In this document: piece after piece, positions 1 through 64,000 of the stretch
Numbering within the stretch: position 1 is the first letter of the stretch
Layout: every line of letters starts with the position of its first letter
Notes under the pieces: generated by a model
Databases searched by the model: none
What the model was told of the DNA's origin: nothing
The model's input: the letters and a program-made list of their open reading frames with translations, nothing else
Assembly: GCA_026125895.1 (NCBI GenBank)
Contig: JAHCKG010000024.1
Coordinates: 1 to 64,000, forward strand
Direction of reading: 5' to 3'
Source of the DNA: Pseudolabrys sp.
Lineage (GTDB): Bacteria > Pseudomonadota > Alphaproteobacteria > Rhizobiales > Xanthobacteraceae
DNA: 64,000 nt
Program-made: the position numbers and the translations under genes

Positions 1-984
1 CCGAACTGGCCGCGCGAGTTCGGCGGCATGGGGCTGTCGGCGTCGAAGCAGCTCATCATGATCGAGGAGTTCGGCCGCCACGGCTGCGCCCGCGTCAACG
101 ACATCGGCATCGTCATGCTCGGGCCGCTGCTCATCCATCATGGGACGGAGGAGCAGAAGGCGCATTTCCTGCCGAAAATATTGACCGGAGAGCATATCTG
201 GGCGCAGGGTTACAGCGAGCCGAATGCCGGTTCCGATCTCGCCGCGGTGCGCACCGAGGCCGTGCTCGACGGCGATGAGTGGGTGATCAACGGCCAGAAG
301 ACCTGGGCGACGCTCGGGAACGATGCCAACTGGATCTTCATCCTGGCGCGCACCGACAAGACAGCGAAAAAGCAGGCCGGCATCAGCTTTCTCCTGGTGC
401 CGATGGACGCGCCTGGCGTCACGGTGCGGCCAATCGAGAATCTCGAACTGTTCGACGAGTTCAGCGAAATCTTCTTCGACAATGTCCGCATTCCGAAGGA
501 GAACCTCGTCGGCAAGGTCAATGACGGCTGGACCATCGCAAAGGCACTGCTCGGCCACGAGCGCGTCTTCATCGGCGCGCCGCGCCTGTCTGCCAATGCG
601 CTGGCGCAATTGCGCGCGCTGGCGCAGCGCATGGGCGTTGCCGGCGATCCGGCCTTCGAGGATCGCTTCGTGCGGCTCAAGCTCGACCTCGACGATCTCG
701 CCGCGCTGTTCGAGAGCTACGTCGAGAAACTGCGGCGCGGCGAGACCATCGGCGCTGACGTCTCGATCCTCAAGATCTTCCAGAGCGAACTCTTTCAACG
801 CATTTCGGAAGAGATGCTTCAAGTCGCAGGCGAGACCGCGGCCTTGCGCAAGCCGCTCGATGGCGATGCGCGGCTGCACGCCGCCGGCGCCTACCTGATG
901 GCGCGGCCGACCACGATCTTCGGCGGTTCGAGCGAAATCATGCGCAACGTGCTGGCCAAGGCCGTGCTCGGCCTACCGAACTAG
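1..984 (+). CDS. Acyl-CoA dehydrogenase, 5' end outside window
   Basis: The gene is cut by the left edge and the frame is open from base 1, so about 70 N-terminal residues of a usual 385-400 are missing. The first visible residues PNWPREFGG match the conserved loop of the family. The FAD/substrate segment with EPNAGSDLA and the GQKTWAT stretch follow, and the C-terminal GGSSEIMRNVLAK motif that contacts FAD is intact. The family oxidises acyl-CoA to enoyl-CoA with electrons passed to ETF in the cytoplasm. The substrate cannot be read from sequence. The hydroxyacid dehydrogenase 24 bases downstream and the CoA-transferase genes beyond suggest a role in catabolism of an organic acid or aromatic compound, which is inference. 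Confidence 0.93.
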   Translation, partial: PNWPREFGGMGLSASKQLIMIEEFGRHGCARVNDIGIVMLGPLLIHHGTEEQKAHFLPKILTGEHIWAQGYSEPNAGSDLAAVRTEAVLDGDEWVINGQKTWATLGNDANWIFILARTDKTAKKQAGISFLLVPMDAPGVTVRPIENLELFDEFSEIFFDNVRIPKENLVGKVNDGWTIAKALLGHERVFIGAPRLSANALAQLRALAQRMGVAGDPAFEDRFVRLKLDLDDLAALFESYVEKLRRGETIGADVSILKIFQSELFQRISEEMLQVAGETAALRKPLDGDARLHAAGAYLMARPTTIFGGSSEIMRNVLAKAVLGLPN

Positions 985-1008
985 AGCTAGACCCCTCAAG
1001 GAATATCG

Positions 1009-1938
1009 TTGGTCATGACCGATCGCTCCCTTAAACTGCGCGTCGCCGTACTGGGTGCGCTTCCGCCGGATCTTCGCGCCGCGCTGGCCGACCGGCTCGA
1101 CCTTATTGCGCCGGATCAGTTGCAGCAGCTTTCCGCCAGCGAGCGCGGTCATTTGTCCGGCGCTGTGACCATGGCCATGCAAGGCGCGCCAGATGCGCTG
1201 CTCGATCTGCTGCCGTCGCTCAAGACGCTGGCGAGCTGTGGCGCGGGCCTGGAGAAATTCGACGAACCGGCGCTCAAGGCGCGCGGCATCGCGCTGCATC
1301 CGACGCCGCATGTCATGACCGAGGACACCGCCGACATGGCGGTGGCGCTGGTCTATGCGGTGGCGCGCGACATCGTCGGCGGCGACGCCCATGTGCGCAG
1401 CGGGCGGTGGAAGAATGGCCGGCGCAGCCGTACCACCCGCGTCGCCGGCAAGCGTGCGGGCGTTGTTGGCCTCGGCCGCATCGGCCGCGGTGCTGCCGAT
1501 CGGCTCGCCGGCGTCGGTCTCAAAGTCAGCTATCACGGGCCGCGCGCCAAGGCCGGCGTGCCTTACGATTATGTCGGCGACATCATCGCGCTGGCCGCGG
1601 CCGTCGATTTCCTGGTGATGACCTGCCCGGGCGACGAGACGACGAGGCACATCGTCAATCGCGACGTGTTGCGTGCGCTCGGGCCGGACGGCTTCCTCAT
1701 CAACGTGTCGCGCGGAACTGTCGCCGATGAAGAGGCGCTGCTCAAGGCGCTGGAGAAAGGCGCCATCGCCGGGGCGGGGCTCGACGTTTTCGCGCAGGAG
1801 CCGGTGCCGAACCCGCGGTTCCTCGCGCTGCCGAATGTCGTGCTGCAGCCGCACGCCTCGGTGCAGACGCACGACAATCTGCGTGAACTGGCCGACGAAG
1901 TTTGCCGCATTCTCGGTGCGCCATCCAATAAATCATAA
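1009..1938 (+). CDS. D-isomer-specific 2-hydroxyacid dehydrogenase
   Basis: This NAD(P)-dependent enzyme of about 309 residues belongs to the D-2-hydroxyacid dehydrogenase family, which interconverts 2-hydroxy and 2-keto acids. The dinucleotide-binding glycine motif GLGRIG is at residues 154-159. The catalytic triad can be placed at Arg235 (NVSRGT), Glu264 (AQEP) and His282 (QPHAS). I chose the TTG start at 1009 because AAGGA at 998-1002 is well spaced from it; an ATG at 1015 in the same frame is possible. The stop codon lies inside an AT-rich palindrome that abuts a promoter for the next genes. The exact substrate (glyoxylate, hydroxypyruvate, phenylpyruvate or other) is not decidable. Confidence 0.9.
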   Translation: MVMTDRSLKLRVAVLGALPPDLRAALADRLDLIAPDQLQQLSASERGHLSGAVTMAMQGAPDALLDLLPSLKTLASCGAGLEKFDEPALKARGIALHPTPHVMTEDTADMAVALVYAVARDIVGGDAHVRSGRWKNGRRSRTTRVAGKRAGVVGLGRIGRGAADRLAGVGLKVSYHGPRAKAGVPYDYVGDIIALAAAVDFLVMTCPGDETTRHIVNRDVLRALGPDGFLINVSRGTVADEEALLKALEKGAIAGAGLDVFAQEPVPNPRFLALPNVVLQPHASVQTHDNLRELADEVCRILGAPSNKS

Positions 1939-1950
1939 ACATGATTTATT
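1927..1950. promoter_or_regulatory. AT-rich perfect palindrome next to a -35 box
   Basis: The arms AATAAATCAT (1927-1936) and ATGATTTATT (1941-1950) are perfect inverted repeats around the spacer AAAC. The last two bases of the right arm are the first two of a perfect TTGACA at 1949-1954; a weak -10 (TAGTGT, 1973-1978) follows 18 bases later, just ahead of the gene starting at 2007. The palindrome has no T-run after it, so an operator seems likelier than a terminator. The regulator is not known; the GntR protein at 14114 is the nearest candidate. Confidence 0.5.
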
Positions 1951-2006
1951 GACATTACGGACATCGTCCCGGTAGTGTTCGCGCAAAGACGCACGGGAGG
2001 AAGAGC

Positions 2007-2672
2007 TTGAAACTGCACTGGTCGCCGCGCTCGCCCTTCGTGCGCAAAGTGATGATCGTCCTGCACGAAACCGGTCTGACCGATCGCGTGACATGCGTTC
2101 GCTCGCCGGTGGCGATGGCCGCGGTGCCGAACCCCGAGGTGCTCGTCGACAATCCGCTCGCCAAGATCCCGACTCTGGTGCTCGACGACGGCCGCACGTT
2201 GTTCGATTCCGCGGTGATCTGCGAATACCTCGACGCCATCACGCCGCAGACGCAGCTCGTGCCGCCTAACCTCAATGACCGCTTCGAATGTTTGCGCTGG
2301 CAGGCGCTCGGCGATGGCCTCATCGACGTGCTGCTGTTCTGGCGCATCGAGATGGCGCGCGGCGACAAGGCCAGCCAAGTCATTTCCGACGGCTTTGACG
2401 TCAAGGTGCGCGCATCGCTCGCGCGTCTCGAGCAGGAAATGCCGCAGCTTGCCGCCCGCGACTTCGGCCTCGGCCATGTCGCCATTGCCTGTGCGCTCGG
2501 CCAATTGAATTTCCGCTTCGCCGGTTGCGGCTGGGAAGCCAAACACCCGCGGCTCGCCGCCTGGTACGCGGCGTTGCAGTCGCGACCCTCGATCGCGGCC
2601 ACGGTGGTGAAGGACGATGGCGCGATGCCGATGGGTGATCTCGTCATGCCGCTGCGCTTCGAGGCCGCGTGA
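2007..2672 (+). CDS. Glutathione S-transferase family protein
   Basis: The 221-residue protein starts with the thioredoxin-like N-terminal domain of GSTs (SPRSPFVRKVMIVLHETGL, then the cis-Pro/SDG region with TLVLDDGRTLFDSAVICEYLD) and continues with an all-helical C-terminal domain. Such proteins conjugate or isomerise electrophilic substrates with glutathione in the cytoplasm. The start is a TTG at 2007 preceded by a strong GGGAGGAAG ribosome site. It is the first gene of a five-gene run (to 6414) with short gaps or overlaps, so it may isomerise or detoxify an intermediate of that pathway; this is inference. Confidence 0.9.
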   Translation: MKLHWSPRSPFVRKVMIVLHETGLTDRVTCVRSPVAMAAVPNPEVLVDNPLAKIPTLVLDDGRTLFDSAVICEYLDAITPQTQLVPPNLNDRFECLRWQALGDGLIDVLLFWRIEMARGDKASQVISDGFDVKVRASLARLEQEMPQLAARDFGLGHVAIACALGQLNFRFAGCGWEAKHPRLAAWYAALQSRPSIAATVVKDDGAMPMGDLVMPLRFEAA

Positions 2673-3871
2673 TGGCCGGGCCGCTATCCCATATCCGCGT
2701 GCTCGATCTCAGCCGCATCATGGCGGGGCCCTGGTGCGGGCAGGTGCTCGCTGATTTGGGCGCGGACGTGATTAAGATCGAGCGTGCGGGCGTCGGCGAC
2801 GATACCCGTCGCTGGGGGCCGCCCTACCTCAAGGACAAAGACGGCGCGGCGACAAAAGAGTCGGGCTATTACCTGTCGGTCAATCGCGGCAAGCGTTCGG
2901 TCGAACTCGATCTCGCCACCGCCGAGGGGCAGGAGGTGGCCCGCGCCATCGCCGCCGAATCCGACATCCTGCTCGAGAACTTCAAGTCCGGCGATCTCGC
3001 GCGCTATGGCCTCGGCTATGACGATCTCAAGAAGATCAATCCACGGCTGATCTATTGCTCGATCACCGGTTTCGGCAGCGACGGGCCGAAGGCCAAGGAT
3101 GTGGCGTACGATTTCATGATCCAAGCCATGGGCGGCCTGATGAGCGTCACCGGCGAAGCTGATGGCGTGCCCGGCGGCGGGCCGCAGAAGGTCGGCGTGC
3201 CGATCGTCGACATCGTCACCGGCATGTACGCCACTGTCGGCGTGCTGGCGGCGCTGGCGCGGCGCAACGAGACCGGCGCCGGCGATTTCATCGACCTCGC
3301 CATGCTCGACGTGTCCACCGCGATCCTCGCCAACCAGGCGATGAACTATCTGGTGTCCGGCACCGTGCCGGTGCGCCGCGGCAACAAGCATCCCAACATT
3401 CAGCCGCAGGACGTGTTCGCGGTGAAGGACGGCCACATCGTTCTCGCCGTCGGCAATGACCAGCAGTTCGTGCGCTTTGCCGCCACGATCGGCCGGCCCG
3501 ATCTCGCCACCGACGAGCGCTTCCGCCTCAACGAGGCGCGCGTGCGCAATCTGCCCGAACTGATGACGATCATCGGCGAGCGGCTGCTGCAGGACACCGT
3601 CGACGCCTGGCTCAAGGCCTTCCGCGCCGCCAATGTGCCGTGCGGGCCGATCAACACCATCGATCGCGTTTTCACCGAGCCGCAGGTCGAGCACCGCCAG
3701 ATGCTGCGTCACTTGCCGCATCCTCTCGCCGGCACGGTGCCGCAGGTGGTGAGCCCGCTACGCTTTCAGAATTCGCCGCTGAGCTTTGATGCGGCGCCGC
3801 CGCTGCTCGGCGCGCATACGCAGGAAGTGTTGGCCGAACTCGGCATCAAGGCGAAGTCGGGCGGCGCGTGA
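2672..3871 (+). CDS. CaiB/BaiF family CoA transferase (family III)
   Basis: This is a full-length family III CoA transferase of about 399 residues. The N-terminal CoA-binding part reads VLDLSRIMAGPWCGQVLADLGADVIKIE and RYGLGYDDLKKINPRLIYCSITGFG is typical. The catalytic Asp is expected in VAYDFMIQAMGG. These enzymes move CoA from one carboxylic acid thioester to another acid in the cytoplasm. The ATG at 2672 overlaps the GST stop in a TGATG arrangement, which indicates translational coupling; a GTG at 2669 is in the same frame. A paralog with the same layout lies at 12701-13927 on the other strand. Confidence 0.94.
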   Translation: MAGPLSHIRVLDLSRIMAGPWCGQVLADLGADVIKIERAGVGDDTRRWGPPYLKDKDGAATKESGYYLSVNRGKRSVELDLATAEGQEVARAIAAESDILLENFKSGDLARYGLGYDDLKKINPRLIYCSITGFGSDGPKAKDVAYDFMIQAMGGLMSVTGEADGVPGGGPQKVGVPIVDIVTGMYATVGVLAALARRNETGAGDFIDLAMLDVSTAILANQAMNYLVSGTVPVRRGNKHPNIQPQDVFAVKDGHIVLAVGNDQQFVRFAATIGRPDLATDERFRLNEARVRNLPELMTIIGERLLQDTVDAWLKAFRAANVPCGPINTIDRVFTEPQVEHRQMLRHLPHPLAGTVPQVVSPLRFQNSPLSFDAAPPLLGAHTQEVLAELGIKAKSGGA

Positions 3872-3920
3872 CACGCGACGTTCAGCTTCAACGAAAGAAC
3901 AGATAACTGGAGAGCATTCC

Positions 3921-4535
3921 TTGGCGACACCGGCGCGCATCCCTCTTCCCGAACCCGACACGATGACCCCCGAGCAGCGGAAGGTCCTCGAGGCGGTGCT
4001 GAACGGGCGTCGCGGCGCGCTGATCGGTCCGCTGCGCGCGGCGCTGCATAATCCGGCACTGGCGGATCGCTGGCAGCAGCTCGGCGAAATCCTGCGCTTC
4101 AAGACGGTGTTTCCGCCGGCGCTTAACGAACTCGCCGTGCTGGTGACGGCGCGGCGCTGGAATTCCGAACTCGAGTGGGTGATCCACGCCAAGGCGGCGC
4201 GCGAGGCGGGGCTGTCCGAGGCGATCATCGCCGCGATCCGCGATTGCCAGTCGCCGGTGTTCGACGATGAAGCCTATCGCGAAGTCTATGACTATGTCCG
4301 TTCGCTGCAGAACGACGGCACGGTGTCGGATGCCTGCTACGACGCCATCGTCAAGCGCTGGGGCGCCGTCGGCGTCGTCGAGCTCACCGCGCTCACCGGC
4401 TACTACGTCATGGTGTCGATGACCTTGAACGCGCACCGCATTCCGCTGCCGGAAGGGCACAAGCCCGAACTTTATCCGACTGGCCCGAGCGATCCGACGC
4501 TGACGCCGATTCCGGCCTCGGCCGGCCGCCAATAA
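3921..4535 (+). CDS. Carboxymuconolactone decarboxylase (CMD)-like protein
   Basis: The protein is about 204 residues and carries the helical CMD fold signature: NELAVLVTARRWNSELEWVIHAKAAREAGLSEAIIAAI followed by a second half with AVGVVELTALTGYYVMVSM. The usual EWxxHxxxAxxxG pattern is present but the CxxC pair of AhpD-type peroxidases is absent, so a peroxidase role is unlikely. The frame is open far upstream; I chose the TTG at 3921 because of GGAGAG at 3909-3914 and because the protein upstream of it looks non-coding (Arg-rich). Members occur in aromatic-ring and lactone degradation. The precise reaction here is unknown. Confidence 0.85.
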   Translation: MATPARIPLPEPDTMTPEQRKVLEAVLNGRRGALIGPLRAALHNPALADRWQQLGEILRFKTVFPPALNELAVLVTARRWNSELEWVIHAKAAREAGLSEAIIAAIRDCQSPVFDDEAYREVYDYVRSLQNDGTVSDACYDAIVKRWGAVGVVELTALTGYYVMVSMTLNAHRIPLPEGHKPELYPTGPSDPTLTPIPASAGRQ

Positions 4536-4558
4536 GAAAACTGAAGGGAAACGTCATC

Positions 4559-5488
4559 GTGAGCGCTGAAACGATCATCACTTGTGCGGTCACCGGGTCG
4601 AGTCTGACGCCCTCGATGTCGCCTTATCTGCCGATCACGCCGGCGCAGATCGCCAAGGATGCGATCGACGCGGTCGGCGCCGGCGCGTCGGTCGTGCACC
4701 TGCACGCCCGCGATCCGAACGACGGCCGGCCGACCAACGACCTGGCGGTGTGGAAGGAATTCGTGCCGGCAATCCGCGCCCAATGCGACGGCATCATCAA
4801 CATGTCGGCGTCACGCGGCGCCACGGCGGACGAGCGCCTGTCGGCGGTGCTGCCGCTGCGTCCGGAAATCGCCACGGTGATCGTCGGCTCGATGAATTAC
4901 GGCCGTTTCCGCAAGGCGGAGGACCAGAAGGCGGTCGAATATAAATACCAGTGGGAGCGCGACCTGCTCAGCGGTCCGGACGCCTACGAGGTCGTGACCT
5001 CGAACACCTTCGGCAAAATCGGCCGCATGATCGACATGTTGATCGACGCCGACATCGCCATGGAATTCGAGTGCTACGACGTCGGCCATCTCTACATCCT
5101 CGACTATCATCTGCAGTCGAAGAAGGTGAAAGGCCCGATCATCGTCCAGTTCCTCACCGGCATCCTCGGTGGCATTCCATCGGGAGTCGATCACCTGGTG
5201 CATCTGCGGCAGACCTCGGAGCGCCTGTTCGGCCGCGACTGCATCCTGTTCACGCACGGCACCGGCACCGGCAATATGCGAGCCGCCGCGACCGGCGCGC
5301 TGATGGGCACGCATGTCCGCATCGGCCAGGAAGACAACCTGTTTGATAAGCCGGGCGTGCTGTTCAAGTCGAACGCGGAGCAGGTCAAGAAGGTCTCGCG
5401 CATTCTCGACGATCTCAACTGCAAGATCGCGACGCCGGCGTCGGCGCGCAAGATCCTCGGCCTTGGCGAAAGGGTCGCGCTGTCGTGA
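4559..5488 (+). CDS. Beta-keto acid cleavage enzyme family (BKACE, DUF849)
   Basis: BKACE enzymes condense a beta-keto acid with acetyl-CoA, giving acetoacetate and a new acyl-CoA. This 309-residue member has the zinc-ligand motif HLHARDP at residues 47-53 (His47 and His49), the strand GIINMSASRG and the acidic ECYDVGHL segment of the active site. The GTG start at 4559 follows GAAGGGAA. The stop overlaps the next gene by four bases (GTGA), indicating coupling. Together with the CoA transferase and the CMD-like gene it points to degradation of a beta-keto acid intermediate. The side chain accepted cannot be told from sequence. Confidence 0.92.
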   Translation: MSAETIITCAVTGSSLTPSMSPYLPITPAQIAKDAIDAVGAGASVVHLHARDPNDGRPTNDLAVWKEFVPAIRAQCDGIINMSASRGATADERLSAVLPLRPEIATVIVGSMNYGRFRKAEDQKAVEYKYQWERDLLSGPDAYEVVTSNTFGKIGRMIDMLIDADIAMEFECYDVGHLYILDYHLQSKKVKGPIIVQFLTGILGGIPSGVDHLVHLRQTSERLFGRDCILFTHGTGTGNMRAAATGALMGTHVRIGQEDNLFDKPGVLFKSNAEQVKKVSRILDDLNCKIATPASARKILGLGERVALS

Positions 5489-6414
5489 TCCGTTCCTGGC
5501 AGATCGGCGAGGCGCGGGTCGTGGGCCTGACCGAATATTTCGGTCCGGTCCACGTGCCTAACCTGCTGTTTCCGGCCATGGACCATGATGTGCTGCGCGG
5601 CCTGCGCTCGCAGTTCGAAGGCGTGCACTGGTTCGAGAGCGTCGATCGCCTTGTGATCGGCTTCCAGATCTGGATCCTGCATCACGCCGGCCGCGTCATT
5701 CTCATCGATACCGGCGTCGGCAATCACAAATTACGCACGACGCCGCGCGCCAACAAGCTCAATACGGTGGTGCCGGCCTGGCTCGCGGCCGCGGGCGCCG
5801 GTCCCGATCAGGTGACCGACGTTGTCATGACACATCTGCACAGCGATCACGTCGGCTGGAACACCCAGCTCGATGGCGAGCGCTGGGTGCCGACCTTTCC
5901 GAAGGCGACCTATCACATCCCCAAGGACGACTACGCCTGGTTCCGCGAGTTCAATCTCAGCGGCAAAGCCAAGGACGGGGGCTCGTTCTTCGACAGCGTC
6001 GAGCCGGTGGTGGCGGCGGGGCTGGCCCGCTTCGTGTCGCCGGGCAATCGCGTCGCCGATTGCCTCGATGTCGTGGCCGCGTTCGGCCATACGCCGGGCC
6101 AACTGAATTACTGGCTGCAATCGGGCGGCCGCACCGCGGTGTTCGCCGGCGACGTGCTGCATCATCCGATCCAGGTTTATCGCCCGGCGTGGAACACGAT
6201 CGTCGATATCCAGCCAGAGATTGCCGCGACGACGCGCGCTGCTTTTCTCGACCGTGTCGCCGACAGCGGCACGCTGGTTCTGCCTTGTCATTTCGGGCCG
6301 CCGAATTGCGGCTTCATTTGCCGCCACGGCGAGGGCTACGCCTTCGCGCCGGCCCGCGGCGAAGCGTCATCCGCTCTGTCCGCCCAAGATCCGTGGTCGC
6401 GCCATGCCGCCTGA
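5485..6414 (+). CDS. Metallo-beta-lactamase-fold hydrolase
   Basis: The 309-residue protein has the MBL metal motif THLHSDHVG with His117, His119, Asp121 and His122, followed by further ligand candidates in AFGHTPGQ, AGDVLHH and LPCHFG. It shows no signal peptide. MBL-fold enzymes hydrolyse esters, lactones or thioesters with one or two zinc or iron ions. The gene starts with GTG at 5485 and overlaps the BKACE stop, so the two are likely made together. A lactonase or thioesterase step in the same pathway is a reasonable guess but unproven. Confidence 0.9.
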   Translation: MIRSWQIGEARVVGLTEYFGPVHVPNLLFPAMDHDVLRGLRSQFEGVHWFESVDRLVIGFQIWILHHAGRVILIDTGVGNHKLRTTPRANKLNTVVPAWLAAAGAGPDQVTDVVMTHLHSDHVGWNTQLDGERWVPTFPKATYHIPKDDYAWFREFNLSGKAKDGGSFFDSVEPVVAAGLARFVSPGNRVADCLDVVAAFGHTPGQLNYWLQSGGRTAVFAGDVLHHPIQVYRPAWNTIVDIQPEIAATTRAAFLDRVADSGTLVLPCHFGPPNCGFICRHGEGYAFAPARGEASSALSAQDPWSRHAA

Positions 6415-6453
6415 AATTGTCGCGAACGGAGAACAGACGGGAGCGAAAGCCAG

Positions 6454-6490
6454 TTGCCAGCGCGGCCGTATGAGCTATAGATATAGCTTA
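6454..6490 (+). promoter_or_regulatory. Candidate promoter with palindrome over the -10
   Basis: A TTGCCA at 6454-6459 is 16 bases before TATAGA at 6476-6481. The arms AGCTATA (6473-6479) and TATAGCT (6482-6488) form a perfect palindrome around GA and cover the -10, with an extra T-A pair at 6471/6490. This would be a natural repressor site in front of the transporter operon that starts at 6557. It is seen in the sequence; its use is inferred. Confidence 0.42.
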
Positions 6491-6556
6491 TAAGACCAAG
6501 AGGGCGCGGACGCTCCAGACACGACGAGCACGACGAAAACAGGGAGGAAACAACAG

Positions 6557-7612
6557 ATGGATCGCCGCCAGGTTACCTTTGGTCTTGCTGCCGCCGCCGC
6601 GACGGCCGCCACCGGCCCGTTCGGGTTCGGCCGCGCCCGCGCCGCCGTAAGTCCCGATCTCGTTGCCGCCGCCGAGAAGGAAGGCAAGGTCGTCTGGTAC
6701 ACGACGATGATCGTGAACCAGGCCGTGCGTCCGATCGCCGACGCGTTTATGAAGAAGTATCCCAAGATCAAGGTCGAGTTCACGCGCGCCGGCAGCGGGG
6801 ACACGGCGCTCAAGATCATCAACGAACATCAGGCCGGCCGCATGATGGGCGACGTGTTCGACGGCACCGCGACGTTCTCGTCGGTCATGCCGGCGGGCGC
6901 GGTGCAGCCGTACAAGGCGGCTGAGGCGGCCGCCTATCCGGACGAGTTGAAGGATCCGGACGGCTACTGGACCGCGCTCAACCTTTACTTCCTCACCTCC
7001 GCCTACAACACCAATCTGGTAAAGCCGGATCAGGTGCCGAAGAGCTATGACGATCTGCTCGACCCCAAATGGAAAGGCCAGATGGTGTGGTCGACGGTGC
7101 CCGAGCCGGTCGCCGCGCCAGGCTTCCTCGGCAACATGCTGCAGATCAAGGGCGAGCAGGGCGGCATGGACTACATCAACAAACTGGCGGCGCAGAAGAT
7201 CACCAACATGTCGTCGTCGCAGCGCACCGTGCTCGACCGCGTCATCGTCGGCGACTTCCCGCTCGGCCTGATGGTGTTCAACCATCACGTCGATATCTCC
7301 AAGGAGAAGGGTGCGCCGATCGAGTGGCTGCATATGGAGCCGCTGGTCAGCGCCGCGAGTCTGCTCGGCCTCATCAAGGGCGGTCCCAATCCGAACGCCG
7401 GCAAGCTGCTGATCGAATACATGCTGTCGGAGGAGGGCCAGAAGGTGCTCGCCGGCACCAGCTATCTGCCGGCGCATCCCAAGGTGCAGGCCACGATCCC
7501 GACCTTGCTGCCGACCGGGCCGAAGCCGTTCAAATATACGATGATGTCGCCGAAGATCGTCGACGCCAACCTCAAGACCTGGATAAAGCTGCTCAACGAG
7601 AAGTTCGCCTGA
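6557..7612 (+). CDS. ABC transporter solute-binding protein, ferric/organic-anion type, Tat signal
   Basis: This 351-residue protein belongs to the Fe(3+)-type extracellular solute-binding family 1. The N-terminus DRRQVTFGLAAAAATAATGPFGFGRARA is a twin-arginine signal. The mature part contains the family features VVWYTTMIVNQAVRPIADAFMKKYPKI and SYDDLLDPKWKGQMVW. The protein binds ligand in the periplasm and delivers it to the permease at 7707. Members of this family also bind organic acids and other anions, so iron is not certain; the flanking catabolic genes favour an organic ligand. A strong hairpin lies just after the stop. Confidence 0.92.
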   Translation: MDRRQVTFGLAAAAATAATGPFGFGRARAAVSPDLVAAAEKEGKVVWYTTMIVNQAVRPIADAFMKKYPKIKVEFTRAGSGDTALKIINEHQAGRMMGDVFDGTATFSSVMPAGAVQPYKAAEAAAYPDELKDPDGYWTALNLYFLTSAYNTNLVKPDQVPKSYDDLLDPKWKGQMVWSTVPEPVAAPGFLGNMLQIKGEQGGMDYINKLAAQKITNMSSSQRTVLDRVIVGDFPLGLMVFNHHVDISKEKGAPIEWLHMEPLVSAASLLGLIKGGPNPNAGKLLIEYMLSEEGQKVLAGTSYLPAHPKVQATIPTLLPTGPKPFKYTMMSPKIVDANLKTWIKLLNEKFA

Positions 7613-7632
7613 GCGACGAACCTCTGACGACC

Positions 7633-7665
7633 GATGCGCGGCGGGCTTGTGGCCTGCCGCGCATC
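7633..7665. other. Strong intercistronic hairpin after solute-binding gene
   Basis: A 14-bp stem (7633-7646 with 7652-7665, one G-T pair) encloses the loop TTGTG. No T-run follows, so it is more likely an mRNA stabiliser or partial terminator that raises the binding protein above the membrane subunits than a full terminator. Confidence 0.6.
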
Positions 7666-7706
7666 CGATTCCCGATCTCACGCTCTGACGCTGGCGACAG
7701 CGCACG

Positions 7707-9446
7707 ATGGAGGCAAGACTGAGCGTTCTTACGCCCGGCGCGACGGTTGAACGCAAGCGCATGAGCCAGACGGCCGTGCTCGCTTGGGTGCTCGGCATTG
7801 TCCTCGCCGTGCTGGTGCTTCCGCCGGCCATCATCCTCATCATGCGTTCGGTCGCGGTGACCAATGCCGACGCTACCGTGGGCGGCTTCACGCTCGAACA
7901 TTTCGCGCGCTTCATCCGCAGTCCGGAACTGCTGCGCACCTTGTCGAATTCGCTGATCTTCGCGGTGTGTTCGACCGTCATTGGCTTGCTCTTTGGCGGC
8001 ACCTTGGCCTGGCTGGTCGAGCGCACCAATACGCGCTTCAAGGGTCTGGCTTACGTCACCACCATCATTTCGATGGGCACACCCTACATTCTGTACGTGA
8101 GTGCCTGGCTGTTTCTGCTCGGCCGCTCGGGGCCGTTCAACGATCTCTATCGTCAGCTCACCGGCAGCTTCCGGCCGCTGTTCGATCCTTATTCGCTTGG
8201 CGGCATGATTCTGATCGAGGGTTTCCTCTGGTCGCCGCTGGTATTCCTGCTGATGTCCTCGACGTTCCGCGCCGCCAACGCGGAGATGGAAGAAGCGGCA
8301 CGCATGAGCGGCGCTACCGTCTTCCGCACCATCTGGACGATCTCGATCAAGATGGCCAAGCCCGCCATCCTGGCGCTGGCGCTGTTCGTCTTCATCCGCG
8401 CCATCGAGGCTTTCGAGGTGCCGATCCTGGTCGGCCACCCGGGCAAGGTGAACGTGCTGACCACGGAAGTGTATCAGTCGATCAAGGAGACGATCCCGCC
8501 GGACCTCGGTTATGCCAGCGCCTATTCGGTGGTGCTGCTGGCGGTCGTCGCCGTGCTGCTGCACTTCTATAACCGCCTGTCGCGTAACGCCGGCCGCTAC
8601 TCGACCGTCACCGGCAAGGGCTACCGGCCGCGGCAGTTCGATCTCGGCGGCTATCGCTGGATCGGCGACCTGCTGGTGCTGTTCAATTTCTGCATTGTGC
8701 TGCTGTTGCCGCTGATCGCGCTGCTGTGGCTGTCGCTGCTGCCTTACATGCGCGCCATGAGTTTTGCCGCGATCAGCAACTTCAGCCTGGCGAACTACGC
8801 AACGGTGTTGACCTCGGATTACTACCGCACGCTGGCGACGAACACGCTCGCCGTCGGCGCGGTCGCCGCGACGCTCGGCATGACCCTGTTGTTCTTCGTC
8901 GGCTGGCTGAGTGCGCGGCGGCGACCTGGCGGCCAGATCCTCGATCAGCTCGCCACCGTGCCGCTGGTGTTTCCGGGCGTCGTGATGGGCGTCGCCTTTC
9001 TGATGATCCTGCTCAACGTGCCGCTGCCGATCTACGGCACCATCTGGGCGCTGATCATCGCCTACGTGGTGCGCTATCTGCCTTATGGCTTGCGCTACAC
9101 CTACACCGGCGTGTTGCAGATTCACAAAGAGCTCGAGGAAGCCGCCGGCGCCAGCGGCGCAACGCCGATGCAGGCGCTGCGCCGGATCATCGCGCCGCTG
9201 CTGTCGCCGGCGATCATTTCCGGCTGGCTCTTCATCTTCCTGATCGCGACCAAGGAACTCGCCGTCGCCGTGCTGCTGGCGGGACCGAGCTCGCAGGTGG
9301 TCGCCGTCGGCATGTACGATCTGTGGGTCAACGGGCAGGGCGGTGAACTCGCGGCCTTCGGCCTGATCTGGGCGGCGATCATGGCGCTGGTGGCGTCGGC
9401 CTTCTACTTCGTCGCCGAGAAGAGCGGCCGTGGCGGCATCCAGTGA
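7707..9446 (+). CDS. ABC transporter permease, fused two-domain (FbpB-like)
   Basis: The protein of about 579 residues contains two copies of the binding-protein-dependent permease domain in one chain, as usual for iron-type importers. Each half carries an EAA loop: MEEAARMSGATVFRTIWTISIKMAKPAI in the first and LEEAAGASGATPMQALRRIIAPLLSPAI in the second. Around 12 membrane segments are visible. The ATG at 7707 has no clear ribosome site; an ATG at 7761 (MSQTAVLAWVLG) just before the first membrane helix is an alternative start. It works with the ATPase at 9477. Confidence 0.92.
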   Translation: MEARLSVLTPGATVERKRMSQTAVLAWVLGIVLAVLVLPPAIILIMRSVAVTNADATVGGFTLEHFARFIRSPELLRTLSNSLIFAVCSTVIGLLFGGTLAWLVERTNTRFKGLAYVTTIISMGTPYILYVSAWLFLLGRSGPFNDLYRQLTGSFRPLFDPYSLGGMILIEGFLWSPLVFLLMSSTFRAANAEMEEAARMSGATVFRTIWTISIKMAKPAILALALFVFIRAIEAFEVPILVGHPGKVNVLTTEVYQSIKETIPPDLGYASAYSVVLLAVVAVLLHFYNRLSRNAGRYSTVTGKGYRPRQFDLGGYRWIGDLLVLFNFCIVLLLPLIALLWLSLLPYMRAMSFAAISNFSLANYATVLTSDYYRTLATNTLAVGAVAATLGMTLLFFVGWLSARRRPGGQILDQLATVPLVFPGVVMGVAFLMILLNVPLPIYGTIWALIIAYVVRYLPYGLRYTYTGVLQIHKELEEAAGASGATPMQALRRIIAPLLSPAIISGWLFIFLIATKELAVAVLLAGPSSQVVAVGMYDLWVNGQGGELAAFGLIWAAIMALVASAFYFVAEKSGRGGIQ

Positions 9447-9476
9447 CGGCACGACCGGGAGACAGGGATTAGGACG

Positions 9477-10577
9477 ATGCTGAAGCTCGAGCACCTCACC
9501 AAGGTCTATGCGGCGCTGCCCAACGAATATGCCGGCGGCATTCGCGACGCCAATATCGATCTGGCGCCAGGAACCTTCTTCACGCTGCTCGGCCCGTCCG
9601 GCTGCGGCAAGACCACGACCTTGCGCTGCATCGCCGGCCTGGAGACCCCGGATACCGGCCGCATCACCGTCGATGGCCGGCCTCTGTTCGACAGCGACCG
9701 CGGCATCTCGGTGCCGCTGCACCGCCGCAACATCGGCATGGTGTTTCAGTCTTACGCCATCTGGCCGCATATGAGCGTGTTCGAGAACGTGTCGTTCCCG
9801 ATGCGCGTGTCGAAGACGCAGCGCTACACCAGCGCAGAGATTTCAAAGGCGGTGGATGCCGCGCTGGAAAGTGTCGGTCTCGGCGGCTACGCCAAGCGTT
9901 CGGCGACGCAGCTTTCCGGCGGCCAGCAGCAACGCGTGGCGCTCGCCCGCGCCATCGTGCACCGGCCGAAATTGCTGCTGCTCGACGAGCCGCTGTCGAA
10001 CCTCGACGCCGCGCTGCGCGAGGACATGCGCATCGAGCTCAAGCGGCTGCAGCGTGAGCTCGGCGTCACCGCCGTCTATGTCACGCACGACCAGTCGGAG
10101 GCGCTGGCGATGTCCGATACCATCGCCGTCATCGCCAAGGGTCGCATGATGCAGGTTGGCTCGCCGCGCGACATCTATTTCCGCCCGGCCAACGAGTTCG
10201 TCGCCAGCTTCATCGGTCACACCAACATCCTGCGCGGCCGTCTCGATGGCGCCGGCAATTCGGTCGCGCTGGAAGGCGGCGGCACGTTGCGTTGCCGCAC
10301 CGCAGGCGAAGCCGGCCCCGATGTCGCCATCTCCATCCGTCCGGAAGACATCGCCTTGCAGAGGGCGGCGCCATCGAACGGCGACGGCATGAACATTTTG
10401 CCCGGCGTCGTTACCGCGGCGAGCTTCCTCGGCAACGTCGTGCATTACGAAATCAAAACGGGCAACGCCGGCAGCACGTTCCGCGTCGAAGGCGAGCCGG
10501 CGACGCCGTTCGACACCGGCGCCGAGGTGGTGATGTCGTTCCGTCCGGAGGACACGCTCGCCGTGCCGCGCAGCTAA
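9477..10577 (+). CDS. ABC transporter ATP-binding protein (FbpC/PotA-like)
   Basis: This 366-residue ATPase has Walker A GPSGCGKTT, the Q-loop VFQSYAIWPHMSVFENV, the signature LSGGQQQRVALARA, Walker B LLLLDEPLSNLD and the switch His in YVTHDQSEALAMSD. A C-terminal TOBE-like regulatory domain follows (VAISIRPEDIAL, VVMSFRPEDTLAV). It energises import through the permease at 7707. The ATG at 9477 follows an AGGA. The stop is only four bases before the flavin reductase gene, so the run continues. Confidence 0.95.
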   Translation: MLKLEHLTKVYAALPNEYAGGIRDANIDLAPGTFFTLLGPSGCGKTTTLRCIAGLETPDTGRITVDGRPLFDSDRGISVPLHRRNIGMVFQSYAIWPHMSVFENVSFPMRVSKTQRYTSAEISKAVDAALESVGLGGYAKRSATQLSGGQQQRVALARAIVHRPKLLLLDEPLSNLDAALREDMRIELKRLQRELGVTAVYVTHDQSEALAMSDTIAVIAKGRMMQVGSPRDIYFRPANEFVASFIGHTNILRGRLDGAGNSVALEGGGTLRCRTAGEAGPDVAISIRPEDIALQRAAPSNGDGMNILPGVVTAASFLGNVVHYEIKTGNAGSTFRVEGEPATPFDTGAEVVMSFRPEDTLAVPRS

Positions 10578-10581
10578 GGCC

Positions 10582-11214
10582 ATGTTTTACGATCCGCGCA
10601 GCGAGCCGCACGGACTGCCGCATAATCCGTGGAATGCGCTGATCTCGCCGCGGCCGATCGGCTGGATCTCCACTTTGTCGGCGGATGGCGTGGCCAACCT
10701 GGCGCCGTATTCATTCTTCAACGCCGTGTCCGGCAGCCCGCCTTTCGTGATGTTCTCCTCGACGCCGCGCAAGCATTCGCTGACCAATATCGAGGCGACC
10801 GGCGAATTCGTCGTCAATGTCGTCAGCTCGGATCTCTGCAAGCAGATGAACCAGAGCTCGGCGGTCTTTCCGCCGGAAGTCGACGAGTTCGAGCGGGTGG
10901 GGCTCGCCAAGGCGCCGTGCCGCAACGTCAAGCCGCCGCGCGTCGCCGCGTCGCCGGCGGCGATCGAGTGTATGCTCTACCAGACCATCCCCCTGAAGCC
11001 CAAAAGCGGCCTGCCGTCGGCGACGACCATCGTGATCGGCGAGGTCGTCGGCGTCCATATCGACGATGCCATCCTCACCGATGGTTTGGTCGATACGCGG
11101 CGCCTCAAGCCGGTCGCCCGGCTCGGCTACATGGATTACTCGGTCACCGAAGAGATCTTCGAGATGCTGCGTCCCGATTTCCAGTTCGCCGGGAGGCCCA
11201 ATGCCGATCACTGA
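10582..11214 (+). CDS. Flavin reductase family protein (FMN-binding split barrel)
   Basis: The 210-residue protein matches the flavin-reductase-like FMN-binding family: NPWNALISPRPIGWISTLSADGVANLAPYSFFNAVSGSPPFVMFSS is the FMN site, followed by FVVNVVSSDL. Such proteins bind FMN and either reduce it for a partner monooxygenase or act as stand-alone oxidoreductases. No partner monooxygenase is visible nearby. It lies four bases after the transporter ATPase and overlaps the next gene by 14 bases, so it is in the same transcript. Confidence 0.88.
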   Translation: MFYDPRSEPHGLPHNPWNALISPRPIGWISTLSADGVANLAPYSFFNAVSGSPPFVMFSSTPRKHSLTNIEATGEFVVNVVSSDLCKQMNQSSAVFPPEVDEFERVGLAKAPCRNVKPPRVAASPAAIECMLYQTIPLKPKSGLPSATTIVIGEVVGVHIDDAILTDGLVDTRRLKPVARLGYMDYSVTEEIFEMLRPDFQFAGRPNADH

Positions 11215-12070
11215 CGCCATGGTCCGGCAGACTGCCGAGGACCTCTATTCCTGGGCTTTGCGCAAGGTGCCGGACGACACAAAGGCGGCGCTGGCGCGCG
11301 CCATGGAAAAGGAGACCAAGGAAGCGGCGCGGCAGACTTTGCTGCTGCAATTGCGCAGCGCTGAGCTGGCCGAGAAGCGGGACACCTTCGTCTGCTCCGA
11401 CAGCGGCGTGCCGGTGTATTTCGTCAAGATCGGCAGCGCCGCGCCGCTGCAGTGCGACTTTCCGGCGGCGATCCGCCAGGGTTACGAGCATCTGGTCGAG
11501 ACCATCGAGCCGCCGATCCTCAAGCACGTCACTAATCCGCTGACGCTGGAGCGCGGCTACCACGGCAAGGACATGCCGATTGTCAGCTACGACTTCGAAA
11601 GCGGCCTCGATTACGTCGAGATGACCTGTTCGCCCAAGGCGCTCGGTTCCGGCCGCTGGGCGGCGCTCGAGTTGTTCACCTTTCCGACGCTGGAAGAAAT
11701 CGAGACCTACATCCTCGACGTCGCGATCAAGGCCGGCGCGCAACATTGCCCGCCGGTGGTGATGGGTATTGGCATCGGCGGCACCTTCGATCACTGCGCA
11801 TCGCTGGCTAAGAAGCAGACCTTGCGCGCGCTCGGCACCGTGAATACCGAACCAACCTTGGCGGCGATGGAGGAGCGGCTGACCCGTGCCGTCAACAAGC
11901 TCGGCGTCGGCCCGATGGGCACCGGCGGCGACACCACCGTGCTCGGCGTCCACATCGACTATGCCTCCGGCCATGGCTTCACGCCGGTCGCGGTGTGTTT
12001 CAATTGCTGGATCAATCGCCGTACCCGCGCCAGGCTGTACGGCGATGGCCGCATCGAGCGCATGGAGTAG
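11201..12070 (+). CDS. Fumarate hydratase/tartrate dehydratase-type hydro-lyase, alpha subunit
   Basis: The protein (about 289 residues) is the alpha subunit of a class I Fe-S hydro-lyase of the FumA/TtdA family. It carries FVCSDSGVPVYFVKIG, GIGIGGTFDHCASLAKKQTL and MGTGGDTTVLGVHIDYA, which supply the ligands of an oxygen-sensitive [4Fe-4S] cluster. With the beta subunit downstream it would add or remove water from a dicarboxylate such as fumarate/malate or tartrate. The ATG at 11201 has GGGAGG just upstream and overlaps the flavin reductase gene. The neighbourhood of a transporter favours a catabolic substrate rather than housekeeping fumarase, but this is inference. Confidence 0.9.
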   Translation: MPITDAMVRQTAEDLYSWALRKVPDDTKAALARAMEKETKEAARQTLLLQLRSAELAEKRDTFVCSDSGVPVYFVKIGSAAPLQCDFPAAIRQGYEHLVETIEPPILKHVTNPLTLERGYHGKDMPIVSYDFESGLDYVEMTCSPKALGSGRWAALELFTFPTLEEIETYILDVAIKAGAQHCPPVVMGIGIGGTFDHCASLAKKQTLRALGTVNTEPTLAAMEERLTRAVNKLGVGPMGTGGDTTVLGVHIDYASGHGFTPVAVCFNCWINRRTRARLYGDGRIERME

Positions 12071-12074
12071 GGCG

Positions 12075-12704
12075 ATGAGCGGCACCGCCACTCGAGAACT
12101 GAAGCTGCCGCTGTCGGACGCCGATGTGCGCGCGCTCAAGGTCGGTGACATTGTCTATGTTAGCGGCGAGATCCACAGCACCGCCGGCATCCCGACGCAC
12201 AAGCGCATGCTCGAGTGTCTGGCCCGCGGCGAGGCTTTGCCGTTCGATCTCAAGGGTGGCGCGCTGTTTCACCTCGGCAGCTACAACATCGAGGACGACA
12301 AGGGCGGCCTCAAGATCCTCTACATTAACCCGACCACCAGCACGCGCTTCAACGACCTGATGCCGCAATTGATCCCGGCTCTCGGGCTGCGCCTGACCGG
12401 CGGCAAGGGCGGTCTCGATGCCCGTTCGGCGCTGGCGATGAAGCAAGCCGGTTGCGTCTATCTGTCGTTTCTCGGCGGCGGCGCGCCGATCCTCACGGAC
12501 GCGATCAAGCGCGTCACCGGCATCGGCTGGCGCGACATGATCTCGCATTATCGCCTGGTGCGGATCGAGGTCGAGCGGCTGGGACCGCTGACGGTCGCCA
12601 TCGATGCCCATGGCAACAGCGTCTACGACGACACCATCAAGGCGATGCACGATAATCGCGCCGCGATCCTCGCCGAACTGCGCGCCGAGCGCGAACGCGG
12701 TTAA
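12075..12704 (+). CDS. Fumarate hydratase/tartrate dehydratase-type hydro-lyase, beta subunit
   Basis: This about 209-residue protein is the partner beta subunit (TtdB/FumA C-terminal domain). It shows the swivelling-domain sequence LKVGDIVYVSGEIHSTAGIPTHKRML, the GGKGGLD loop and the DAHGNSVYD motif near the end. The ATG at 12075 is four bases after the alpha stop. Its stop shares a TTAA with the stop of the convergent CoA transferase at 12701, so the two genes overlap tail to tail by four bases. Confidence 0.9.
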   Translation: MSGTATRELKLPLSDADVRALKVGDIVYVSGEIHSTAGIPTHKRMLECLARGEALPFDLKGGALFHLGSYNIEDDKGGLKILYINPTTSTRFNDLMPQLIPALGLRLTGGKGGLDARSALAMKQAGCVYLSFLGGGAPILTDAIKRVTGIGWRDMISHYRLVRIEVERLGPLTVAIDAHGNSVYDDTIKAMHDNRAAILAELRAERERG

Positions 12705-13927
12705 CGGATCGCGCCTTTCACGCGCAGGGCCGCGATCTCGTCGGCCGGCAGGCCGAGCACGTCGCGCAGCACGTCGTCGGTGTGCTCGGCGAACACTGGC
12801 GGCGGCAGGTCGGTGCCGGTCTCGGTCGCCGAGAAGCGGATCGGATTGGCGACGACGCGCACATTGCCCGCTTTGCTGTGCTCGACGCTTTGCAGCAGCT
12901 GGCGGTGCTGCACCTGCGGGTGCGCGAACACGTCTTCGAAGGTGTTGAGCGGGCCGCTCGGCACACCGACCTTGTCGAGCGCCGCGTACCAGTTGTCGGC
13001 GGTGTCTTTCTTCAGGCACTCGGCCAGGATCGGGATGAGCGTGTCGGCGTTGCGCACGCGCTCGAGATTGGACGCAAAGCGCGGGTCGTCGGCGAGTTCG
13101 GGGCGGCCGAGGAGTTCGACGAAACGGCGGAACTGCATATCGTTGCCGACAGCGATCATGATCGGCCGGTCGGCGCAGTCGAAGCTCTGCCATGGGCAGG
13201 TGATCTGCGACGCGGTACCATTGCGCCGCGGCAGCTTGCCGGACGACAGGTAGTTCATCGCCATGTGCGAGGCGGCGTGGATCTGCGTGTCGAGCAGGGC
13301 GATGTCGATGAACTGGCCTTCGCCCGATTGGGTGTCGCGATGATTGAGTGCGGCGAGAATGGCGACGACCGCATAGAGCCCGGCGGTGATGTCGGAGATC
13401 GAATAGCCGACCAGCGCCGGGCCGGCGCCCGGCTTGCCGTCGGGAATGCCGGTCATGCTCAGGAGGCCGCTCATCGCCTGGAAGATCGGATCGTAGCCGG
13501 GCAGGTGGCTGAGCGGGCCGGTCTGGCCGAAGCCGGTGATCGAACAATAAATGAGGCGCGGGTTACGCTTCGCGACCGACTGATAATCTAGGCCAAACCG
13601 GGCGAGGTTGCCGACCTTGAAGTTCTCGATCAGCACGTCGGCGCGGTCGATGAGCTGGAGGATCAGCGCCTGGCCCTCGGGTGTGCCCATGTCGATGGCG
13701 ATGGAGCGCTTGCCGCGGTTCATCGCCATGAAGGAGGAGGTCTCGCCGGTCGGCTCGCCGTCCGCCTTGAGATGCGGCACGCCCATGCGGCGGACGTCGT
13801 CGCCACCCTTAACGTGCTCAACCTTAATGACTTCCGCGCCGAGATCGGCGAGCATCTGCGCCGCCCAGGGACCGGCAAAGACCCGGCTGAGATCGAGCAC
13901 CTTGATGTGTGACAGATTACCCGGCAC
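12701..13927 (-). CDS. CaiB/BaiF family CoA transferase (family III), second copy
   Basis: The 408-residue protein resembles the product of 2672-3871 along its whole length: LSHIKVLDLSRVFAGPWAAQMLADLGAEVIKVE, LARFGLDYQSVAKRNPRLIYCSITGFG, and the catalytic-Asp region PGYDPIFQAMSGL. It transfers CoA between carboxylic acids in the cytoplasm. The start is a GTG at 13927, supported by AGGAGG upstream; the frame is open 12 codons further. It points toward the fumarase-like genes and away from the GntR gene, so the regulator may control it from the shared spacer. Confidence 0.93.
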   Translation of the reverse strand: MPGNLSHIKVLDLSRVFAGPWAAQMLADLGAEVIKVEHVKGGDDVRRMGVPHLKADGEPTGETSSFMAMNRGKRSIAIDMGTPEGQALILQLIDRADVLIENFKVGNLARFGLDYQSVAKRNPRLIYCSITGFGQTGPLSHLPGYDPIFQAMSGLLSMTGIPDGKPGAGPALVGYSISDITAGLYAVVAILAALNHRDTQSGEGQFIDIALLDTQIHAASHMAMNYLSSGKLPRRNGTASQITCPWQSFDCADRPIMIAVGNDMQFRRFVELLGRPELADDPRFASNLERVRNADTLIPILAECLKKDTADNWYAALDKVGVPSGPLNTFEDVFAHPQVQHRQLLQSVEHSKAGNVRVVANPIRFSATETGTDLPPPVFAEHTDDVLRDVLGLPADEIAALRVKGAIR

Positions 13928-14015
13928 GGCCGTTCCTCCTGGCGCGGCGAGCCGCCACGCCACCGATTGTCCTAATGTGCTAGGTTTACGAGTAATAGGG
14001 CGTCCGGCCTGCCTG

Positions 14016-14061
14016 TCAATTGATTAAAAGCTAGTTTTTGCTGGGAAAACTCTTTAGTTTT
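14016..14061. promoter_or_regulatory. Candidate operators in CoA transferase/gntR spacer
   Basis: The spacer 13928-14113 turns AT-rich near its right end. It contains the palindrome TCAATTGA (14016-14023) and AAAACT, CTTT, AGTTTT (14046-14061), with another AGTTTT copy at 14033-14038 giving three related half-sites. The position in front of the GntR gene and the divergent CoA transferase suits autoregulation. This is inferred from layout only. Confidence 0.35.
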
Positions 14062-14113
14062 CGGAAAGCGATAGCGGCCCTTCGGGGGTCTCAAGAAGTG
14101 GGCGGCGCACCGG

Positions 14114-14866
14114 ATGGATCAGAAGGCTCTCGGCAACAACACGGCTGAAGCGCTGCGCAAGAGTTCGGTCGCGCGCTATCTGCAATTGGCGAGCCTGTTC
14201 CGCCGCCGCATCGAATCCGGCGAATGGCTGGTCGATAGCAAAATTCCGACTGTGAAAGAACTCGCCGACCAGTGCGGCGTTGCCAGCATGACGATCCGCC
14301 AGGCGCTCGATCTGCTCGAGGCCGATGGGCTGATCGAGCGCTTCCGCGCCAAGGGCACCTTCGTCAAGAAGCAGCCGCAGCGCGATCTGTGGTGCAAGGT
14401 ACACACCGACTGGACCGGTCTCCTGCTCGCGCGCGAGAACGCCGTCATCGAGATCCTGTCGGACGAGCGCAATGTGCCGCTGCCGCCGTACCATGGCGAC
14501 GCCGGCATTCCGGCGCCGGCTTACCGGCATCTGAAGCGGCGGCATTCGCGCAACGGCGTCGCCTTCCTGCTGGCCGATGTCTACGTCGATGAGCGCATCG
14601 TCCCGCTCATTCCGGAAAGCGCGTTCACCACGGCGACGGCGATGCGCCTCGTCGCCGATATCGCCGACCAGAAGATCGTCGATGCCCGCCAGGAATTGAC
14701 CATCGGCGCCGCCGATCTGGAAACCTCGACGCGGCTGAACATCCCGCTCGGCGAGGCGGTGGCCAAAGTGCAGCGCGTTGCCGTCAATCAGGACGGCCAC
14801 CTCATCCTGGTCGCCAATGGCATCTATCGCGGCGATATGGTGCGCATCGAGATGAAGCTGCGTTAG
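14114..14866 (+). CDS. GntR family regulator, HutC/UTRA type
   Basis: The 250-residue protein begins with a GntR winged helix-turn-helix (residues about 18-80: YLQLASLFRRRIESGEWLVDSKIPTVKELADQCGVASMTIRQALDLLEADGLIERFRAKGTFV). The rest looks like a UTRA effector domain, with the AFLLADVYVDERI strand and an ending that typically binds a small organic acid or sugar derivative. The ATG at 14114 was kept. It is divergent from the CoA transferase at 13927 and probably regulates that gene and perhaps the 2007-12704 genes. The effector is unknown. Confidence 0.9.
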   Translation: MDQKALGNNTAEALRKSSVARYLQLASLFRRRIESGEWLVDSKIPTVKELADQCGVASMTIRQALDLLEADGLIERFRAKGTFVKKQPQRDLWCKVHTDWTGLLLARENAVIEILSDERNVPLPPYHGDAGIPAPAYRHLKRRHSRNGVAFLLADVYVDERIVPLIPESAFTTATAMRLVADIADQKIVDARQELTIGAADLETSTRLNIPLGEAVAKVQRVAVNQDGHLILVANGIYRGDMVRIEMKLR

Positions 14867-14882
14867 GCCGCAAGTCGCTGCA

Positions 14883-15587
14883 TCACCCCTGCTCGGAGTC
14901 GAAGGCCGCGAGCGCATGCTGGCGCATGCCGCTGACCGGCTCCACCGGCTGGCGGGCGCGGTCGTCGATACTGATCAGCGCGTCGCGCTCCTTCACCGAA
15001 GACAGATGCGGGCCGAGGTCGCGCAGCAGGCCGTCGGTCACGCCATAGAGCCAGCCGTGCAGATGCAGCTTCTTGCCGCGGTTCCAGGCTTTCTCGACCG
15101 TCGGGATCGCGGCAATGCGGCGCACCTGCATCTCGACGTTAAGTTCGCACATCCGGTTGATGCGCGCATCGGCGTCGGCGATGGTATCGAACAGCGCGCG
15201 GTGCTTGCGATAGAGCATGGTGATCGGCTGCAGCCAGTGATCGACCAGCGCGGTGCGTTCGTCGCCGAGCGCGCGCTGGATGCCGCCGCAGCCGTAGTGA
15301 CCGCAGACGATGACATGTTCGATGCGCAGGATTTCGATGGCATATTCCAGCACCGAGAGCAGGTTCATGTCGCTGGTGTGCACCATGTTGGCGATGTTGC
15401 GCTGGACGAAGACCTCGCCCGGATCCAGTCCCAGCACATCGTTGGCGGTGACGCGGCTGTCGGAGCAGCCGATCCACAACAGCTTCGGATTCTGGATGCC
15501 GGCCATGCGCACGAAATAGCCGGGATCGCCGCGGGTCTTGGCCTGCGCCCAGGCGACGTTGCGATCGAACAGGTGTTCGAGGCACAT
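14883..15587 (-). CDS. Beta-class carbonic anhydrase
   Basis: Beta carbonic anhydrase interconverts CO2 and bicarbonate in the cytoplasm. This 234-residue protein has the zinc and catalytic residues Cys41, Asp43 and Arg45 in CSDSR, and His97 and Cys100 in HYGCGG. I chose the ATG at 15587 (MCLEHLFDRN), which lies four bases after the stop of the DUF2478 gene; the frame is open 15 codons earlier but that region overlaps the neighbour. It is the last gene of the nar run on this strand. The length is slightly above the usual 200-230. Confidence 0.95.
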   Translation of the reverse strand: MCLEHLFDRNVAWAQAKTRGDPGYFVRMAGIQNPKLLWIGCSDSRVTANDVLGLDPGEVFVQRNIANMVHTSDMNLLSVLEYAIEILRIEHVIVCGHYGCGGIQRALGDERTALVDHWLQPITMLYRKHRALFDTIADADARINRMCELNVEMQVRRIAAIPTVEKAWNRGKKLHLHGWLYGVTDGLLRDLGPHLSSVKERDALISIDDRARQPVEPVSGMRQHALAAFDSEQG

Positions 15588-15591
15588 GGCG

Positions 15592-16161
15592 CTACTGCCT
15601 GAGACTGTCTCGCGTTGGAAGTCGGCGCCCATCCTTGCACGTCGCCAGGCCTCTGGCCGCCAGCCATTGCTCTATCGCGCCCTCCGACACTTCGCATTCG
15701 TCGGCGAGGCCGTCGACGAAATATCGCCACTGGTCGAGGTTGCGATAGGGCACGCCGACGATCAGCGGAATATCGAGCAGCGCCGCGTGACCGATGAGGT
15801 CGCGCAGGCCGCCGCCTTCGGCTTCGACTTTGCCGAACTTGTTGAGGACGATGAGGTCGAGTTCTCGATCGAGCACGTCGATCAGCAGACCGGCGGCATC
15901 CGAAAGCCGGCTGTGATCGAGCCGGCAGCCGCGCGCCGCCGGGCCGCGATCTTCCGACAGTTGGAATTTGGTGCGGGTGTACAGCTCCTCGACCGCCATG
16001 TCGCATTTGGTGCGGCCGGGGACGTCGGTGTTGATCTGCACCAGCCCAGCGACGGTCACGCCGCCGTCGCGCAGCCGATAGGCAGTGCCGGCGATCAGCC
16101 GGTCTGCGGCAAAGCCGTCGGAGTAGGTCACCGCAAGAATGTTGAGCGGGCTAGAGGCCAT
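15592..16161 (-). CDS. DUF2478 family protein
   Basis: The 189-residue protein matches the DUF2478 type. The N-terminal strand NILAVTYSDGFAADRLIAGTAYRLRDGGVTVAGLVQ resembles the start of a nucleotide-binding fold, although a full Walker A is not visible. DLIVLNKFGKVEAEGGGLRDLI is the most conserved-looking part. DUF2478 genes are often found near molybdate or molybdenum-enzyme genes. Its position after the nitrate reductase genes fits a molybdenum-related accessory role. No biochemical function can be given. Confidence 0.75.
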   Translation of the reverse strand: MASSPLNILAVTYSDGFAADRLIAGTAYRLRDGGVTVAGLVQINTDVPGRTKCDMAVEELYTRTKFQLSEDRGPAARGCRLDHSRLSDAAGLLIDVLDRELDLIVLNKFGKVEAEGGGLRDLIGHAALLDIPLIVGVPYRNLDQWRYFVDGLADECEVSEGAIEQWLAARGLATCKDGRRLPTRDSLRQ

Positions 16162-16171
16162 GACGCGGTGC

Positions 16172-16447
16172 TCACGCGTGCAAGGCGCTGGCGAAGGCGC
16201 GCTTGAGGTAAATCGCGGCCGGATCGACCGACTGGCCGATCTGGCCGAGCAGGGTGACCCATTCTTCTTCCGAGGCGTAGTCGGAATAACGCCGCACGGC
16301 GGCCTGGCTGAAGGTCGCCAGATCCATGCCGGCGCTTTCGGCGCGGTCGGTCATGGCGGTGAGCAGTGTCAGGTCGCCGACGCTCATGATGACTTCCGCA
16401 GCCGCCGCGTCGTCGGTTAGTTGCCGGATGACGTCGCCGAGTAACAT
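16172..16447 (-). CDS. Small protein in nar run, unknown function
   Basis: The 91-residue acidic, mostly helical protein (MLLGDVIRQLTDDAAAAEVIMSVGDL..., ending KRAFASALHA) has no membrane segment, signal peptide or cysteine. It lies 12 bases after the PPIase gene and 10 bases before the DUF2478 gene in the same direction, and its codon use looks like its neighbours, so it is probably real. I do not recognise a characterised family. Its place suggests help in maturation or assembly of the nitrate reductase. Confidence 0.7.
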   Translation of the reverse strand: MLLGDVIRQLTDDAAAAEVIMSVGDLTLLTAMTDRAESAGMDLATFSQAAVRRYSDYASEEEWVTLLGQIGQSVDPAAIYLKRAFASALHA

Positions 16448-16459
16448 GGCTCTTTCCCC

Positions 16460-17308
16460 TCAGTTGACCCGGTGCTCGGCAGCGCCGGCGAGCGCGATGC
16501 CTTCGATGCTCGCCGCCGACACCAGCCGGGCGATGTATTGGGCCTGGGCGCGGTGCATGACGGCCTCGCGCAGGTAGTCGGCAATGCGTTCCGCCACCGC
16601 CTCGAAGGGCAGGGTTTGGCCGTCGTGCCGGCGCGCCAGTCGGATGATGTGGAAGCCGTAGCGCGTCGCGACCGGCGCGGCGCTGATCTCGCCCGGCGCC
16701 ATGTTCTCGAGGGCCTCGGCGAATTCCGGCGTCACCTGATCGGCGGTGAGCTGGCCGAGATTGCCGCCCTGGGTCGCCGACGGACAGCGCGAATGCACGC
16801 GCGCCAGGTCGGCGAAGCTCCCCGGATTGCTCTCGAGTGCTGCCAGCGCGGCCTCGGCATCGGCTTGCGCCTGCGCGTAGGCTGCTTCATCAGCCGGCAG
16901 CGCCGCAAACAGGATATGTGATGCTTCGTAGATGTCTGGTGAGGTGAAGCGGGCCTTGTTGTTGTCGTAGTAACGCCGGCAGGTCGCCTCATCCGGCTCC
17001 GGCACCGTGACTTCGCGCTCGACGACGCCGCGCATCAGCGCCTCGTCGTCGGTCTCGCGGCGGCCGTCTTCGGTGAGCGGCTCCGGGTCGAGGCCCAGCG
17101 TCGCCGCGCGTTGCAGCAGCAATTGACGCACGACGAGCGCTCCGGCCGCCAATTGCCAGGCGGCGGCCGGCTTGTCGGTCGGATGGTTCTGCATCTCGCG
17201 GACGATGTCGTCGCGCGGGATGGTCGAGCCGTTGACGCTGACTTTGACGGGTTTCGCCGCGCCATTGCCGGCAACGTTGACGTTGATCGATACCGCCATG
17301 ACCGTCAC
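16460..17308 (-). CDS. PpiC-type (parvulin) peptidyl-prolyl isomerase of the nar operon
   Basis: This 282-residue protein has a helical N-terminal part and a parvulin domain (about residues 125-230: YEASHILFAALPADEAAYAQAQADAEAALAAL, FADLARVHSRCPSATQGGNLGQLTADQVTPEFAEAL, TRYGFHIIRLARR). No signal peptide is seen, so it acts in the cytoplasm. Related PPIases occur at the end of some nar operons, where they are thought to help fold the reductase. The GTG at 17308 overlaps the narI stop as GTGA; an ATG at 17299 is an alternative. Confidence 0.88.
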   Translation of the reverse strand: MTVMAVSINVNVAGNGAAKPVKVSVNGSTIPRDDIVREMQNHPTDKPAAAWQLAAGALVVRQLLLQRAATLGLDPEPLTEDGRRETDDEALMRGVVEREVTVPEPDEATCRRYYDNNKARFTSPDIYEASHILFAALPADEAAYAQAQADAEAALAALESNPGSFADLARVHSRCPSATQGGNLGQLTADQVTPEFAEALENMAPGEISAAPVATRYGFHIIRLARRHDGQTLPFEAVAERIADYLREAVMHRAQAQYIARLVSAASIEGIALAGAAEHRVN

Positions 17309-18009
17309 TCCGCCGGAATCATCGGGCGCCGCGTGCGCACCACCTGATAGCCGCGGCGGCCGAGATACCAGACCGGCGCGCTCCAGATGTGGACAAGGCG
17401 GGTGAACGGGAAGACGAGAAAGATCGTCATGCCGAGGAACAGGTGCGCCTTGAAGATCGGGTGCACGTCGGCGATTTGCGCCGAGACACCCGGTTGCAAG
17501 GTCAGGATGCCTTGCGCCCAGGTCATGAATTTCACCATCTCATGGCCGTCGAGATGGCCGAGCGAGACGAAGATGGTGCTCAGACCGAGGATCAACTGCA
17601 CATAGAGAATGAACAGGATGGCGATATCGCCGAACGAAGAGGTCGTGCGGATACGCGCATCGAACAGGCGGCGATGAATGAGCAGCGTCATGCCGATGAA
17701 ACAGGCGACGCCGGCGACGCCGCCGATGACGATCGCCATCCATTGCTTGAAGGTGTGCGAGATGCCGAGCGTGTCGAACACCCAGATCGGCGTCAGCAGG
17801 CCGACGAAGTGACCGGCGAAGATCGCGAGGATGCCGACGTGGAACAGGTTGGAGCCCCAGGTCAGTTGCCGGCGCCGCAGCAACTGGCTGGAGCCGGAGC
17901 GCCAAGTGTACTGCTCGCGGTCGAAGCGAACCAGGCTGCCGAGCAGGAACACCGTGAGGCAGAGGTAGGGATACCAGCCGAAGACGATGTGATTGATCAT
18001 GTCGCGCAT
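17305..18009 (-). CDS. narI: Respiratory nitrate reductase gamma subunit NarI
   Basis: NarI is the membrane cytochrome b subunit that takes electrons from quinol and passes them to NarH. The 234-residue protein has five hydrophobic segments and the family sequence INHIVFGWYPYLCLTVFLLGSLVRFDREQYTWRSGSSQLL. Histidines in HVGILAIFAGHFVG and in HPIFKAHLFLGM and RLVHIWSAP are the expected haem ligands. The ATG at 18009 lies ten bases after narJ. Length matches the usual 225-240. Confidence 0.96.
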   Translation of the reverse strand: MRDMINHIVFGWYPYLCLTVFLLGSLVRFDREQYTWRSGSSQLLRRRQLTWGSNLFHVGILAIFAGHFVGLLTPIWVFDTLGISHTFKQWMAIVIGGVAGVACFIGMTLLIHRRLFDARIRTTSSFGDIAILFILYVQLILGLSTIFVSLGHLDGHEMVKFMTWAQGILTLQPGVSAQIADVHPIFKAHLFLGMTIFLVFPFTRLVHIWSAPVWYLGRRGYQVVRTRRPMIPAE

Positions 18010-18019
18010 GGTCGTTTCC

Positions 18020-18727
18020 TCACGAACGCGGGCGTTGAGGCATGTCGGGGGCGGGGCGCATGCCGCCGCGCACGCGGGCGATGATGTTGTCCTTGCAGCC
18101 GTCGCCGGAGCCGGGGCCGAAATTGACGGGCTCGTCCTCCCAGGCGGCGTCGAGCGCCGCGAGGTCGTGGGCGTCCGGGTCGGGCAGGTTCAGCAACGCC
18201 GAGACTTCCTCGTCCTTCGGTTTGGCGGCGGCGATCGCCACCAGAGCGCGGAACACCGCCTCATAGGCCGAACGGCGCTTGCGCAACCGTTCGGCAATGG
18301 CGGCGAAGATGTGCGCCGGCTGGCCGAGGATGTCGGAGGCCTCGCTCGCCGGCCGCGTCGCGGCGTATTCGAGGAACAGCGGCAGGAAGTCCGGCAACTC
18401 GGCGGCGCTCATCATCAGGCCGGCCGCCTCGTATTGCGACTTCAGGTCGATCATGGCCTGGCCGCGGTCGCGGCTTTCGCCGTGAACGTGCTCGAACAGA
18501 TGCAGCGACAGCGACCTTGTGCGATCGAACAGCAGCACATAGCGCTCCTGCAGATCGTAGAGGTCACCCGATGCCATCTCGTTGAGCAGCCGGTGCAGCT
18601 GATCGCGCACCGAAGCGGGAATGCGGCGATCCTTGTCGAGGGCTTCGCCAATCTCGCCCGTGGCGTGGGCGAGTTCGGCAGTGGGATAAGTGAGCAGCGC
18701 GGACAGCGCCTTGAGGGTGCGGCTCAT
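18020..18727 (-). CDS. narJ: Nitrate reductase molybdenum cofactor assembly chaperone NarJ
   Basis: NarJ is a cytoplasmic, all-helical TorD-family chaperone that holds NarG for cofactor insertion and is not part of the final enzyme. This 235-residue protein carries the typical LFEHVHGESRDRGQAMIDLKSQYEAAGL and ELPDFLPLFLEYAA segments. The ATG at 18727 overlaps the narH stop as TGATG; a GTG three bases upstream is also in frame. The C-terminal tail is Gly/Pro rich. Confidence 0.95.
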   Translation of the reverse strand: MSRTLKALSALLTYPTAELAHATGEIGEALDKDRRIPASVRDQLHRLLNEMASGDLYDLQERYVLLFDRTRSLSLHLFEHVHGESRDRGQAMIDLKSQYEAAGLMMSAAELPDFLPLFLEYAATRPASEASDILGQPAHIFAAIAERLRKRRSAYEAVFRALVAIAAAKPKDEEVSALLNLPDPDAHDLAALDAAWEDEPVNFGPGSGDGCKDNIIARVRGGMRPAPDMPQRPRS

Positions 18728-20247
18728 CACACCACCTCCATCGGGGTCTTGGCCCGCTTCGGCGTGCCGAACAGGTTGGGCGTGGTTTCGCCGCCCGAGC
18801 AGCCATTGCCGAACGAGAAGCCGCAGGAGCCGCGCAGGTCGTAGGCGTCCTCATTGACCTCGCGATGCGCGGTCGGGATGACGAAGCGATCCTCGTAATT
18901 GGCGATCGCCATGATGTGGTACATGTCATCGATCTGCTGGCCGGTGAGGCCGACGCGCTTGGCGATGTTCTCGTCGATGACGCCGTCGATGGTCTTGGCC
19001 CGCATATAGGCGCGCATCGCCAGCATGCGCTCGAGGCCGAGCGCCACCGGCTCTTCCTTGCCGGCGGTGAGCAGGTTGGCGAGGTACTTGAGCGGAATAC
19101 GCAAAGAGCGAACGTCCGGCATCTCGCCGTCGTGACCGATCTTGCCGGCCTGCGCCGCGGACTGGATCGGCGACAGCGGCGGCACGTACCAGACCATCGG
19201 CAGCGTGCGATACTCCGGGTGCAGCGGGAAGGCGACCTTCCACTCCATCGCCATCTTGTAGACCGGCGAGCGGCGCGCGCCCTCCAGCCAGTTCTCGGCG
19301 ATGCCGTCGCGGCGCGCCTGCTCGATGACGCGCGGATCGTGCGGATTGAGGAAGACGCCGAGCTGGGCGTCGTAGAGGTCCTGCTCGTTCGGCACGCTGG
19401 CCGCTTCCTCGATGCGGTCGGCGTCATAGAGCACGACGCCGAGATAGCGGATGCGGCCGACGCAGGTCTCCGAACACACCGTCGGCTGGCCGGCCTCGAT
19501 GCGCGGATAGCAGAAGATGCACTTCTCGGATTTGCCGCTCGACCAGTTATAATAGATCTTCTTGTACGGGCAGCCGGACACGCACATGCGCCAGCCGCGG
19601 CACTTGTCCTGATCGATGAGAACAATGCCGTCCTCCTCGCGCTTGTAGATGGCGCCGGAAGGGCAGGCCGCCGCGCAGGTCGGGTTGAGGCAATGCTCGC
19701 ACAGCCGCGGCAAGTACATCATGAAGGTGTTTTCGAACTGGCCGTAGATGTCCTTCTGCACGCCCTCGAAATTGACGTCCTTCGAGCGCTTGGCGAACTC
19801 GGTGCCGAGGATTTCCTCCCAGTTCGGGCCCCACTCGATCTTCTCCATGCGCTCGCCGGTGATCAGCGAGCGCGGCCGCGCCGTCGGCGAGGCCTTGAGC
19901 TCCGGCGCGTTCTGCAAGTGCTCGTAGTCGAAGGTGAAGGGCTCGTAGTAGTCGTCGATTTCCGGCAGGTCCGGATTGGCGAAGATATTGGCCAGCACCC
20001 GCCATTTGCCGCCGATGCGCGGCTCGATCTTGCCATTACGCTTGCGGCGCCAGCCGCCGTTCCAGCGCTTCTGGTTCTCCCACTCCTTGGGATAGCCGAT
20101 GCCGGGCTTGGTCTCGACGTTGTTGAACCAGGCGTATTCCATGCCTTCGCGGTTGGTCCACACGTTCTTGCAGGTGACCGAACAGGTGTGACACCCGATG
20201 CATTTGTCGAGATTCAGCACCATCGCGATTTGTGCGCGGATCTTCAT
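18727..20247 (-). CDS. narH: Respiratory nitrate reductase beta subunit NarH
   Basis: NarH is the Fe-S subunit that relays electrons from NarI to NarG. The 506-residue protein shows four cysteine groups: CIGCHTCSVTCKNVW near the N-terminus, CEHCLNPTCAAACPSGA, CRGWRMCVSGCPYKK (Trp replaces one Cys, as expected for the [3Fe-4S] cluster) and CIFC with CSETCVGR. I chose the ATG at 20247 (MKIRAQIAMVLNLDKCIGCH), which overlaps the narG stop as ATGA; the longer frame upstream is inside narG. Confidence 0.97.
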   Translation of the reverse strand: MKIRAQIAMVLNLDKCIGCHTCSVTCKNVWTNREGMEYAWFNNVETKPGIGYPKEWENQKRWNGGWRRKRNGKIEPRIGGKWRVLANIFANPDLPEIDDYYEPFTFDYEHLQNAPELKASPTARPRSLITGERMEKIEWGPNWEEILGTEFAKRSKDVNFEGVQKDIYGQFENTFMMYLPRLCEHCLNPTCAAACPSGAIYKREEDGIVLIDQDKCRGWRMCVSGCPYKKIYYNWSSGKSEKCIFCYPRIEAGQPTVCSETCVGRIRYLGVVLYDADRIEEAASVPNEQDLYDAQLGVFLNPHDPRVIEQARRDGIAENWLEGARRSPVYKMAMEWKVAFPLHPEYRTLPMVWYVPPLSPIQSAAQAGKIGHDGEMPDVRSLRIPLKYLANLLTAGKEEPVALGLERMLAMRAYMRAKTIDGVIDENIAKRVGLTGQQIDDMYHIMAIANYEDRFVIPTAHREVNEDAYDLRGSCGFSFGNGCSGGETTPNLFGTPKRAKTPMEVV

Positions 20248-23200
20248 TCTGCGGCCTCCAGCCTGGAATTGGGCGTGACGCTGAGCGCTTCGGGTTGATC
20301 GGCGCTGGGCTTGTCCAGCCAATCCACTTTCGACATCTTGCGGATGATGACGAATTCGTCGCGGTTGGTGCCGATCGTGCCGTAGTAGTTGAAGCCGTAG
20401 GCCTGCTGGGCGTAACCGCCGATCATGTGCGTCGGCTTGACGACGACGCGCGTCACCGAGTTATGGATGCCGCCGCGCTGGCCGGTCACTTCCGAGCCCG
20501 GCACGTTCACGATCTTCTCCTGCGCATGATACATCATGCACATGCCGTCCTTGACGCGCTGCGAGACCACGGCGCGGGCAACGAGGGCGCCGTTGGCGTT
20601 GTAGGCCTCGATCCAGTCGTTGTCGGCGATGCCGACCTTCTTGGCGTCGTTCTCGCTGATCCAGACGATCGGCCCGCCGCGCGACAAGGTGAGCATCAGG
20701 AGGTTGTCGGTGTAAGTGGAGTGGATGCCCCACTTCTGATGCGGCGTGATGAAGTTGAGGACGATCTGCTTCTCGCCGTTCGGCTTGCTATCGATGACCG
20801 GCTTGACCGCCTTGAGATCGACCGGCGGCCGGTAGACGCAGAGCGCCTCGCCGAAAGCCCGCATCCACAGATGATCCTGATAGAGCTGCTGGCGGCCGGA
20901 GAGGGTGCGCCACGGGATCAGTTCGTGGACGTTGGTGTAGCCGGCGTTGTAGCAGACCTTCTCAGACTCCAGCCCCGACCATGTCGGCGCCGAGATGATC
21001 TTGCGCGGCTGCGAGACGACGTCGCGGAAGCGGATCTTCTCGTCTTCCTTCGGGATGGCGAGATGCTTGTGATCGAGGCCGGTGGTCTTGCTCAGCGAAT
21101 CCCAGGCCTTGACTGCCACTTCGCCGTTGGTCTCCGGCGCCAGCGACAGGATCACCTCGGTGGCGTCGATGTCACTGTCGATGCGCGCGAGGCCCTTGGT
21201 CGCGCCTTCCTCGGTCACTTCACCATTGAGACGCTTGAGCAGTTCGACCTCGTGCTCGGTGTTCCAGGCCATGCCCTTCACGCCGTTGCCGATCTTCTGC
21301 ATCAGCGGCCCCAGCGCCGTGAAGCGCTTGTAGACGTTGGGGTAGTCGCGCTCCACCACGGTGACCGCAGGCATCGTCTTGCCGGGGATCGGGTCGATCT
21401 CGCCCTTTTTCCAATCCTTGACGTCGAGCGCCTGCGCGATCTCGCCGGGGGAGTCGTGCTGGATCGGGGTGAGCACGACGTCCTTCTCGACGCCGAGCAC
21501 TTCCGGCGCGACGCGCGAGAACGCCTTGGCGATGGCCTTGTAAATCTCCCAGTCGCTCTTCGCTTCCCACACCGGGTCCACCGCCGAGGTCAGCGGGTGG
21601 ATGAAGGGGTGCATGTCGGAGGTGTTGAGGTCGTTCTTCTCGTACCAGGTGGCGGTCGGCAGCACGATGTCGGAATAGACGCAGGTCGTGGACATGCGGA
21701 AGTCGAGCGTCACCAAGAGGTCGAGCTTTCCCTTCGGCGCATCGTCGTGCCAGGCGACTTCCTTCGGCTTCTTGTGCCCGGTCTCGCCGAGGTCCTTGCC
21801 CTGCACGCCATGCGTGGTGCCGAGCAGGTGCTTGAGGAAGTATTCGTGGCCCTTGCCGGACGAACCGAGCAGGTTGGAGCGCCACACGAACATGTTGCGC
21901 GGCCAGTTGTCCGGATGGTCCGGGTCCTCGCAGGACATCTGCAATTCGCCGGACTTCAGCGCCTTGGCGACATAATCCTTCGGCTCGAGGCCGGCGGCCG
22001 CCGCCTTCTTGGCGATCTCCAGCGGATTCTGCTTGAGTTGCGGTGCGGACGGCAACCAGCCCATGCGCTCGGCGCGGACGTTGTAGTCGATCAGCGCGCC
22101 ATCCCACGGACCGGCGGGCGCGGTCGGCGACAGGATTTCCTCGACGCCGACGGTCTCGTAGCGCCACTGGTCGGTGTGCGCATAGAAGAACGACGTCGAG
22201 TTCTGCTGGCGCGGCGGCCGGCCCCAGTCGAGGCCGAAGGCCAGCGGCAGCCATCCGGACTGCGGCCGCAGCTTCTCCTGCCCGACATAATGCGACCAGC
22301 CGCCGCCCGATTGACCGACACACCCGCACATCACCAACATGTTGATGACGCCGCGGTAGTTCATGTCGCAGTGATACCAGTGGTTCATCGCCGCGCCGAT
22401 GATCACCATCGAGCGGCCCTTGGTCTTCTCGGCGTTGAGCGCGAACTCGCGCGCCGTGGTGATGATCTGATCGCGCGGCACGCCCGAAATCTTTTCGGCC
22501 CAAGCCGGCGTGTAGGGTACGTTCTCGTCATAGGACTTGGCGACGTGGTCGCCGCCGAAACCGCGGTCGAGGCCGTAATTGGCGACGAACAGGTCGAACA
22601 CAGTGGCGACCAGCTTCTCGCCTTCCTTGAGCGCGACGAGCTTGGCGGGGACCTTGCGCGTCAGCACGCTCGGATGGTCGGTGCCGGCGAAGTGGTCGTG
22701 CTCGCGGTTGCCGAAGTAGGGGAAATCGACATCGGCGAGTTCGTCACGATCGTCGGCGAACGACAGTTGCAGTTTGGTCGCTTCGCCGTCCGACTTCTTT
22801 TCCTCGAGGTTCCACTTGCCTTTCTCGCCCCAGCGGAAGCCGACCGAACCGCGCGGCGCGACGATCGACTTGCTCGCCTCGTCGAAGGCGACCGTCTTCC
22901 ATTCCGGATTGTTGGTCTCGCCGAGTTCGCCGGAGAAGTCGGAAGCGCGCAGCAGCCGTCCCGGCACCAGCTTGCCGTTCTGCTTCACGAGCTCCACAAG
23001 CATCGGCATGTCGGTGTACTGGCGGATGTAATCCTCGAAGTACTTGGCCTTCCGGTCGATATGGAATTCCCGCAGGATGACGTGACCCATGGCCATGGCG
23101 AGCGCGGCGTCGGTGCCTTGCTTCACCGAGATCCACAGGTCGGCGAACTTGGAAGCCTCCGAATAATCCGGCGAGATGACGACGCTCTTGGCGCCGCGAT

Positions 23201-24014
23201 AGCGCGCTTCGGTGTAGAAGTGGGCGTCGGGCGTGCGCGTCTGCGGCACGTTCGAGCCCCACAGGATGAGGAAGCCGGAATTGTACCAGTCGGCGCTCTC
23301 GGGAACGTCGGTCTGCTCGCCCCAGGTCTGCGGCGACGACGGCGGCAGGTCGCAGTACCAGTCGTAGAACGACATGCAGACGCCGCCGAGCAGCGACAGA
23401 TAGCGCGAGCCGGCGGCATAGGAGACCATCGACATCGCCGGGATTGGCGAGAAGCCGATGATGCGGTCGGGGCCATGCTTCTTTGCGGTGTAGGCATTGG
23501 CCGCGGCGATGATTTCAGTGACTTCGTCCCAGGTGGCGCGGACGAAACCGCCTAAGCCACGCTTCGACACGTAAGCTTCGCGTTTGGCTGGCTCCTCGAC
23601 GATCGAGGCCCAGGCCGCCACGGGCATGCGCACCGCCCGCGCTTCGCGCCACAGCTTGAGCAGCCGCGAGCGCACCAGCGGATATTTCACGCGGTTGCCG
23701 GAGTAGAGATACCAGGAGTAGCTGGCGCCGCGCGAGCAGCCGCGCGGCTCGTGGTTCGGCAGCTCTGGCCGCGTGCGCGGATAGTCGGTCTGCTGCGTCT
23801 CCCAGGTGACGATGCCGCTCTTGACGTAGATCTTCCACGAGCACGAGCCGGTGCAGTTGGCGCCATGCGTCGAGCGCACGATCTTGTCGTGCTGCCAGCG
23901 CTTGCGGTAGCCGTCCTCCCAGCGCCGGTCCTCGTGGGTGACGATGCCGTGGCCGTTGGAAAACGGCTCGTCGTGACGCTTGAAGAAGGTCAGTCGATCG
24001 AGAAAGTGACTCAT
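20244..24014 (-). CDS. narG: Respiratory nitrate reductase alpha subunit NarG
   Basis: NarG reduces nitrate to nitrite at a bis-MGD molybdenum centre on the cytoplasmic side of the membrane. The 1256-residue protein keeps the FS0 cluster ligands His50, Cys54, Cys58 and Cys93 (THGANCTGSCSW and EPRGCSRG) and the molybdenum ligand Asp222 in FYDWYCDLPPSSPQTWGEQTD, numbered almost exactly as in the E. coli enzyme. No Tat signal is present beyond the short remnant typical of NarG. It lies 12 bases after narK. Confidence 0.98.
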   Translation of the reverse strand: MSHFLDRLTFFKRHDEPFSNGHGIVTHEDRRWEDGYRKRWQHDKIVRSTHGANCTGSCSWKIYVKSGIVTWETQQTDYPRTRPELPNHEPRGCSRGASYSWYLYSGNRVKYPLVRSRLLKLWREARAVRMPVAAWASIVEEPAKREAYVSKRGLGGFVRATWDEVTEIIAAANAYTAKKHGPDRIIGFSPIPAMSMVSYAAGSRYLSLLGGVCMSFYDWYCDLPPSSPQTWGEQTDVPESADWYNSGFLILWGSNVPQTRTPDAHFYTEARYRGAKSVVISPDYSEASKFADLWISVKQGTDAALAMAMGHVILREFHIDRKAKYFEDYIRQYTDMPMLVELVKQNGKLVPGRLLRASDFSGELGETNNPEWKTVAFDEASKSIVAPRGSVGFRWGEKGKWNLEEKKSDGEATKLQLSFADDRDELADVDFPYFGNREHDHFAGTDHPSVLTRKVPAKLVALKEGEKLVATVFDLFVANYGLDRGFGGDHVAKSYDENVPYTPAWAEKISGVPRDQIITTAREFALNAEKTKGRSMVIIGAAMNHWYHCDMNYRGVINMLVMCGCVGQSGGGWSHYVGQEKLRPQSGWLPLAFGLDWGRPPRQQNSTSFFYAHTDQWRYETVGVEEILSPTAPAGPWDGALIDYNVRAERMGWLPSAPQLKQNPLEIAKKAAAAGLEPKDYVAKALKSGELQMSCEDPDHPDNWPRNMFVWRSNLLGSSGKGHEYFLKHLLGTTHGVQGKDLGETGHKKPKEVAWHDDAPKGKLDLLVTLDFRMSTTCVYSDIVLPTATWYEKNDLNTSDMHPFIHPLTSAVDPVWEAKSDWEIYKAIAKAFSRVAPEVLGVEKDVVLTPIQHDSPGEIAQALDVKDWKKGEIDPIPGKTMPAVTVVERDYPNVYKRFTALGPLMQKIGNGVKGMAWNTEHEVELLKRLNGEVTEEGATKGLARIDSDIDATEVILSLAPETNGEVAVKAWDSLSKTTGLDHKHLAIPKEDEKIRFRDVVSQPRKIISAPTWSGLESEKVCYNAGYTNVHELIPWRTLSGRQQLYQDHLWMRAFGEALCVYRPPVDLKAVKPVIDSKPNGEKQIVLNFITPHQKWGIHSTYTDNLLMLTLSRGGPIVWISENDAKKVGIADNDWIEAYNANGALVARAVVSQRVKDGMCMMYHAQEKIVNVPGSEVTGQRGGIHNSVTRVVVKPTHMIGGYAQQAYGFNYYGTIGTNRDEFVIIRKMSKVDWLDKPSADQPEALSVTPNSRLEAAE

Positions 24015-24026
24015 CTTCCGTATTCC

Positions 24027-26768
24027 TTATTCGGCCGGTTGCGGGGCAGCAGGCGGCAGCGACCGGCCGTGCTCGACGTCGTAGAGCAGGGCGCCGCGCC
24101 GCGTGTAGAACCACCAGGTGATGACAAGGCAGGTGACGTAGAAGGCGAAGAAGCCCCACAGAGCGGCCTGCACACCGCCGGTCATCGCGATCGAGGTGCC
24201 GTAGGACTTCGGCACGAAGAACGCGCCGAAGGCCGCGATTGCCGAGGTGAAGCCGGTGATGGCCGCCGATTCCTTTTCCGCCTGACGCAACCGCGTGTCG
24301 CGGTCGGCGGTCGGCATCAGCCGGTCCATCTCCTTGCGCATGATGTTGGGGATCATCTGGAAGGTCGAGGCGTTGCCGACGCCGGCGGCGAAGAACAACA
24401 CCAGGAACATCGCGAAGAAGCCCCAGAACGCGTAAGGCTGGTCCTTGATGCCGAGGAAGTAGAGAACCCCTAGCACGCCGGCCATCATCAGCAGCCAGAC
24501 CCAGATCGTGACGCGGCCGCCGCCGAACTTGTCCGACACCCAGCCGGTGGCCGAACGCGACAGCGCGCCGACCAGCGGTCCGAGGAAGACGAAAGGCAGG
24601 GCATCGACTGCCGGGAACTGCGTCTTGGCGAGCAGCGGGAAGCCGGCGGAGTAGCCGATGAACGAGCCGAAGGTGCCGGTGTAGAGCCAGCACATCAGCC
24701 AGTTGTGCTTGCGCTCGAAGATCACGGCCTGCTCCGAGAACGATGCCTTGGCGGAGGCGATGTCGTTCATGCCGAACCAGGCGGCAAAGGCGCTCGCGGC
24801 GATGAACGGCACCCAGATGAAGCCGGCATTCTGCAACCACAGCTTGGCCGTGGCGCTGACCGGCTGCGGATCGCCGCCGAGCCAGCCGAACACGCCGGCG
24901 GTGATCGCGATCGGCACCACGAACTGCACGACGCTGACGCCGAGATTGCCGAGGCCGGCATTGAGCGCCAGCGCGTTGCCCTTCTCCGCCCGCGGGAAGA
25001 AGAAGGAGATATTGGCCATCGACGAGGCGAAGTTGCCGCCGCCGAGACCGCACAGCAGCGCCAGGATCAGGAACACCATGTAGGGCGTGTTCGGGTTCTG
25101 CACGGCATAGCCGATGCCGACGGCCGGGATCATCAGCGACCAGGTCGCCAAAGTGGTCCACAGGCGGCCGCCGAAGATCGGCACCATGAAGGAGTAGAAG
25201 ATGCGCAAGGTCGCGCCGGAAATGCCGGGCAGCGCCGCGAGCCAGAACAGTTCATCGGTCGAGAACTTGAAACCGACCGACGGCAGCTTGGCGACCACGA
25301 CCGACCACACCTGCCACACGGCGAAGGACAAGAGCAGCGCCGGGATCGAGAGCCACAGATTGCGCCGCGCGACCGCGCGGCCGCTCTGCTCCCAGAACGT
25401 CTTGTCCTCGGGGCGCCAGTCGGTGAGGATCTTGCCGGACAGGGCGCCGATATGCTCGGGCTTGTGGATCTCCTGCATCTCGGGGAGTTCGGGCAGCTTC
25501 TGCAACGCCGCGCCGACCGCGCCGCGTTCCATCTGCCGGATGGCGAGATGCATCCAGATCAGCGCGCCGGTCACCAGGACGAAGAGCAGCATGAAGCAGC
25601 TCGTCCAGATGCCGGTGAGGTCGTTGAGCGCACCGAAGGCGATCGGCAGCACGAAGCCGCCGAGGCCGCCGATCATGCCGACGAGGCCGCCGACCGAACC
25701 GACATTCTTCGGGTAGTAAACCGGGATGTGCTTGTAGACGGCGGCCTTGCCCAGCGCCATGAAGAAGCCGAGCACGAAGACCGTGACGATGAACGGCACG
25801 AGCCCCATTTCCATGTGGAACGAGACCGGGCCGCCGACGGTCCGCACGACATAATCCGTCGGCGGGTAGGACAGCACGAAGGTGCAGACGACGCTGACCA
25901 GGAAGGTCCAGTACATCACGCGGCGCGCGCCATACCGGTCGGAGAGGTGGCCGCCATAGACGCGGAAGATGCTGGCCGGCAGCGAGAACATCGCCGCCGC
26001 CATGCCCGCGGTCTTGATGTCGACGCCGTAGACGCTGATCAGGTAGCGCGGCAGCCACAGCGACAGTGCGACGAAGGCGCCGAACACGAAGAAGTAATAG
26101 AGCGCGAAGCGCCAGACCTGGATGTTCTTGAGCGGCGCCAGTTCGAGCCAGGCGCTGGTCGGCTTCTCGCCGCGGGCGCGGCGCGCGACCAGCACCGGAT
26201 CGTCGTCGGTGGTGAACCAGAACACGATCGCCATGACGGCGATGCCGACGGCCCAGACCTGCGCCGTGACCTGCCAGCCATAGGCGACGAGCACGAACGG
26301 GGCGACGAACTTGGTGACCGCGGCGCCGACATTGCCGGCGCCGAAGATGCCAAGCGCGGTGCCTTGCTTCTCGGTCGGGTACCAGCGCGACACATAAGCG
26401 ATGCCGACCGCGAAGGAGCCGCCGGCGATGCCGACGCCGAGCGCGGCGAGCAGCATCTGCGGATAGGTGTGCGCGTAAGTGAGGAGCCAGGTCGCGATCG
26501 CCGCGGCCAGCATGGTCACGGTGTAGACGACTCGGCCGCCATACTGGTCGGTCCAGATGCCGAGCGCGAGGCGGATCAGCGAGCCGGTCAAAATCGGCGT
26601 GCCGACGAGGAGACCGAATTCGGTCTCGTTGAGATTGAGCTGCTGTTTGATCTGGACGCCGATGATGGCGAAGATGGTCCAGACGGCGAAGCACACCGTG
26701 AACGCGATGGTGGACATCCACAAAGCCCGGCTCTGGCCGGGTGTGGTCGTGGCGACTGACGTTGTCAT
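24027..26768 (-). CDS. narK: Fused NarK1-NarK2 nitrate/nitrite transporter
   Basis: The protein is about 913 residues and consists of two MFS domains of the NarK family, so around 24 membrane helices. The first half (to about residue 430) resembles NarK1-type nitrate/proton symporters and the second (from about 460) NarK2-type nitrate/nitrite antiporters, as in the fused NarK of Paracoccus. Each half has a glycine-rich nitrate-signature segment (IAGGSFAVGIAYVSRWYP; LCGLGGGNFASSMANISFFFPR). I prefer the ATG at 26768 (MTTSVATTTPGQSR) to the TTG at 26801. Import of nitrate and export of nitrite for the NarGHI enzyme is the expected role. Confidence 0.94.
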   Translation of the reverse strand: MTTSVATTTPGQSRALWMSTIAFTVCFAVWTIFAIIGVQIKQQLNLNETEFGLLVGTPILTGSLIRLALGIWTDQYGGRVVYTVTMLAAAIATWLLTYAHTYPQMLLAALGVGIAGGSFAVGIAYVSRWYPTEKQGTALGIFGAGNVGAAVTKFVAPFVLVAYGWQVTAQVWAVGIAVMAIVFWFTTDDDPVLVARRARGEKPTSAWLELAPLKNIQVWRFALYYFFVFGAFVALSLWLPRYLISVYGVDIKTAGMAAAMFSLPASIFRVYGGHLSDRYGARRVMYWTFLVSVVCTFVLSYPPTDYVVRTVGGPVSFHMEMGLVPFIVTVFVLGFFMALGKAAVYKHIPVYYPKNVGSVGGLVGMIGGLGGFVLPIAFGALNDLTGIWTSCFMLLFVLVTGALIWMHLAIRQMERGAVGAALQKLPELPEMQEIHKPEHIGALSGKILTDWRPEDKTFWEQSGRAVARRNLWLSIPALLLSFAVWQVWSVVVAKLPSVGFKFSTDELFWLAALPGISGATLRIFYSFMVPIFGGRLWTTLATWSLMIPAVGIGYAVQNPNTPYMVFLILALLCGLGGGNFASSMANISFFFPRAEKGNALALNAGLGNLGVSVVQFVVPIAITAGVFGWLGGDPQPVSATAKLWLQNAGFIWVPFIAASAFAAWFGMNDIASAKASFSEQAVIFERKHNWLMCWLYTGTFGSFIGYSAGFPLLAKTQFPAVDALPFVFLGPLVGALSRSATGWVSDKFGGGRVTIWVWLLMMAGVLGVLYFLGIKDQPYAFWGFFAMFLVLFFAAGVGNASTFQMIPNIMRKEMDRLMPTADRDTRLRQAEKESAAITGFTSAIAAFGAFFVPKSYGTSIAMTGGVQAALWGFFAFYVTCLVITWWFYTRRGALLYDVEHGRSLPPAAPQPAE

Positions 26769-26827
26769 GATGAGCCCCGTCTCGAAAACCGATGGGGCCA
26801 AGAAGCCTTATTTTACCCGCGTCATCT

Positions 26828-26841
26828 TTGAGGTTGATCAA
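26828..26841. promoter_or_regulatory. FNR-like box upstream of narK
   Basis: TTGAG, four bases GTTG, then ATCAA matches nine of ten positions of the FNR/DNR consensus TTGAT-N4-ATCAA. Its centre is 66 bases before the preferred narK ATG at 26768. A TAAAAT (26815-26810 on the minus strand) follows, closer than in classic class II promoters, so the exact promoter is uncertain. Confidence 0.55.
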
Positions 26842-26917
26842 CTCGACTTGCGGACTCACGAATTTAAATGGAATTGATCATGAGTATTCTTCGTCTTGAT
26901 TTAAGTGCGTGCGTGAC

Positions 26918-26931
26918 TTGACTTGCATCAA
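26918..26931. promoter_or_regulatory. FNR-like box between narK and the Crp/Fnr gene
   Basis: TTGAC, spacer TTGC, then ATCAA matches nine of ten positions of the FNR/DNR consensus. The centre is about 72 bases upstream of the regulator ATG at 26997, a plausible distance for activation or autoregulation, and about 156 bases upstream of narK. The spacer 26769-26996 is AT-rich compared with the flanking genes. Confidence 0.65.
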
Positions 26932-26996
26932 GCGTGTTCGGACTATTGATGAGCACGGCGGCCTCTTCGATGCCGGGCGCGAGAGGAGAGACAACG

Positions 26997-27689
26997 ATGT
27001 CCGTTCGGCTCGCCGAAGCGCCGCTGATCCGCGCTTTGCCGCTGTTCAAGGAGATGTCCGAGGCGAGCTTCGCCGGCATGATGGAGGCGTCGCTGTTGCA
27101 GCGCTTTCCCGCGCGCGCCGACATCATCCGTGAAGGCGAGATGCCGGACTTTCTCTACATCGTCATCGAGGGCGCCATCGACCTCTTCGCCACGCGCGAC
27201 GGCGAGGAGTCGACGATCGACATTCTCTATCCGGTGTCCACATTCATTTTGGCCGCCGTCATGCGTGACGAGCCCTATCTGAAATCGGCGCGCACGCTGG
27301 TGCCATCGCAGTTGCTGATGGTGCCGTCGCAGGTGGTGCGCGACGCCTTCAATCGCGATTCGGCCTTTGCCCGCGCCATTGTTTCCGAGCTGGCCGCCCG
27401 TTATCGCGGCGTCACGCGGGTTCTCAGGAACGACCGCATGCTCAGCTCGGCCGAGCGGCTCGCCAACTGGATTCTCAATTCGGCGCGGCGTTCCGGCAGC
27501 AACGAATTCGAACTGCCGCTGGAGAAGCGCAAGCTCGCGTCTTACCTCGGCATGACGCCGGAAAGCTATTCGCGCGGCATGACGGCGCTGGAGCAGCACG
27601 GCGTGCGCAGCCACGGCGCGACCATCACGGTGACCGATCCGGCGCGCCTGAAGGAGTTTGCGCGACCGGCGCTCGGCGAAGATAGCTGA
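26997..27689 (+). CDS. Crp/Fnr family regulator without cysteines (NarR/DNR-like)
   Basis: The 230-residue protein has a cyclic-nucleotide-binding-like sensor domain (FPARADIIREGEMPDFLYIVIEGAIDLFATRDG), a long dimer helix and a winged helix-turn-helix. The recognition helix TPESYSRGMTALEQHG keeps the E-x-x-S-R pattern that reads TTGAT. I see no cysteine in the protein, so it cannot hold the FNR [4Fe-4S] cluster; NarR and DNR proteins share this. The ATG at 26997 follows AGGAGAG; the longer open frame upstream lacks such a site. Control of nar and nnrS genes through the nearby boxes is likely. Confidence 0.92.
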   Translation: MSVRLAEAPLIRALPLFKEMSEASFAGMMEASLLQRFPARADIIREGEMPDFLYIVIEGAIDLFATRDGEESTIDILYPVSTFILAAVMRDEPYLKSARTLVPSQLLMVPSQVVRDAFNRDSAFARAIVSELAARYRGVTRVLRNDRMLSSAERLANWILNSARRSGSNEFELPLEKRKLASYLGMTPESYSRGMTALEQHGVRSHGATITVTDPARLKEFARPALGEDS

Positions 27690-27699
27690 TCTAGATCAA
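27686..27699. promoter_or_regulatory. FNR-like box overlapping regulator stop, upstream of nnrS
   Basis: CTGAT, spacer CTAG, then ATCAA matches nine of ten positions of the FNR/DNR consensus and is almost a full palindrome. It contains the TGA stop of the regulator and its centre is about 65 bases before the nnrS ATG. It offers a way to control nnrS separately. Confidence 0.55.
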
Positions 27700-27757
27700 T
27701 GTATCGGACCGGCCGGCGGCGTCACTCTTGGCTGTCACTCCATCCGGGTCAGCCGAT

Positions 27758-28954
27758 ATGTCGAACGCCGCTCTCGACCGCCGCCGCAGTTATGCCGGGC
27801 CGGCGCTCTTTTCTTACGGTTTCCGCATCTTCTTTCTCAGCGCCGCGCTCTGGGCGGTGGGCGGCATTCTGCTGTGGCTGCCAGTGTATCTCGGGCTGCT
27901 GCCGTTCTCGACGGCGTTCTCGGCGCTGGACTGGCACATTCACGAAATGCTGTTCGGTTATGCCGCCGCGGCGATCGCCGGCTTTCTCCTGACCGCTATA
28001 CCGAACTGGACCGGCCGCCTGCCGGTCAATGGCGCGCCGCTGGCGGCGCTCGCCTCGCTGTGGCTTGCCGGCCGCGTCGCCATGCTGGCGTCGTCGAGTC
28101 TCGGCGCGTTGCCCACCGCGCTCATCGACGTCGCGTTTCTGGCGGCGCTGGCTTTCGTCTGCGCGCGCGAAATCATCGCCGGCAAGAACTGGCGTAACCT
28201 GCGCGTCCTCGGGGTCGTCAGCGTTCTGCTGGCGTCGAATATCTGTTTCCACGTCGAGAACGCCGTCAGCGGCGCTGCCGACCACAGCATCCGTCTGGCG
28301 CTCGGAGCGGTGATCGTGCTGATCGCTTTGGTCGGCGGCCGCATCGTGCCGAGCTTCACCAACAACTGGCTGGCGCGGAATAACCCCGGCCGCTTGCCGA
28401 CGCCGTTCTCGCGTTACGACGCGGCGACACTGGCTCTGACCGTCGGGACCCTCGCGGCATGGATCGCCGCGCCGGCCGCCGCAGCAACCGGCTGGGCGAT
28501 GCTGCTCGTCGGCGCGATGCAGACGGTGCGCGTCGCGCGCTGGGCCGGTTATCGCGCCACGGCCGACCGCCTCGTGCTGGTGCTGCACGTCGCTTATGCC
28601 TTCGTGCCCCTCGGTTTCGTGCTCAACGGCCTGTCGGTCGTCGCCGCGCTGCCGCCGAGCGCCGGCATTCACGCCTGGGCGGCGGGGGCGATCGGCCTGA
28701 TGACGCTCGCCGTCATGACGCGAGCGTCGCTCGGCCACACCGGCCACGCCCTGCAGGCCGGCCCGGCGACGCAGGCGATCTACGGTCTGGTGTTCGCCGG
28801 CGCGGTGCTGCGCATCGCCGCAGCGCTCACCGGCAACATGCTGCTCCTCGAAGTCGCCGGTGGGCTCTGGCTCGGCGGCTTCCTGCTGTTCGCCGCCGCC
28901 TATGGCCCGATGCTGGCGCGGCAGCGCCCGGCCTGGGCCGAAGCGCGTTGCTGA
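27758..28954 (+). CDS. nnrS: NnrS family membrane protein
   Basis: NnrS proteins are haem- and copper-containing membrane proteins tied to nitric-oxide stress and denitrification. This 398-residue protein has about 12 hydrophobic segments and the family stretches FSYGFRIFFLSAALWAV, DWHIHEMLFGYAAAAIAGFLLTAIPNWTGR and GGRIVPSFTNNWL, plus MTRASLGHTGH near the end. The histidines in DWHIHE and GHTGH are candidate metal ligands. I chose the ATG at 27758; a TTG at 27728 is possible. It follows the Crp/Fnr gene by 68 bases that contain an FNR-like box. Confidence 0.9.
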   Translation: MSNAALDRRRSYAGPALFSYGFRIFFLSAALWAVGGILLWLPVYLGLLPFSTAFSALDWHIHEMLFGYAAAAIAGFLLTAIPNWTGRLPVNGAPLAALASLWLAGRVAMLASSSLGALPTALIDVAFLAALAFVCAREIIAGKNWRNLRVLGVVSVLLASNICFHVENAVSGAADHSIRLALGAVIVLIALVGGRIVPSFTNNWLARNNPGRLPTPFSRYDAATLALTVGTLAAWIAAPAAAATGWAMLLVGAMQTVRVARWAGYRATADRLVLVLHVAYAFVPLGFVLNGLSVVAALPPSAGIHAWAAGAIGLMTLAVMTRASLGHTGHALQAGPATQAIYGLVFAGAVLRIAAALTGNMLLLEVAGGLWLGGFLLFAAAYGPMLARQRPAWAEARC

Positions 28955-28961
28955 TCGCCTC

Positions 28962-28985
28962 AAGGCACGCGCGGGTCGGCCTTTT
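28962..28985 (+). terminator. Weak terminator-like hairpin after nnrS
   Basis: AAGGC (28962-28966) can pair with GCCTT (28979-28983) and is followed by two more T residues. The stem is only five pairs with a loop of about 12, so this is tentative. Confidence 0.25.
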
Positions 28986-29013
28986 GCCATTGGCAAATGG
29001 CATCTCATATTAT
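28983..29013 (+). promoter_or_regulatory. Promoter with palindromic operator over the -35
   Basis: TTGCCA at 28984-28989 and TATTAT at 29008-29013, 18 bases apart, each match the sigma-70 consensus at five of six positions. The -35 lies inside the perfect palindrome TTTGCCA, T, TGGCAAA (28983-28997). It would place the transcript start near 29020, about 77 bases before the ATG at 29097. A repressor bound here would block the polymerase; the IclR protein encoded at 33594 is one candidate. Confidence 0.6.
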
Positions 29014-29096
29014 AGAAAATGTGGCCGGCGGTGAGCCAGCGCGTCGGCGCCGCTCCGCGGCTGTGCCTGGTCAAGTTCTCGGGAGAAGATGCTCCG

Positions 29097-30902
29097 ATGG
29101 CCGGCTCGAACAAGCTGAACGGCGCGCAGGTTATCGTCGATTATCTCATTCAGGAGAAAGTGCCGTACGCCTTCGGCCTGTGCGGCCACGGCAACATCCA
29201 GTTCATCGACGCGCTGTACGAGCGCTCCTCCGACATCAAGACGATCTCGACGCATCACGAGAGCGTCGCCGGCTTCATGGCGGACGCCTATTACCGGGTG
29301 AAGCGCCAGCCGGTCGCGACTTTCACGTCCTGCGGCCCGGGCTCGGCCAATTTGCCGATCGCGCTGGCGACCGCCTATCTCGATTCGGTGCCGTTCCTGG
29401 CGGTGACCGGGAACGTGCCGACCAGCCAGTTCAACCGCGGTGCCTTTCAGGAGATGTACCGGCAGGGGCAGGCCGATTTTCCCTCCAGCGTGCGCAGTCT
29501 GTGCAAGCGCGTCTATCAGCCGACACGCGGCGAGATGGTGCCGCTTGCCGTGCGCCAGGCGTGGAAGACCATGGTGACCGGCCGTCCCGGTCCGGTGGTG
29601 CTCGATGTACCGTTCGATGTGTTCATGGAGGCAGCGGCGGAAGAGGCGCCCAATCCGGCGGAGTGGAGCGCGAACATCTCGAGCCGCTGCGGCGCCGATC
29701 CCGATGGCGTCGTCAAAGCTGTCGATATGCTGCTTGGCGCGGAGCGTCCGGTCATTCTCGTCGGCCAGCAGATCCGCCACGGCGATGCCGCCACCGAACT
29801 CAGGCAACTCGCCGAACGACTACAGATACCGGTTGCGGCGTCGATGAGCGGCCTCGGCGCGCTCGACACCCATCATCCGCTCGCGCTCGGCATGGTCGCG
29901 CGCGGCGGCCACTATCAGGCCAACCACGCCGCGCGTCAGGCCGACGTGCTGCTCTCGCTGGGCGCGCGCTTCGATGACCGCACCTCGAGCTCCTGGATTC
30001 CCGGTTACTCCTTCACCATCCCGCCGACGCGGCTGATTCACGTCGATATCGATCCGGAAGAGATCGGCCGCAATTATCCGGTGGCGCTCGGCCTGATGGC
30101 CGACCTGCGCACTTTCCTGCGTCAGGTGCTGGCCGAACTCGACCGCCGCAAGGACATCGACAGGAAGCTCGATGCCCGCAAGCAATGGCTGGCCAAAATC
30201 GACACCTATCGTAAGGAATGGGACAAGCTCGTCGCGCCGGGCTTCACCGACGATAGCCAGCCGATCAATCCGCAGCGCGCCGCCTTCGAAATCGACCGCG
30301 CGCTGCCGGAAGATGCCATCCTCGTCTCCGACATCGGCGTGCATCACAACTGGCTGCTCGGCTACTGCAAGCCGCGCCGCCCGGATTCGCTGATCGGCTG
30401 CATGGGCTACGGCGCCATGGGCTTCGGCGTCGCCGGCGTGCTGGGCGCCAAGTTCGCCGCGCCCGACCGGCCTTGCGTCTCCGTGTGCGGCGACGGCGCC
30501 TTCTTCATGCACGCCAACGTGCTCGGCACGGCGGTCGAATACAATCTGCCGGTGGTCTGGGTGGTGTGGAACAATTACGCCTACGCCTCGATCCGCGGCC
30601 TGCAGCGCGGCTATCTCAATGGCCGCGAGCTGGCAACCGACTTCCACGATCCGGTCACCGGCCAGCGCTACAATCCCGACTTCGCCGCGATGGCGCGGTC
30701 CGCCGGCGTCGAGGGCGTCCGCGTCGATCGCGCTGCCGATATCGGCGAGGCCATCCGTAAAGGTATATCAGCTAGCAAGCCATATGTGATTGACGTGGAC
30801 ATCGCGGCGGATACAAATCCGGCCGGTGCCGGCGTGTGGGAACTGCCGGGTCTTGGCACCAGCAAGCCGTCGATTGGCACGCGCTACATCCCGGGCAACT
30901 GA
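29097..30902 (+). CDS. TPP-dependent acetolactate synthase-like enzyme
   Basis: The 601-residue protein has the three-domain layout of the TPP enzyme superfamily closest to acetolactate synthase. The catalytic Glu is in THHESVAGFMADAYYR, the central domain covers about residues 195-330, and the TPP/Mg motif runs from CGDGAFF to VVWNNYAYASIRG. These enzymes decarboxylate a 2-keto acid and either transfer or release the resulting carbanion product. The ATG at 29097 follows GGGAGAAG. It is the first gene of a run with tcuA and tcuB. It need not make acetolactate; glyoxylate carboligase-type or other decarboxylase functions are open. Confidence 0.9.
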   Translation: MAGSNKLNGAQVIVDYLIQEKVPYAFGLCGHGNIQFIDALYERSSDIKTISTHHESVAGFMADAYYRVKRQPVATFTSCGPGSANLPIALATAYLDSVPFLAVTGNVPTSQFNRGAFQEMYRQGQADFPSSVRSLCKRVYQPTRGEMVPLAVRQAWKTMVTGRPGPVVLDVPFDVFMEAAAEEAPNPAEWSANISSRCGADPDGVVKAVDMLLGAERPVILVGQQIRHGDAATELRQLAERLQIPVAASMSGLGALDTHHPLALGMVARGGHYQANHAARQADVLLSLGARFDDRTSSSWIPGYSFTIPPTRLIHVDIDPEEIGRNYPVALGLMADLRTFLRQVLAELDRRKDIDRKLDARKQWLAKIDTYRKEWDKLVAPGFTDDSQPINPQRAAFEIDRALPEDAILVSDIGVHHNWLLGYCKPRRPDSLIGCMGYGAMGFGVAGVLGAKFAAPDRPCVSVCGDGAFFMHANVLGTAVEYNLPVVWVVWNNYAYASIRGLQRGYLNGRELATDFHDPVTGQRYNPDFAAMARSAGVEGVRVDRAADIGEAIRKGISASKPYVIDVDIAADTNPAGAGVWELPGLGTSKPSIGTRYIPGN

Positions 30903-30917
30903 TCGGCAGGGTCGGCT

Positions 30918-32324
30918 TTGGCATCGTCCACGGTTTTCGATGGGGCCTATGACGTCGTCGTGATCGGCGGCGGCAACGCGGCGCTATGCGCGGCGATCAC
31001 CGCGCGGCGGGCCGGGCGCAGCGTCATCGTGCTCGAGGGCGCGCCGGAGTTCTATCGCGGCGGCAATACGCGCCACACCCGCAACCTGCGCTGCTCGCAT
31101 GACGGCACCGCGCCGACCATGACCGGGCCCTACGAGCAAGGCGAATTTCTCGACGACCTCTACCGCGTCACCGGCGGCCAGACCGACAAGGCGCTCGCCG
31201 AACTCACCATCGCGAAGTCGCGCGAACTGCTGTCCTTCATGGATGATGTCGGCGTGCGCTTCCAGCCGCCGCTCGGCGGCACCTTGAGTCTCGGCAAGAC
31301 CAACGCCTTCTTCCTCGGCGGCGGCCGCGGCATGCTCAATGCGCTGTACCGCAAGGCCGAGGATCTGGGCGTCGTCTGCCTGTACGACGCGCGGGTGACC
31401 GCGCTCACCATCGAGAACGGCTACTTCGTCTCGGCTCAGTTGGATTATAACGGCGCGCCGCGCACCGTGCGCGGCAAGGCGCTGGTGGCCGCGGCCGGCG
31501 GTTTCGAATCCAACATCGAGTGGCTCAAGGAATATTGGGGCGAGGCGGCCGACAACTTCATCATCCGCGGCACGAAGTTCAATCGCGGAGACGTGCTCAA
31601 GCAATTGCTCGATGCCGGCGTGCAGCCGGTGGGAGATCCGACCCAGTGTCACGCCATCGCGCTCGACGCCCGGGCGCCGAAATTCGACGGCGGCATCGCC
31701 ACGCGCCTGGACAGCATCGTCTTCGGCATCGTCGTCAACCACGATGCGCAGCGCTTCTATGACGAGGGCGAGGACGTCTGGCCCAAGCGCTACGCCATCT
31801 GGGGCCGCTTGATCGCGCAGCAGCCGGACCAGATCGCTTATTCGATCATCGATTCCCGCTCGATCCGGCTGTTCATGCCGTCGATCTTTCCGGCCATCGA
31901 GGCGCAGACCATCGGCGAACTCGCGGCGAAATTGTCGCTCGATGCCGCGGCGCTGGAGAAGACGGTCGCCGAGTTCAACGCCGCGGTGCGGCCCGGCGCC
32001 TTCGACCACACCGTGCTCGACGATTGCCGCACACAAGGTCTGGCGATCGAGAAGACCCACTGGGCGCGCGCCATCGACCATCCGCCATATTACGCTTATC
32101 CGCTGCGGCCGGGCATCACGTTCACCTATCTCGGCGTGCGGGTGAACGAGCAGGCGCGCATGCTGATGGCGAACGGCACGTCCTCCGGCAACATGTTCGC
32201 GGCCGGCGAAATCATGGCCGGCAACGTGCTGGGCAAGGGCTATCTCGCCGGCATCGGCATGACGATCGGCGCCGTGTTCGGGCGGCTCGCGGGTGAGGGA
32301 GCCGCTCTCCATGCACGGAACTGA
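30918..32324 (+). CDS. tcuA: FAD-dependent tricarballylate dehydrogenase-like protein TcuA
   Basis: The 468-residue flavoprotein starts with a Rossmann motif VVVIGGGNAALCAAITARRAGRSVIVLEGAP and the TcuA-like GGNTRHTRNLR segment. It ends with AAGEIMAGNVLGKGYLAGIGMTIGAVFGRLAG, which contacts FAD. In Salmonella TcuA oxidises tricarballylate to cis-aconitate. Related proteins belong to the fumarate-reductase flavoprotein family and may use other polycarboxylates. The start is a TTG at 30918 with AGGG upstream. A long spacer with a repeat element separates it from tcuB. Confidence 0.85.
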   Translation: MASSTVFDGAYDVVVIGGGNAALCAAITARRAGRSVIVLEGAPEFYRGGNTRHTRNLRCSHDGTAPTMTGPYEQGEFLDDLYRVTGGQTDKALAELTIAKSRELLSFMDDVGVRFQPPLGGTLSLGKTNAFFLGGGRGMLNALYRKAEDLGVVCLYDARVTALTIENGYFVSAQLDYNGAPRTVRGKALVAAAGGFESNIEWLKEYWGEAADNFIIRGTKFNRGDVLKQLLDAGVQPVGDPTQCHAIALDARAPKFDGGIATRLDSIVFGIVVNHDAQRFYDEGEDVWPKRYAIWGRLIAQQPDQIAYSIIDSRSIRLFMPSIFPAIEAQTIGELAAKLSLDAAALEKTVAEFNAAVRPGAFDHTVLDDCRTQGLAIEKTHWARAIDHPPYYAYPLRPGITFTYLGVRVNEQARMLMANGTSSGNMFAAGEIMAGNVLGKGYLAGIGMTIGAVFGRLAGEGAALHARN

Positions 32325-32330
32325 CACACC

Positions 32331-32462
32331 CCGCTCATTCCCGCGCAAGCGGGAATCCAGTGGCCACGGTCTCGTGCGTTCTTATGTGCAGCACTGGGTC
32401 CCCGCTCATAGGCGTTCTGAAAGAACGCCGTCCTTTGGACGGCTATGCGCGGGGACGAGCGG
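32331..32462. repeat. Palindromic repeat element in tcuA-tcuB spacer
   Basis: The element is bounded by CCGCTC (32331 region) and its reverse complement GAGCGG (ending 32462). Inside are a hairpin ATTCCCGC, GCAA, GCGGGAAT (32337-32356), a CCAGTG/CACTGG pair (32358-32363 with 32392-32397), and a branched structure: outer stem 32400-32410 with 32444-32454 (one mismatch) enclosing GGCGTTCT, GAA, AGAACGCC (32411-32429) and CGTCC, TTT, GGACG (32429-32441). The design resembles short palindromic repeats spread through alphaproteobacterial genomes. It likely affects mRNA stability between tcuA and tcuB. Confidence 0.75.
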
Positions 32463-32471
32463 AGCGATGTG

Positions 32472-33575
32472 ATGACTGCCAACCGCTCACCAGCCCTCAT
32501 CGAAGTCGATCGTCTGATGACGATCTGCAACGCCTGCCGCTATTGCGAAGGCTTGTGCGCTGTGTTTCCAGCGATGGAAATGCGCCGCACCTTTGCCGAC
32601 GCCGACATCAACTATCTCGCCAATCTCTGCCACCAATGCGGCGCCTGTTACAGCGACTGCCAGTATTCGCCGCCGCACGAATTCAACGTCAACGTCCCGG
32701 CGGCGATGGCGGTGGCGCGCAATGACAGCTATGCGCATTACGTCTGGCCCGGCTTCCTCGCCGGCGTGTTCGACCGCAACGGCCTGCTCGTGACGCTGCT
32801 GACTGCTTTGAGCCTTGCCGCTTTCATCGTCGGCTTCGTGCTGTGGGTCGATCCGGCGGCGTTGTTCGCGGCGCATAGTGGCGACTTCTACAGGATCATG
32901 CCGCACAACGCGATGGCCGGCATCTTCGGCGTCGTGGCGCTCTATGCGATCCTCGCCTTCGCCATCAGCCTGACGCGCTTCTGGCGCGACATCAACGGCG
33001 GCGCGCCGATCGGCCTGCGCGATTTCGGCCGCGCGCTGATCGACACCTTCCATCTAACTTATCTGCACGGTGGGGGCGGCGGCTGCACCAGCGAGGACAA
33101 GCGCCCGTCGCCGTCGCGCCGACTGTTCCATCACTTCACCTTCTATGGCTTCATGCTCTGCTTTGCGTCCACCTCAGTGGCGACGCTCTATCACTATGCG
33201 TTCGGCTGGAAGGCGCCCTATGCGCTGTTCAGCCTGCCGGTGATACTCGGCACGATCGGCGGCATCGGCCTTATCGTCGGCCCAGCGGGGCTCTATGCGC
33301 TGTCGCGGCGCCGCGATCCGGTGCTGACCGACGTCAACCGCCGCGACATGGCGACGGCGTTCATCGCCATGCTGTTTCTGGTGGCGCTGACCGGATTGCT
33401 GCTGCTGGCGTTGCGCGACACCCGCGCCATGGGCATCTTGCTCGCGATTCACCTCGGCACGGTGCTCGGCCTGTTCCTGAGCCTGCCTTACGGCAAGTTC
33501 GTGCACGGCCTCTATCGCTTCCTGGCGCTGGTCAAATACGCCGCCGAGCGCCGCAACGGCGCCTTCATCGACTGA
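32472..33575 (+). CDS. tcuB: TcuB-like Fe-S and membrane electron-transfer protein
   Basis: TcuB passes electrons from the flavin of TcuA to membrane quinone. This 367-residue protein has two ferredoxin-type cysteine groups near the N-terminus (CNACRYCEGLCAVFP and CHQCGACYSDCQYSPPHEF) and six or so membrane segments after residue 90. Histidines in the membrane part (HNAMAGIFG, HHFTFYGF, HYAFGW, HLGTVLG) may bind haem. The ATG at 32472 follows GGAG at 32461-32464, which is the very end of the repeat element, so the element abuts or supplies the ribosome site. Confidence 0.9.
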   Translation: MTANRSPALIEVDRLMTICNACRYCEGLCAVFPAMEMRRTFADADINYLANLCHQCGACYSDCQYSPPHEFNVNVPAAMAVARNDSYAHYVWPGFLAGVFDRNGLLVTLLTALSLAAFIVGFVLWVDPAALFAAHSGDFYRIMPHNAMAGIFGVVALYAILAFAISLTRFWRDINGGAPIGLRDFGRALIDTFHLTYLHGGGGGCTSEDKRPSPSRRLFHHFTFYGFMLCFASTSVATLYHYAFGWKAPYALFSLPVILGTIGGIGLIVGPAGLYALSRRRDPVLTDVNRRDMATAFIAMLFLVALTGLLLLALRDTRAMGILLAIHLGTVLGLFLSLPYGKFVHGLYRFLALVKYAAERRNGAFID

Positions 33576-33593
33576 CGGTGTAAAGCGGGCTTG

Positions 33594-34439
33594 CTACTTC
33601 GGCGCGTTGAGCACGTCGCTGGCGCCGAAGGCTTCCGACAACGACTTGGCGGAAGCGGCGAGATTCTTGGACCGGCTTTGCAGCCCCTGGATCGACAGCC
33701 GCCACACCGGACCGGAAATGCCGATGGCGCCCGTCACCTGGCCGCTGAAGTCGTAGACCGGCATCGCCGCGCAGCGCACTTCGCTGTTGAACTCGCCGTC
33801 GTCGAAACCGATGCCGGCGTGACGGATCTCCTCGATTTCGTGACGCAGGCGGGCCTTGTCGGTGATGGTGGTGGAGGTCAGCGCTTCGAGCGTCACGCGG
33901 TCGAGATAGTGCTCGAGCTGCTCCGGGCTGAGCGCGGCGAGGATGACCTTGCCGAGCGCGGTGCAGTAGGCGGGACGCACCACGCCGACCCGCTCGGTCA
34001 ACTGGAACGCGCCGGGCCCGGGCGTGCGCGCCAGCACCACGACCGCATCGCCGATGCGTGTGGCGAAATGCGCGCTCTCGCCGGTGTCGTGCGCCAGCTT
34101 CTCGAGCACGGGCGTTGCCATGCTCACCATTTCCATTTCGTCGAGCGCGCTCGCGGCCAGCGCGAACAGCGGCCGGCCGATGCGGTAGCGCTTGCTGTCC
34201 TGAATCTGGCGGATGTAGCCGAGCGACACCATGGTCCTGACCAGGTGGAACGTCGTCGAGTTGTGCAGGCCGACACGCTTGCTCAGCTCGGCAAGGCCGA
34301 TGCCTTCGCGGTTGCGCGCGACCTCCTCGAGGATCGAGAAGGCGCGGGCGATGGACTGGACGCCGCCTTGGGTGCGCTCGGCGCCTTCGGCGGCGGCGGC
34401 GGCGTCGGTGGCGGCCGGTTTTTTCGCAGGACGTCTCAA
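33594..34439 (-). CDS. IclR family transcriptional regulator
   Basis: The 281-residue protein has an Ala/Lys-rich tail, an IclR winged helix-turn-helix (SIARAFSILEEVARNREGIGLAELSKRVGLHNSTTFHLVRTMVSLGYIRQ) and the IclR effector domain with YCTALGKVILAALSPEQLEHYL and GIGFDDGEFNSEVRCAAMPVYDFSGQVTGAIGISGP. The start is a TTG at 34439 that overlaps the stop of the preceding gene as TTGA, so translation is coupled to the binding-protein gene. It ends 18 bases from the tcuB stop on the other strand. Targets may include its own genes or the 29097 operon. Confidence 0.93.
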   Translation of the reverse strand: MRRPAKKPAATDAAAAAEGAERTQGGVQSIARAFSILEEVARNREGIGLAELSKRVGLHNSTTFHLVRTMVSLGYIRQIQDSKRYRIGRPLFALAASALDEMEMVSMATPVLEKLAHDTGESAHFATRIGDAVVVLARTPGPGAFQLTERVGVVRPAYCTALGKVILAALSPEQLEHYLDRVTLEALTSTTITDKARLRHEIEEIRHAGIGFDDGEFNSEVRCAAMPVYDFSGQVTGAIGISGPVWRLSIQGLQSRSKNLAASAKSLSEAFGASDVLNAPK

Positions 34440-35344
34440 ACGCGAACCTCCCGCATGACGTCGCCCCAGACCGGCAGCGGCCGCGCCTCGTAAGGCTTGT
34501 TCCAGGCGGCGCAGTTGCTGGCGTCGATGATCTGCACAGGCAGGACAATCTCGGCCGGCACGCGCTCGCCCTTGAGATGGCGCATGGCGGCCTCGACGGC
34601 GATGGCGCTCATCGACATCGGATCGAAATTCGCCGTCGCCAGCATGCGTCCGGCGGCGATTTCGACGATGGCGTCGGGGATGGCGTTGATGCCGACCATC
34701 GGCGGCAGTTCGGCAACGCCGCGTTCGGTCATGGCGTCGATGACGCCGAGCGCCATGTGATCGTTGGCGCTGAGCACCGCGTCGATGCCGTCGAGCTGGT
34801 CGTCGGCGAACAGCCAGACCTTTCGCGCCACGTCGCGCATGTATTCGCCGTGCAGCGACGCCCGCACCGTGATGCCCGGCGTCGCCGTCAGCACCTCGCG
34901 GAAACCGATCAGCCGGTCGCGGCTGGTGGGGGAGGCGGCGGCGCCCTCGACGATGACGATGTCGCCGCGGCCGCCGAGCCTGTCGAACAGATACTTCGCG
35001 ATGTCGCGGCCCAGCGCGCGGTCGTCCGAGCCGATGAAGGAGACGCGCTGGCCCGCCGTGGTCTTCGACACGATGTTGAACAACGGAATGCCGGCGGCAT
35101 CGAATTGCAGGATGGCATCGTTCACCGCGGTGTCGTGCACCGGCACGAACACCACGGCGTCCGGCTTCTCCTTGATGGCCCGGCCGATCAGCGCGATCTG
35201 CTCATCGACGTTGTCCGGTTTCTGCGGCACGTAATGCGTCACCGTGGCGCCGAGACGGGCCGCGGTGCGCTCGGCGCCGATGCGCGCCGACTGGTAGCCG
35301 GGATTGACGAGGTTCTTGGTGAAGACGGCAATGCGCGGCGACAT
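34436..35344 (-). CDS. Periplasmic-binding-protein-fold protein lacking a signal peptide
   Basis: The 302-residue protein has the sugar-binding type 1 fold (Peripla_BP_4-like): RIAVFTKNLVNPGYQSARIGAERTAARLGATVTHY is the first beta-alpha unit, then AIKEKPDAVVFVPVHDTAVNDAI, the hinge region GSDDRALGRDIAKYLFDRLGGRGDIVIVEG and DAVLSANDHMALGVIDAM. It starts directly at the first strand, so no signal peptide is present and no transporter subunits are adjacent. A cytoplasmic sensor role with the coupled IclR regulator is one reading; the other is an export signal lost or a wrong start. Confidence 0.85.
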   Translation of the reverse strand: MSPRIAVFTKNLVNPGYQSARIGAERTAARLGATVTHYVPQKPDNVDEQIALIGRAIKEKPDAVVFVPVHDTAVNDAILQFDAAGIPLFNIVSKTTAGQRVSFIGSDDRALGRDIAKYLFDRLGGRGDIVIVEGAAASPTSRDRLIGFREVLTATPGITVRASLHGEYMRDVARKVWLFADDQLDGIDAVLSANDHMALGVIDAMTERGVAELPPMVGINAIPDAIVEIAAGRMLATANFDPMSMSAIAVEAAMRHLKGERVPAEIVLPVQIIDASNCAAWNKPYEARPLPVWGDVMREVRV

Positions 35345-35354
35345 GCTTTGGCGC

Positions 35355-36584
35355 TCAAGCCCCGTTGAACTGCAGGATGTTCAGCCCGGCATTCGGATCG
35401 GTCACGTACATGAGCCCGTTCTTGTCGACGAAGCAATCGGCCGACTGTACGACCTGCGGCCGGTTCGGCCGCGGGTCCATCATCTTCACCGGATTGGGCG
35501 GCACGTAGAAACCGACTTCTTTCGGCTGGAACTGGTTGGCGATGTCGAAGACGCGTACGCCGGCATTATAGAACGTCGCGAAGATCAGTTCCGAGCTCTG
35601 GAACGAGCCGGGCCGGTTCTCGTGCATGTTGTGCGCGCCGAAGAAGCCGCCCTTGGCGCAATAGTCGTCTTCCGCCGGCATCGGCATGGTGGCGATGCTG
35701 ACCGGATTATGCGGCGCGCGGATATCGTAGACCCAGATATGACGCAGACCGTCGGCGCAGTTGTTGGTGGAGGGTTCGTCGGCGACGACCAGCAAATTGC
35801 GATCCGGCAGCGGCAAAGGCGAGTGTGTGCCGCCGCCGAACGGCGGATCGGTGTTGCGGTGCGCGATGATGCGCGGCTTCGTCCGGTCGGCGAGGTCGAT
35901 CACGGTGAGGCCGCCATCGCGCCAGGCGCCGAAGGCGAGATCGCCGGCGACCAGGGCGTGATGCAGCGCGTAGCGCCGGTTCGTTGGCCAGCTCGGGCTT
36001 TCGCCGCCGCCGCGCCACATGCCGGGGATCCAGCAACGGCCGACGACGTGCGGCTTCGTCGGGTCGGCCATGTCGATCACCGCGAGGATGTGATCGGTGA
36101 AGTCGTGGAAGTGGATCGAGGCATAGGCGTAGCGGCCGCCGACATACCAGAGCCGGTGCGGGCCGACGCCTTCGACCGGCATGAAGCCGATCTCTTTCGG
36201 CTTCTCGGGCCTGGAGATGTCGTAAACGCGGATGCCGGGCGTGAAGGTGTGGCCCATGGCCTTCATCTGCTCGGCCCAGGAGCCGCCGAAATAGGCCTTG
36301 TCCGTCTGGAATTGTTGCATGTGCCAGACGCTCGGCGCGTTCACGGCGAGCAAAAGGTCGTCATGGGTCTGCAAATGCAGCGCGCGCGTGCCCGGCGGGC
36401 AGGCGATGAAGTCGACCACCTTCGGGTTCTTGGCATCGCGCACGTCGAGCGTGGTGATGCCGTTGGAGAAACCGTGGCCGACATAGGCGAAGCCGCGGTG
36501 CACCATGATCTGCACGCCATCGGCATGGCCGTTCATGTCGGTGTGGCTGACGAAGGAAATATTGCGGGAGAGCTGAGCGGGCAT
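35355..36584 (-). CDS. LVIVD-repeat beta-propeller protein
   Basis: The 409-residue protein consists of repeats of the LVIVD type, seen as GITTLDVRDAKNPKVVDFIA, IRVYDISRPEKPKEIGFM, LAVIDMADPTKPHVVGR, LTVIDLADRTKPRIIAH, IWVYDIRAPHNPVSIATM and VRVFDIANQFQPKEVGFY, which would build a beta-propeller. I chose the ATG at 36584 (MPAQLSRNISFV); no signal peptide is evident after it. Proteins with these repeats have no agreed enzymatic role. It leads the minus-strand run with the binding-fold protein (gap of ten bases) and IclR. Confidence 0.85.
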   Translation of the reverse strand: MPAQLSRNISFVSHTDMNGHADGVQIMVHRGFAYVGHGFSNGITTLDVRDAKNPKVVDFIACPPGTRALHLQTHDDLLLAVNAPSVWHMQQFQTDKAYFGGSWAEQMKAMGHTFTPGIRVYDISRPEKPKEIGFMPVEGVGPHRLWYVGGRYAYASIHFHDFTDHILAVIDMADPTKPHVVGRCWIPGMWRGGGESPSWPTNRRYALHHALVAGDLAFGAWRDGGLTVIDLADRTKPRIIAHRNTDPPFGGGTHSPLPLPDRNLLVVADEPSTNNCADGLRHIWVYDIRAPHNPVSIATMPMPAEDDYCAKGGFFGAHNMHENRPGSFQSSELIFATFYNAGVRVFDIANQFQPKEVGFYVPPNPVKMMDPRPNRPQVVQSADCFVDKNGLMYVTDPNAGLNILQFNGA

Positions 36585-36924
36585 GCGCGGTTTTCCGGCG
36601 GCCGGGACAGGCGGGCCGGGCCAGAGCCTACCACCGGGTATTTGGGGATAGCAAACGACCACTCACAATGTCGGATAATCATTGACACCAGTCGCGGGGC
36701 TCGCAACTCTAGCCGACAAGGGACGGCGCGGCATGGGAGTCACGGCACAAGTGACGGCACGCATGACGGGGGAAACGGCAGGCGCGGGTCGAGCCGCCGC
36801 GCGGGCGATGCCGCTCGCGCGGGTGCGTGCCCGCGCGCGCGAGGTCGCCTCCCGCGCGCTGGCCGTCCGTCCGGGACCTGCTACCCTGCCGGCCGACGTC
36901 CCCAACCGGCCCGGCCGCTTCCCC
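36585..36924. other. Spacer between LVIVD gene and LysR gene
   Basis: This 340-base divergent spacer shows no gene I can support. The right part is extremely GC-rich and encodes only Arg/Ala runs in the LysR frame. TGTC, 11 bases, GACA (36669-36687) resembles a LysR T-N11-A site and lies in the more AT-rich part. Confidence 0.35.
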
Positions 36925-37875
36925 ATGCTGACGCTCCGCCAGATCGAAGTCATCCGCGCCATCATGGTGACCGGCACGGTGGGCGGCGCCGCGCGGCTGC
37001 TCAATGTGTCGTCGCCCGGCATCAGCCGCGTCATGAAGCACGCCGAGACCTCGGTCGGCGTCAAACTGTTCGACCGCAAGGGCGGCCGCTACGCGCCGAC
37101 CCAGGAGGCGCATGCGATCTTCGATCAGATCAACGGCGTCTACGACAAGATCGAGGATCTGCAGTTCGTCATTGCGCGGCTCAAGCGCGGCGCCGACAGC
37201 GAACTCAAGGTCGCCTCGGTGCCGAGCATCGCCAACGTCATGGTGCCGCGCGCGCTCGCCAATGTGCGCCAGGCCTTTCCCAATTTGCTGATCGACTGCG
37301 ACATCCTCAAGATCGAGGACGCCGTCGATTACCTGTTGCTGGGCAAGGGCGAACTCGTCGCCATGAGCTCGAAGATCGAGCATCCGATGCTGACCTGCGC
37401 GCCGCTGGCCCGTGGCCGGCTCAAATGCATCGTGCCGGCGGATCATCCGCTGGCGCGGCGCACGCAGGTCGGCGCCGCCGAGATCGCGCAGTATCCGCTG
37501 ATCGGCGTCGATCCGAACGACCCTTACGGCCGCATCATCGCCGATGTCTTCACCCGTCACGCGCTGGATTACGAAGTGACCATCCGCGCCCGCTTCGGCT
37601 CCACGGTGTGTGCGCTGGTCACGCAGGGCCTCGGCGTCGCCATCGTCGACGAGTTCACGCTCGCAGCCAACAACTGGCCGCAGGTGCGGGCGCTCGATAT
37701 CGCCGAGCCGACTGTGTTCGAGACCTATGTGGCGCACCGCAAGGACGCGGTGCTGTCGCGCTATGCCGCGTCGTTCGTCGCCGCGTTGCGTGCGCACATG
37801 GAGAGCCTCGGTGCGCCTGCGGCGCCGCCGCGCCGCAACAAGGTTGCCGCCGTCCGGGAGGTGGCGCGCAAATAA
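36925..37875 (+). CDS. LysR family transcriptional regulator
   Basis: The 316-residue protein starts with a LysR helix-turn-helix (MLTLRQIEVIRAIMVTGTVGGAARLLNVSSPGISRVMKHAETSVGVKLFDRKGGRYAPT) and continues with the two-lobed effector-binding domain (ELKVASVPSIANVMVPRALANVRQAFPNL, RGRLKCIVPADHPLARR). I chose the ATG at 36925 by alignment to the usual LysR N-terminus; upstream sequence in frame looks non-coding. It precedes a branched-chain-type transporter by 154 bases and may control it or the divergent LVIVD gene. Confidence 0.92.
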   Translation: MLTLRQIEVIRAIMVTGTVGGAARLLNVSSPGISRVMKHAETSVGVKLFDRKGGRYAPTQEAHAIFDQINGVYDKIEDLQFVIARLKRGADSELKVASVPSIANVMVPRALANVRQAFPNLLIDCDILKIEDAVDYLLLGKGELVAMSSKIEHPMLTCAPLARGRLKCIVPADHPLARRTQVGAAEIAQYPLIGVDPNDPYGRIIADVFTRHALDYEVTIRARFGSTVCALVTQGLGVAIVDEFTLAANNWPQVRALDIAEPTVFETYVAHRKDAVLSRYAASFVAALRAHMESLGAPAAPPRRNKVAAVREVARK

Positions 37876-38029
37876 CACGATGTTAAGTTTTGAGTACGTT
37901 TTGGTTATTGACCTGACGCGGTCCGCGCCGCCAAGGTCGAGCAACCAGGGAAGGGTCCGCGCCACGGACCAAGCCGACCAAAACGCCGGACCATAACCGG
38001 CGCCGCTTCAACACTCAGGGGAGATGCTC

Positions 38030-39178
38030 ATGCTTCGTCTTGGATTCCTTGCCTCGGTCGTCGCCGCCGGTCTCGGCCTTGCCGGCGCCGCGCACGCGCA
38101 GCAGAAAACCGTCTACATGCCGGCGATTCTCGAATTGTCCGGCCCCGGCGCCGTCTCCGGCACCAACTTCCGCGATGGCATGTTGATGGCCATCGACGAG
38201 ATCAACAAGGCCGGCGGCATTCTCGGCCACAAGATCGAGACGCCGGTGCTCGACACGCAGAGCGATGCCGGCACCTCGCGCGCCCAGCTCCAGAAGGTGC
38301 TCGACAACAATCCCTATGTCGTGTTCGGCCCGGTGTTCTCCGGTTCGGTGCTGGTGACGCAGCTGATGACGATGAAGGCCGAGATCCCGGAAATCGTCGG
38401 CGGCGAGGCGGCGGCGATCACGCAGAAGAACAACACGTACGTCTTCCGCACCTCCTTCGGCCAGCAATTCTCGATGCCGAAGATCGCCAACTACATCCAC
38501 GACAGCGTCAAGGCCAAGAGCGTGGCGGTGGTCTGGGTCAACAACGACTTCGGCAAGGGCGGCCGCGACAATTTCTCCAAGGAGATGAAGGACCGCGGCA
38601 TTACCGTATCCGCCGACATCTCGACCGAGGTCGGCCAGGCGGACTTCTCCGCCGACGTCGTCAAACTCAAGGGCGCCAATGCCGACGCCGTGTTCGTCTA
38701 TCTCAATGAGGAAGAAAGCGCGCGCTTCCTCAAGGAAGCCAAGAAGCAGGGCATCAAGGCGCCGTTGATCGGCGAGACCACGCTGCTCGGCCAGAAGGTG
38801 ATCGACCTCGCCGGCGGCGCCGCCGAAGGCGTACAGGGCCATGTCGGTCTCACCGTCGATGCGCCGATCAAGGCGGTGCAGGATTTCGCCGCCAAGTTCA
38901 AGCAGCGCTTCAACTATGTCTGCGACCACAACGGCATCAAGGGCTACACCGGCGTTTACTTCGTCAAATACGTGACCGAGAAGATCGGCAAGTTCGACAG
39001 CAAGGCCTTTGCCGAGAAGGCGCACGGCATCACCATCTCGCCGAAGGACGAACCCGGCATCCTGATGGAAGCCATGTGGGACAAGAACGGCGACATCGAC
39101 CGCGAGAGCTTCCTCGGCGAAGTAGTCGACGGCAAGCAGAAGATCGTCAAGACCTTGCCGATGCTGAGCAAGAAGTAA
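38030..39178 (+). CDS. Branched-chain amino acid-type ABC transporter binding protein
   Basis: The protein is about 382 residues with a Sec signal (MLRLGFLASVVAAGLGLAGAAHAQQ) and the type 1 binding fold of LivK-like proteins: GPGAVSGTNFRDGMLMAIDEINKAGGILG, VVFGPVFSGSVLVTQLM, VAVVWVNNDFGKGGRDNFSKEM. It acts in the periplasm. The ATG at 38030 is preferred over 38024 because the AGGGGAG site ends at 38023. It leads a five-gene transporter run. Such systems also carry aromatic acids, urea or amides, so the substrate is open. Confidence 0.92.
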   Translation: MLRLGFLASVVAAGLGLAGAAHAQQKTVYMPAILELSGPGAVSGTNFRDGMLMAIDEINKAGGILGHKIETPVLDTQSDAGTSRAQLQKVLDNNPYVVFGPVFSGSVLVTQLMTMKAEIPEIVGGEAAAITQKNNTYVFRTSFGQQFSMPKIANYIHDSVKAKSVAVVWVNNDFGKGGRDNFSKEMKDRGITVSADISTEVGQADFSADVVKLKGANADAVFVYLNEEESARFLKEAKKQGIKAPLIGETTLLGQKVIDLAGGAAEGVQGHVGLTVDAPIKAVQDFAAKFKQRFNYVCDHNGIKGYTGVYFVKYVTEKIGKFDSKAFAEKAHGITISPKDEPGILMEAMWDKNGDIDRESFLGEVVDGKQKIVKTLPMLSKK

Positions 39179-39201
39179 CCCGCGCCTCTCACCGCAACGC
39201 A

Positions 39202-39225
39202 CCGCCCGGCGTCACCGCCGGGCGG
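39202..39225. other. Strong hairpin between binding protein and permease genes
   Basis: CCGCCCGGCG (39202-39211) pairs perfectly with CGCCGGGCGG (39216-39225) around the loop TCAC, and a smaller GCCTG/CAGGC pair follows. There is no T-run. It is placed like the hairpin at 7633 and probably sets the ratio of binding protein to membrane proteins. Confidence 0.65.
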
Positions 39226-39245
39226 GCCTGACAGGCGCAAGGCTC

Positions 39246-40121
39246 ATGTCCTCGTTCATCCAGCTGCTGGTGTCCGGTCTCGCGACCGGAGCCATCTATG
39301 CGCTGATCGCGATCGGCTTCACGCTGCTGTGGCAGACGTCGCAGACGATCAACTTCGCGCAGGGCGAATTCGTCATGCTGCCGGCGTTCTTCGTCCTGGC
39401 GGCGATGAACATGGGCGCGCCGTACTGGCTGGCGGCGCTGATCGGCATCGCGCTCGCAGTTCTCATCCTCGGCGTGCTGTTCAAGGCCATCATCGTCGAT
39501 CCGATGATCAAGCACGGCGTGTTGCCGCTGGTCATTACCACGATCGCGCTGTCGCTGTTCCTCAAGGAGAGCGTCAAGGATTTCTACTCGTCGCAGGCAC
39601 AGCCGTTCCCGGCTTTGGTGGCGCCGCGCGACCTGCATTTCTTCGGCGCCGTGGTGTCGCTGCAAAGCGTCGTCGTGCTTGCCGTCGCCGTCGTGACCGT
39701 GATCGCGCTGCATCTGCTGCTCAACAAGACGCGGCTGGGGCGCTGCATGCAGGCCACCGCGCAGAACCCGACGGTCGCGCGCATTCTGGGCATCCCGGTC
39801 GGCCGCATGGTGCTCTACACCTTCCTCATCAACGGCGCGCTGGTCGCCATCGCATCGCTCCTGATCTCGCCGATCTATCTCGCCAAATTCACCAACGGCG
39901 AGGCGCTCGGCATGGCGGCCTTCATCGCCGCCATCATCGGCGGCTTCAACCAGGTGCGCGGCGCCATTCTCGGCGGCATCATTCTCGGCGTGCTCGACAA
40001 CCTGTCGGCGGCCTATCTGTCGTCGGCGTATCGCGGCGCCTTTCCGCTGGTGATCCTGATTGCGGTCATCCTGTTCCGGCCGCAGGGCCTGCTCGGCCGC
40101 GCCGAGGAGCGCGCGGTATGA
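39246..40121 (+). CDS. ABC transporter permease, LivH-like
   Basis: The 291-residue permease carries LivH features: LVSGLATGAIYALIAIGFTLLWQTSQTINFAQGEFVMLPAFFVL at the N-terminus and RGAILGGIILGVLDNLSAAYLSS near the end. It shows eight or so membrane helices. It pairs with the LivM-like permease whose ATG overlaps its stop by four bases. Confidence 0.95.
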   Translation: MSSFIQLLVSGLATGAIYALIAIGFTLLWQTSQTINFAQGEFVMLPAFFVLAAMNMGAPYWLAALIGIALAVLILGVLFKAIIVDPMIKHGVLPLVITTIALSLFLKESVKDFYSSQAQPFPALVAPRDLHFFGAVVSLQSVVVLAVAVVTVIALHLLLNKTRLGRCMQATAQNPTVARILGIPVGRMVLYTFLINGALVAIASLLISPIYLAKFTNGEALGMAAFIAAIIGGFNQVRGAILGGIILGVLDNLSAAYLSSAYRGAFPLVILIAVILFRPQGLLGRAEERAV

Positions 40122-41089
40122 ACCGGCTCGCGCTTCTCACGGTGGCTATCGCCGGCGCGGCGGCGCTGGTGCTGCCGTTCCTGCTCAAGCCGTTCGGCGT
40201 CTATCTCATCTCGATGTGGGTGGTGCTGACCATCGCCGCCATCGGGCTCAACCTGACGCTCGGCTATGCCGGCCAGATCTCGATGGCGCAGGGCGCCTTT
40301 GTCGGCATCGGCGCCTATACGGTGGCGCTGCTCACCGCCGCCGGCTGGCCGTTCTTTCCCGCCTTCATCCTCGCCGGCGTGCTGTGCTTCATCATCGGCT
40401 GGCTGCTCGGCTATCCGGCCTTGCGCGTGCAGCATCATTATCTCGCCTTCGTGACGCTCGCCTTCAACACACTGGTCTTCCTCGTGCTGCGCAACGAGGA
40501 ATGGCTGACGCGGGGAACCTACGGCATCGCCGGCACCGACCGGCCGAGCCTGTTCGGCTTTTCGACCGACAATGCACGGGCTTTCTATTTCTTCTGCCTG
40601 TTCATGCTGGTGCTGCTGTCGGCGGCGACGTGGTGGATGCTGCGCTCGCCCTGGGGCCGCGCCTTCGTCGCGCTGCGCGAGAACCCGATCCGCGCGCTGT
40701 CGCTCGGCCTCGATACGCGGCGCTACACACTGATGGCCTTCGCCATCGGCTCGACGCTCGGTGGTCTGGCGGGCGGGCTCTACGCGCCGCTGGTGCAGTT
40801 CATCGAGCCGAACTCGTTCTCGCTCAACATGTCGTTCAATCTGCTGCTGATGGTCATCGTCGGCGGCAGCGGCCGCTTCTTCGGGCCCTTTGTCGGCGCG
40901 CTGATCGCCGTGCTGCTGCCGGAATGGATGCGCGTCGCCGAAGGTTACTACCTCATCGTCTACGCCATGCTGGTAATGGTGCTGATGGTGTTCTGCCCGT
41001 CCGGCGTCATCGGTCTGTTCGAGAAGGCGTTCAGGCCGAAGAAGCCGCCGGCTCCCGCCGCGCCGCTCAGGGCGGAGGCCTCGCCGTGA
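40118..41089 (+). CDS. ABC transporter permease, LivM-like
   Basis: The 323-residue permease has the LivM features LNLTLGYAGQISMAQGAFVGIGAY and NPIRALSLGLDTRRYTLMAFAIGSTLGGLAGGLYA, the latter being the loop that contacts the ATPases. The ATG at 40118 overlaps the LivH-like stop (ATGA). The C-terminal tail is Pro/Ala-rich, and the stop overlaps the next start as GTGA. Confidence 0.95.
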   Translation: MNRLALLTVAIAGAAALVLPFLLKPFGVYLISMWVVLTIAAIGLNLTLGYAGQISMAQGAFVGIGAYTVALLTAAGWPFFPAFILAGVLCFIIGWLLGYPALRVQHHYLAFVTLAFNTLVFLVLRNEEWLTRGTYGIAGTDRPSLFGFSTDNARAFYFFCLFMLVLLSAATWWMLRSPWGRAFVALRENPIRALSLGLDTRRYTLMAFAIGSTLGGLAGGLYAPLVQFIEPNSFSLNMSFNLLLMVIVGGSGRFFGPFVGALIAVLLPEWMRVAEGYYLIVYAMLVMVLMVFCPSGVIGLFEKAFRPKKPPAPAAPLRAEASP

Positions 41090-41829
41090 CCGCCGTCCTC
41101 GAAGTCAGCAATCTGAGCAAGCGCTTCGGCGGCATCGTCGCGGTGGACAATGTGTCCTTCACCGTCAACGACGGCGACATCCTCGGCATCATCGGACCGA
41201 ACGGCTCGGGCAAATCGACCTTGTTCAATTGCGTGCTCGGCCAGCTCATCCCGACCGAAGGCTCGGTGCGCATCGACGGTCAGGACTCGACCGGCATGCG
41301 GCCGTGCGATCTCAACCGCCTCGGCGTCAGCCGGACATTCCAGCTGCTTCAGGTGTTTCCGCAGCTCTCGGTGCGCGACAATCTCATTCTCGCCGGGCAG
41401 GAGCATCAGGGTTCGATGACGTCGCGGCTGTTCGGCCGGCCCGATGCGGGCCTGGGCGAGGCCGCCGAGCAAATGATCGCGTTCTTTCGCCTGACGCATC
41501 TCGCCGACGAACAGGCCGGCATGCTCAGCTACGGCCAGCAGAAGCTGCTCGATGCCGCGATGGCCTTCATGGCAGGCCCGCGCCTCGTGCTGCTCGACGA
41601 GCCCGCCGGCGGCGTCAACCTCACCATGCTCGGCCTCTTGCGCGAGCGGCTGCAGGCCTATCACGCGGAGCGCAAGGCGACCTTCGTCGTCATCGAGCAC
41701 CAGATGGAATTCGTCATGGCGCTGTGCACGCGCGTGCTGGTGCTGGCGGAAGGCCGGATCATCGCCGAGGGTGCGCCGGAAGAAGTGCGCCGCAACCCGG
41801 CCGTGATCGAAGCTTATCTCGGGCATTGA
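41086..41829 (+). CDS. ABC transporter ATP-binding protein, LivG-like
   Basis: The 247-residue ATPase has Walker A GPNGSGKST, the signature in MLSYGQQKLLDAAMAFMAGPRLVLLDEPAGGVN (LSYGQQ instead of LSGGQQ, common in LivG), and the switch His in VVIEHQMEF. The GTG at 41086 is translationally coupled to the LivM-like gene. Confidence 0.95.
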   Translation: MTAVLEVSNLSKRFGGIVAVDNVSFTVNDGDILGIIGPNGSGKSTLFNCVLGQLIPTEGSVRIDGQDSTGMRPCDLNRLGVSRTFQLLQVFPQLSVRDNLILAGQEHQGSMTSRLFGRPDAGLGEAAEQMIAFFRLTHLADEQAGMLSYGQQKLLDAAMAFMAGPRLVLLDEPAGGVNLTMLGLLRERLQAYHAERKATFVVIEHQMEFVMALCTRVLVLAEGRIIAEGAPEEVRRNPAVIEAYLGH

Positions 41830-41839
41830 GGAGGGCGCG

Positions 41840-42580
41840 ATGACCGACACCAACGCCATCCTCGTCATCGACGACGTCTATGCCGGCTACGGCAAGATGA
41901 CGATCCTCAACGGCACCACCGCGCGCATCAGGCGCGCCGCGATCACCACGGTGATCGGGCCGAACGGCGCCGGCAAATCGACTCTGTTCAAGACGATCTT
42001 CGGCCTCTTGCCGGTGCGCACCGGCTCGATCGTGTTCGACGGCCGCGCCACCACCAACTTCCAGCCGCGCCAGGTGCTCGACGCCGGCATGGCCTACATC
42101 CCGCAGGGCCGCAACATTTTCCCCGAGCTCAGCGTGCGCCATAACCTCGAACTCGGCGGCGTCGCGCTGCCGGATCAGTCGGGCCTCGGCGAGCGCATGG
42201 AGCGCATCATGCAGCGCTTCCCGATGCTGCGCGAGAAGGCCGATGCGCAGGCCTCGACCCTGTCGGGCGGCCAGCAGAAGCTGCTCGAGGTGGCGCGCGG
42301 CCTGCTGCTCGATCCGAAGCTGATCCTGATCGACGAGCCGTCGATCGGCCTGTCGCCGCTGATGGTGCAGGAGGTGTTCGGCATCCTCAAAGGCCTGCGC
42401 GACAAGGGCGTCACCATCCTGCTCATCGAGCAGAACGCCAAGCAGGCGCTGCAGATATCGGATTACGGCCTGGTGCTGGAGCAGGGCCAGACCCGAATCG
42501 AGGACACCGCGGCGAGCATCCTCAATGACCCGCGCATCGCCCAGCTCTTCCTCGGCGGCGGTTTGGCGGCCGCGTCCTGA
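41840..42580 (+). CDS. ABC transporter ATP-binding protein, LivF-like
   Basis: The 246-residue ATPase has Walker A GPNGAGKST, signature LSGGQQKLLEVARGLLLDPKLILIDEPSIGLSP and the LivF-type LLIEQNAKQALQISDYGLVLEQG ending. It forms the ATPase pair with the LivG-like protein and closes the five-gene transporter run. Confidence 0.95.
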   Translation: MTDTNAILVIDDVYAGYGKMTILNGTTARIRRAAITTVIGPNGAGKSTLFKTIFGLLPVRTGSIVFDGRATTNFQPRQVLDAGMAYIPQGRNIFPELSVRHNLELGGVALPDQSGLGERMERIMQRFPMLREKADAQASTLSGGQQKLLEVARGLLLDPKLILIDEPSIGLSPLMVQEVFGILKGLRDKGVTILLIEQNAKQALQISDYGLVLEQGQTRIEDTAASILNDPRIAQLFLGGGLAAAS

Positions 42581-42885
42581 TCTCCAGCCCGCCCGGCATT
42601 GGCATACATAATAATGTGAAGGGTTCGGCGGGGTCGGCCGTCTCCGTCAGTGCTGGAGGCAAGGGCGGCGAATTCGACCATGTTTGGAGCCGTTTCTCAA
42701 AAGCTGCTTCCAAACGCCGGCAAAAATCGTCGATCCGGTGTCCTGATAGGACTTCGCTATTGCGAAATGTTATCGCCAGATGAATTTTTGATAGAGATCG
42801 TCAATCAATCCATCGAAACAGGGTTCTTGATCGGTTATTTTAAAGAATTCTAATGCGGAGAACGCCAAAAAAGCGGTTCGACAGC
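42581..42885. other. Spacer upstream of formate dehydrogenase genes
   Basis: This 305-base stretch becomes clearly more AT-rich after 42700 than the genes around it, which suits a promoter region for fdsG. It contains the palindrome TTCGC, TATT, GCGAA (42753-42766), a possible regulator site. A short open frame from 42650 is not convincing. No tidy promoter pair stands out. Confidence 0.4.
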
Positions 42886-43359
42886 ATGACAGCAACATCC
42901 GGGTGGGACGCAACTCTGGCGGCGGACATTATCCGCCGGCACAAGGACATCGAGGGGCCATTGCTCCCGATCCTGCACGGCTTCCAGGAGGCCTTCGGCT
43001 ATATCCCGGAACCGGCCGAGCCCATGGTCGCCGAGGCCCTCAATATATCCCGCGCCGAAGTGCACGGCGTCGTCACCTTCTACCACGATTACCGCCGCGC
43101 CCCGGCCGGCCGACACGTGCTCAAGCTCTGCCAGGCCGAAGCCTGCCAGGCCTGCGGCAGCGACGCCCTGGCTGCGCAGGCGCAGACCAAGCTCGGCGTG
43201 AAGATGGGTGAAACCTCGGCCGATGGCCGCGTCACGCTGGAACCGGTTTACTGCCTCGGCCTTTGTTCGGTATCGCCCTCGGCGATGATCGACGGCCGCA
43301 TCGTCGGCCGCCTCGACGCCCAGAAACTCGACGCCTTGATCGCGGAGACCTCGCGATGA
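42886..43359 (+). CDS. fdsG: NAD-dependent formate dehydrogenase gamma subunit FdsG
   Basis: FdsG is the small NuoE-like [2Fe-2S] subunit of the soluble molybdenum formate dehydrogenase. The protein (about 157 residues) has the sequence GVVTFYHDYRRAPAGRHVLKLCQAEACQACGS and the second cysteine pair in PVYCLGLCSVSPSAMI. I chose the ATG at 42886 (MTATSGWD) to match the usual N-terminus; an ATG at 42853 would add 11 residues. Its stop overlaps fdsB by four bases. Confidence 0.93.
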   Translation: MTATSGWDATLAADIIRRHKDIEGPLLPILHGFQEAFGYIPEPAEPMVAEALNISRAEVHGVVTFYHDYRRAPAGRHVLKLCQAEACQACGSDALAAQAQTKLGVKMGETSADGRVTLEPVYCLGLCSVSPSAMIDGRIVGRLDAQKLDALIAETSR

Positions 43360-44912
43360 GCACGATCCGCATTTACGTTCCCGGTGACGCCGCGGCGGTG
43401 GCCTGCGGCGCCGACGACATCGCCAAAACGATCCGCGACCTCGCGGGCAAGAAGAATGTCGCCGTGCAGGTGATCCGCAACGGCTCGCGCGGCATGCACT
43501 GGCTCGAGCCGATGCTGGAAGTCGCGACGCCGGAAGGCCGCATTGCGTACGGCCCGGTCGAGCCGAGCGACGCCGAGAGCGTGTTCGAGGCGATGCTGGC
43601 GAACGGCGGCGAACACCGCCTGCGCGTCGGCAAGCCGGAAGACCATCCGTTCATCAAGAAGCAGACGCGGCTGACCTTTGCCCGCTGCGGCATCGTCGAT
43701 CCGCGCTCGCTGGAAGACTACTGCGCCCATGGCGGCTATCGCGGCCTCAACAAGGCGCTGGCCAAGCCCGCCAACATCGTCGCCGAAGTCACGCAGTCCG
43801 GCCTGCGCGGCCGCGGCGGCGCCGGCTTCCCGACCGGCATCAAGTGGAAGACGGTCGCCGACACCAAGGCCGATCAGAAATACATCGTCTGCAACGCCGA
43901 CGAGGGCGACAGCGGCACCTTCGCCGACCGCATGATCATGGAAGGCGATCCCTTCGTGCTCATCGAGGGCATGACGATTGCCGGCATCGCGGTGGGCGCC
44001 ACCAAGGGCTACATCTACATCCGCTCCGAATATCCGCACGCCATCGACGTCATGAACGACGCCATCGCCGCGGCGCGCCGCGGCGGCGTGCTCGGTGCAT
44101 CGGTGTGCGGCTCCAGTTACGCCTTCGATCTCGAAGTGCGCGTCGGCGCCGGCGCCTATGTGTGCGGCGAGGAAACCGCGCTGCTCGATAGTCTCGAAGG
44201 CAAGCGCGGGCAGGTGAGGGCCAAGCCGCCGCTGCCGGCGCACAAGGGCCTGTTCGGCAAGCCGACCGTTATCAACAACGTGCTGTCGCTCGCCACCGTG
44301 CCGATCGTCATGGACAAGGGCGCGGAGTTTTATAAGAACTTCGGCATGGGCCGTTCGCGCGGCACCATGCCGATCCAGCTCGCCGGCAATCTCAATTTCG
44401 GCGGCCTGTTCGAAACCGCCTTCGGCATCACGCTCGGCGAACTGGTGGATGAGATCGGCGGCGGCTGCTTCACCGGCCGTCCGGTGAAGGCCGTGCAGGT
44501 CGGCGGCCCGCTCGGGGCCTACTTCCCCCGCGCGCTGTTCGACACGCCGTTCGACTATGAAGCCTTCGCCGCCAAGGACGGCCTGATCGGGCACGGCGGC
44601 ATCGTCGTGTTCGACGACTCGGTCGATATGGCCAAGCAGGCGCGCTTCGCCATGGAATTCTGCGCCATCGAATCCTGCGGCAAGTGCACGCCGTGCCGCA
44701 TCGGCTCGACGCGCGGCGTCGAGACCGTCGATCGCATCGTGAAGGGCATCGAGCGCGACAAGAATCTCGAAGTCCTCACCGACCTCTGTAACACCATGAA
44801 ATTCGGCTCGCTCTGCGCGCTGGGCGGCTTCACGCCGTATCCGGTGATGAGCGCGCTCACCCATTTCCCCGAAGACTTCGGCGCCGCGCCGCGTCTTCAA
44901 GCTGCTGAATAA
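43356..44912 (+). CDS. fdsB: NAD-dependent formate dehydrogenase beta subunit FdsB
   Basis: FdsB is the NuoF-like subunit that passes electrons from the Fe-S chain through FMN to NAD. The 518-residue protein has a thioredoxin-like N-terminal domain, the FMN/NAD region with GLRGRGGAGFPTGIKWKTV and CNADEGDSGTFADR, the ALLDSLEGKRGQVRAKPP stretch and the [4Fe-4S] motif ESCGKCTPCRIGSTRG. The ATG at 43356 overlaps the fdsG stop (ATGA). Confidence 0.96.
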   Translation: MSTIRIYVPGDAAAVACGADDIAKTIRDLAGKKNVAVQVIRNGSRGMHWLEPMLEVATPEGRIAYGPVEPSDAESVFEAMLANGGEHRLRVGKPEDHPFIKKQTRLTFARCGIVDPRSLEDYCAHGGYRGLNKALAKPANIVAEVTQSGLRGRGGAGFPTGIKWKTVADTKADQKYIVCNADEGDSGTFADRMIMEGDPFVLIEGMTIAGIAVGATKGYIYIRSEYPHAIDVMNDAIAAARRGGVLGASVCGSSYAFDLEVRVGAGAYVCGEETALLDSLEGKRGQVRAKPPLPAHKGLFGKPTVINNVLSLATVPIVMDKGAEFYKNFGMGRSRGTMPIQLAGNLNFGGLFETAFGITLGELVDEIGGGCFTGRPVKAVQVGGPLGAYFPRALFDTPFDYEAFAAKDGLIGHGGIVVFDDSVDMAKQARFAMEFCAIESCGKCTPCRIGSTRGVETVDRIVKGIERDKNLEVLTDLCNTMKFGSLCALGGFTPYPVMSALTHFPEDFGAAPRLQAAE

Positions 44913-44924
44913 AGGAGACCGGTC

Positions 44925-47801
44925 ATGTCTCTCATCCACGAAACCGATTACGGCACGCCCAAATCCAAGTCCGAGAAGATGGTGACGCTCACCATCGACG
45001 GCGTCGAGGTCACGGTGCCGGAGGGCACCTCGATCATGCGCGCCGCCATGGACATGGGCACGCAGATCCCGAAACTGTGCGCGACTGACATGGTCGATGC
45101 CTTCGGCTCCTGCCGCCTCTGCCTCGTCGAGATCGAGGGCCGCGCCGGCACGCCCGCTTCCTGCACGACGCCGGTGGCGCCGGGCATCGTCGTCAAGACG
45201 CAGACCGACCGCCTGCATCAGATCCGCAAGGGCGTGATGGAGCTGTACATCTCCGACCATCCGCTCGACTGTCTGACCTGCTCGGCGAACGGCGACTGCG
45301 AATTGCAGGATATGGCCGGCCAGGTCGGCCTGCGCGACGTGCGCTACGGTTATGAAGGCGAGAACCACGTCTTCGCCAAGTCGCCCGAAGGTCTCAACCC
45401 GAACTGGCTGCCGAAGGACGAGTCGAATCCGTACTTCACCTACGAGCCGTCGAAGTGCATCGTCTGTTCGCGCTGCGTGCGCGCCTGCGAGGAAGTGCAG
45501 GGCACCTTCGCGCTGACCATCGCCGGCCGCGGCTTCGACAGCCGCGTCGCCGCCGGTATGGAAGAGAGCTTCCTCGGTTCGGAGTGTGTGTCCTGCGGCG
45601 CCTGCGTGCAGGCCTGCCCGACCGCGACACTGAACGAGAAGAAGGTCATCGAGATCGGCAAGCCCGAGCACTCGGTCGTCACCACTTGCGCCTATTGCGG
45701 CGTCGGCTGTTCCTTCAAGGCCGAGATGCGCGGCGAAGAACTGGTGCGCATGGTGCCGTACAAGGACGGCGAGGCCAATCGCGGCCACTCCTGCGTCAAG
45801 GGCCGCTTCGCCTGGGGCTACGCCACGCACAAGGAGCGCATCCTCAAGCCGATGATCCGCTCGTCGATCCACGAGCCGTGGAAGGAAGTGAGCTGGGACG
45901 AGGCGATCGCCTACACCGCCTCCGAGTTCAAGCGCATCCAGAAGAAGTACGGCCGCTCGTCGGTCGGCGGCATCACGTCGTCGCGCTGCACCAACGAAGA
46001 GACCTTCCTGGTGCAGAAGCTGATCCGCGCGACCTTCGGCAATAACAACGTCGATACCTGCGCCCGCGTCTGCCATTCGCCGACCGGCTACGGACTCGGC
46101 CAGACCTACGGCACCTCGGCCGGCACGCAGAACTTCGACTCGGTCGAAGAGTCCGACGTCATCATCGTCATCGGCGCCAACCCGGCGGCGGCGCATCCGG
46201 TGTTCGCCTCGCGCATGAAGAAGCGTCTGCGCGAGGGCGCCAAGCTGATCGTCATCGATCCGCGCCGCACCGAGATGGTCAAGTCGGCGCATATCGATGC
46301 CGCCTACCACCTGCCGCTGCTGCCCGGCACCAACGTCGCCATGCTCACGGCGCTGGCGCACGTCATCGTCACCGAGAAGCTCTACGACGAGAAGTTCATC
46401 CGCGAGCGTTGCGATTGGGATGAATTCCAGCACTGGGCCGAGTTCGTATCGCTGCCGCAGAACTCGCCGGAAAGCGTCGCCAAGGCGACCGGCGTCGCCG
46501 CCGAGCAGATTCGCGGCGCGGCGCGCCTTTACGCCACCGGCGGCAACGGCGCCATTTACTACGGCCTCGGTGTTACCGAGCATTCGCAGGGTTCGACCGC
46601 CGTCATGGGCATCGCCAACCTGGCGATGGCGACCGGCAATATCGGCCGCCCGGGCGTCGGCGTGAATCCGCTGCGCGGCCAGAACAACGTGCAAGGTTCG
46701 TGCGACATGGGCTCGTTCCCGCACGAACTGTCCGGCTATCGCCACATCTCGCTCGACGAGCCGCGTGCGCTCTTCGAGAAGGACTGGGGCGTGACGCTCG
46801 ACAAGGAGCCGGGCCTGCGCATCAACAACATGCTCGACGCCGCCGTCGACGGTACCTTCAAGGGCCTCTATATCCAGGGCGAAGACATCCTGCAGTCCGA
46901 TCCGGACACCAAGCATGTCGCCGCCGGTCTCGAGGCGATGGAATGCGTCGTGGTGCAGGACCTGTTCCTCAACGAGACCGCGCGTTACGCCCACGTCTTC
47001 CTGCCGGGCTCGACCTTCCTCGAAAAGAACGGCACCTTCACCAATGCCGAGCGCCGCATCCAGCTCGTGCGCCGCGTGATGACGCCGAAGAACGGCTACG
47101 AGGACTGGGAGATCACCTGCATGCTCAGCAACGCGCTGGGCTATCCGATGCACTACGATCATCCGTCGCAGATCATGGACGAGATCGCGCGCCTCACGCC
47201 CGGCTTCGCCAACGTCTCCTTCAAGATGCTGGAGGAGCGCGGCTCGGTGCAGTGGCCGTGCAACGACAACGCGCCGGAAGGCTCGCCGATCATGCACGTC
47301 AACGGCTTCGTTCGCGGCAAGGGCAAGTTCATCGTCACCGAATACGTGGCGACCGACGAGAAGGTGGGGCCGCGTTTCCCGCTGCTGCTCACCACCGGCC
47401 GTATTCTGTCGCAGTACAATGTCGGCGCCCAGACGCGGCGCACCGACAACTCGCTGTGGCATGCCGAGGACGTGCTCGAAATCCATCCGCAGGACGCCGA
47501 AGATCGTGGCGTGAAGGACGGCGATTTCGTCAAGCTGGCGAGTAGAGCCGGCGAGACGACCTTGCGCGCGCAGGTCACCGACAAGGTGGCGCCGGGCGTG
47601 GTCTACACCACGTTCCATCACCCGGACACGCAGGCCAACGTCATCACCACGGACTATTCCGACTGGGCCACCAACTGCCCCGAATACAAGGTCACCGCGG
47701 TGCAGGTGTCGCCTTCCAACGGACCGACGCCGTGGCAGGAGGAATACGAGCGCTTCTCCAAGGAGACGCGGCGCATCGTTCCGGCGGAAGCCGCGGAGTA
47801 A
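44925..47801 (+). CDS. fdsA: NAD-dependent formate dehydrogenase alpha subunit FdsA
   Basis: FdsA oxidises formate to CO2 at a bis-MGD molybdenum site. The 958-residue protein starts with a [2Fe-2S] ferredoxin domain (Cys52, Cys63, Cys66, Cys80), then His/Cys and ferredoxin-type [4Fe-4S] sites (CIVCSRCVRACEEVQ, CVSCGACVQACPTATL), the CAYCGVGCSFKAEM cluster and the molybdopterin domain. The expected Mo-ligand Cys is in RVCHSPTGYGLG, followed by the conserved catalytic His. RBS AAAGGAG precedes the ATG. Electrons flow through FdsG and FdsB to NAD. Confidence 0.97.
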   Translation: MSLIHETDYGTPKSKSEKMVTLTIDGVEVTVPEGTSIMRAAMDMGTQIPKLCATDMVDAFGSCRLCLVEIEGRAGTPASCTTPVAPGIVVKTQTDRLHQIRKGVMELYISDHPLDCLTCSANGDCELQDMAGQVGLRDVRYGYEGENHVFAKSPEGLNPNWLPKDESNPYFTYEPSKCIVCSRCVRACEEVQGTFALTIAGRGFDSRVAAGMEESFLGSECVSCGACVQACPTATLNEKKVIEIGKPEHSVVTTCAYCGVGCSFKAEMRGEELVRMVPYKDGEANRGHSCVKGRFAWGYATHKERILKPMIRSSIHEPWKEVSWDEAIAYTASEFKRIQKKYGRSSVGGITSSRCTNEETFLVQKLIRATFGNNNVDTCARVCHSPTGYGLGQTYGTSAGTQNFDSVEESDVIIVIGANPAAAHPVFASRMKKRLREGAKLIVIDPRRTEMVKSAHIDAAYHLPLLPGTNVAMLTALAHVIVTEKLYDEKFIRERCDWDEFQHWAEFVSLPQNSPESVAKATGVAAEQIRGAARLYATGGNGAIYYGLGVTEHSQGSTAVMGIANLAMATGNIGRPGVGVNPLRGQNNVQGSCDMGSFPHELSGYRHISLDEPRALFEKDWGVTLDKEPGLRINNMLDAAVDGTFKGLYIQGEDILQSDPDTKHVAAGLEAMECVVVQDLFLNETARYAHVFLPGSTFLEKNGTFTNAERRIQLVRRVMTPKNGYEDWEITCMLSNALGYPMHYDHPSQIMDEIARLTPGFANVSFKMLEERGSVQWPCNDNAPEGSPIMHVNGFVRGKGKFIVTEYVATDEKVGPRFPLLLTTGRILSQYNVGAQTRRTDNSLWHAEDVLEIHPQDAEDRGVKDGDFVKLASRAGETTLRAQVTDKVAPGVVYTTFHHPDTQANVITTDYSDWATNCPEYKVTAVQVSPSNGPTPWQEEYERFSKETRRIVPAEAAE

Positions 47802-47804
47802 CCT

Positions 47805-48629
47805 GTGCCCGGTCCGGTCCGCACCGTCGAACGTCTGGCCTGGCGGGCAGGGCGCTTCACGTCGGGCGAGCGGGTCATCGCCGAGGAGACGGCGGTCGCC
47901 TTCACGTATAACGGCACGACCTATGCCGTGATGATGGCGACGCCGCAGGACCTCGAGGACTTCGCCGTCGGCTTCACCTTGACCGAGGGCATCGTCGCCT
48001 CGCCGGACGAGATCGAATCGCTCGAAGTGCTCGAGCTCGATGCCGGCATCGAGCTGCAGATGCGGCTCAACGAAACCCGCGCCGGAGCGCTGGCGGCGCG
48101 GCGGCGTCATCTCGCCGGGCCGACCGGCTGCGGCCTGTGCGGCATCGAATCGCTGACCGAGGCGATGCGCCCCCTGACGCCGCTCGCCGGCGACGTCTCG
48201 GCGACGCCGCGCGACATCATGCGCGCGATCGGCGCGCTGTCCGATTTGCAGGTCATCAACCAGCAGACCCGCGCCGTGCATGGTGCGGCGTTCTATCGTC
48301 CGGGCGACGACAGCCTGATCATGCGCGAAGACGTCGGCCGCCATAACGCGCTCGACAAGCTGTGCGGCGCGCTCCTGCGCGACAATGTATCGCGGCAGAG
48401 CGGTTTCGCCGTGGTCACCAGCCGGCTGTCGATCGAGATGATTCAGAAGGCGGCGATGATCGGCATTCCGATCCTGGTCGCGGTGTCGGCGCCGACGGCG
48501 CTCGCCGTGCGCGCCGCCGAAAGCGCCGGCATGACCCTCGTCGCCGTGGCACGGTCCGACGGCTTTGAAGTTTTCACGCACCCTGAGCGCATCAAGGAAG
48601 AGCGGAGTCTCCATGTCGTCGCCGGCTAA
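47805..48629 (+). CDS. fdhD: Formate dehydrogenase accessory sulfurtransferase FdhD
   Basis: FdhD (FdsC) moves sulfur from a desulfurase to the molybdenum cofactor of formate dehydrogenase. The 274-residue protein has the key loop GPTGCGLCGIESL with the CxxC pair, the MREDVGRHNALDKL motif and VVTSRLSIEMIQKAAMIGIPILVAVSAPTALAV. The GTG start at 47805 is three bases after the fdsA stop. The 3' end overlaps fdsD by 17 bases. Confidence 0.95.
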   Translation: MPGPVRTVERLAWRAGRFTSGERVIAEETAVAFTYNGTTYAVMMATPQDLEDFAVGFTLTEGIVASPDEIESLEVLELDAGIELQMRLNETRAGALAARRRHLAGPTGCGLCGIESLTEAMRPLTPLAGDVSATPRDIMRAIGALSDLQVINQQTRAVHGAAFYRPGDDSLIMREDVGRHNALDKLCGALLRDNVSRQSGFAVVTSRLSIEMIQKAAMIGIPILVAVSAPTALAVRAAESAGMTLVAVARSDGFEVFTHPERIKEERSLHVVAG

Positions 48630-48897
48630 TTCACCCGTCAAGCTGGTCTATATGGCCAACCAGATCGGCAAGTTCTTCGCCACGCAGAAACAGGGCGGCG
48701 ATGTCGATGGCGTCGCCACCCACATCCGCAAGTTCTGGGATCCGCGCATGCGGGCCAAGATATTCACGCATCTCGACGCCGGAGGCGCCGGCCTCGATCC
48801 GCTGCCGCTCAAGGCGCTGCAGAAGTTGAAGGCCGAAGAGGCGCGGACCTCGGGGGCTCACCCGGCGGCCGACGCGGTGATCGAACCGTCGGGCTGA
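48613..48897 (+). CDS. fdsD: Formate dehydrogenase delta subunit FdsD
   Basis: FdsD is a small accessory or structural subunit of the Fds enzyme. This 94-residue protein shows the family core LVYMANQIGKFFATQKQGGDVDGVATHIRKFWDPRMRAKIFTHLDAGGAGLDPLPLKAL. The ATG at 48613 lies inside fdhD and follows a GGAG. It completes the order G-B-A-C-D typical for these operons. Confidence 0.93.
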   Translation: MSSPANSPVKLVYMANQIGKFFATQKQGGDVDGVATHIRKFWDPRMRAKIFTHLDAGGAGLDPLPLKALQKLKAEEARTSGAHPAADAVIEPSG

Positions 48898-49050
48898 CGT
48901 CCCGCTTCGGCCCGGGCGGGCAACGGCGCCGCCCCCTCATCTTGTCATACACTCCTACAACTGCCATGGTTCGCGTCCCTGGCGGCGCAGCCTGCTCGTG
49001 TAAAGAAGCGGGCGCGCCGGCATGGAGGACATGGGCGAGGAGGAGACGTC

Positions 49051-50034
49051 ATGATCTCAACGAAGACGCGCGGCCGTACGGTCGCCGGCGTGGCGGCCGC
49101 GGTTCTCGGCGGCTTGGCCGTTGTGCTTTCGCATGCGATGCCGGCCGCGGCGCAAGACACGGTTCGCATCGCGCTGCCGACCAAAACCTATTACCCGACC
49201 ATCATCTCGGAAGCGGCGCTGCGCTATAAGCGATTCGAGAAGGAAGGCATCAAGGCCGAGCTCACCGTCTATCGCGGCGGCGCCGAGGCCTTCGAGGCGG
49301 TCGCCGCGGGCGCCGCCGATCTCACGGTCGGCTCGACCGCGATCGTCGCCGCCGGCATCAAGAAGGGCGTGCACACGCAGGCCGTCGCCGGTGCCGGGAT
49401 GGGCTACACCGGCTGGTACCTGATGGTGAAACCGGATTCGCCGATCAAGGATGTCAAGGATCTCGACGGCAAGAAAGTCGGCATCACGTCGGCCGGCTCG
49501 GCGAGCGATATCATCGCGCGCTGGACCATGGCGGACAAGAAGATCAAGTTCACCGCGGTGCCGCTCGGCGGCGGCGGCCTGGTTCCGAACATGCTGTCCG
49601 GCAACGTCGATGCCATCGTGCTGTATTCGCCGCTCAGCTTCAAAGTGCTGCAGGAGAAGACCGGCCGCGCGCTGATCGATTACGGCCAGGCGATGCCGGA
49701 GCACCTCAGCGGCGTGTGGATCGCCTCCGACAAGGTGATCAAGGAAAAGCCGGCGATGGTGCAGAAGGCGGTCAACGCGCTGTTCGGCGCCATGACGGTG
49801 CTGAAGGCCGACAAGGCGGGTGCCGTCAAGCTGATCGCCGAAGTCGACGAGATCCCGCCGCAGATTGCCGAGGCCGAGCTCGAGGGCAACATCCTCAAAT
49901 TGTCCGCCGATGGCGAAATGAAGAAGGATTGGGTGCAGCGCGGCCTCGACATGGCCAAGCTCGTCGGCATGACGGATCTGGCGCCGATCGACCAGATCTA
50001 CACCGAGAAGTTCAAGGCGGTGCCGACCAAGTAG
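49051..50034 (+). CDS. ABC transporter solute-binding protein, SsuA/TauA/NMT1-like
   Basis: The 327-residue protein has a Sec signal (TRGRTVAGVAAAVLGGLAVVLSHAMPAAAQ) and the SsuA/THI5-like fold: VRIALPTKTYYPTIISEAALRYKRFEKEGIKAELTVYRGGAEAFEAVAAGAADLTVG. It acts in the periplasm. The ATG at 49051 has GAGGAGG upstream. Members bind sulfonates, taurine, pyrimidine precursors or aromatic acids, so the ligand is open. It leads a transporter run with two permeases. Confidence 0.9.
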   Translation: MISTKTRGRTVAGVAAAVLGGLAVVLSHAMPAAAQDTVRIALPTKTYYPTIISEAALRYKRFEKEGIKAELTVYRGGAEAFEAVAAGAADLTVGSTAIVAAGIKKGVHTQAVAGAGMGYTGWYLMVKPDSPIKDVKDLDGKKVGITSAGSASDIIARWTMADKKIKFTAVPLGGGGLVPNMLSGNVDAIVLYSPLSFKVLQEKTGRALIDYGQAMPEHLSGVWIASDKVIKEKPAMVQKAVNALFGAMTVLKADKAGAVKLIAEVDEIPPQIAEAELEGNILKLSADGEMKKDWVQRGLDMAKLVGMTDLAPIDQIYTEKFKAVPTK

Positions 50035-50055
50035 CGTGCGGTCCGGGGGATCGTC

Positions 50056-50808
50056 ATGAGCAGGACCGCGACACTCCTGACCCGGCTCGCCATGCTCGTC
50101 GTCTTTCTCGGCGCGTGGGAGTTTCTCCCGCGCGCCGGGATCGTCAATCCGATGCTGCTGCCGCCTTTGTCGCAGGTGCTGGCGACGCTCGGCGACATCG
50201 TGGCGCGCAGCGATTTCCGCGAGGCCATGGCGGTGACGGCGGCCGAGGTCGTGGTCGCCTTCGTCATCGCCGTGCCGCTCGGCGCCGCGCTCGGCGTGCT
50301 GTTCGCGGAAAACGCCTATCTCGGCGCCATTTTCCGGCCGATGCTGTTCTACGTCTTCAGCATCCCGAAATCGATTTTTCTGCCGATGTTCATCCTCGCC
50401 TTCGGCATCGGCTTCGGCCAGAAGGTGGCTTACGCGACGTTCTCGACGGTGTTCATCGTCATCATGAGCACCACCGCGGCGGTGGAATCGGTCAAGGCGG
50501 AGTACATCCTGGTCGCGCAATCCTACGGCGCGACGCGGGCGCAGATCCTGCGCCGTGTCTATGTGCCGAGCATGATGCCGATCCTGCTCGAAGCCGTCCG
50601 CATTTCGATGATCTTCAATTTCACCGGCGTCATGATCGCGGAGATGTATGCCTCGCGCACCGGCGTCGGCCACATGATTGCCAACTGGGGCGAGAATTTC
50701 ATGCTGCCGCAATTGTTCGCCGGCGTGATCGTGCTGGCGCTGGCGGCGATGGCTTTTAACGAACTGGTCCGGTCACTGGAGGTGAGATGCAGCAGGTGGC
50801 GAAGCTGA
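50056..50808 (+). CDS. ABC transporter permease, SsuC/TauC-like, first
   Basis: The 250-residue permease has six or so helices and the EAA-like loop AEYILVAQSYGATRAQILRRVYVPSMMPILLEAVRISM. It overlaps the ATPase gene by 22 bases. A second, distinct permease follows the ATPase, so the importer may have a heterodimeric membrane part. Confidence 0.92.
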   Translation: MSRTATLLTRLAMLVVFLGAWEFLPRAGIVNPMLLPPLSQVLATLGDIVARSDFREAMAVTAAEVVVAFVIAVPLGAALGVLFAENAYLGAIFRPMLFYVFSIPKSIFLPMFILAFGIGFGQKVAYATFSTVFIVIMSTTAAVESVKAEYILVAQSYGATRAQILRRVYVPSMMPILLEAVRISMIFNFTGVMIAEMYASRTGVGHMIANWGENFMLPQLFAGVIVLALAAMAFNELVRSLEVRCSRWRS

Positions 50809-51593
50809 AGCCTCAGGCGGAAACGGGACGGGCGAACGCGGTCGAGGTGACCGGCGTCAGTCACATCTATCACGGCCGCGAAGGCGCGGTGCCGGCGCTG
50901 ACCGACATCGACATGACCGTGCCGGCCGGGCACTTCACCGTCATCGTTGGGCCGTCGGGCTGCGGCAAGACCTCGCTGCTGATGATGCTCGCCGGGCTGC
51001 GCACGCCGACCGAAGGCACCATCCTGTGCGACGGGCGGCCGATCCCATCGCCGGATCCGCAGCGCGTCGGCGTCGTGTTTCAGGAGGCGAGCCTCTATCC
51101 CTGGCTGAGCGCGCTCGACAATGTCGAATTCCCGCTGGCGCTCAAGGGCGCGCCGCGCGGCGAGCGCCGCGACCGCGCGCAGGCGATGCTCAAGCTGGTC
51201 GGCCTCGACGGTTTCGGCGGCCGCTACCCGCATGAACTGTCCGGCGGCATGAAGCAGCGCGTCTCGATCGCGCGCGGCCTGGTGCAGGACCCGCCGGTGC
51301 TGCTGATGGACGAGCCCTTCGCCGCGCTCGACGAGCAGACGCGCATGACCATGGGCCACGAACTGCTGCGCATCTGGGACGAGACCAACAAGACGGTGGT
51401 GTTCATCACGCACAGCCTCACTGAAGCGGTCTATCTCGCCGACGAGGTGCTGGTGATGTCGGCGCGACCCGGCCGTATCATCGACCGCGTCGCCGTCGAT
51501 CTGCCGCGGCCGCGCACCTACCAGATGATGGCGACCGACAAGTTCGGCCAGTTGCGCGAACGGATCTGGCAGCAGATCCGCGCCAAGGAGTAG
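50787..51593 (+). CDS. ABC transporter ATP-binding protein, SsuB/TauB-like
   Basis: The 268-residue ATPase has Walker A GPSGCGKTS, signature LSGGMKQRVSIARGL, Walker B LLMDEPFAALDEQTR and the switch His in VFITHSLTEAVYLADEV, ending with the SsuB/TauB-type ARPGRIIDRVAVDLPRPR. The ATG at 50787 follows GGAGG inside the preceding gene. Confidence 0.95.
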   Translation: MQQVAKLKPQAETGRANAVEVTGVSHIYHGREGAVPALTDIDMTVPAGHFTVIVGPSGCGKTSLLMMLAGLRTPTEGTILCDGRPIPSPDPQRVGVVFQEASLYPWLSALDNVEFPLALKGAPRGERRDRAQAMLKLVGLDGFGGRYPHELSGGMKQRVSIARGLVQDPPVLLMDEPFAALDEQTRMTMGHELLRIWDETNKTVVFITHSLTEAVYLADEVLVMSARPGRIIDRVAVDLPRPRTYQMMATDKFGQLRERIWQQIRAKE

Positions 51594-51599
51594 GGCGCC

Positions 51600-52412
51600 A
51601 TGAACCGCCCGTCGCCGCAAACCGTCCGCCGTCTCATCGGCCTTGGCGTGCTCGTATTATGGGAAGCGGTGCCGCGGCTCGGCATTCTGCCGGAACTGTT
51701 CGTGCCGCCTTTGACCAAGACATTGGCCGTGCTGTGGAGCGACCGGCTGATTTATCTCGGCGGCCTGATGGTCACCCTGTATGAAGTTTTCTTCGCCATG
51801 CTGATCGCCTGCGGCGCCGGCATTCTGCTCGGCGCCATCGTCGGCGGCGTCGCCGTCGTCCGCAACCTGATGTTGCCGGTGGTGTCGAGCCTCTACGCCA
51901 TCCCGATCGTCATCCTGTATCCGATCTTCACCGCATGGTTCGGCATCGGCTCGGAATCGAAGATCGCCTTCGCCGGCGTCTATGGCTTCTTCCCGGTAAT
52001 GCTGTCCACTGCCGCCGGCATTCGCACCATCGACGAGCAATATCTCCTCGCCGCGCGCAGCATGGGCGCGAGCCTGCCGCAACTCATCACCCGCGTCATC
52101 ATTCCGGCGGCGATCCCGACGGTGCTCGCGGGCCTGCGGCTCGGCGGCGCGCTGACCATCATCGGCGTCGTCGTCTCCGAGATGCTGACCTCGGCGAGCG
52201 GCATCGGGTATCTCGTCACCATCAACCGCACCATTCTCGACAGCCCGCGCGTCTTCGCCGCGATCATCGTCGTGCTGCTGTTGTCGATCGCCTTCGATCT
52301 GGCGGTTCGCGCCATCGAGCGCCGCACATTGGCCTGGCAGACCGCCGGCCGCCGGGTCGCCTCCACCGAGGACGTTCGCGCCGCGCGCCTGCCGGCGCCG
52401 GCCACCGCCTAG
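51600..52412 (+). CDS. ABC transporter permease, SsuC/TauC-like, second
   Basis: The 270-residue permease has the loop DEQYLLAARSMGASLPQLITRVIIPAAIPTVLAGLRLGGALTIIGVVVSEM. It differs clearly from the first permease, which supports a heterodimer. It lies six bases after the ATPase stop. Confidence 0.92.
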   Translation: MNRPSPQTVRRLIGLGVLVLWEAVPRLGILPELFVPPLTKTLAVLWSDRLIYLGGLMVTLYEVFFAMLIACGAGILLGAIVGGVAVVRNLMLPVVSSLYAIPIVILYPIFTAWFGIGSESKIAFAGVYGFFPVMLSTAAGIRTIDEQYLLAARSMGASLPQLITRVIIPAAIPTVLAGLRLGGALTIIGVVVSEMLTSASGIGYLVTINRTILDSPRVFAAIIVVLLLSIAFDLAVRAIERRTLAWQTAGRRVASTEDVRAARLPAPATA

Positions 52413-52441
52413 TTTCAAGCCCTGCAAGTTCCGGAGTCGTC

Positions 52442-53476
52442 ATGGCCGAAAAACTGTTCCCCACCACCGTTGTCGGCAGCTATCCGCAGCCGGACTGGCT
52501 GGTCGATCGCAAGATGCTGTCGAAGGTGGTGCCGCGCGTGCGCATGAAGGAGATGTGGCGCGTGCCGGACGAATGGCTCGAGCAGGCGCAGGACGACGCC
52601 ACCATCGTCGCCATCCGCGCCATGGAGCGGGCGGGGGTCGATGTCATCACCGACGGCGAGATGCGTCGCGAGAGTTATTCCAATCGCTTCGCCACCGCGC
52701 TCGATGGCGTCGATATCGAGAACCCTGGTTTCGTCAAGGCGCGCTCCGGCCAGCAGACGCCGGTGCCGCGCATCGTCGGCAAGGTGCGCCGTCTTGGTCC
52801 CGTCGAGGTGCGCGACATGCAGTTCCTGCGCGCCAACACCGACCGCATCGCCAAGATCACGCTGCCCGGCCCCTTCACCATGAGCCAGCAGGCCAAGGAC
52901 GAGCACTACAAGGACGCCGAGGCGCTGGCCATGGACATGGCGGCCGCGGTGAACGAGGAGGCGCACGATCTGGTGCGGGCAGGGGCCGACGTCATCCAGC
53001 TCGACGAGCCCTGGGTGCGCAACGATCCGGACAGCGCACGGCGCTACGCCGTCAAGGCGATCAACCGCGCGCTCGAAGGCATCAAGGTGCCGACCGTGGT
53101 GCATCTGTGCTTCGGCTATGCCGCGGTGGTGCCGGGCGAAACCAAGCCGACCGGCTATTCCTTTCTCGCCGAACTCGCCGACACCACGGCGACCATGATC
53201 TCGATCGAGAGCGCGCAACCCAAGATCGATCTCGGCGTGCTCGCCGATCTCGCGCCGAAGAAGATCATGCTCGGGGTGCTCGACCTGTCCGATCTGGTGG
53301 TCGAGACGCCGCAGCGCGTCGCCGAGCGCATCCGCCTCGGCCTCAAGCATGTCAGCCCCGACCGCCTGATCCCGGCGCCGGACTGCGGCATGAAGTACCT
53401 GCCGCGCGAGGTCGCCTTCGGCAAGCTCAAGGCCATGGTGGAGGGCGCGGCTCTGGTACGGGCCGAGCACAGCTAA
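52442..53476 (+). CDS. Cobalamin-independent methionine synthase-like (core MetE) protein
   Basis: The 344-residue protein corresponds only to the C-terminal catalytic barrel of MetE: TTVVGSYPQPDWLVDRKM, DVITDGEMRRESYSNRFA, KITLPGPFTMSQQAKDEHY, DVIQLDEPWV. Candidate zinc ligands are His and Cys in VVHLCFGY and Cys in PAPDCGMKYL. Full MetE is about 750 residues, so the N-terminal domain is absent and the methyl donor probably differs from polyglutamylated methyl-folate. CCGGAG precedes the ATG. It follows the transporter by 29 bases and is likely co-transcribed. Confidence 0.85.
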   Translation: MAEKLFPTTVVGSYPQPDWLVDRKMLSKVVPRVRMKEMWRVPDEWLEQAQDDATIVAIRAMERAGVDVITDGEMRRESYSNRFATALDGVDIENPGFVKARSGQQTPVPRIVGKVRRLGPVEVRDMQFLRANTDRIAKITLPGPFTMSQQAKDEHYKDAEALAMDMAAAVNEEAHDLVRAGADVIQLDEPWVRNDPDSARRYAVKAINRALEGIKVPTVVHLCFGYAAVVPGETKPTGYSFLAELADTTATMISIESAQPKIDLGVLADLAPKKIMLGVLDLSDLVVETPQRVAERIRLGLKHVSPDRLIPAPDCGMKYLPREVAFGKLKAMVEGAALVRAEHS

Positions 53477-53627
53477 CCCGCGTCGCCTGCGCCCAACGCT
53501 GCACCCAATGTTGCGGACTTGCCTTGATCCCTAGGCTCCGGTAGCAGTCGGGGACGGCTCATGGCCGGTCGGGTTCAAGCCCGCCGGCACCCTGGCAAGG
53601 CGGATTATGCCGCCGCGTCAGTGAGTT

Positions 53628-53701
53628 GCGGGTGTAGCTCAATGGTAGAGCAGCAGCCTTCCAAGCTGAATACGAGGGTTCGATTCCCTTCACCCGCTCC
53701 A
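53628..53701 (+). tRNA. tRNA-Gly (anticodon TCC)
   Basis: The acceptor stem GCGGGTG pairs with CACCCGC, the D arm has GCTC/GAGC, the anticodon loop CTTCCAA shows TCC and the T arm GGGTTCGATTCCC is intact. The CCA end is encoded (53699-53701). It lies between the MetE-like gene and a convergent gene. Confidence 0.97.
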
Positions 53702-53716
53702 GCCGTCTCCTGAGCC

Positions 53717-54697
53717 TCACGCCCCTTTGATGCCGGCCGCCTTGATGACGCCGGACCATTTCGCCGTCTCCGCCTCGATGAACTTGCCGAAGTCGGCCGC
53801 GTTCAGGCCGTGCGTTTCCATGCCTTGCTCGAGGAACTTCTGTTTCATCTCCGGCTCGCGCAAGGCGCGGTTGATCTCGTTGTCGAGCCGCCGAACGATC
53901 GGCGCCGGCACGCCGGCAGGGGCCATGAAGCCGTACCAGCCGGCGGCAACGACGCGCGGCAGTCCTTGCTCGGCGAGCGGCGGCGCGTCCTTGAAGATCT
54001 CGCTGCGCGCGGTGGCGGCGACGCCGAGCGCCCGCAGCTTGCCGGCCTGGATGTGCGGCAGCGCCGCGGTGATGGCGGTCAGCGTCGCGTCGATGCGGCC
54101 GCCGAGCAGATCGGTGTAAGCCGGAACATCGCCGCGATACTGGATGACGGTGCCTTTGATGCCGGCGTCGCGCATCAGCAGTTCGACCGCCAGATGCGGC
54201 AGCGAGCCGTTGCCGGGCGAGCCGAAGTTCAGGCCGTCGGCCTTCGACTTGCCGTGCGCGACGAACTCCGCGACGGTCTTGGCCGGCGAGCTTGCATTGA
54301 CGACGAGGAACAGCGGCACCGTTGCCGTCATGGCGATCGGCTGCAGGTCCTTCTTTGGATCGTAGTTCAGTTTGCCTTGCAGCGCTTCGAGCGTGGAATA
54401 GGGCGCGGCGGCGTGCAGCAGGGTGTAGCCGTCCGGCGTGACATGGGCGACGTAATCGTTGGCCAGCATGGTGCCGGCGCCGGCCTTGTTCTCGACGATG
54501 AAGGATTGGCCGAGCCGGTCCTGGAGATATTTGCCGATCAGCCGCGTGGCGATGTCGCTCGGACCGCCGGCGCCGTAGGGTGAGATGAGGCGCACGGTAC
54601 GCGTCGGCCACTTGTCCTGGCCGAAGGCCTGTGTCGCGGCGCCGGCAGTGAGGCCGGCGGCGGCCATACCCAGAAACGTCCGTCGGTCGATGCTCAT
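53717..54697 (-). CDS. Bug/TctC-family tripartite tricarboxylate transporter binding protein
   Basis: The 326-residue protein has a Tat-like signal (IDRRTFLGMAAAGLTAGAATQAFG) and the Bug family features WPTRTVRLISPYGAGGPSDIATRLIGKYLQ, GQSFIVENKAGAGTMLANDYVA and PDGYTLL. It binds an organic acid in the periplasm. No TctA/TctB membrane genes lie nearby, which is common for orphan Bug proteins. It is divergent from a LysR gene across a spacer with a LysR-like site. Confidence 0.93.
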   Translation of the reverse strand: MSIDRRTFLGMAAAGLTAGAATQAFGQDKWPTRTVRLISPYGAGGPSDIATRLIGKYLQDRLGQSFIVENKAGAGTMLANDYVAHVTPDGYTLLHAAAPYSTLEALQGKLNYDPKKDLQPIAMTATVPLFLVVNASSPAKTVAEFVAHGKSKADGLNFGSPGNGSLPHLAVELLMRDAGIKGTVIQYRGDVPAYTDLLGGRIDATLTAITAALPHIQAGKLRALGVAATARSEIFKDAPPLAEQGLPRVVAAGWYGFMAPAGVPAPIVRRLDNEINRALREPEMKQKFLEQGMETHGLNAADFGKFIEAETAKWSGVIKAAGIKGA

Positions 54698-54799
54698 TGT
54701 CGTTTCTCTCCCTGCGTTCTTAATGCGCGTCTTGCGGCGCCGCCGGCGGGTCGGGCCCGCCTTTTCGGGATTGATGATAGAGGGGTCATTTTATTAGGA

Positions 54800-54818
54800 T
54801 ATCAGCATTTTATTGATA
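54800..54818. promoter_or_regulatory. LysR-type T-N11-A palindrome in divergent spacer
   Basis: TATCA (54800-54804) and TGATA (54814-54818), nine bases apart, form the ATC-N9-GAT form of a LysR site in a strongly AT-rich stretch between the Bug gene and the LysR gene. Self-control and control of the Bug gene by the adjacent LysR is the usual pattern. Confidence 0.6.
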
Positions 54819-54864
54819 ATCTAAAAGCTGGCCTTATAGGTCGGGAAACGCGAAAGAGCAGCTT

Positions 54865-55833
54865 ATGGCGTTCGAGGTGACGTTGCGGCAGATGCGGGCC
54901 TTCGTCAGCGTGCTCGATCACGGCAGCTTTTCCGACGCCGCCGAAAGCCTGCATCTGTCGCAGGCCGCGCTCAGCGGCCTGGTTCGGGAACTGGAGAACC
55001 GCATCGGCGTGCGGCTGCTCGATCGCAACACGCGCCATGTCAGCGCCTCGGTGGTCGGCGCCGCCTTCGAGCCGATGGTGCGCCGGGTGCTGGCCGATCT
55101 CGACGAGGCGCTGGAGAGCGTCGTCAATCTCAAAGAGTTGCGTCGCGGCCTGGTGCGCGTCGCCGCGCCGGAGACCTTGTCCTGCACGCTGCTGCCCGGA
55201 CTGATCGCCGACTACGCCGCGCATCGTCCCGGCATCGACGTGCGCTTCGAGGACGTGCCGATCGAGCAGGTGATCGCCAGCCTGAACAGCGGCAGCGTCG
55301 ATATCGGCTTCGGCCCGGCCGGCGTCGTCGATGACGATGCGGTGGAGGCCCACGTCGTCGCCGCCGATCCGTTGTGGGTGGCGTTGCGGCCCGACGATCC
55401 GCGCGCCGGCGACGACGCGGTGCGCTGGAAGGACATGGATGACCTGCCACTGATCAACTACATGCCGAACCTCGCGCTCAACGTGCTCAGCCATGTGCCG
55501 GTGCGGCATCATCCGAAGCAGATTGTGCCGGTGCATCGCGTCAACACGGCACTTTCGCTGTTGCGGGTGCGGCCGGGCCGCGTCATCTGCCCGTCGATGG
55601 CGCGCTCACTCGCCGAGGGTTTCGGCCTCGTGGTGCGGCCGTTGTGCCAGCCGACCGTGACCTGGCGCATCGCCATGTTCGTGCGCAAGCGGCCGCTGGC
55701 TTCGCCGGCGGTGGAGAGCTTCGTGCGCTTCACGCTCGATGCCGCGGCCGGCAGCGACGCCGGAAAGCCGGTGCCGAAGCCCGCCGGCCGCGGGCCGCGC
55801 AAGCGCTCGCGGATCAATAAGATTTCCCGATAG
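54865..55833 (+). CDS. LysR family transcriptional regulator
   Basis: The 322-residue protein has a LysR helix-turn-helix (VTLRQMRAFVSVLDHGSFSDAAESLHLSQAALSGLVRELENRIGVRLLDRNTRHVSAS) and a standard effector domain (LVRVAAPETLSCTLLPGLIADYAAHRPGIDVRFED). A basic C-terminal tail (RGPRKRSRINKISR) is extra. It is divergent from the Bug gene and 54 bases upstream of the acyl-CoA synthetase fusion, so it may control both. Confidence 0.94.
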   Translation: MAFEVTLRQMRAFVSVLDHGSFSDAAESLHLSQAALSGLVRELENRIGVRLLDRNTRHVSASVVGAAFEPMVRRVLADLDEALESVVNLKELRRGLVRVAAPETLSCTLLPGLIADYAAHRPGIDVRFEDVPIEQVIASLNSGSVDIGFGPAGVVDDDAVEAHVVAADPLWVALRPDDPRAGDDAVRWKDMDDLPLINYMPNLALNVLSHVPVRHHPKQIVPVHRVNTALSLLRVRPGRVICPSMARSLAEGFGLVVRPLCQPTVTWRIAMFVRKRPLASPAVESFVRFTLDAAAGSDAGKPVPKPAGRGPRKRSRINKISR

Positions 55834-55887
55834 AAGTCTCGGAATTCTCAGCTTGCCCGATAAACGGCGCTGCGGTCTGGTTCTGCC

Positions 55888-58800
55888 ATGCAGCAGACCG
55901 ACCTCGACTCCTTCCTGTCGCCAGCCTCTATCGCCGTGGTCGGCGCGTCGTCGGAGCCGGCCAAGATCGGCGCCGTAGCGCTGCGCCATCTCATCGAGCA
56001 CGGTTTCGCCGGCGCCATCTATCCGATCAACGCCAAGGCGGCGCGCATCGCCAACCGTCCGGCCCTCGCTTCGCTCTCTGCCGTCGGCCAGCCGATCGAT
56101 CTTGCCATCTTCGCCATTCCGGCATCCGCCGCCGCGGCGGCGCTCGACGATGCCATCGCCGCCGGCGTCAGAAACATCGTCATGTTCTCGGCCGGCTTCG
56201 CCGAAAGCGGCGGCGCAGGCGGCGCGGCGCAGCAGGCGCTCGCGGCCAAGGCGCGCGCCGCCGGCATCCGCCTGCTCGGGCCGAACTGCCTCGGCTTCAT
56301 GAACGTGGCGCGTGGCGTCTATGCGACGTTCTCGCCGGTGGTCTCGACCGGGCTGGTGAAGCCCGGCAAGGTCGGCATCGTCAGCCAGAGCGGCGCGTTC
56401 GGCGCGTATGCTTATGCGATGGCGCGCGAGCGCGACGTCGGGCTGTCCGCCTGGATCACCACCGGCAACGAGGCCGACATCGACGTCGCCGATTGCATCG
56501 CCTGGATGGCGCGCGATCCGGCGACCGATATCATCATGGCCTATCTCGAAGGCTGCCGCGACGGCGCCAGGCTGCGCAGCGCGCTCGGCGACGCGCGCGC
56601 CGCCGGCAAGCCGGTGGTCGTGGTCAAGGTCGGCCGCACGGCGCTCGGCATGGCGGCGGCGGCATCGCACACCGCGGCATTGGCCGGCGACGATGCCGTG
56701 TTCGATGCCTTGTTTCGCCAGCACGGCGCCTGGCGCGCCGATACGATCGACGAATTCTTCGACGTCGCGCATGGTCTGGCGGTGTCCGGCCTGCCGGCCA
56801 ACAAGAAGGTCGGCCTGCTCACCGTGTCGGGCGGTGTCGGCGTCATGATGGCCGATCACGCCGAGCAGGCCGGCCTCGACGTCGCGGCATTGCCCGAGGC
56901 CGCGCAGGATGTCATTCGCGGCCGCGTGCCGCTGGCGGCGACGCACAACCCGGTCGATCTCACCGGGCAGGTGACAGCCGATCCGTCGCTGATCGATTTC
57001 GCCGCCCGCACCATGCTGGAGCAGGGCGGCTATGGCAGCCTGCTGATCTTTCTCGCCGCCTTCGGCAGCACGCCCGCGGTCGAGGCGTTGCAGCAGCAAC
57101 TGGCGCGCGATTTGCGCCGCGACTTTCCCGATCGCCTGCTGATCTTCAGCCGGCTCGCCGATGCCGCGCAGCAGCGCGCACTCGAGGCGGCAGGATCCTT
57201 GTGCTTTTCCGATCCGGCGCGCGCCATCCGCGTGCTCGCCGCGATGGCGTTCTTGCAGGAGCAGCGCGCGCGGCCGATGGATGCCGGGCTGACGCTGCGC
57301 CCCGGACCGATCGTTCAGCCGGGCCGCTACACCGAGGCCGATGCTTTGGACCTGCTCGGCAAGGCCGGCGTGCCGGTGTTGGCGGCGAAGCGCGCCGCCA
57401 CACGCGACGCCGCGGCCGCGGCCGCCGCGGCGCTCGGCTTTCCGGTGGCGATCAAGGTCTTGTCCGCCGACATCACGCACAAGAGTGACGCCGGCGGCGT
57501 GGCGCTGAACATTGGCAGTGCCGCGCAGGCGGCCGATGCCTACGACCGCATCATGAGCTCGGTGCGCGCCGCCGCGCCGTCGGCAACGCTGGACGGCGTG
57601 CTGGTGGCGCCGATGGTGCGCGGCGGCGTCGAATGCATCATCGGCGTGCGCCGCGATCCGGTGTTCGGCATCGTCGTCATGCTCGGCAGCGGCGGCGTCA
57701 ATGTCGAGCTTCTGGGCGATGTCAGCCTGCGGCTGGCGCCGGTCGATCATGCGCAGGCTTTGGCGATGATCGATGAGCTGAAGACGGCGCCGCTGTTCCA
57801 TGGCTTCCGCGGCGCGCCGCGCGCCGACGTCGCGGCGCTGGCCGACGCCATCGTGCGGCTGTCGGAGTTCGCCCTGTCGGCCGGCCCGGCGCTGGTCTCG
57901 GCCGAGCTCAATCCGTTCGTCGTGCTGCCGCAAGGCGAGGGCGCGCTGGCGCTCGACGCCGTGCTGCTGACCACGCCGCCGCCGCCGCGCCAGGAGCACG
58001 ACGTCGCGCGCGATGTCGTCGTCGAAACCTTGCCGCTGTTCGAGATGGCGCGCATGCGCGCCGCCACCACCGCGCGCAAGCATCCGCGCGAGGGCTTCGC
58101 CGGCGACAGCCCGGCCTCGCGCATGCGCTGGGTCAATCAGTTCACCCACACGCGCCGTCTGCGCAGCCCGGACGACAAGGAAGTCGTCACGCCGAACAAC
58201 GACACCTTGTTCACCAATGCCTGGCTCGATCTGTCGGAAGGCCCCTTGGTCATCGACGTGCCGGCGATGGGGCCGCGTTACTGGGTGCTCGGCTTTCTCG
58301 ATGCCTGGACCAATCCTTGGGCCTATGCGGGGCGGCGCACCACCGGCGGCGGCGCGCAGCAACTCTTCGTCCACGGTCCGAACTGGCGGGGAAAAGTGCC
58401 GGTCGGCATGCATCGCATCGCCGCGCCGGGCGACGACGTCTGGATCATCGGCCGCATCCTCGTCGATGCCGACCCGGCGGATCTGGCGCGCGTCCACGCC
58501 CTGCAGGACGCCTTCGTGCTGCGAAAGCCGGATGGCGCGCCGGCGCTCGGCCGCGTCGATACGTTGATCGAGGATCGCGGCGCCGGCATTCCTGATGCCG
58601 GCGAATATCGCCGCGTCGTCGATGTCATGCTCGCGCGCAATCCGCCCGCCGCTGCTGTGCGAGGCTGGCCGCCGGCGCCGGACGAACTGCAGCGCGCGCT
58701 CACCGACGTCTACACAGAACTGCGCGATGTGCCCGACGCCTCCGCTCTCGGCGGCGGTTGGGTGACGGCGGTGACGGTGCAAACCAGTTTCGGCGACGAC

Positions 58801-59232
58801 TTCCTCACGCGCGCCCGCGTCGCGCGCAACTGGATCGGCACGCTCGGCGTCGAGGAGGCGATGTACATCATGGCCGAGGTCGATGCCGACGGCGAAGCGC
58901 TGACCGGCGCGCGGCGTTATCGCTTGCGCTTCCCGCCTGGCGGCGGGCCGCAGGTCGATGCCTTCTGGTCGATCACATTATATCGGCGCAGCGACTGCCT
59001 GCTGGTCGCCAATCCGATCGGACGCCACTCGATCGGCGACCGCACCGCGGGCCTGTCGCGCGATGCCGATGGCGGCCTCACCATCGTCATCCAGCCCGCC
59101 GATCCCGGTCCTGGCGTCAACTGGCTGCCGGCGCCGGATGACGGCTTCTATCTGACCTTGCGCCTGTACCAGCCGCACCGTACCCATCTCGGCGGGACCT
59201 TCCGTTATCCGCCGGTCGAGCGGCTGGCATGA
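55888..59232 (+). CDS. Fusion of ADP-forming acyl-CoA synthetase with DUF1254-DUF1214
   Basis: The 1114-residue protein joins two unrelated modules. Residues 1 to about 700 are an ADP-forming (NDP-forming) acyl-CoA synthetase: CoA-binding Rossmann domain (IAVVGASSEPAKIGAVAL), succinyl-CoA-ligase-like domains with the phosphorylatable His261 in ASHTAALAG, and an ATP-grasp part with His531 in ITHKSDAGGV. After a proline-rich link (TTPPPPRQEH, near residue 700) come a DUF1254 domain (VTPNNDTLFTNAWLDLSEGPLVIDVP) and a DUF1214 domain (DAFWSITLYRRSDCLLVANPIGRHSIGDR, about residues 1000-1105). Free DUF1254/1214 proteins usually carry signal peptides; none is here. The frame is open throughout. It is followed by a thiolase after ten bases. 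Confidence 0.9.
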   Translation: MQQTDLDSFLSPASIAVVGASSEPAKIGAVALRHLIEHGFAGAIYPINAKAARIANRPALASLSAVGQPIDLAIFAIPASAAAAALDDAIAAGVRNIVMFSAGFAESGGAGGAAQQALAAKARAAGIRLLGPNCLGFMNVARGVYATFSPVVSTGLVKPGKVGIVSQSGAFGAYAYAMARERDVGLSAWITTGNEADIDVADCIAWMARDPATDIIMAYLEGCRDGARLRSALGDARAAGKPVVVVKVGRTALGMAAAASHTAALAGDDAVFDALFRQHGAWRADTIDEFFDVAHGLAVSGLPANKKVGLLTVSGGVGVMMADHAEQAGLDVAALPEAAQDVIRGRVPLAATHNPVDLTGQVTADPSLIDFAARTMLEQGGYGSLLIFLAAFGSTPAVEALQQQLARDLRRDFPDRLLIFSRLADAAQQRALEAAGSLCFSDPARAIRVLAAMAFLQEQRARPMDAGLTLRPGPIVQPGRYTEADALDLLGKAGVPVLAAKRAATRDAAAAAAAALGFPVAIKVLSADITHKSDAGGVALNIGSAAQAADAYDRIMSSVRAAAPSATLDGVLVAPMVRGGVECIIGVRRDPVFGIVVMLGSGGVNVELLGDVSLRLAPVDHAQALAMIDELKTAPLFHGFRGAPRADVAALADAIVRLSEFALSAGPALVSAELNPFVVLPQGEGALALDAVLLTTPPPPRQEHDVARDVVVETLPLFEMARMRAATTARKHPREGFAGDSPASRMRWVNQFTHTRRLRSPDDKEVVTPNNDTLFTNAWLDLSEGPLVIDVPAMGPRYWVLGFLDAWTNPWAYAGRRTTGGGAQQLFVHGPNWRGKVPVGMHRIAAPGDDVWIIGRILVDADPADLARVHALQDAFVLRKPDGAPALGRVDTLIEDRGAGIPDAGEYRRVVDVMLARNPPAAAVRGWPPAPDELQRALTDVYTELRDVPDASALGGGWVTAVTVQTSFGDDFLTRARVARNWIGTLGVEEAMYIMAEVDADGEALTGARRYRLRFPPGGGPQVDAFWSITLYRRSDCLLVANPIGRHSIGDRTAGLSRDADGGLTIVIQPADPGPGVNWLPAPDDGFYLTLRLYQPHRTHLGGTFRYPPVERLA

Positions 59233-59242
59233 GAGAGAGGTT

Positions 59243-60454
59243 GTGCAGGTGGCAAGTCAGGCAGGCCAGACGGCCAAGGACGTCTATATCGTCTCGGCGG
59301 TGCGCACCGCGGTCGGCAGTTTCGGCGGCACGCTGAAGGATACGCCGCTCGCCGAGCTGGCGGGCACGGTGGTCCGCGAGGCGGTGACGCGCAGCGGCGC
59401 CGACACGCAGAGCGTCGGCCACGTATCGATGGGCACGGTGATCACCACCGAGCCGCGCGACATCTATCTCAGCCGCATCGCCGCGCTCGACGCCGGGCTG
59501 CCGCAGGAGGTCTCGGCTTTCAACGTCAACCGGCTGTGCGGCTCCGGTTTGCAGGCCATCGTCTCCTCGGCGCAGACCATCCTGTGCGGCGATGTCGAGG
59601 TCGCGGTCGGCGCCGGCGCCGAGTCGATGTCGCGCGCCGGCTATCTGGCGCCGGCGATGCGTTTCGGCGCGCGCATGGGCGACGCGGCGCTGCTCGACTT
59701 GATGCTCAACGCGCTGCACGACCCGTTCCACAAGATCCACATGGGCGTCACCGCCGAGAACGTCGCCGAGCGTTTCGGCATCACGCGGCAGATGATGGAC
59801 GAGCTGGCGGTCGCCAGCCACGCGCGCGCCGCCAGGGCGATCGCGGAAGGCCGCTTCAAGGAGCAGATCGTTCCGGTCAAGATCGCCAGCCGCAAGCGCG
59901 TCATCGAGTTCGACACCGACGAGCACGTCAAGGCGGACACGACGCTCGAAGTCCTGTCGGGGATGAAGCCGGCGTTCAAGCGCGATGGCGGCAGCGTCAC
60001 CGCCGGCAACGCATCCGGCATCAATGACGGCGCGGCCGCGGTCGTGCTGGCGAGCGGCGAGGCGGTGAAGGCGCAGAACCTCAAGCCGCTGGCGCGGCTG
60101 GTCGGCTACGCTTATGCCGGCGTCGATCCGGCCTTCATGGGCATCGGCCCGGTGCCGGCGACGCGCAAGCTGCTCGATCGCGTCGGCCTGACGGTGTCCG
60201 ATCTCGATGTCGTCGAATCCAACGAAGCCTTTGCCGCGCAGGCCTGCGCGGTGAGCCGAGAACTCGGCTTCGATCCGGCCAAGGTCAATCCGAACGGCTC
60301 CGGCATTTCCCTCGGCCATCCGGTCGGCGCTACCGGCACGATCGTCACGGTCAAGGCGCTGTACGAATTGCAGCGCATCGGCGGCCGCTACGCGCTGGTC
60401 ACGATGTGCATCGGCGGCGGGCAGGGCATCGCCGCGGTGTTCGAGCGCGCATGA
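59243..60454 (+). CDS. Acetyl-CoA acetyltransferase family thiolase
   Basis: The 403-residue thiolase has the nucleophile Cys99 in NRLCGSGLQ, the GHPVGATG His loop and the second catalytic Cys in TMCIGGGQG. It either cleaves 3-ketoacyl-CoA with CoA or condenses two acyl-CoAs. The start is a GTG at 59243, ten bases after the fusion gene. The stop overlaps the next ATG (ATGA). Together with the acyl-CoA synthetase part upstream it suggests activation and thiolytic cleavage of an acid. Confidence 0.95.
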   Translation: MQVASQAGQTAKDVYIVSAVRTAVGSFGGTLKDTPLAELAGTVVREAVTRSGADTQSVGHVSMGTVITTEPRDIYLSRIAALDAGLPQEVSAFNVNRLCGSGLQAIVSSAQTILCGDVEVAVGAGAESMSRAGYLAPAMRFGARMGDAALLDLMLNALHDPFHKIHMGVTAENVAERFGITRQMMDELAVASHARAARAIAEGRFKEQIVPVKIASRKRVIEFDTDEHVKADTTLEVLSGMKPAFKRDGGSVTAGNASGINDGAAAVVLASGEAVKAQNLKPLARLVGYAYAGVDPAFMGIGPVPATRKLLDRVGLTVSDLDVVESNEAFAAQACAVSRELGFDPAKVNPNGSGISLGHPVGATGTIVTVKALYELQRIGGRYALVTMCIGGGQGIAAVFERA

Positions 60455-61308
60455 CGTCCCCCGGCCTCATCCGTCCCGTGCTCGACCACGTGGTCGTCAA
60501 TGTGATGACGCGGCTCGACGAGGTCGCGGCGCAATTCACGCGCCTCGGCTTCCAGCTCACCGCGCGCGGCCATCATTCGCTCGGCTCCAGCAATCATCTC
60601 GCCGTGTTCGGCGAAGGCTATCTGGAACTGCTCGGCTTCCTGCCGGGCAATGAGGGCAAGCGGCCTGATCTTGCCGGTCACCCGGCGGGGCTGACCGGAC
60701 TGGCTTTTAAGGCCGACGATCCGGCCCAGGTTTATGCGACAATGCGTGCGCGCGGCGTACCGGTGCGCGAGCCGATGTCCTTCGCGCGGCCGGTCGCGGC
60801 GCCGGATCGTTCGACGGCGGAAGCGCGCTTCACCGTCATCACGATGCCGCCGGAGGTGGTGGCGAACGGCCGCACCTTCTTCTGTCATCATCACACGCCG
60901 GAACTGGTGTGGCGGCCGGAATGGCAGGCGCATCGCAACGGCGCGCTCGGCATCGCCGAATTCGTCATTGCCTCCCACGAGCCGGCGCGCACCGCGGCGC
61001 TGTACGAAGCCATGTTCGGTCCGCATTTGACGACGCCGGTTGCCGGCGGCCTGTCCTTCGCCGCCGGTGCCATGACGGTGCTGATCCTGACGCCGGACGC
61101 CGTTGCCGAACGCTACCGGGACGCCGCGCCGGTCAGTCCTGATGGGGCGGACCGCATGGTGGCGCTCGCCTTTGCCGTTCGCTCGTTGGATGCGCCGCGC
61201 GCGGTGCTGGACAGTGCGGGCATTCCTTATACGGCCCTGCCGTCGGGCGGCATCGTCGTGCCGCATGCCTTTGCCGGCAACCTGGCGCTGAGTTTCGTCG
61301 AGCGGTGA
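60451..61308 (+). CDS. VOC/glyoxalase-like domain protein
   Basis: The 285-residue protein looks like the glyoxalase-like (Glyoxalase_3 type) VOC family: LDHVVVNVMTRLDEVAAQFTRLGFQLTARGHHSLGSSNHLAVFGEGYLELLGF at the N-terminus and a second module from about residue 165 (GIAEFVIASHEPARTAALYEAMFG). Such proteins bind metals and catalyse diverse isomerisations, dioxygenations or lyase steps. The ATG at 60451 overlaps the thiolase stop. The substrate is unknown. Confidence 0.85.
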   Translation: MTSPGLIRPVLDHVVVNVMTRLDEVAAQFTRLGFQLTARGHHSLGSSNHLAVFGEGYLELLGFLPGNEGKRPDLAGHPAGLTGLAFKADDPAQVYATMRARGVPVREPMSFARPVAAPDRSTAEARFTVITMPPEVVANGRTFFCHHHTPELVWRPEWQAHRNGALGIAEFVIASHEPARTAALYEAMFGPHLTTPVAGGLSFAAGAMTVLILTPDAVAERYRDAAPVSPDGADRMVALAFAVRSLDAPRAVLDSAGIPYTALPSGGIVVPHAFAGNLALSFVER

Positions 61309-61331
61309 GGAAAGCGCGCTCTTCTTCTTTC

Positions 61332-61519
61332 TGTACCCTCCCCCTTGTGGGGAGGCATAGGCGGCCTTTGGCCGCCGTTGCTACTTTAAGAACGCCGATG
61401 CGAGCATCGGCTATGGAGCGATAGCGAGCGGGGTGGGGTAATGGCCATCGTTTTCGACCCCCACCCCGACCGCCTTCGCTGTCGCTTGGCGGTCGACCCT
61501 CCCCACAAGGGGGAGGGTA
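61332..61519. repeat. Palindromic repeat element with 22-bp terminal inverted repeats
   Basis: The ends 61332-61353 and 61498-61519 are perfect inverted repeats of 22 bases (left arm begins TACCCTCCCCCTTG). The inside holds further hairpins such as GGCGGCC/GGCCGCC (about 61358-61374) and a CGATGC/GCATCG pair. The 188-base element carries no gene and lies between the VOC gene and the gamma-glutamyltransferase gene. It looks like a non-autonomous dispersed repeat. Confidence 0.8.
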
Positions 61520-61524
61520 AAGAG

Positions 61525-61605
61525 CGTCGTCGCCGGAATCCATAACCCCGGTCCGTGAATATGGATTCCGGGTTCGGCCCTTCGGGCCGCCCCAGAATGA
61601 CGACG
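61525..61605. repeat. Second palindromic element adjacent to the first
   Basis: The ends CGTCGTC (61525-61531) and GACGACG (61599-61605) are inverted repeats. Inside, CCGGAATCCATA (61533-61544) pairs with TATGGATTCCGG (61560-61571), and GGCCC/GGGCC forms another hairpin. This 81-base element is of another family than 61332-61519 and recalls the style of the repeat at 32331-32462 (GGGAATCCAG there, GGATTCCGGG here). Confidence 0.7.
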
Positions 61606-61705
61606 GTTGCATTCGAGCAATGTCTGCGCCGCCATTGACCGCGGCTTCTGCCGCGGCCTATCGACAATCCAGCAGCATCCGCATTCGCCTCGAAAAGGTT
61701 TCGCC

Positions 61706-63508
61706 ATGGCCTTCATCAATCCGTCGCCCTTCACCACGCGGCCCGAGATCGAAGGCACCTTCGGCGTAGTCACCACGACGCACTGGATCGCCACCGCGGT
61801 CGGCATGTCGATCCTGGAGAAGGGCGGCAACGCTTTCGACGCCGGTTGCGCCACCGCCTTCACGCTGCAAGTCGTCGAGCCGCATCTCAACGGACCCGGC
61901 GGCGACGTGCCGGTGATCCTGCACGATGCGCGCCGCGGCAAAACCGAAGTGATCTGCGGGCAGGGCCCGGCGCCGGCCGGCCTCTCGATCGAATACTGCC
62001 GCTCGCTCGGCCTCGATCTCGTGCCCGGCACCGGCCTGCTCGCGGCCTGCGTGCCCGGCACCTTCGACACCTGGATGCGGCTGCTGCGCGACTACGGCAC
62101 CATGACTCTGGAAGAGGTGCTGGCGCCGGCGATCTCCTACGCCCGCAACGGCCATCCGCTGGTCGAGCGCGCCAGCGCCACCATCGACACCGTCAAGGAT
62201 CTGTTCCGCGACCATTGGCCGACCTCCGCCGCCATCTACATGCCGCATGGCGACGTGCCGGCGCCGGGCACGATGTTCACCAACACCGTGCTCGCCGACA
62301 CCTACACGCGCATCGTGCGCGAAGCGAAGTCCGCCGGTGGCGATCGCGGCCAGCAGATCGAAGCGGCGCGCAAGGCGTGGTCGCAAGGCTTCGTTGCGGA
62401 AGCGATCGATCGCTTTTGCCGGACGCAAGAGGTGATGGACGTCACCGGCGCGCCGCATCGCGGCGTGCTCACCGGTGAGGACATGGCGACGTGGCAGTCG
62501 ACCGTTGAGGAGCCGATCGGCTACGACTACGGACGCTATCGCGTGCTCAAGGCGGGTCCGTGGACGCAAGGGCTGGTGGCGTTGCAGCAGCTCGCGCTGC
62601 TCAAGGGTTTTGAACTGAACAAGATGAAGCCGACCGATGCCGATTTCATCCATCTCATCGTCGAAGCCTCAAAGCTCGCTTTCGCCGACCGCGAGGCGTT
62701 CTACGGCGATCCGGCCTTTGTCGAAGTGCCGGTCGAGACGCTCCTGTCCGACGCCTATAATAAAGAGCGTCGCGCGCTGATCGGCGAGACCGCGTCGATG
62801 GATTTGCGGCCGGGCACGATTGCCGGCTTCGGCGGCAAGGTCGATGCCCGCGTCTCCAATGCCGAGCGCGTCGCGGTCGGCGCGTCCGGCGCCGGCGAGC
62901 CGACGGTCGGCCGGCTCGGTCAGGTGCGCGGCGACACCGTGCATTTCGACATCGTCGACAAGGACGGCAACATGATCGCGGCGACGCCGTCCGGGGGCTG
63001 GCTGCAAAGTTCGCCGGTCATTCCCGAACTCGGCTTCTGCCTCGGCACGCGGGCGCAGATGTTCTGGCTCGACGCCAGCCACCCGGCGGCGTTGCTGCCG
63101 GGCAAGCGGCCGCGCTCGACCCTGTCGCCGACCATGGCGCTGCGCGACGGCAAGCCGTATCTCGCCTGGGGCTCGCCCGGCGGCGACCAGCAGGACCAGT
63201 GGATCCCGCAGTTCTTCCTGCGCCACGCCGATTGCGGTCTCAACCTGCAGGAGGCGATCGACGCCCCGGCCTGGCACAGCGAGCATTTCCCGCAGTCGTT
63301 CTGGCCGCGGCAGTCGCGGCCGGGGGTGCTGGTGGTCGAAAACCGGCTGCCCAAAGCCACGATCGAGGAGCTGCGCCGGCGCGGCCATGTGGTCGAGATC
63401 GGCGACGACTGGTCCGAGGGCCGGCTGGTCGCGGCCTCGCTCGACGGGGTGCGGCGCCGGGCAGCGGCGAATCCGCGCGGGATGCAGGGCTATGCCGCCG
63501 GCCGGTAA
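61706..63508 (+). CDS. Gamma-glutamyltransferase family protein
   Basis: The 600-residue protein has the GGT fold: VVTTTHWIATAVGMSILEKGGNAFDAGCATAFTLQVVEPHLNGPGGD at the N-terminus and the autoprocessing site region GDTVHFDIVDKDGNMIAATPSGGW. The nucleophile Thr is present, but the usual Thr-Thr-His reads Thr-Val-His. I chose the ATG at 61706, with AAAAGG upstream. No signal peptide follows this start, unlike classical periplasmic GGT. A role in transpeptidation of glutathione or in acylase-type hydrolysis cannot be told apart. Confidence 0.9.
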   Translation: MAFINPSPFTTRPEIEGTFGVVTTTHWIATAVGMSILEKGGNAFDAGCATAFTLQVVEPHLNGPGGDVPVILHDARRGKTEVICGQGPAPAGLSIEYCRSLGLDLVPGTGLLAACVPGTFDTWMRLLRDYGTMTLEEVLAPAISYARNGHPLVERASATIDTVKDLFRDHWPTSAAIYMPHGDVPAPGTMFTNTVLADTYTRIVREAKSAGGDRGQQIEAARKAWSQGFVAEAIDRFCRTQEVMDVTGAPHRGVLTGEDMATWQSTVEEPIGYDYGRYRVLKAGPWTQGLVALQQLALLKGFELNKMKPTDADFIHLIVEASKLAFADREAFYGDPAFVEVPVETLLSDAYNKERRALIGETASMDLRPGTIAGFGGKVDARVSNAERVAVGASGAGEPTVGRLGQVRGDTVHFDIVDKDGNMIAATPSGGWLQSSPVIPELGFCLGTRAQMFWLDASHPAALLPGKRPRSTLSPTMALRDGKPYLAWGSPGGDQQDQWIPQFFLRHADCGLNLQEAIDAPAWHSEHFPQSFWPRQSRPGVLVVENRLPKATIEELRRRGHVVEIGDDWSEGRLVAASLDGVRRRAAANPRGMQGYAAGR

Positions 63509-63634
63509 CGGACGCGGGCGGGGCCGGGGAGGGCCGAAACCGGCCGGTTTCGCCCCGATCCGGGCGGAATCCGGGCGGGTTCAACCCTCGCTTCAGGTCT
63601 TGCAAAGCCGCGCCCGATCATGCATGAAGTCGCG

Positions 63635-63661
63635 GCGGCGGACCCTTCTATGGTCCGCCGC
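63635..63661 (+). terminator. Strong hairpin between GGT gene and tRNA-Trp
   Basis: GCGGCGGACC (63635-63644) pairs perfectly with GGTCCGCCGC (63652-63661) around a seven-base loop. No T-run follows, so it may be a partial or factor-assisted terminator for the upstream gene or simply protect the tRNA region. It ends 12 bases before the tRNA. Confidence 0.4.
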
Positions 63662-63673
63662 TTCCGCTTCCGG

Positions 63674-63749
63674 AGGGGTGTAGCTCAGCTGGTAGAGCAC
63701 CGGTCTCCAAAACCGGGGGTCGCGGGTTCGAACCCTGCCGCCCCTGCCA
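63674..63749 (+). tRNA. tRNA-Trp (anticodon CCA)
   Basis: The acceptor stem AGGGGTG pairs with CGCCCCT, the D arm is GCTC/GAGC, the anticodon loop CTCCAAA has CCA and the T arm GGGTTCGAACCC is intact. The CCA end is encoded. Its place just before secE is a conserved arrangement in alphaproteobacteria. Confidence 0.97.
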
Positions 63750-63942
63750 AGGCGGCCCGGCTTCTTGTCTGGCTTTCATGCAAGACGAGCCGGACGCCGG
63801 CAGGTCCAAACGGAAACGGTCCTAGAGCGATGAAATTGCGAGCGATGGATTGAGAGCGGCAAATTCGCTCCTGCGTACCTAGATACTTGGCGTCACCGAT
63901 CGAGCGGGGCGCCCCGCGACTTTGATGTTGGGATTGAAGTGA

Positions 63943-64000
63943 ATGGCAACGTCTCCGTTCAAGTTTCTTCAGGAAGTGCGTGAGGAAACGCGCAAGGTCA
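63943..64000 (+). CDS. secE: Preprotein translocase subunit SecE, 3' end outside window
   Basis: The first 19 residues, MATSPFKFLQEVREETRKV, match the start of SecE of alphaproteobacteria, the small membrane subunit of the SecYEG channel. The gene runs off the right edge; nusG is expected to follow. The identity rests on this short match and on the tRNA-Trp neighbour. Confidence 0.9.
   Translation, partial: MATSPFKFLQEVREETRKV

Follow-up and report, generated by a model that had tools for sequence, protein, structure and literature searches.

An acyl-CoA synthetase fused to DUF1254 and DUF1214 domains: a candidate bifunctional enzyme of carboxylic acid catabolism

In a 64,000-nucleotide stretch of contig JAHCKG010000024.1 from Pseudolabrys sp. 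(the window), one gene encodes an ADP-forming acyl-CoA synthetase that continues, in the same polypeptide, into a DUF1254 and a DUF1214 domain. We think, with moderate confidence, that the gene product is a bifunctional cytoplasmic enzyme of a catabolic module for carboxylic acids, in which the DUF half catalyses a step adjacent to CoA activation. The same architecture recurs in other genomes, and beside related, non-fused DUF proteins the ligase is replaced by an unrelated CoA-activating enzyme. No literature report on such a fusion was found. For DUF1254 and DUF1214 themselves, the accessible parts of the literature gave no tested function; in those of PMC10734457, PMC2744874, PMC3751524 and PMC6710368, proteins of this type appear in lists or tables without one, and a table in one of these papers names a Caulobacter member "phosphatidylserine decarboxylase".

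Table 1. Features of the fused gene, its neighbours in the window and the tandem DUF genes of other loci
Feature	Positions	Strand	Basis or occurrence
TctC (Bug) family solute-binding protein, divergent	53717..54697	-	similar gene (57-71%), same place in other fusion-type loci except L034
LysR-type regulator	54865..55833	+	similar gene, same place in other fusion-type loci except L034
Fused gene: ADP-forming acyl-CoA synthetase, DUF1254 and DUF1214, 1114 aa	55888..59232	+	frame and Pfam
Acyl-CoA synthetase half, residues 1-700	55888..57987	+	Pfam, motif alignment
Proline-rich linker, variable, about residues 693-705	57964..58002	+	comparison with relatives
DUF1254 domain, residues 749-878	58132..58521	+	Pfam
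DUF1214 domain, residues 990-1097	58855..59178	+	Pfam
BktB-like beta-ketothiolase, directly downstream of the fusion	59243..60454	+	also in L025, L034, L040
Tandem diverged DUF1254-DUF1214 genes	L058:4561-7278
Tandem diverged DUF1254-DUF1214 genes	L059:4713-7314
Tandem diverged DUF1254-DUF1214 genes	L061:4740-7314
Tandem diverged DUF1254-DUF1214 genes	L104:11163-13829
Tandem diverged DUF1254-DUF1214 genes	L105:10106-12835

Domains and residues of the fused protein

The earlier note on this DNA had described a synthetase followed by DUF1254-DUF1214 in one frame and had proposed a search of domain databases. The frame is a single one of 1114 codons from ATG to TGA, and Pfam finds in it the ligase domains as well as both DUFs. 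In the ligase half CoA_binding_2 (residues 14-139), Succ_CoA_lig (159-295) and ATP-grasp_5 (482-692) score above their cut-offs, and Ligase_CoA_2 (310-386) lies slightly below its own (21.6 against 23.7 bits). The fusion carries the CoA-binding, succinyl-CoA-ligase-like and ATP-grasp domains of the ACD superfamily. His261 (in SHT) and His531 (in HK), which the note had called intact, are found at these numbers and are invariant in 18 aligned fusions. Both motifs align with those of the solved ligases 8wzu and 9y43, and from its match to their SHT motif His261 would be the conserved swinging-loop histidine of the superfamily. Both DUF domains are complete, as had been claimed, since nearly the whole profiles are covered: positions 1-131 of 133 for DUF1254 (E 2e-46; 158 bits against a gathering score of 22) and 1-111 of 112 for DUF1214 (E 7e-34; 117 bits against 25).

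The 4-hydroxybutyrate-CoA ligase 8wzu matches residues 8-691 of the fusion over nearly its whole length and has the same domain content, and the 3-hydroxypropionate-CoA ligase 9y43 shares domain content and the SHT and HK motifs with the ligase half; unlike these two, the window gene has an additional C-terminal DUF1254-DUF1214 part. The closest solved ligases are thus users of hydroxy acids. Among the 11 NCBIfam models listed as matches, the fusion ligase stays below the curated score of every one, including those for acetate- (400 against 1200 bits), 3-hydroxypropionate- (353 against 1300) and 4-hydroxybutyrate-CoA ligases (385 against 1300).

The DUF half has the DUF1254-DUF1214 (VPA0735-like) fold according to a whole-chain structural match, and all of its strong fold matches are to uncharacterised proteins. 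VPA0106 (3u07) and VPA0735 (3vb9, 2p3y) are 18-26% identical to it, unfused and deposited as uncharacterised, and 6ans from Burkholderia cenocepacia, 13% identical, is likewise an uncharacterised protein; none of the matched structures carries a named activity. The DUF half is poorly predicted in the full-length model, hence no interface between the ligase and DUF parts is seen in it. The linker that comes after LALDAVLL varies freely in sequence and length, the shortest in relatives having a few residues and the longest about 60.

In 60 DUF sequences 24 positions are invariant, the polar or charged ones including D67, R92, Y93, R151, R270, S323, Y327, N337, R341 and R387 (DUF numbering). The cytoplasmic and the distant DUF relatives have 39 positions in common, which suggests that the underlying chemistry can do without CoA. 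The earlier note had held that free DUF1254/DUF1214 proteins are usually exported. For the distant relatives this stands, with signal peptides called by a crude script in 50 of 65; it does not stand for the closest free ones, where the same script called one protein of 17 in one of the two nearest groups and none of 5 in the other, with no convincing case. Five of the negatives in the distant group are the tandem partners in L058, L059, L061, L104 and L105.

Some further DUF1254 matches were encountered. A second, weak one lies at G000:C34:92855-93259, in a frame only 213 aa long, and similarly short frames with DUF1254 (180-256 aa) are present in further genomes from the class. OR848136.1, OR846720.1 and four more unannotated records labelled "Listeria phage" contain DUF1254-DUF1214 matches of 26-35% identity (five listed); possibly all six are mislabelled contigs.

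Recurrence, selection and history of the fusion

Relatives were collected by scanning named genome records with residues 686-1114, and the best 80 of 124 loci were kept. Twenty of these 80 carry the fusion; they come from Alcaligenaceae, Comamonadaceae, Oxalobacteraceae and one member of the Xanthobacteraceae. Eighteen are complete single frames, one (L034) has both parts in one frame truncated at the contig end, and one (L060, 3895-7312, Variovorax sp. WDL1) is fused with a frame break later on, inside the DUF half. Only L040 shows a clean split into separate ligase and DUF genes. In the remaining 59 loci no ligase is fused to the DUF part within the recorded sequence; L045, counted here, is cut at its contig end and may be of either type. 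Hence the two-module architecture for which the earlier note had advised looking elsewhere exists, and its relatives are not always encoded as separate genes, the situation that it had named, along with reads showing a frameshift or stop, as a refutation.

Within the family of L024, whose genomes partly overlap with those behind the 80 loci, matches were found in 26 of 268 genomes, of which 20 are fused (frames of 1118-1211 aa), 3 are split, 2 are distant and 1 stops at a contig edge; a close DUF (72-81%) is present in 24 of the 268. In all three split genomes, one of them identical in sequence to L040, 13 bases separate the ligase stop from the DUF start codon. This indicates that the split is real and that the halves are able to work as separate chains. 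No second fusion was found among 397 genomes of the window's order (23 matched at E 1e-30, the window's own included), and the fusion is absent among the matches listed for 99 other relatives. In a sample of the phylum, only the window's frame exceeded 1000 aa among the matches listed.

The coding sequence was compared with that of six relatives in 14 stretches, which lie to the left and right of the junction and also span it. In all 14, pN was lower than pS (both simple uncorrected proportions), and by this measure purifying selection acts on both halves. Few parts of the fusion change more slowly than the DUF1254 and DUF1214 cores.

In a quick tree of the DUF half, which leaves out L060, the 20 fused rows form a group with L045 and the split L040 (support 97), and in one of the ligase half, which leaves out L034, 20 fused rows and L040 form one clade (95). 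The nearest free ligase to this clade is that of L058, about 2.4 kb from two DUF genes. As far as such trees can be read, those of both halves fit a single origin of the fusion, and the history fits one fusion followed by one fission; if L045 is unfused, a second loss is required. The rows of the window and of L025 (Xanthobacteraceae) are placed among betaproteobacterial rows. From this placement, and because the other sampled genomes of the window's order are without the fusion, the gene was likely acquired by transfer. Together, recurrence, purifying selection and trees back the earlier view that this is a true fusion and not the product of a lost stop.

Neighbouring genes and the exchange of CoA-activating enzymes

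We compared 22 fusion-type loci (the window, L024-L043 and L060), the window supplying the TctC and LysR query proteins. A divergent TctC gene and a LysR gene lie upstream in 21 of the 22, the exception being L034, a truncated record. Downstream, a thiolase is found in 4 loci, the window counted, and a short-chain dehydrogenase (SDR) at least 67% identical to that of L025 in 10, three times after the thiolase; in the window no SDR follows the BktB-like thiolase. Among 39 of 81 downstream neighbours that were scanned there were 10 SDRs and 3 thiolases, and neither crotonase nor MaoC is among the families listed for them (25 of 48).

Other genes were noted around these loci. In the window a Glyoxalase_3 protein (60406-61308), unmatched in the other compared loci, follows the thiolase, and a gamma-glutamyltranspeptidase (61607-63508) also lies beyond it. 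On the other side, at 49051-52412, visual reading of the translations suggests genes for ABC uptake: a binding protein, two permeases and an ATPase. Both types of locus can contain a carboxylesterase gene, which is seen in the fusion-type L042, L043 and L060 and in the non-fused L049, L052, L053 and L054.

The nearest non-fused loci number 20 (L044-L059, L061-L064), and in 13 of them the gene immediately before the DUF gene encodes a family III CoA-transferase. These transferases are 71-85% identical to that of L052, the one scanned with Pfam. All 13 loci have a divergent LysR gene and a downstream TctC gene (52-59% to the window's), with additional TctC matches at 31-41%. Given the fused ligase in some loci and this transferase in others, two unrelated CoA-activating enzymes replace each other beside related DUF proteins. 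The tie to a cytoplasmic CoA-ligating enzyme seen in the earlier note is thereby widened.

In three further loci of the 20 (L058, L059, L061) and on the Cupriavidus replicons L104 and L105, a tandem DUF1254-DUF1214 pair, whose members are perhaps two subunits of one complex, is found close to an independent gene for an ADP-forming ligase. The ligases of L058, L104 and L105 are related to the fused ones; that of L059 and L061, which are near-copies, is from a distant group (36%). No CoA-activating enzyme was found within 2.5 kb in L044, L045, L046 and L051. A ligase or CoA-transferase within 2.5 kb is thus present in 16 of the 20 near loci, or 17 of 21 with the fused L060 counted, versus 0 of 39 distant ones (L065-L103), with a Fisher p of 4e-11 that overstates the case, as the reference proteins were taken from these loci, 13 of the 16 belong to one clade, and L059 and L061 are near-copies with a distant ligase. 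Of the distant loci, L077 has an SDR nearby and L069 an AMP-forming ligase and TctC. On an annotated plasmid of Cupriavidus metallidurans, a 39% relative has genes for TctC and LysR as neighbours, and none of the genes near it is annotated as a CoA enzyme.

Possible function and alternative explanations

ADP-forming enzymes of this family make acyl-CoA, ADP and Pi in three steps: a histidine is phosphorylated by ATP, its phosphate is handed on to the acid, and CoA then takes the place of the phosphate. With its residues intact, the ligase half would activate an acid in this way via phospho-His261. The DUF half most likely performs the step next to this activation, before or after it, on the same acid or CoA ester; that it shares the substrate is suggested by the fusion and by the exchange of ligase and CoA-transferase. 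Our best guess is a step of the hydrolase or hydro-lyase type leading to a hydroxy acid or hydroxyacyl-CoA. Judging from the neighbours, the SDR, where present, could oxidise the hydroxy product to a 3-oxoacyl-CoA, which the BktB-like thiolase could cleave, and the acid is probably taken up by the TctC/Bug system under control of the LysR regulator. The closest solved ligases and the SDR and thiolase neighbours are the basis of the hydroxy acid proposal, which is a weak one. The expectation that the fusion could reveal the substrate class of these domains holds for carboxylic acids handled as CoA thioesters and does not extend to a particular acid. Several results count against such a module. 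L044, L045, L046 and L051 lack a CoA enzyme within 2.5 kb, although no free relatives in the DUF tree lie closer to the fusion clade than L044 and L046, and none is annotated beside the Cupriavidus metallidurans relative. The 39 positions shared by cytoplasmic and distant relatives, the lack of a named activity among the matched DUF structures and the absence of SDR and thiolase near many fusions likewise speak against it.

The breakdown of DMSP offers a parallel: DddX and the CoA-transferring DddD each join CoA and then run the next step, as reported in PMC8163506, and these alternatives resemble the exchange of ligase and CoA-transferase at the DUF loci. DddX (7cm9), an ATP-dependent DMSP lyase, belongs to the ligase superfamily of the fusion and likewise combines CoA ligation and a next step in one polypeptide. 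However, as described there, its second step takes place inside the ligase fold itself, whereas the fusion has an added domain. DddX aligns with residues 13-692 of the fusion at the level of the overall chain; its lyase pocket includes Trp391, Phe435 and Glu432.

Alternatively, the DUF half could be non-catalytic and bind the acid or hold the ligase in an assembly, delivering substrate. We regard this as rather improbable, though it would agree with strong fold matches that point to no enzyme and with the apparent export of most distant relatives, which would also fit a binding protein. Many of the invariant DUF positions are polar or charged, however, the DUF cores evolve slowly, and a pairing with two unrelated CoA-activating enzymes is hard to reconcile with a dedicated scaffold. 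There is a smaller chance that two enzymes of an operon were joined for co-expression, without consecutive intermediates. The freely varying linker and the separate genes 13 bases apart would be expected in that case; yet both halves would still belong to one pathway, and their association looks older than the fusion, as separate ligase and DUF neighbours occur in L058, L104 and L105 with related ligases and in L059 and L061 with a distant one.

Very little speaks for a regulatory instead of a catalytic ligase half, as in protein acetyltransferases with an ACD-like part: although two of these (9it0, 9isq) are among the structure matches of this half, the two histidines are invariant in the 18 fusions and fall on the motifs of solved ligases in the alignment, and a CoA-transferase occupies the same place in related loci. 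Hardly any weight is left for two genes joined by an assembly error or read-through. The source is a draft genome (82% completeness, 5% contamination), and positions 53700-61308 are richer in G+C (0.69) and fit the genome signature less well (0.80) than the whole window. But successive stretches of the window correlate with the genome at 0.88-0.92, compared with 0.67-0.93 for twelve other contigs, and for the lineage as a whole this explanation is refuted by the 20 named loci with the same architecture.

Returning to the bifunctional enzyme, a tentative extension is that DUF1254-DUF1214 of the cytoplasmic clade represents a new enzyme class acting at the CoA-activation step and fused for channelling, and that the distant, mostly exported relatives would catalyse this reaction beyond the cytoplasm, with free acids or esters as substrates. 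If this holds, the class might for example comprise hydratases, lactonases or acyl-CoA hydrolases of a novel type. DUF1254-DUF1214 proteins are widespread (DUF1254 is present in 77 of 398 genomes of the phylum sample), and their recurring partnership with CoA-activating enzymes suggests a role in intracellular acid breakdown. The fusion and the replacement of the ligase by a CoA-transferase give a direct handle on this role, since the acid accepted by either enzyme would point to the target of the DUF half.
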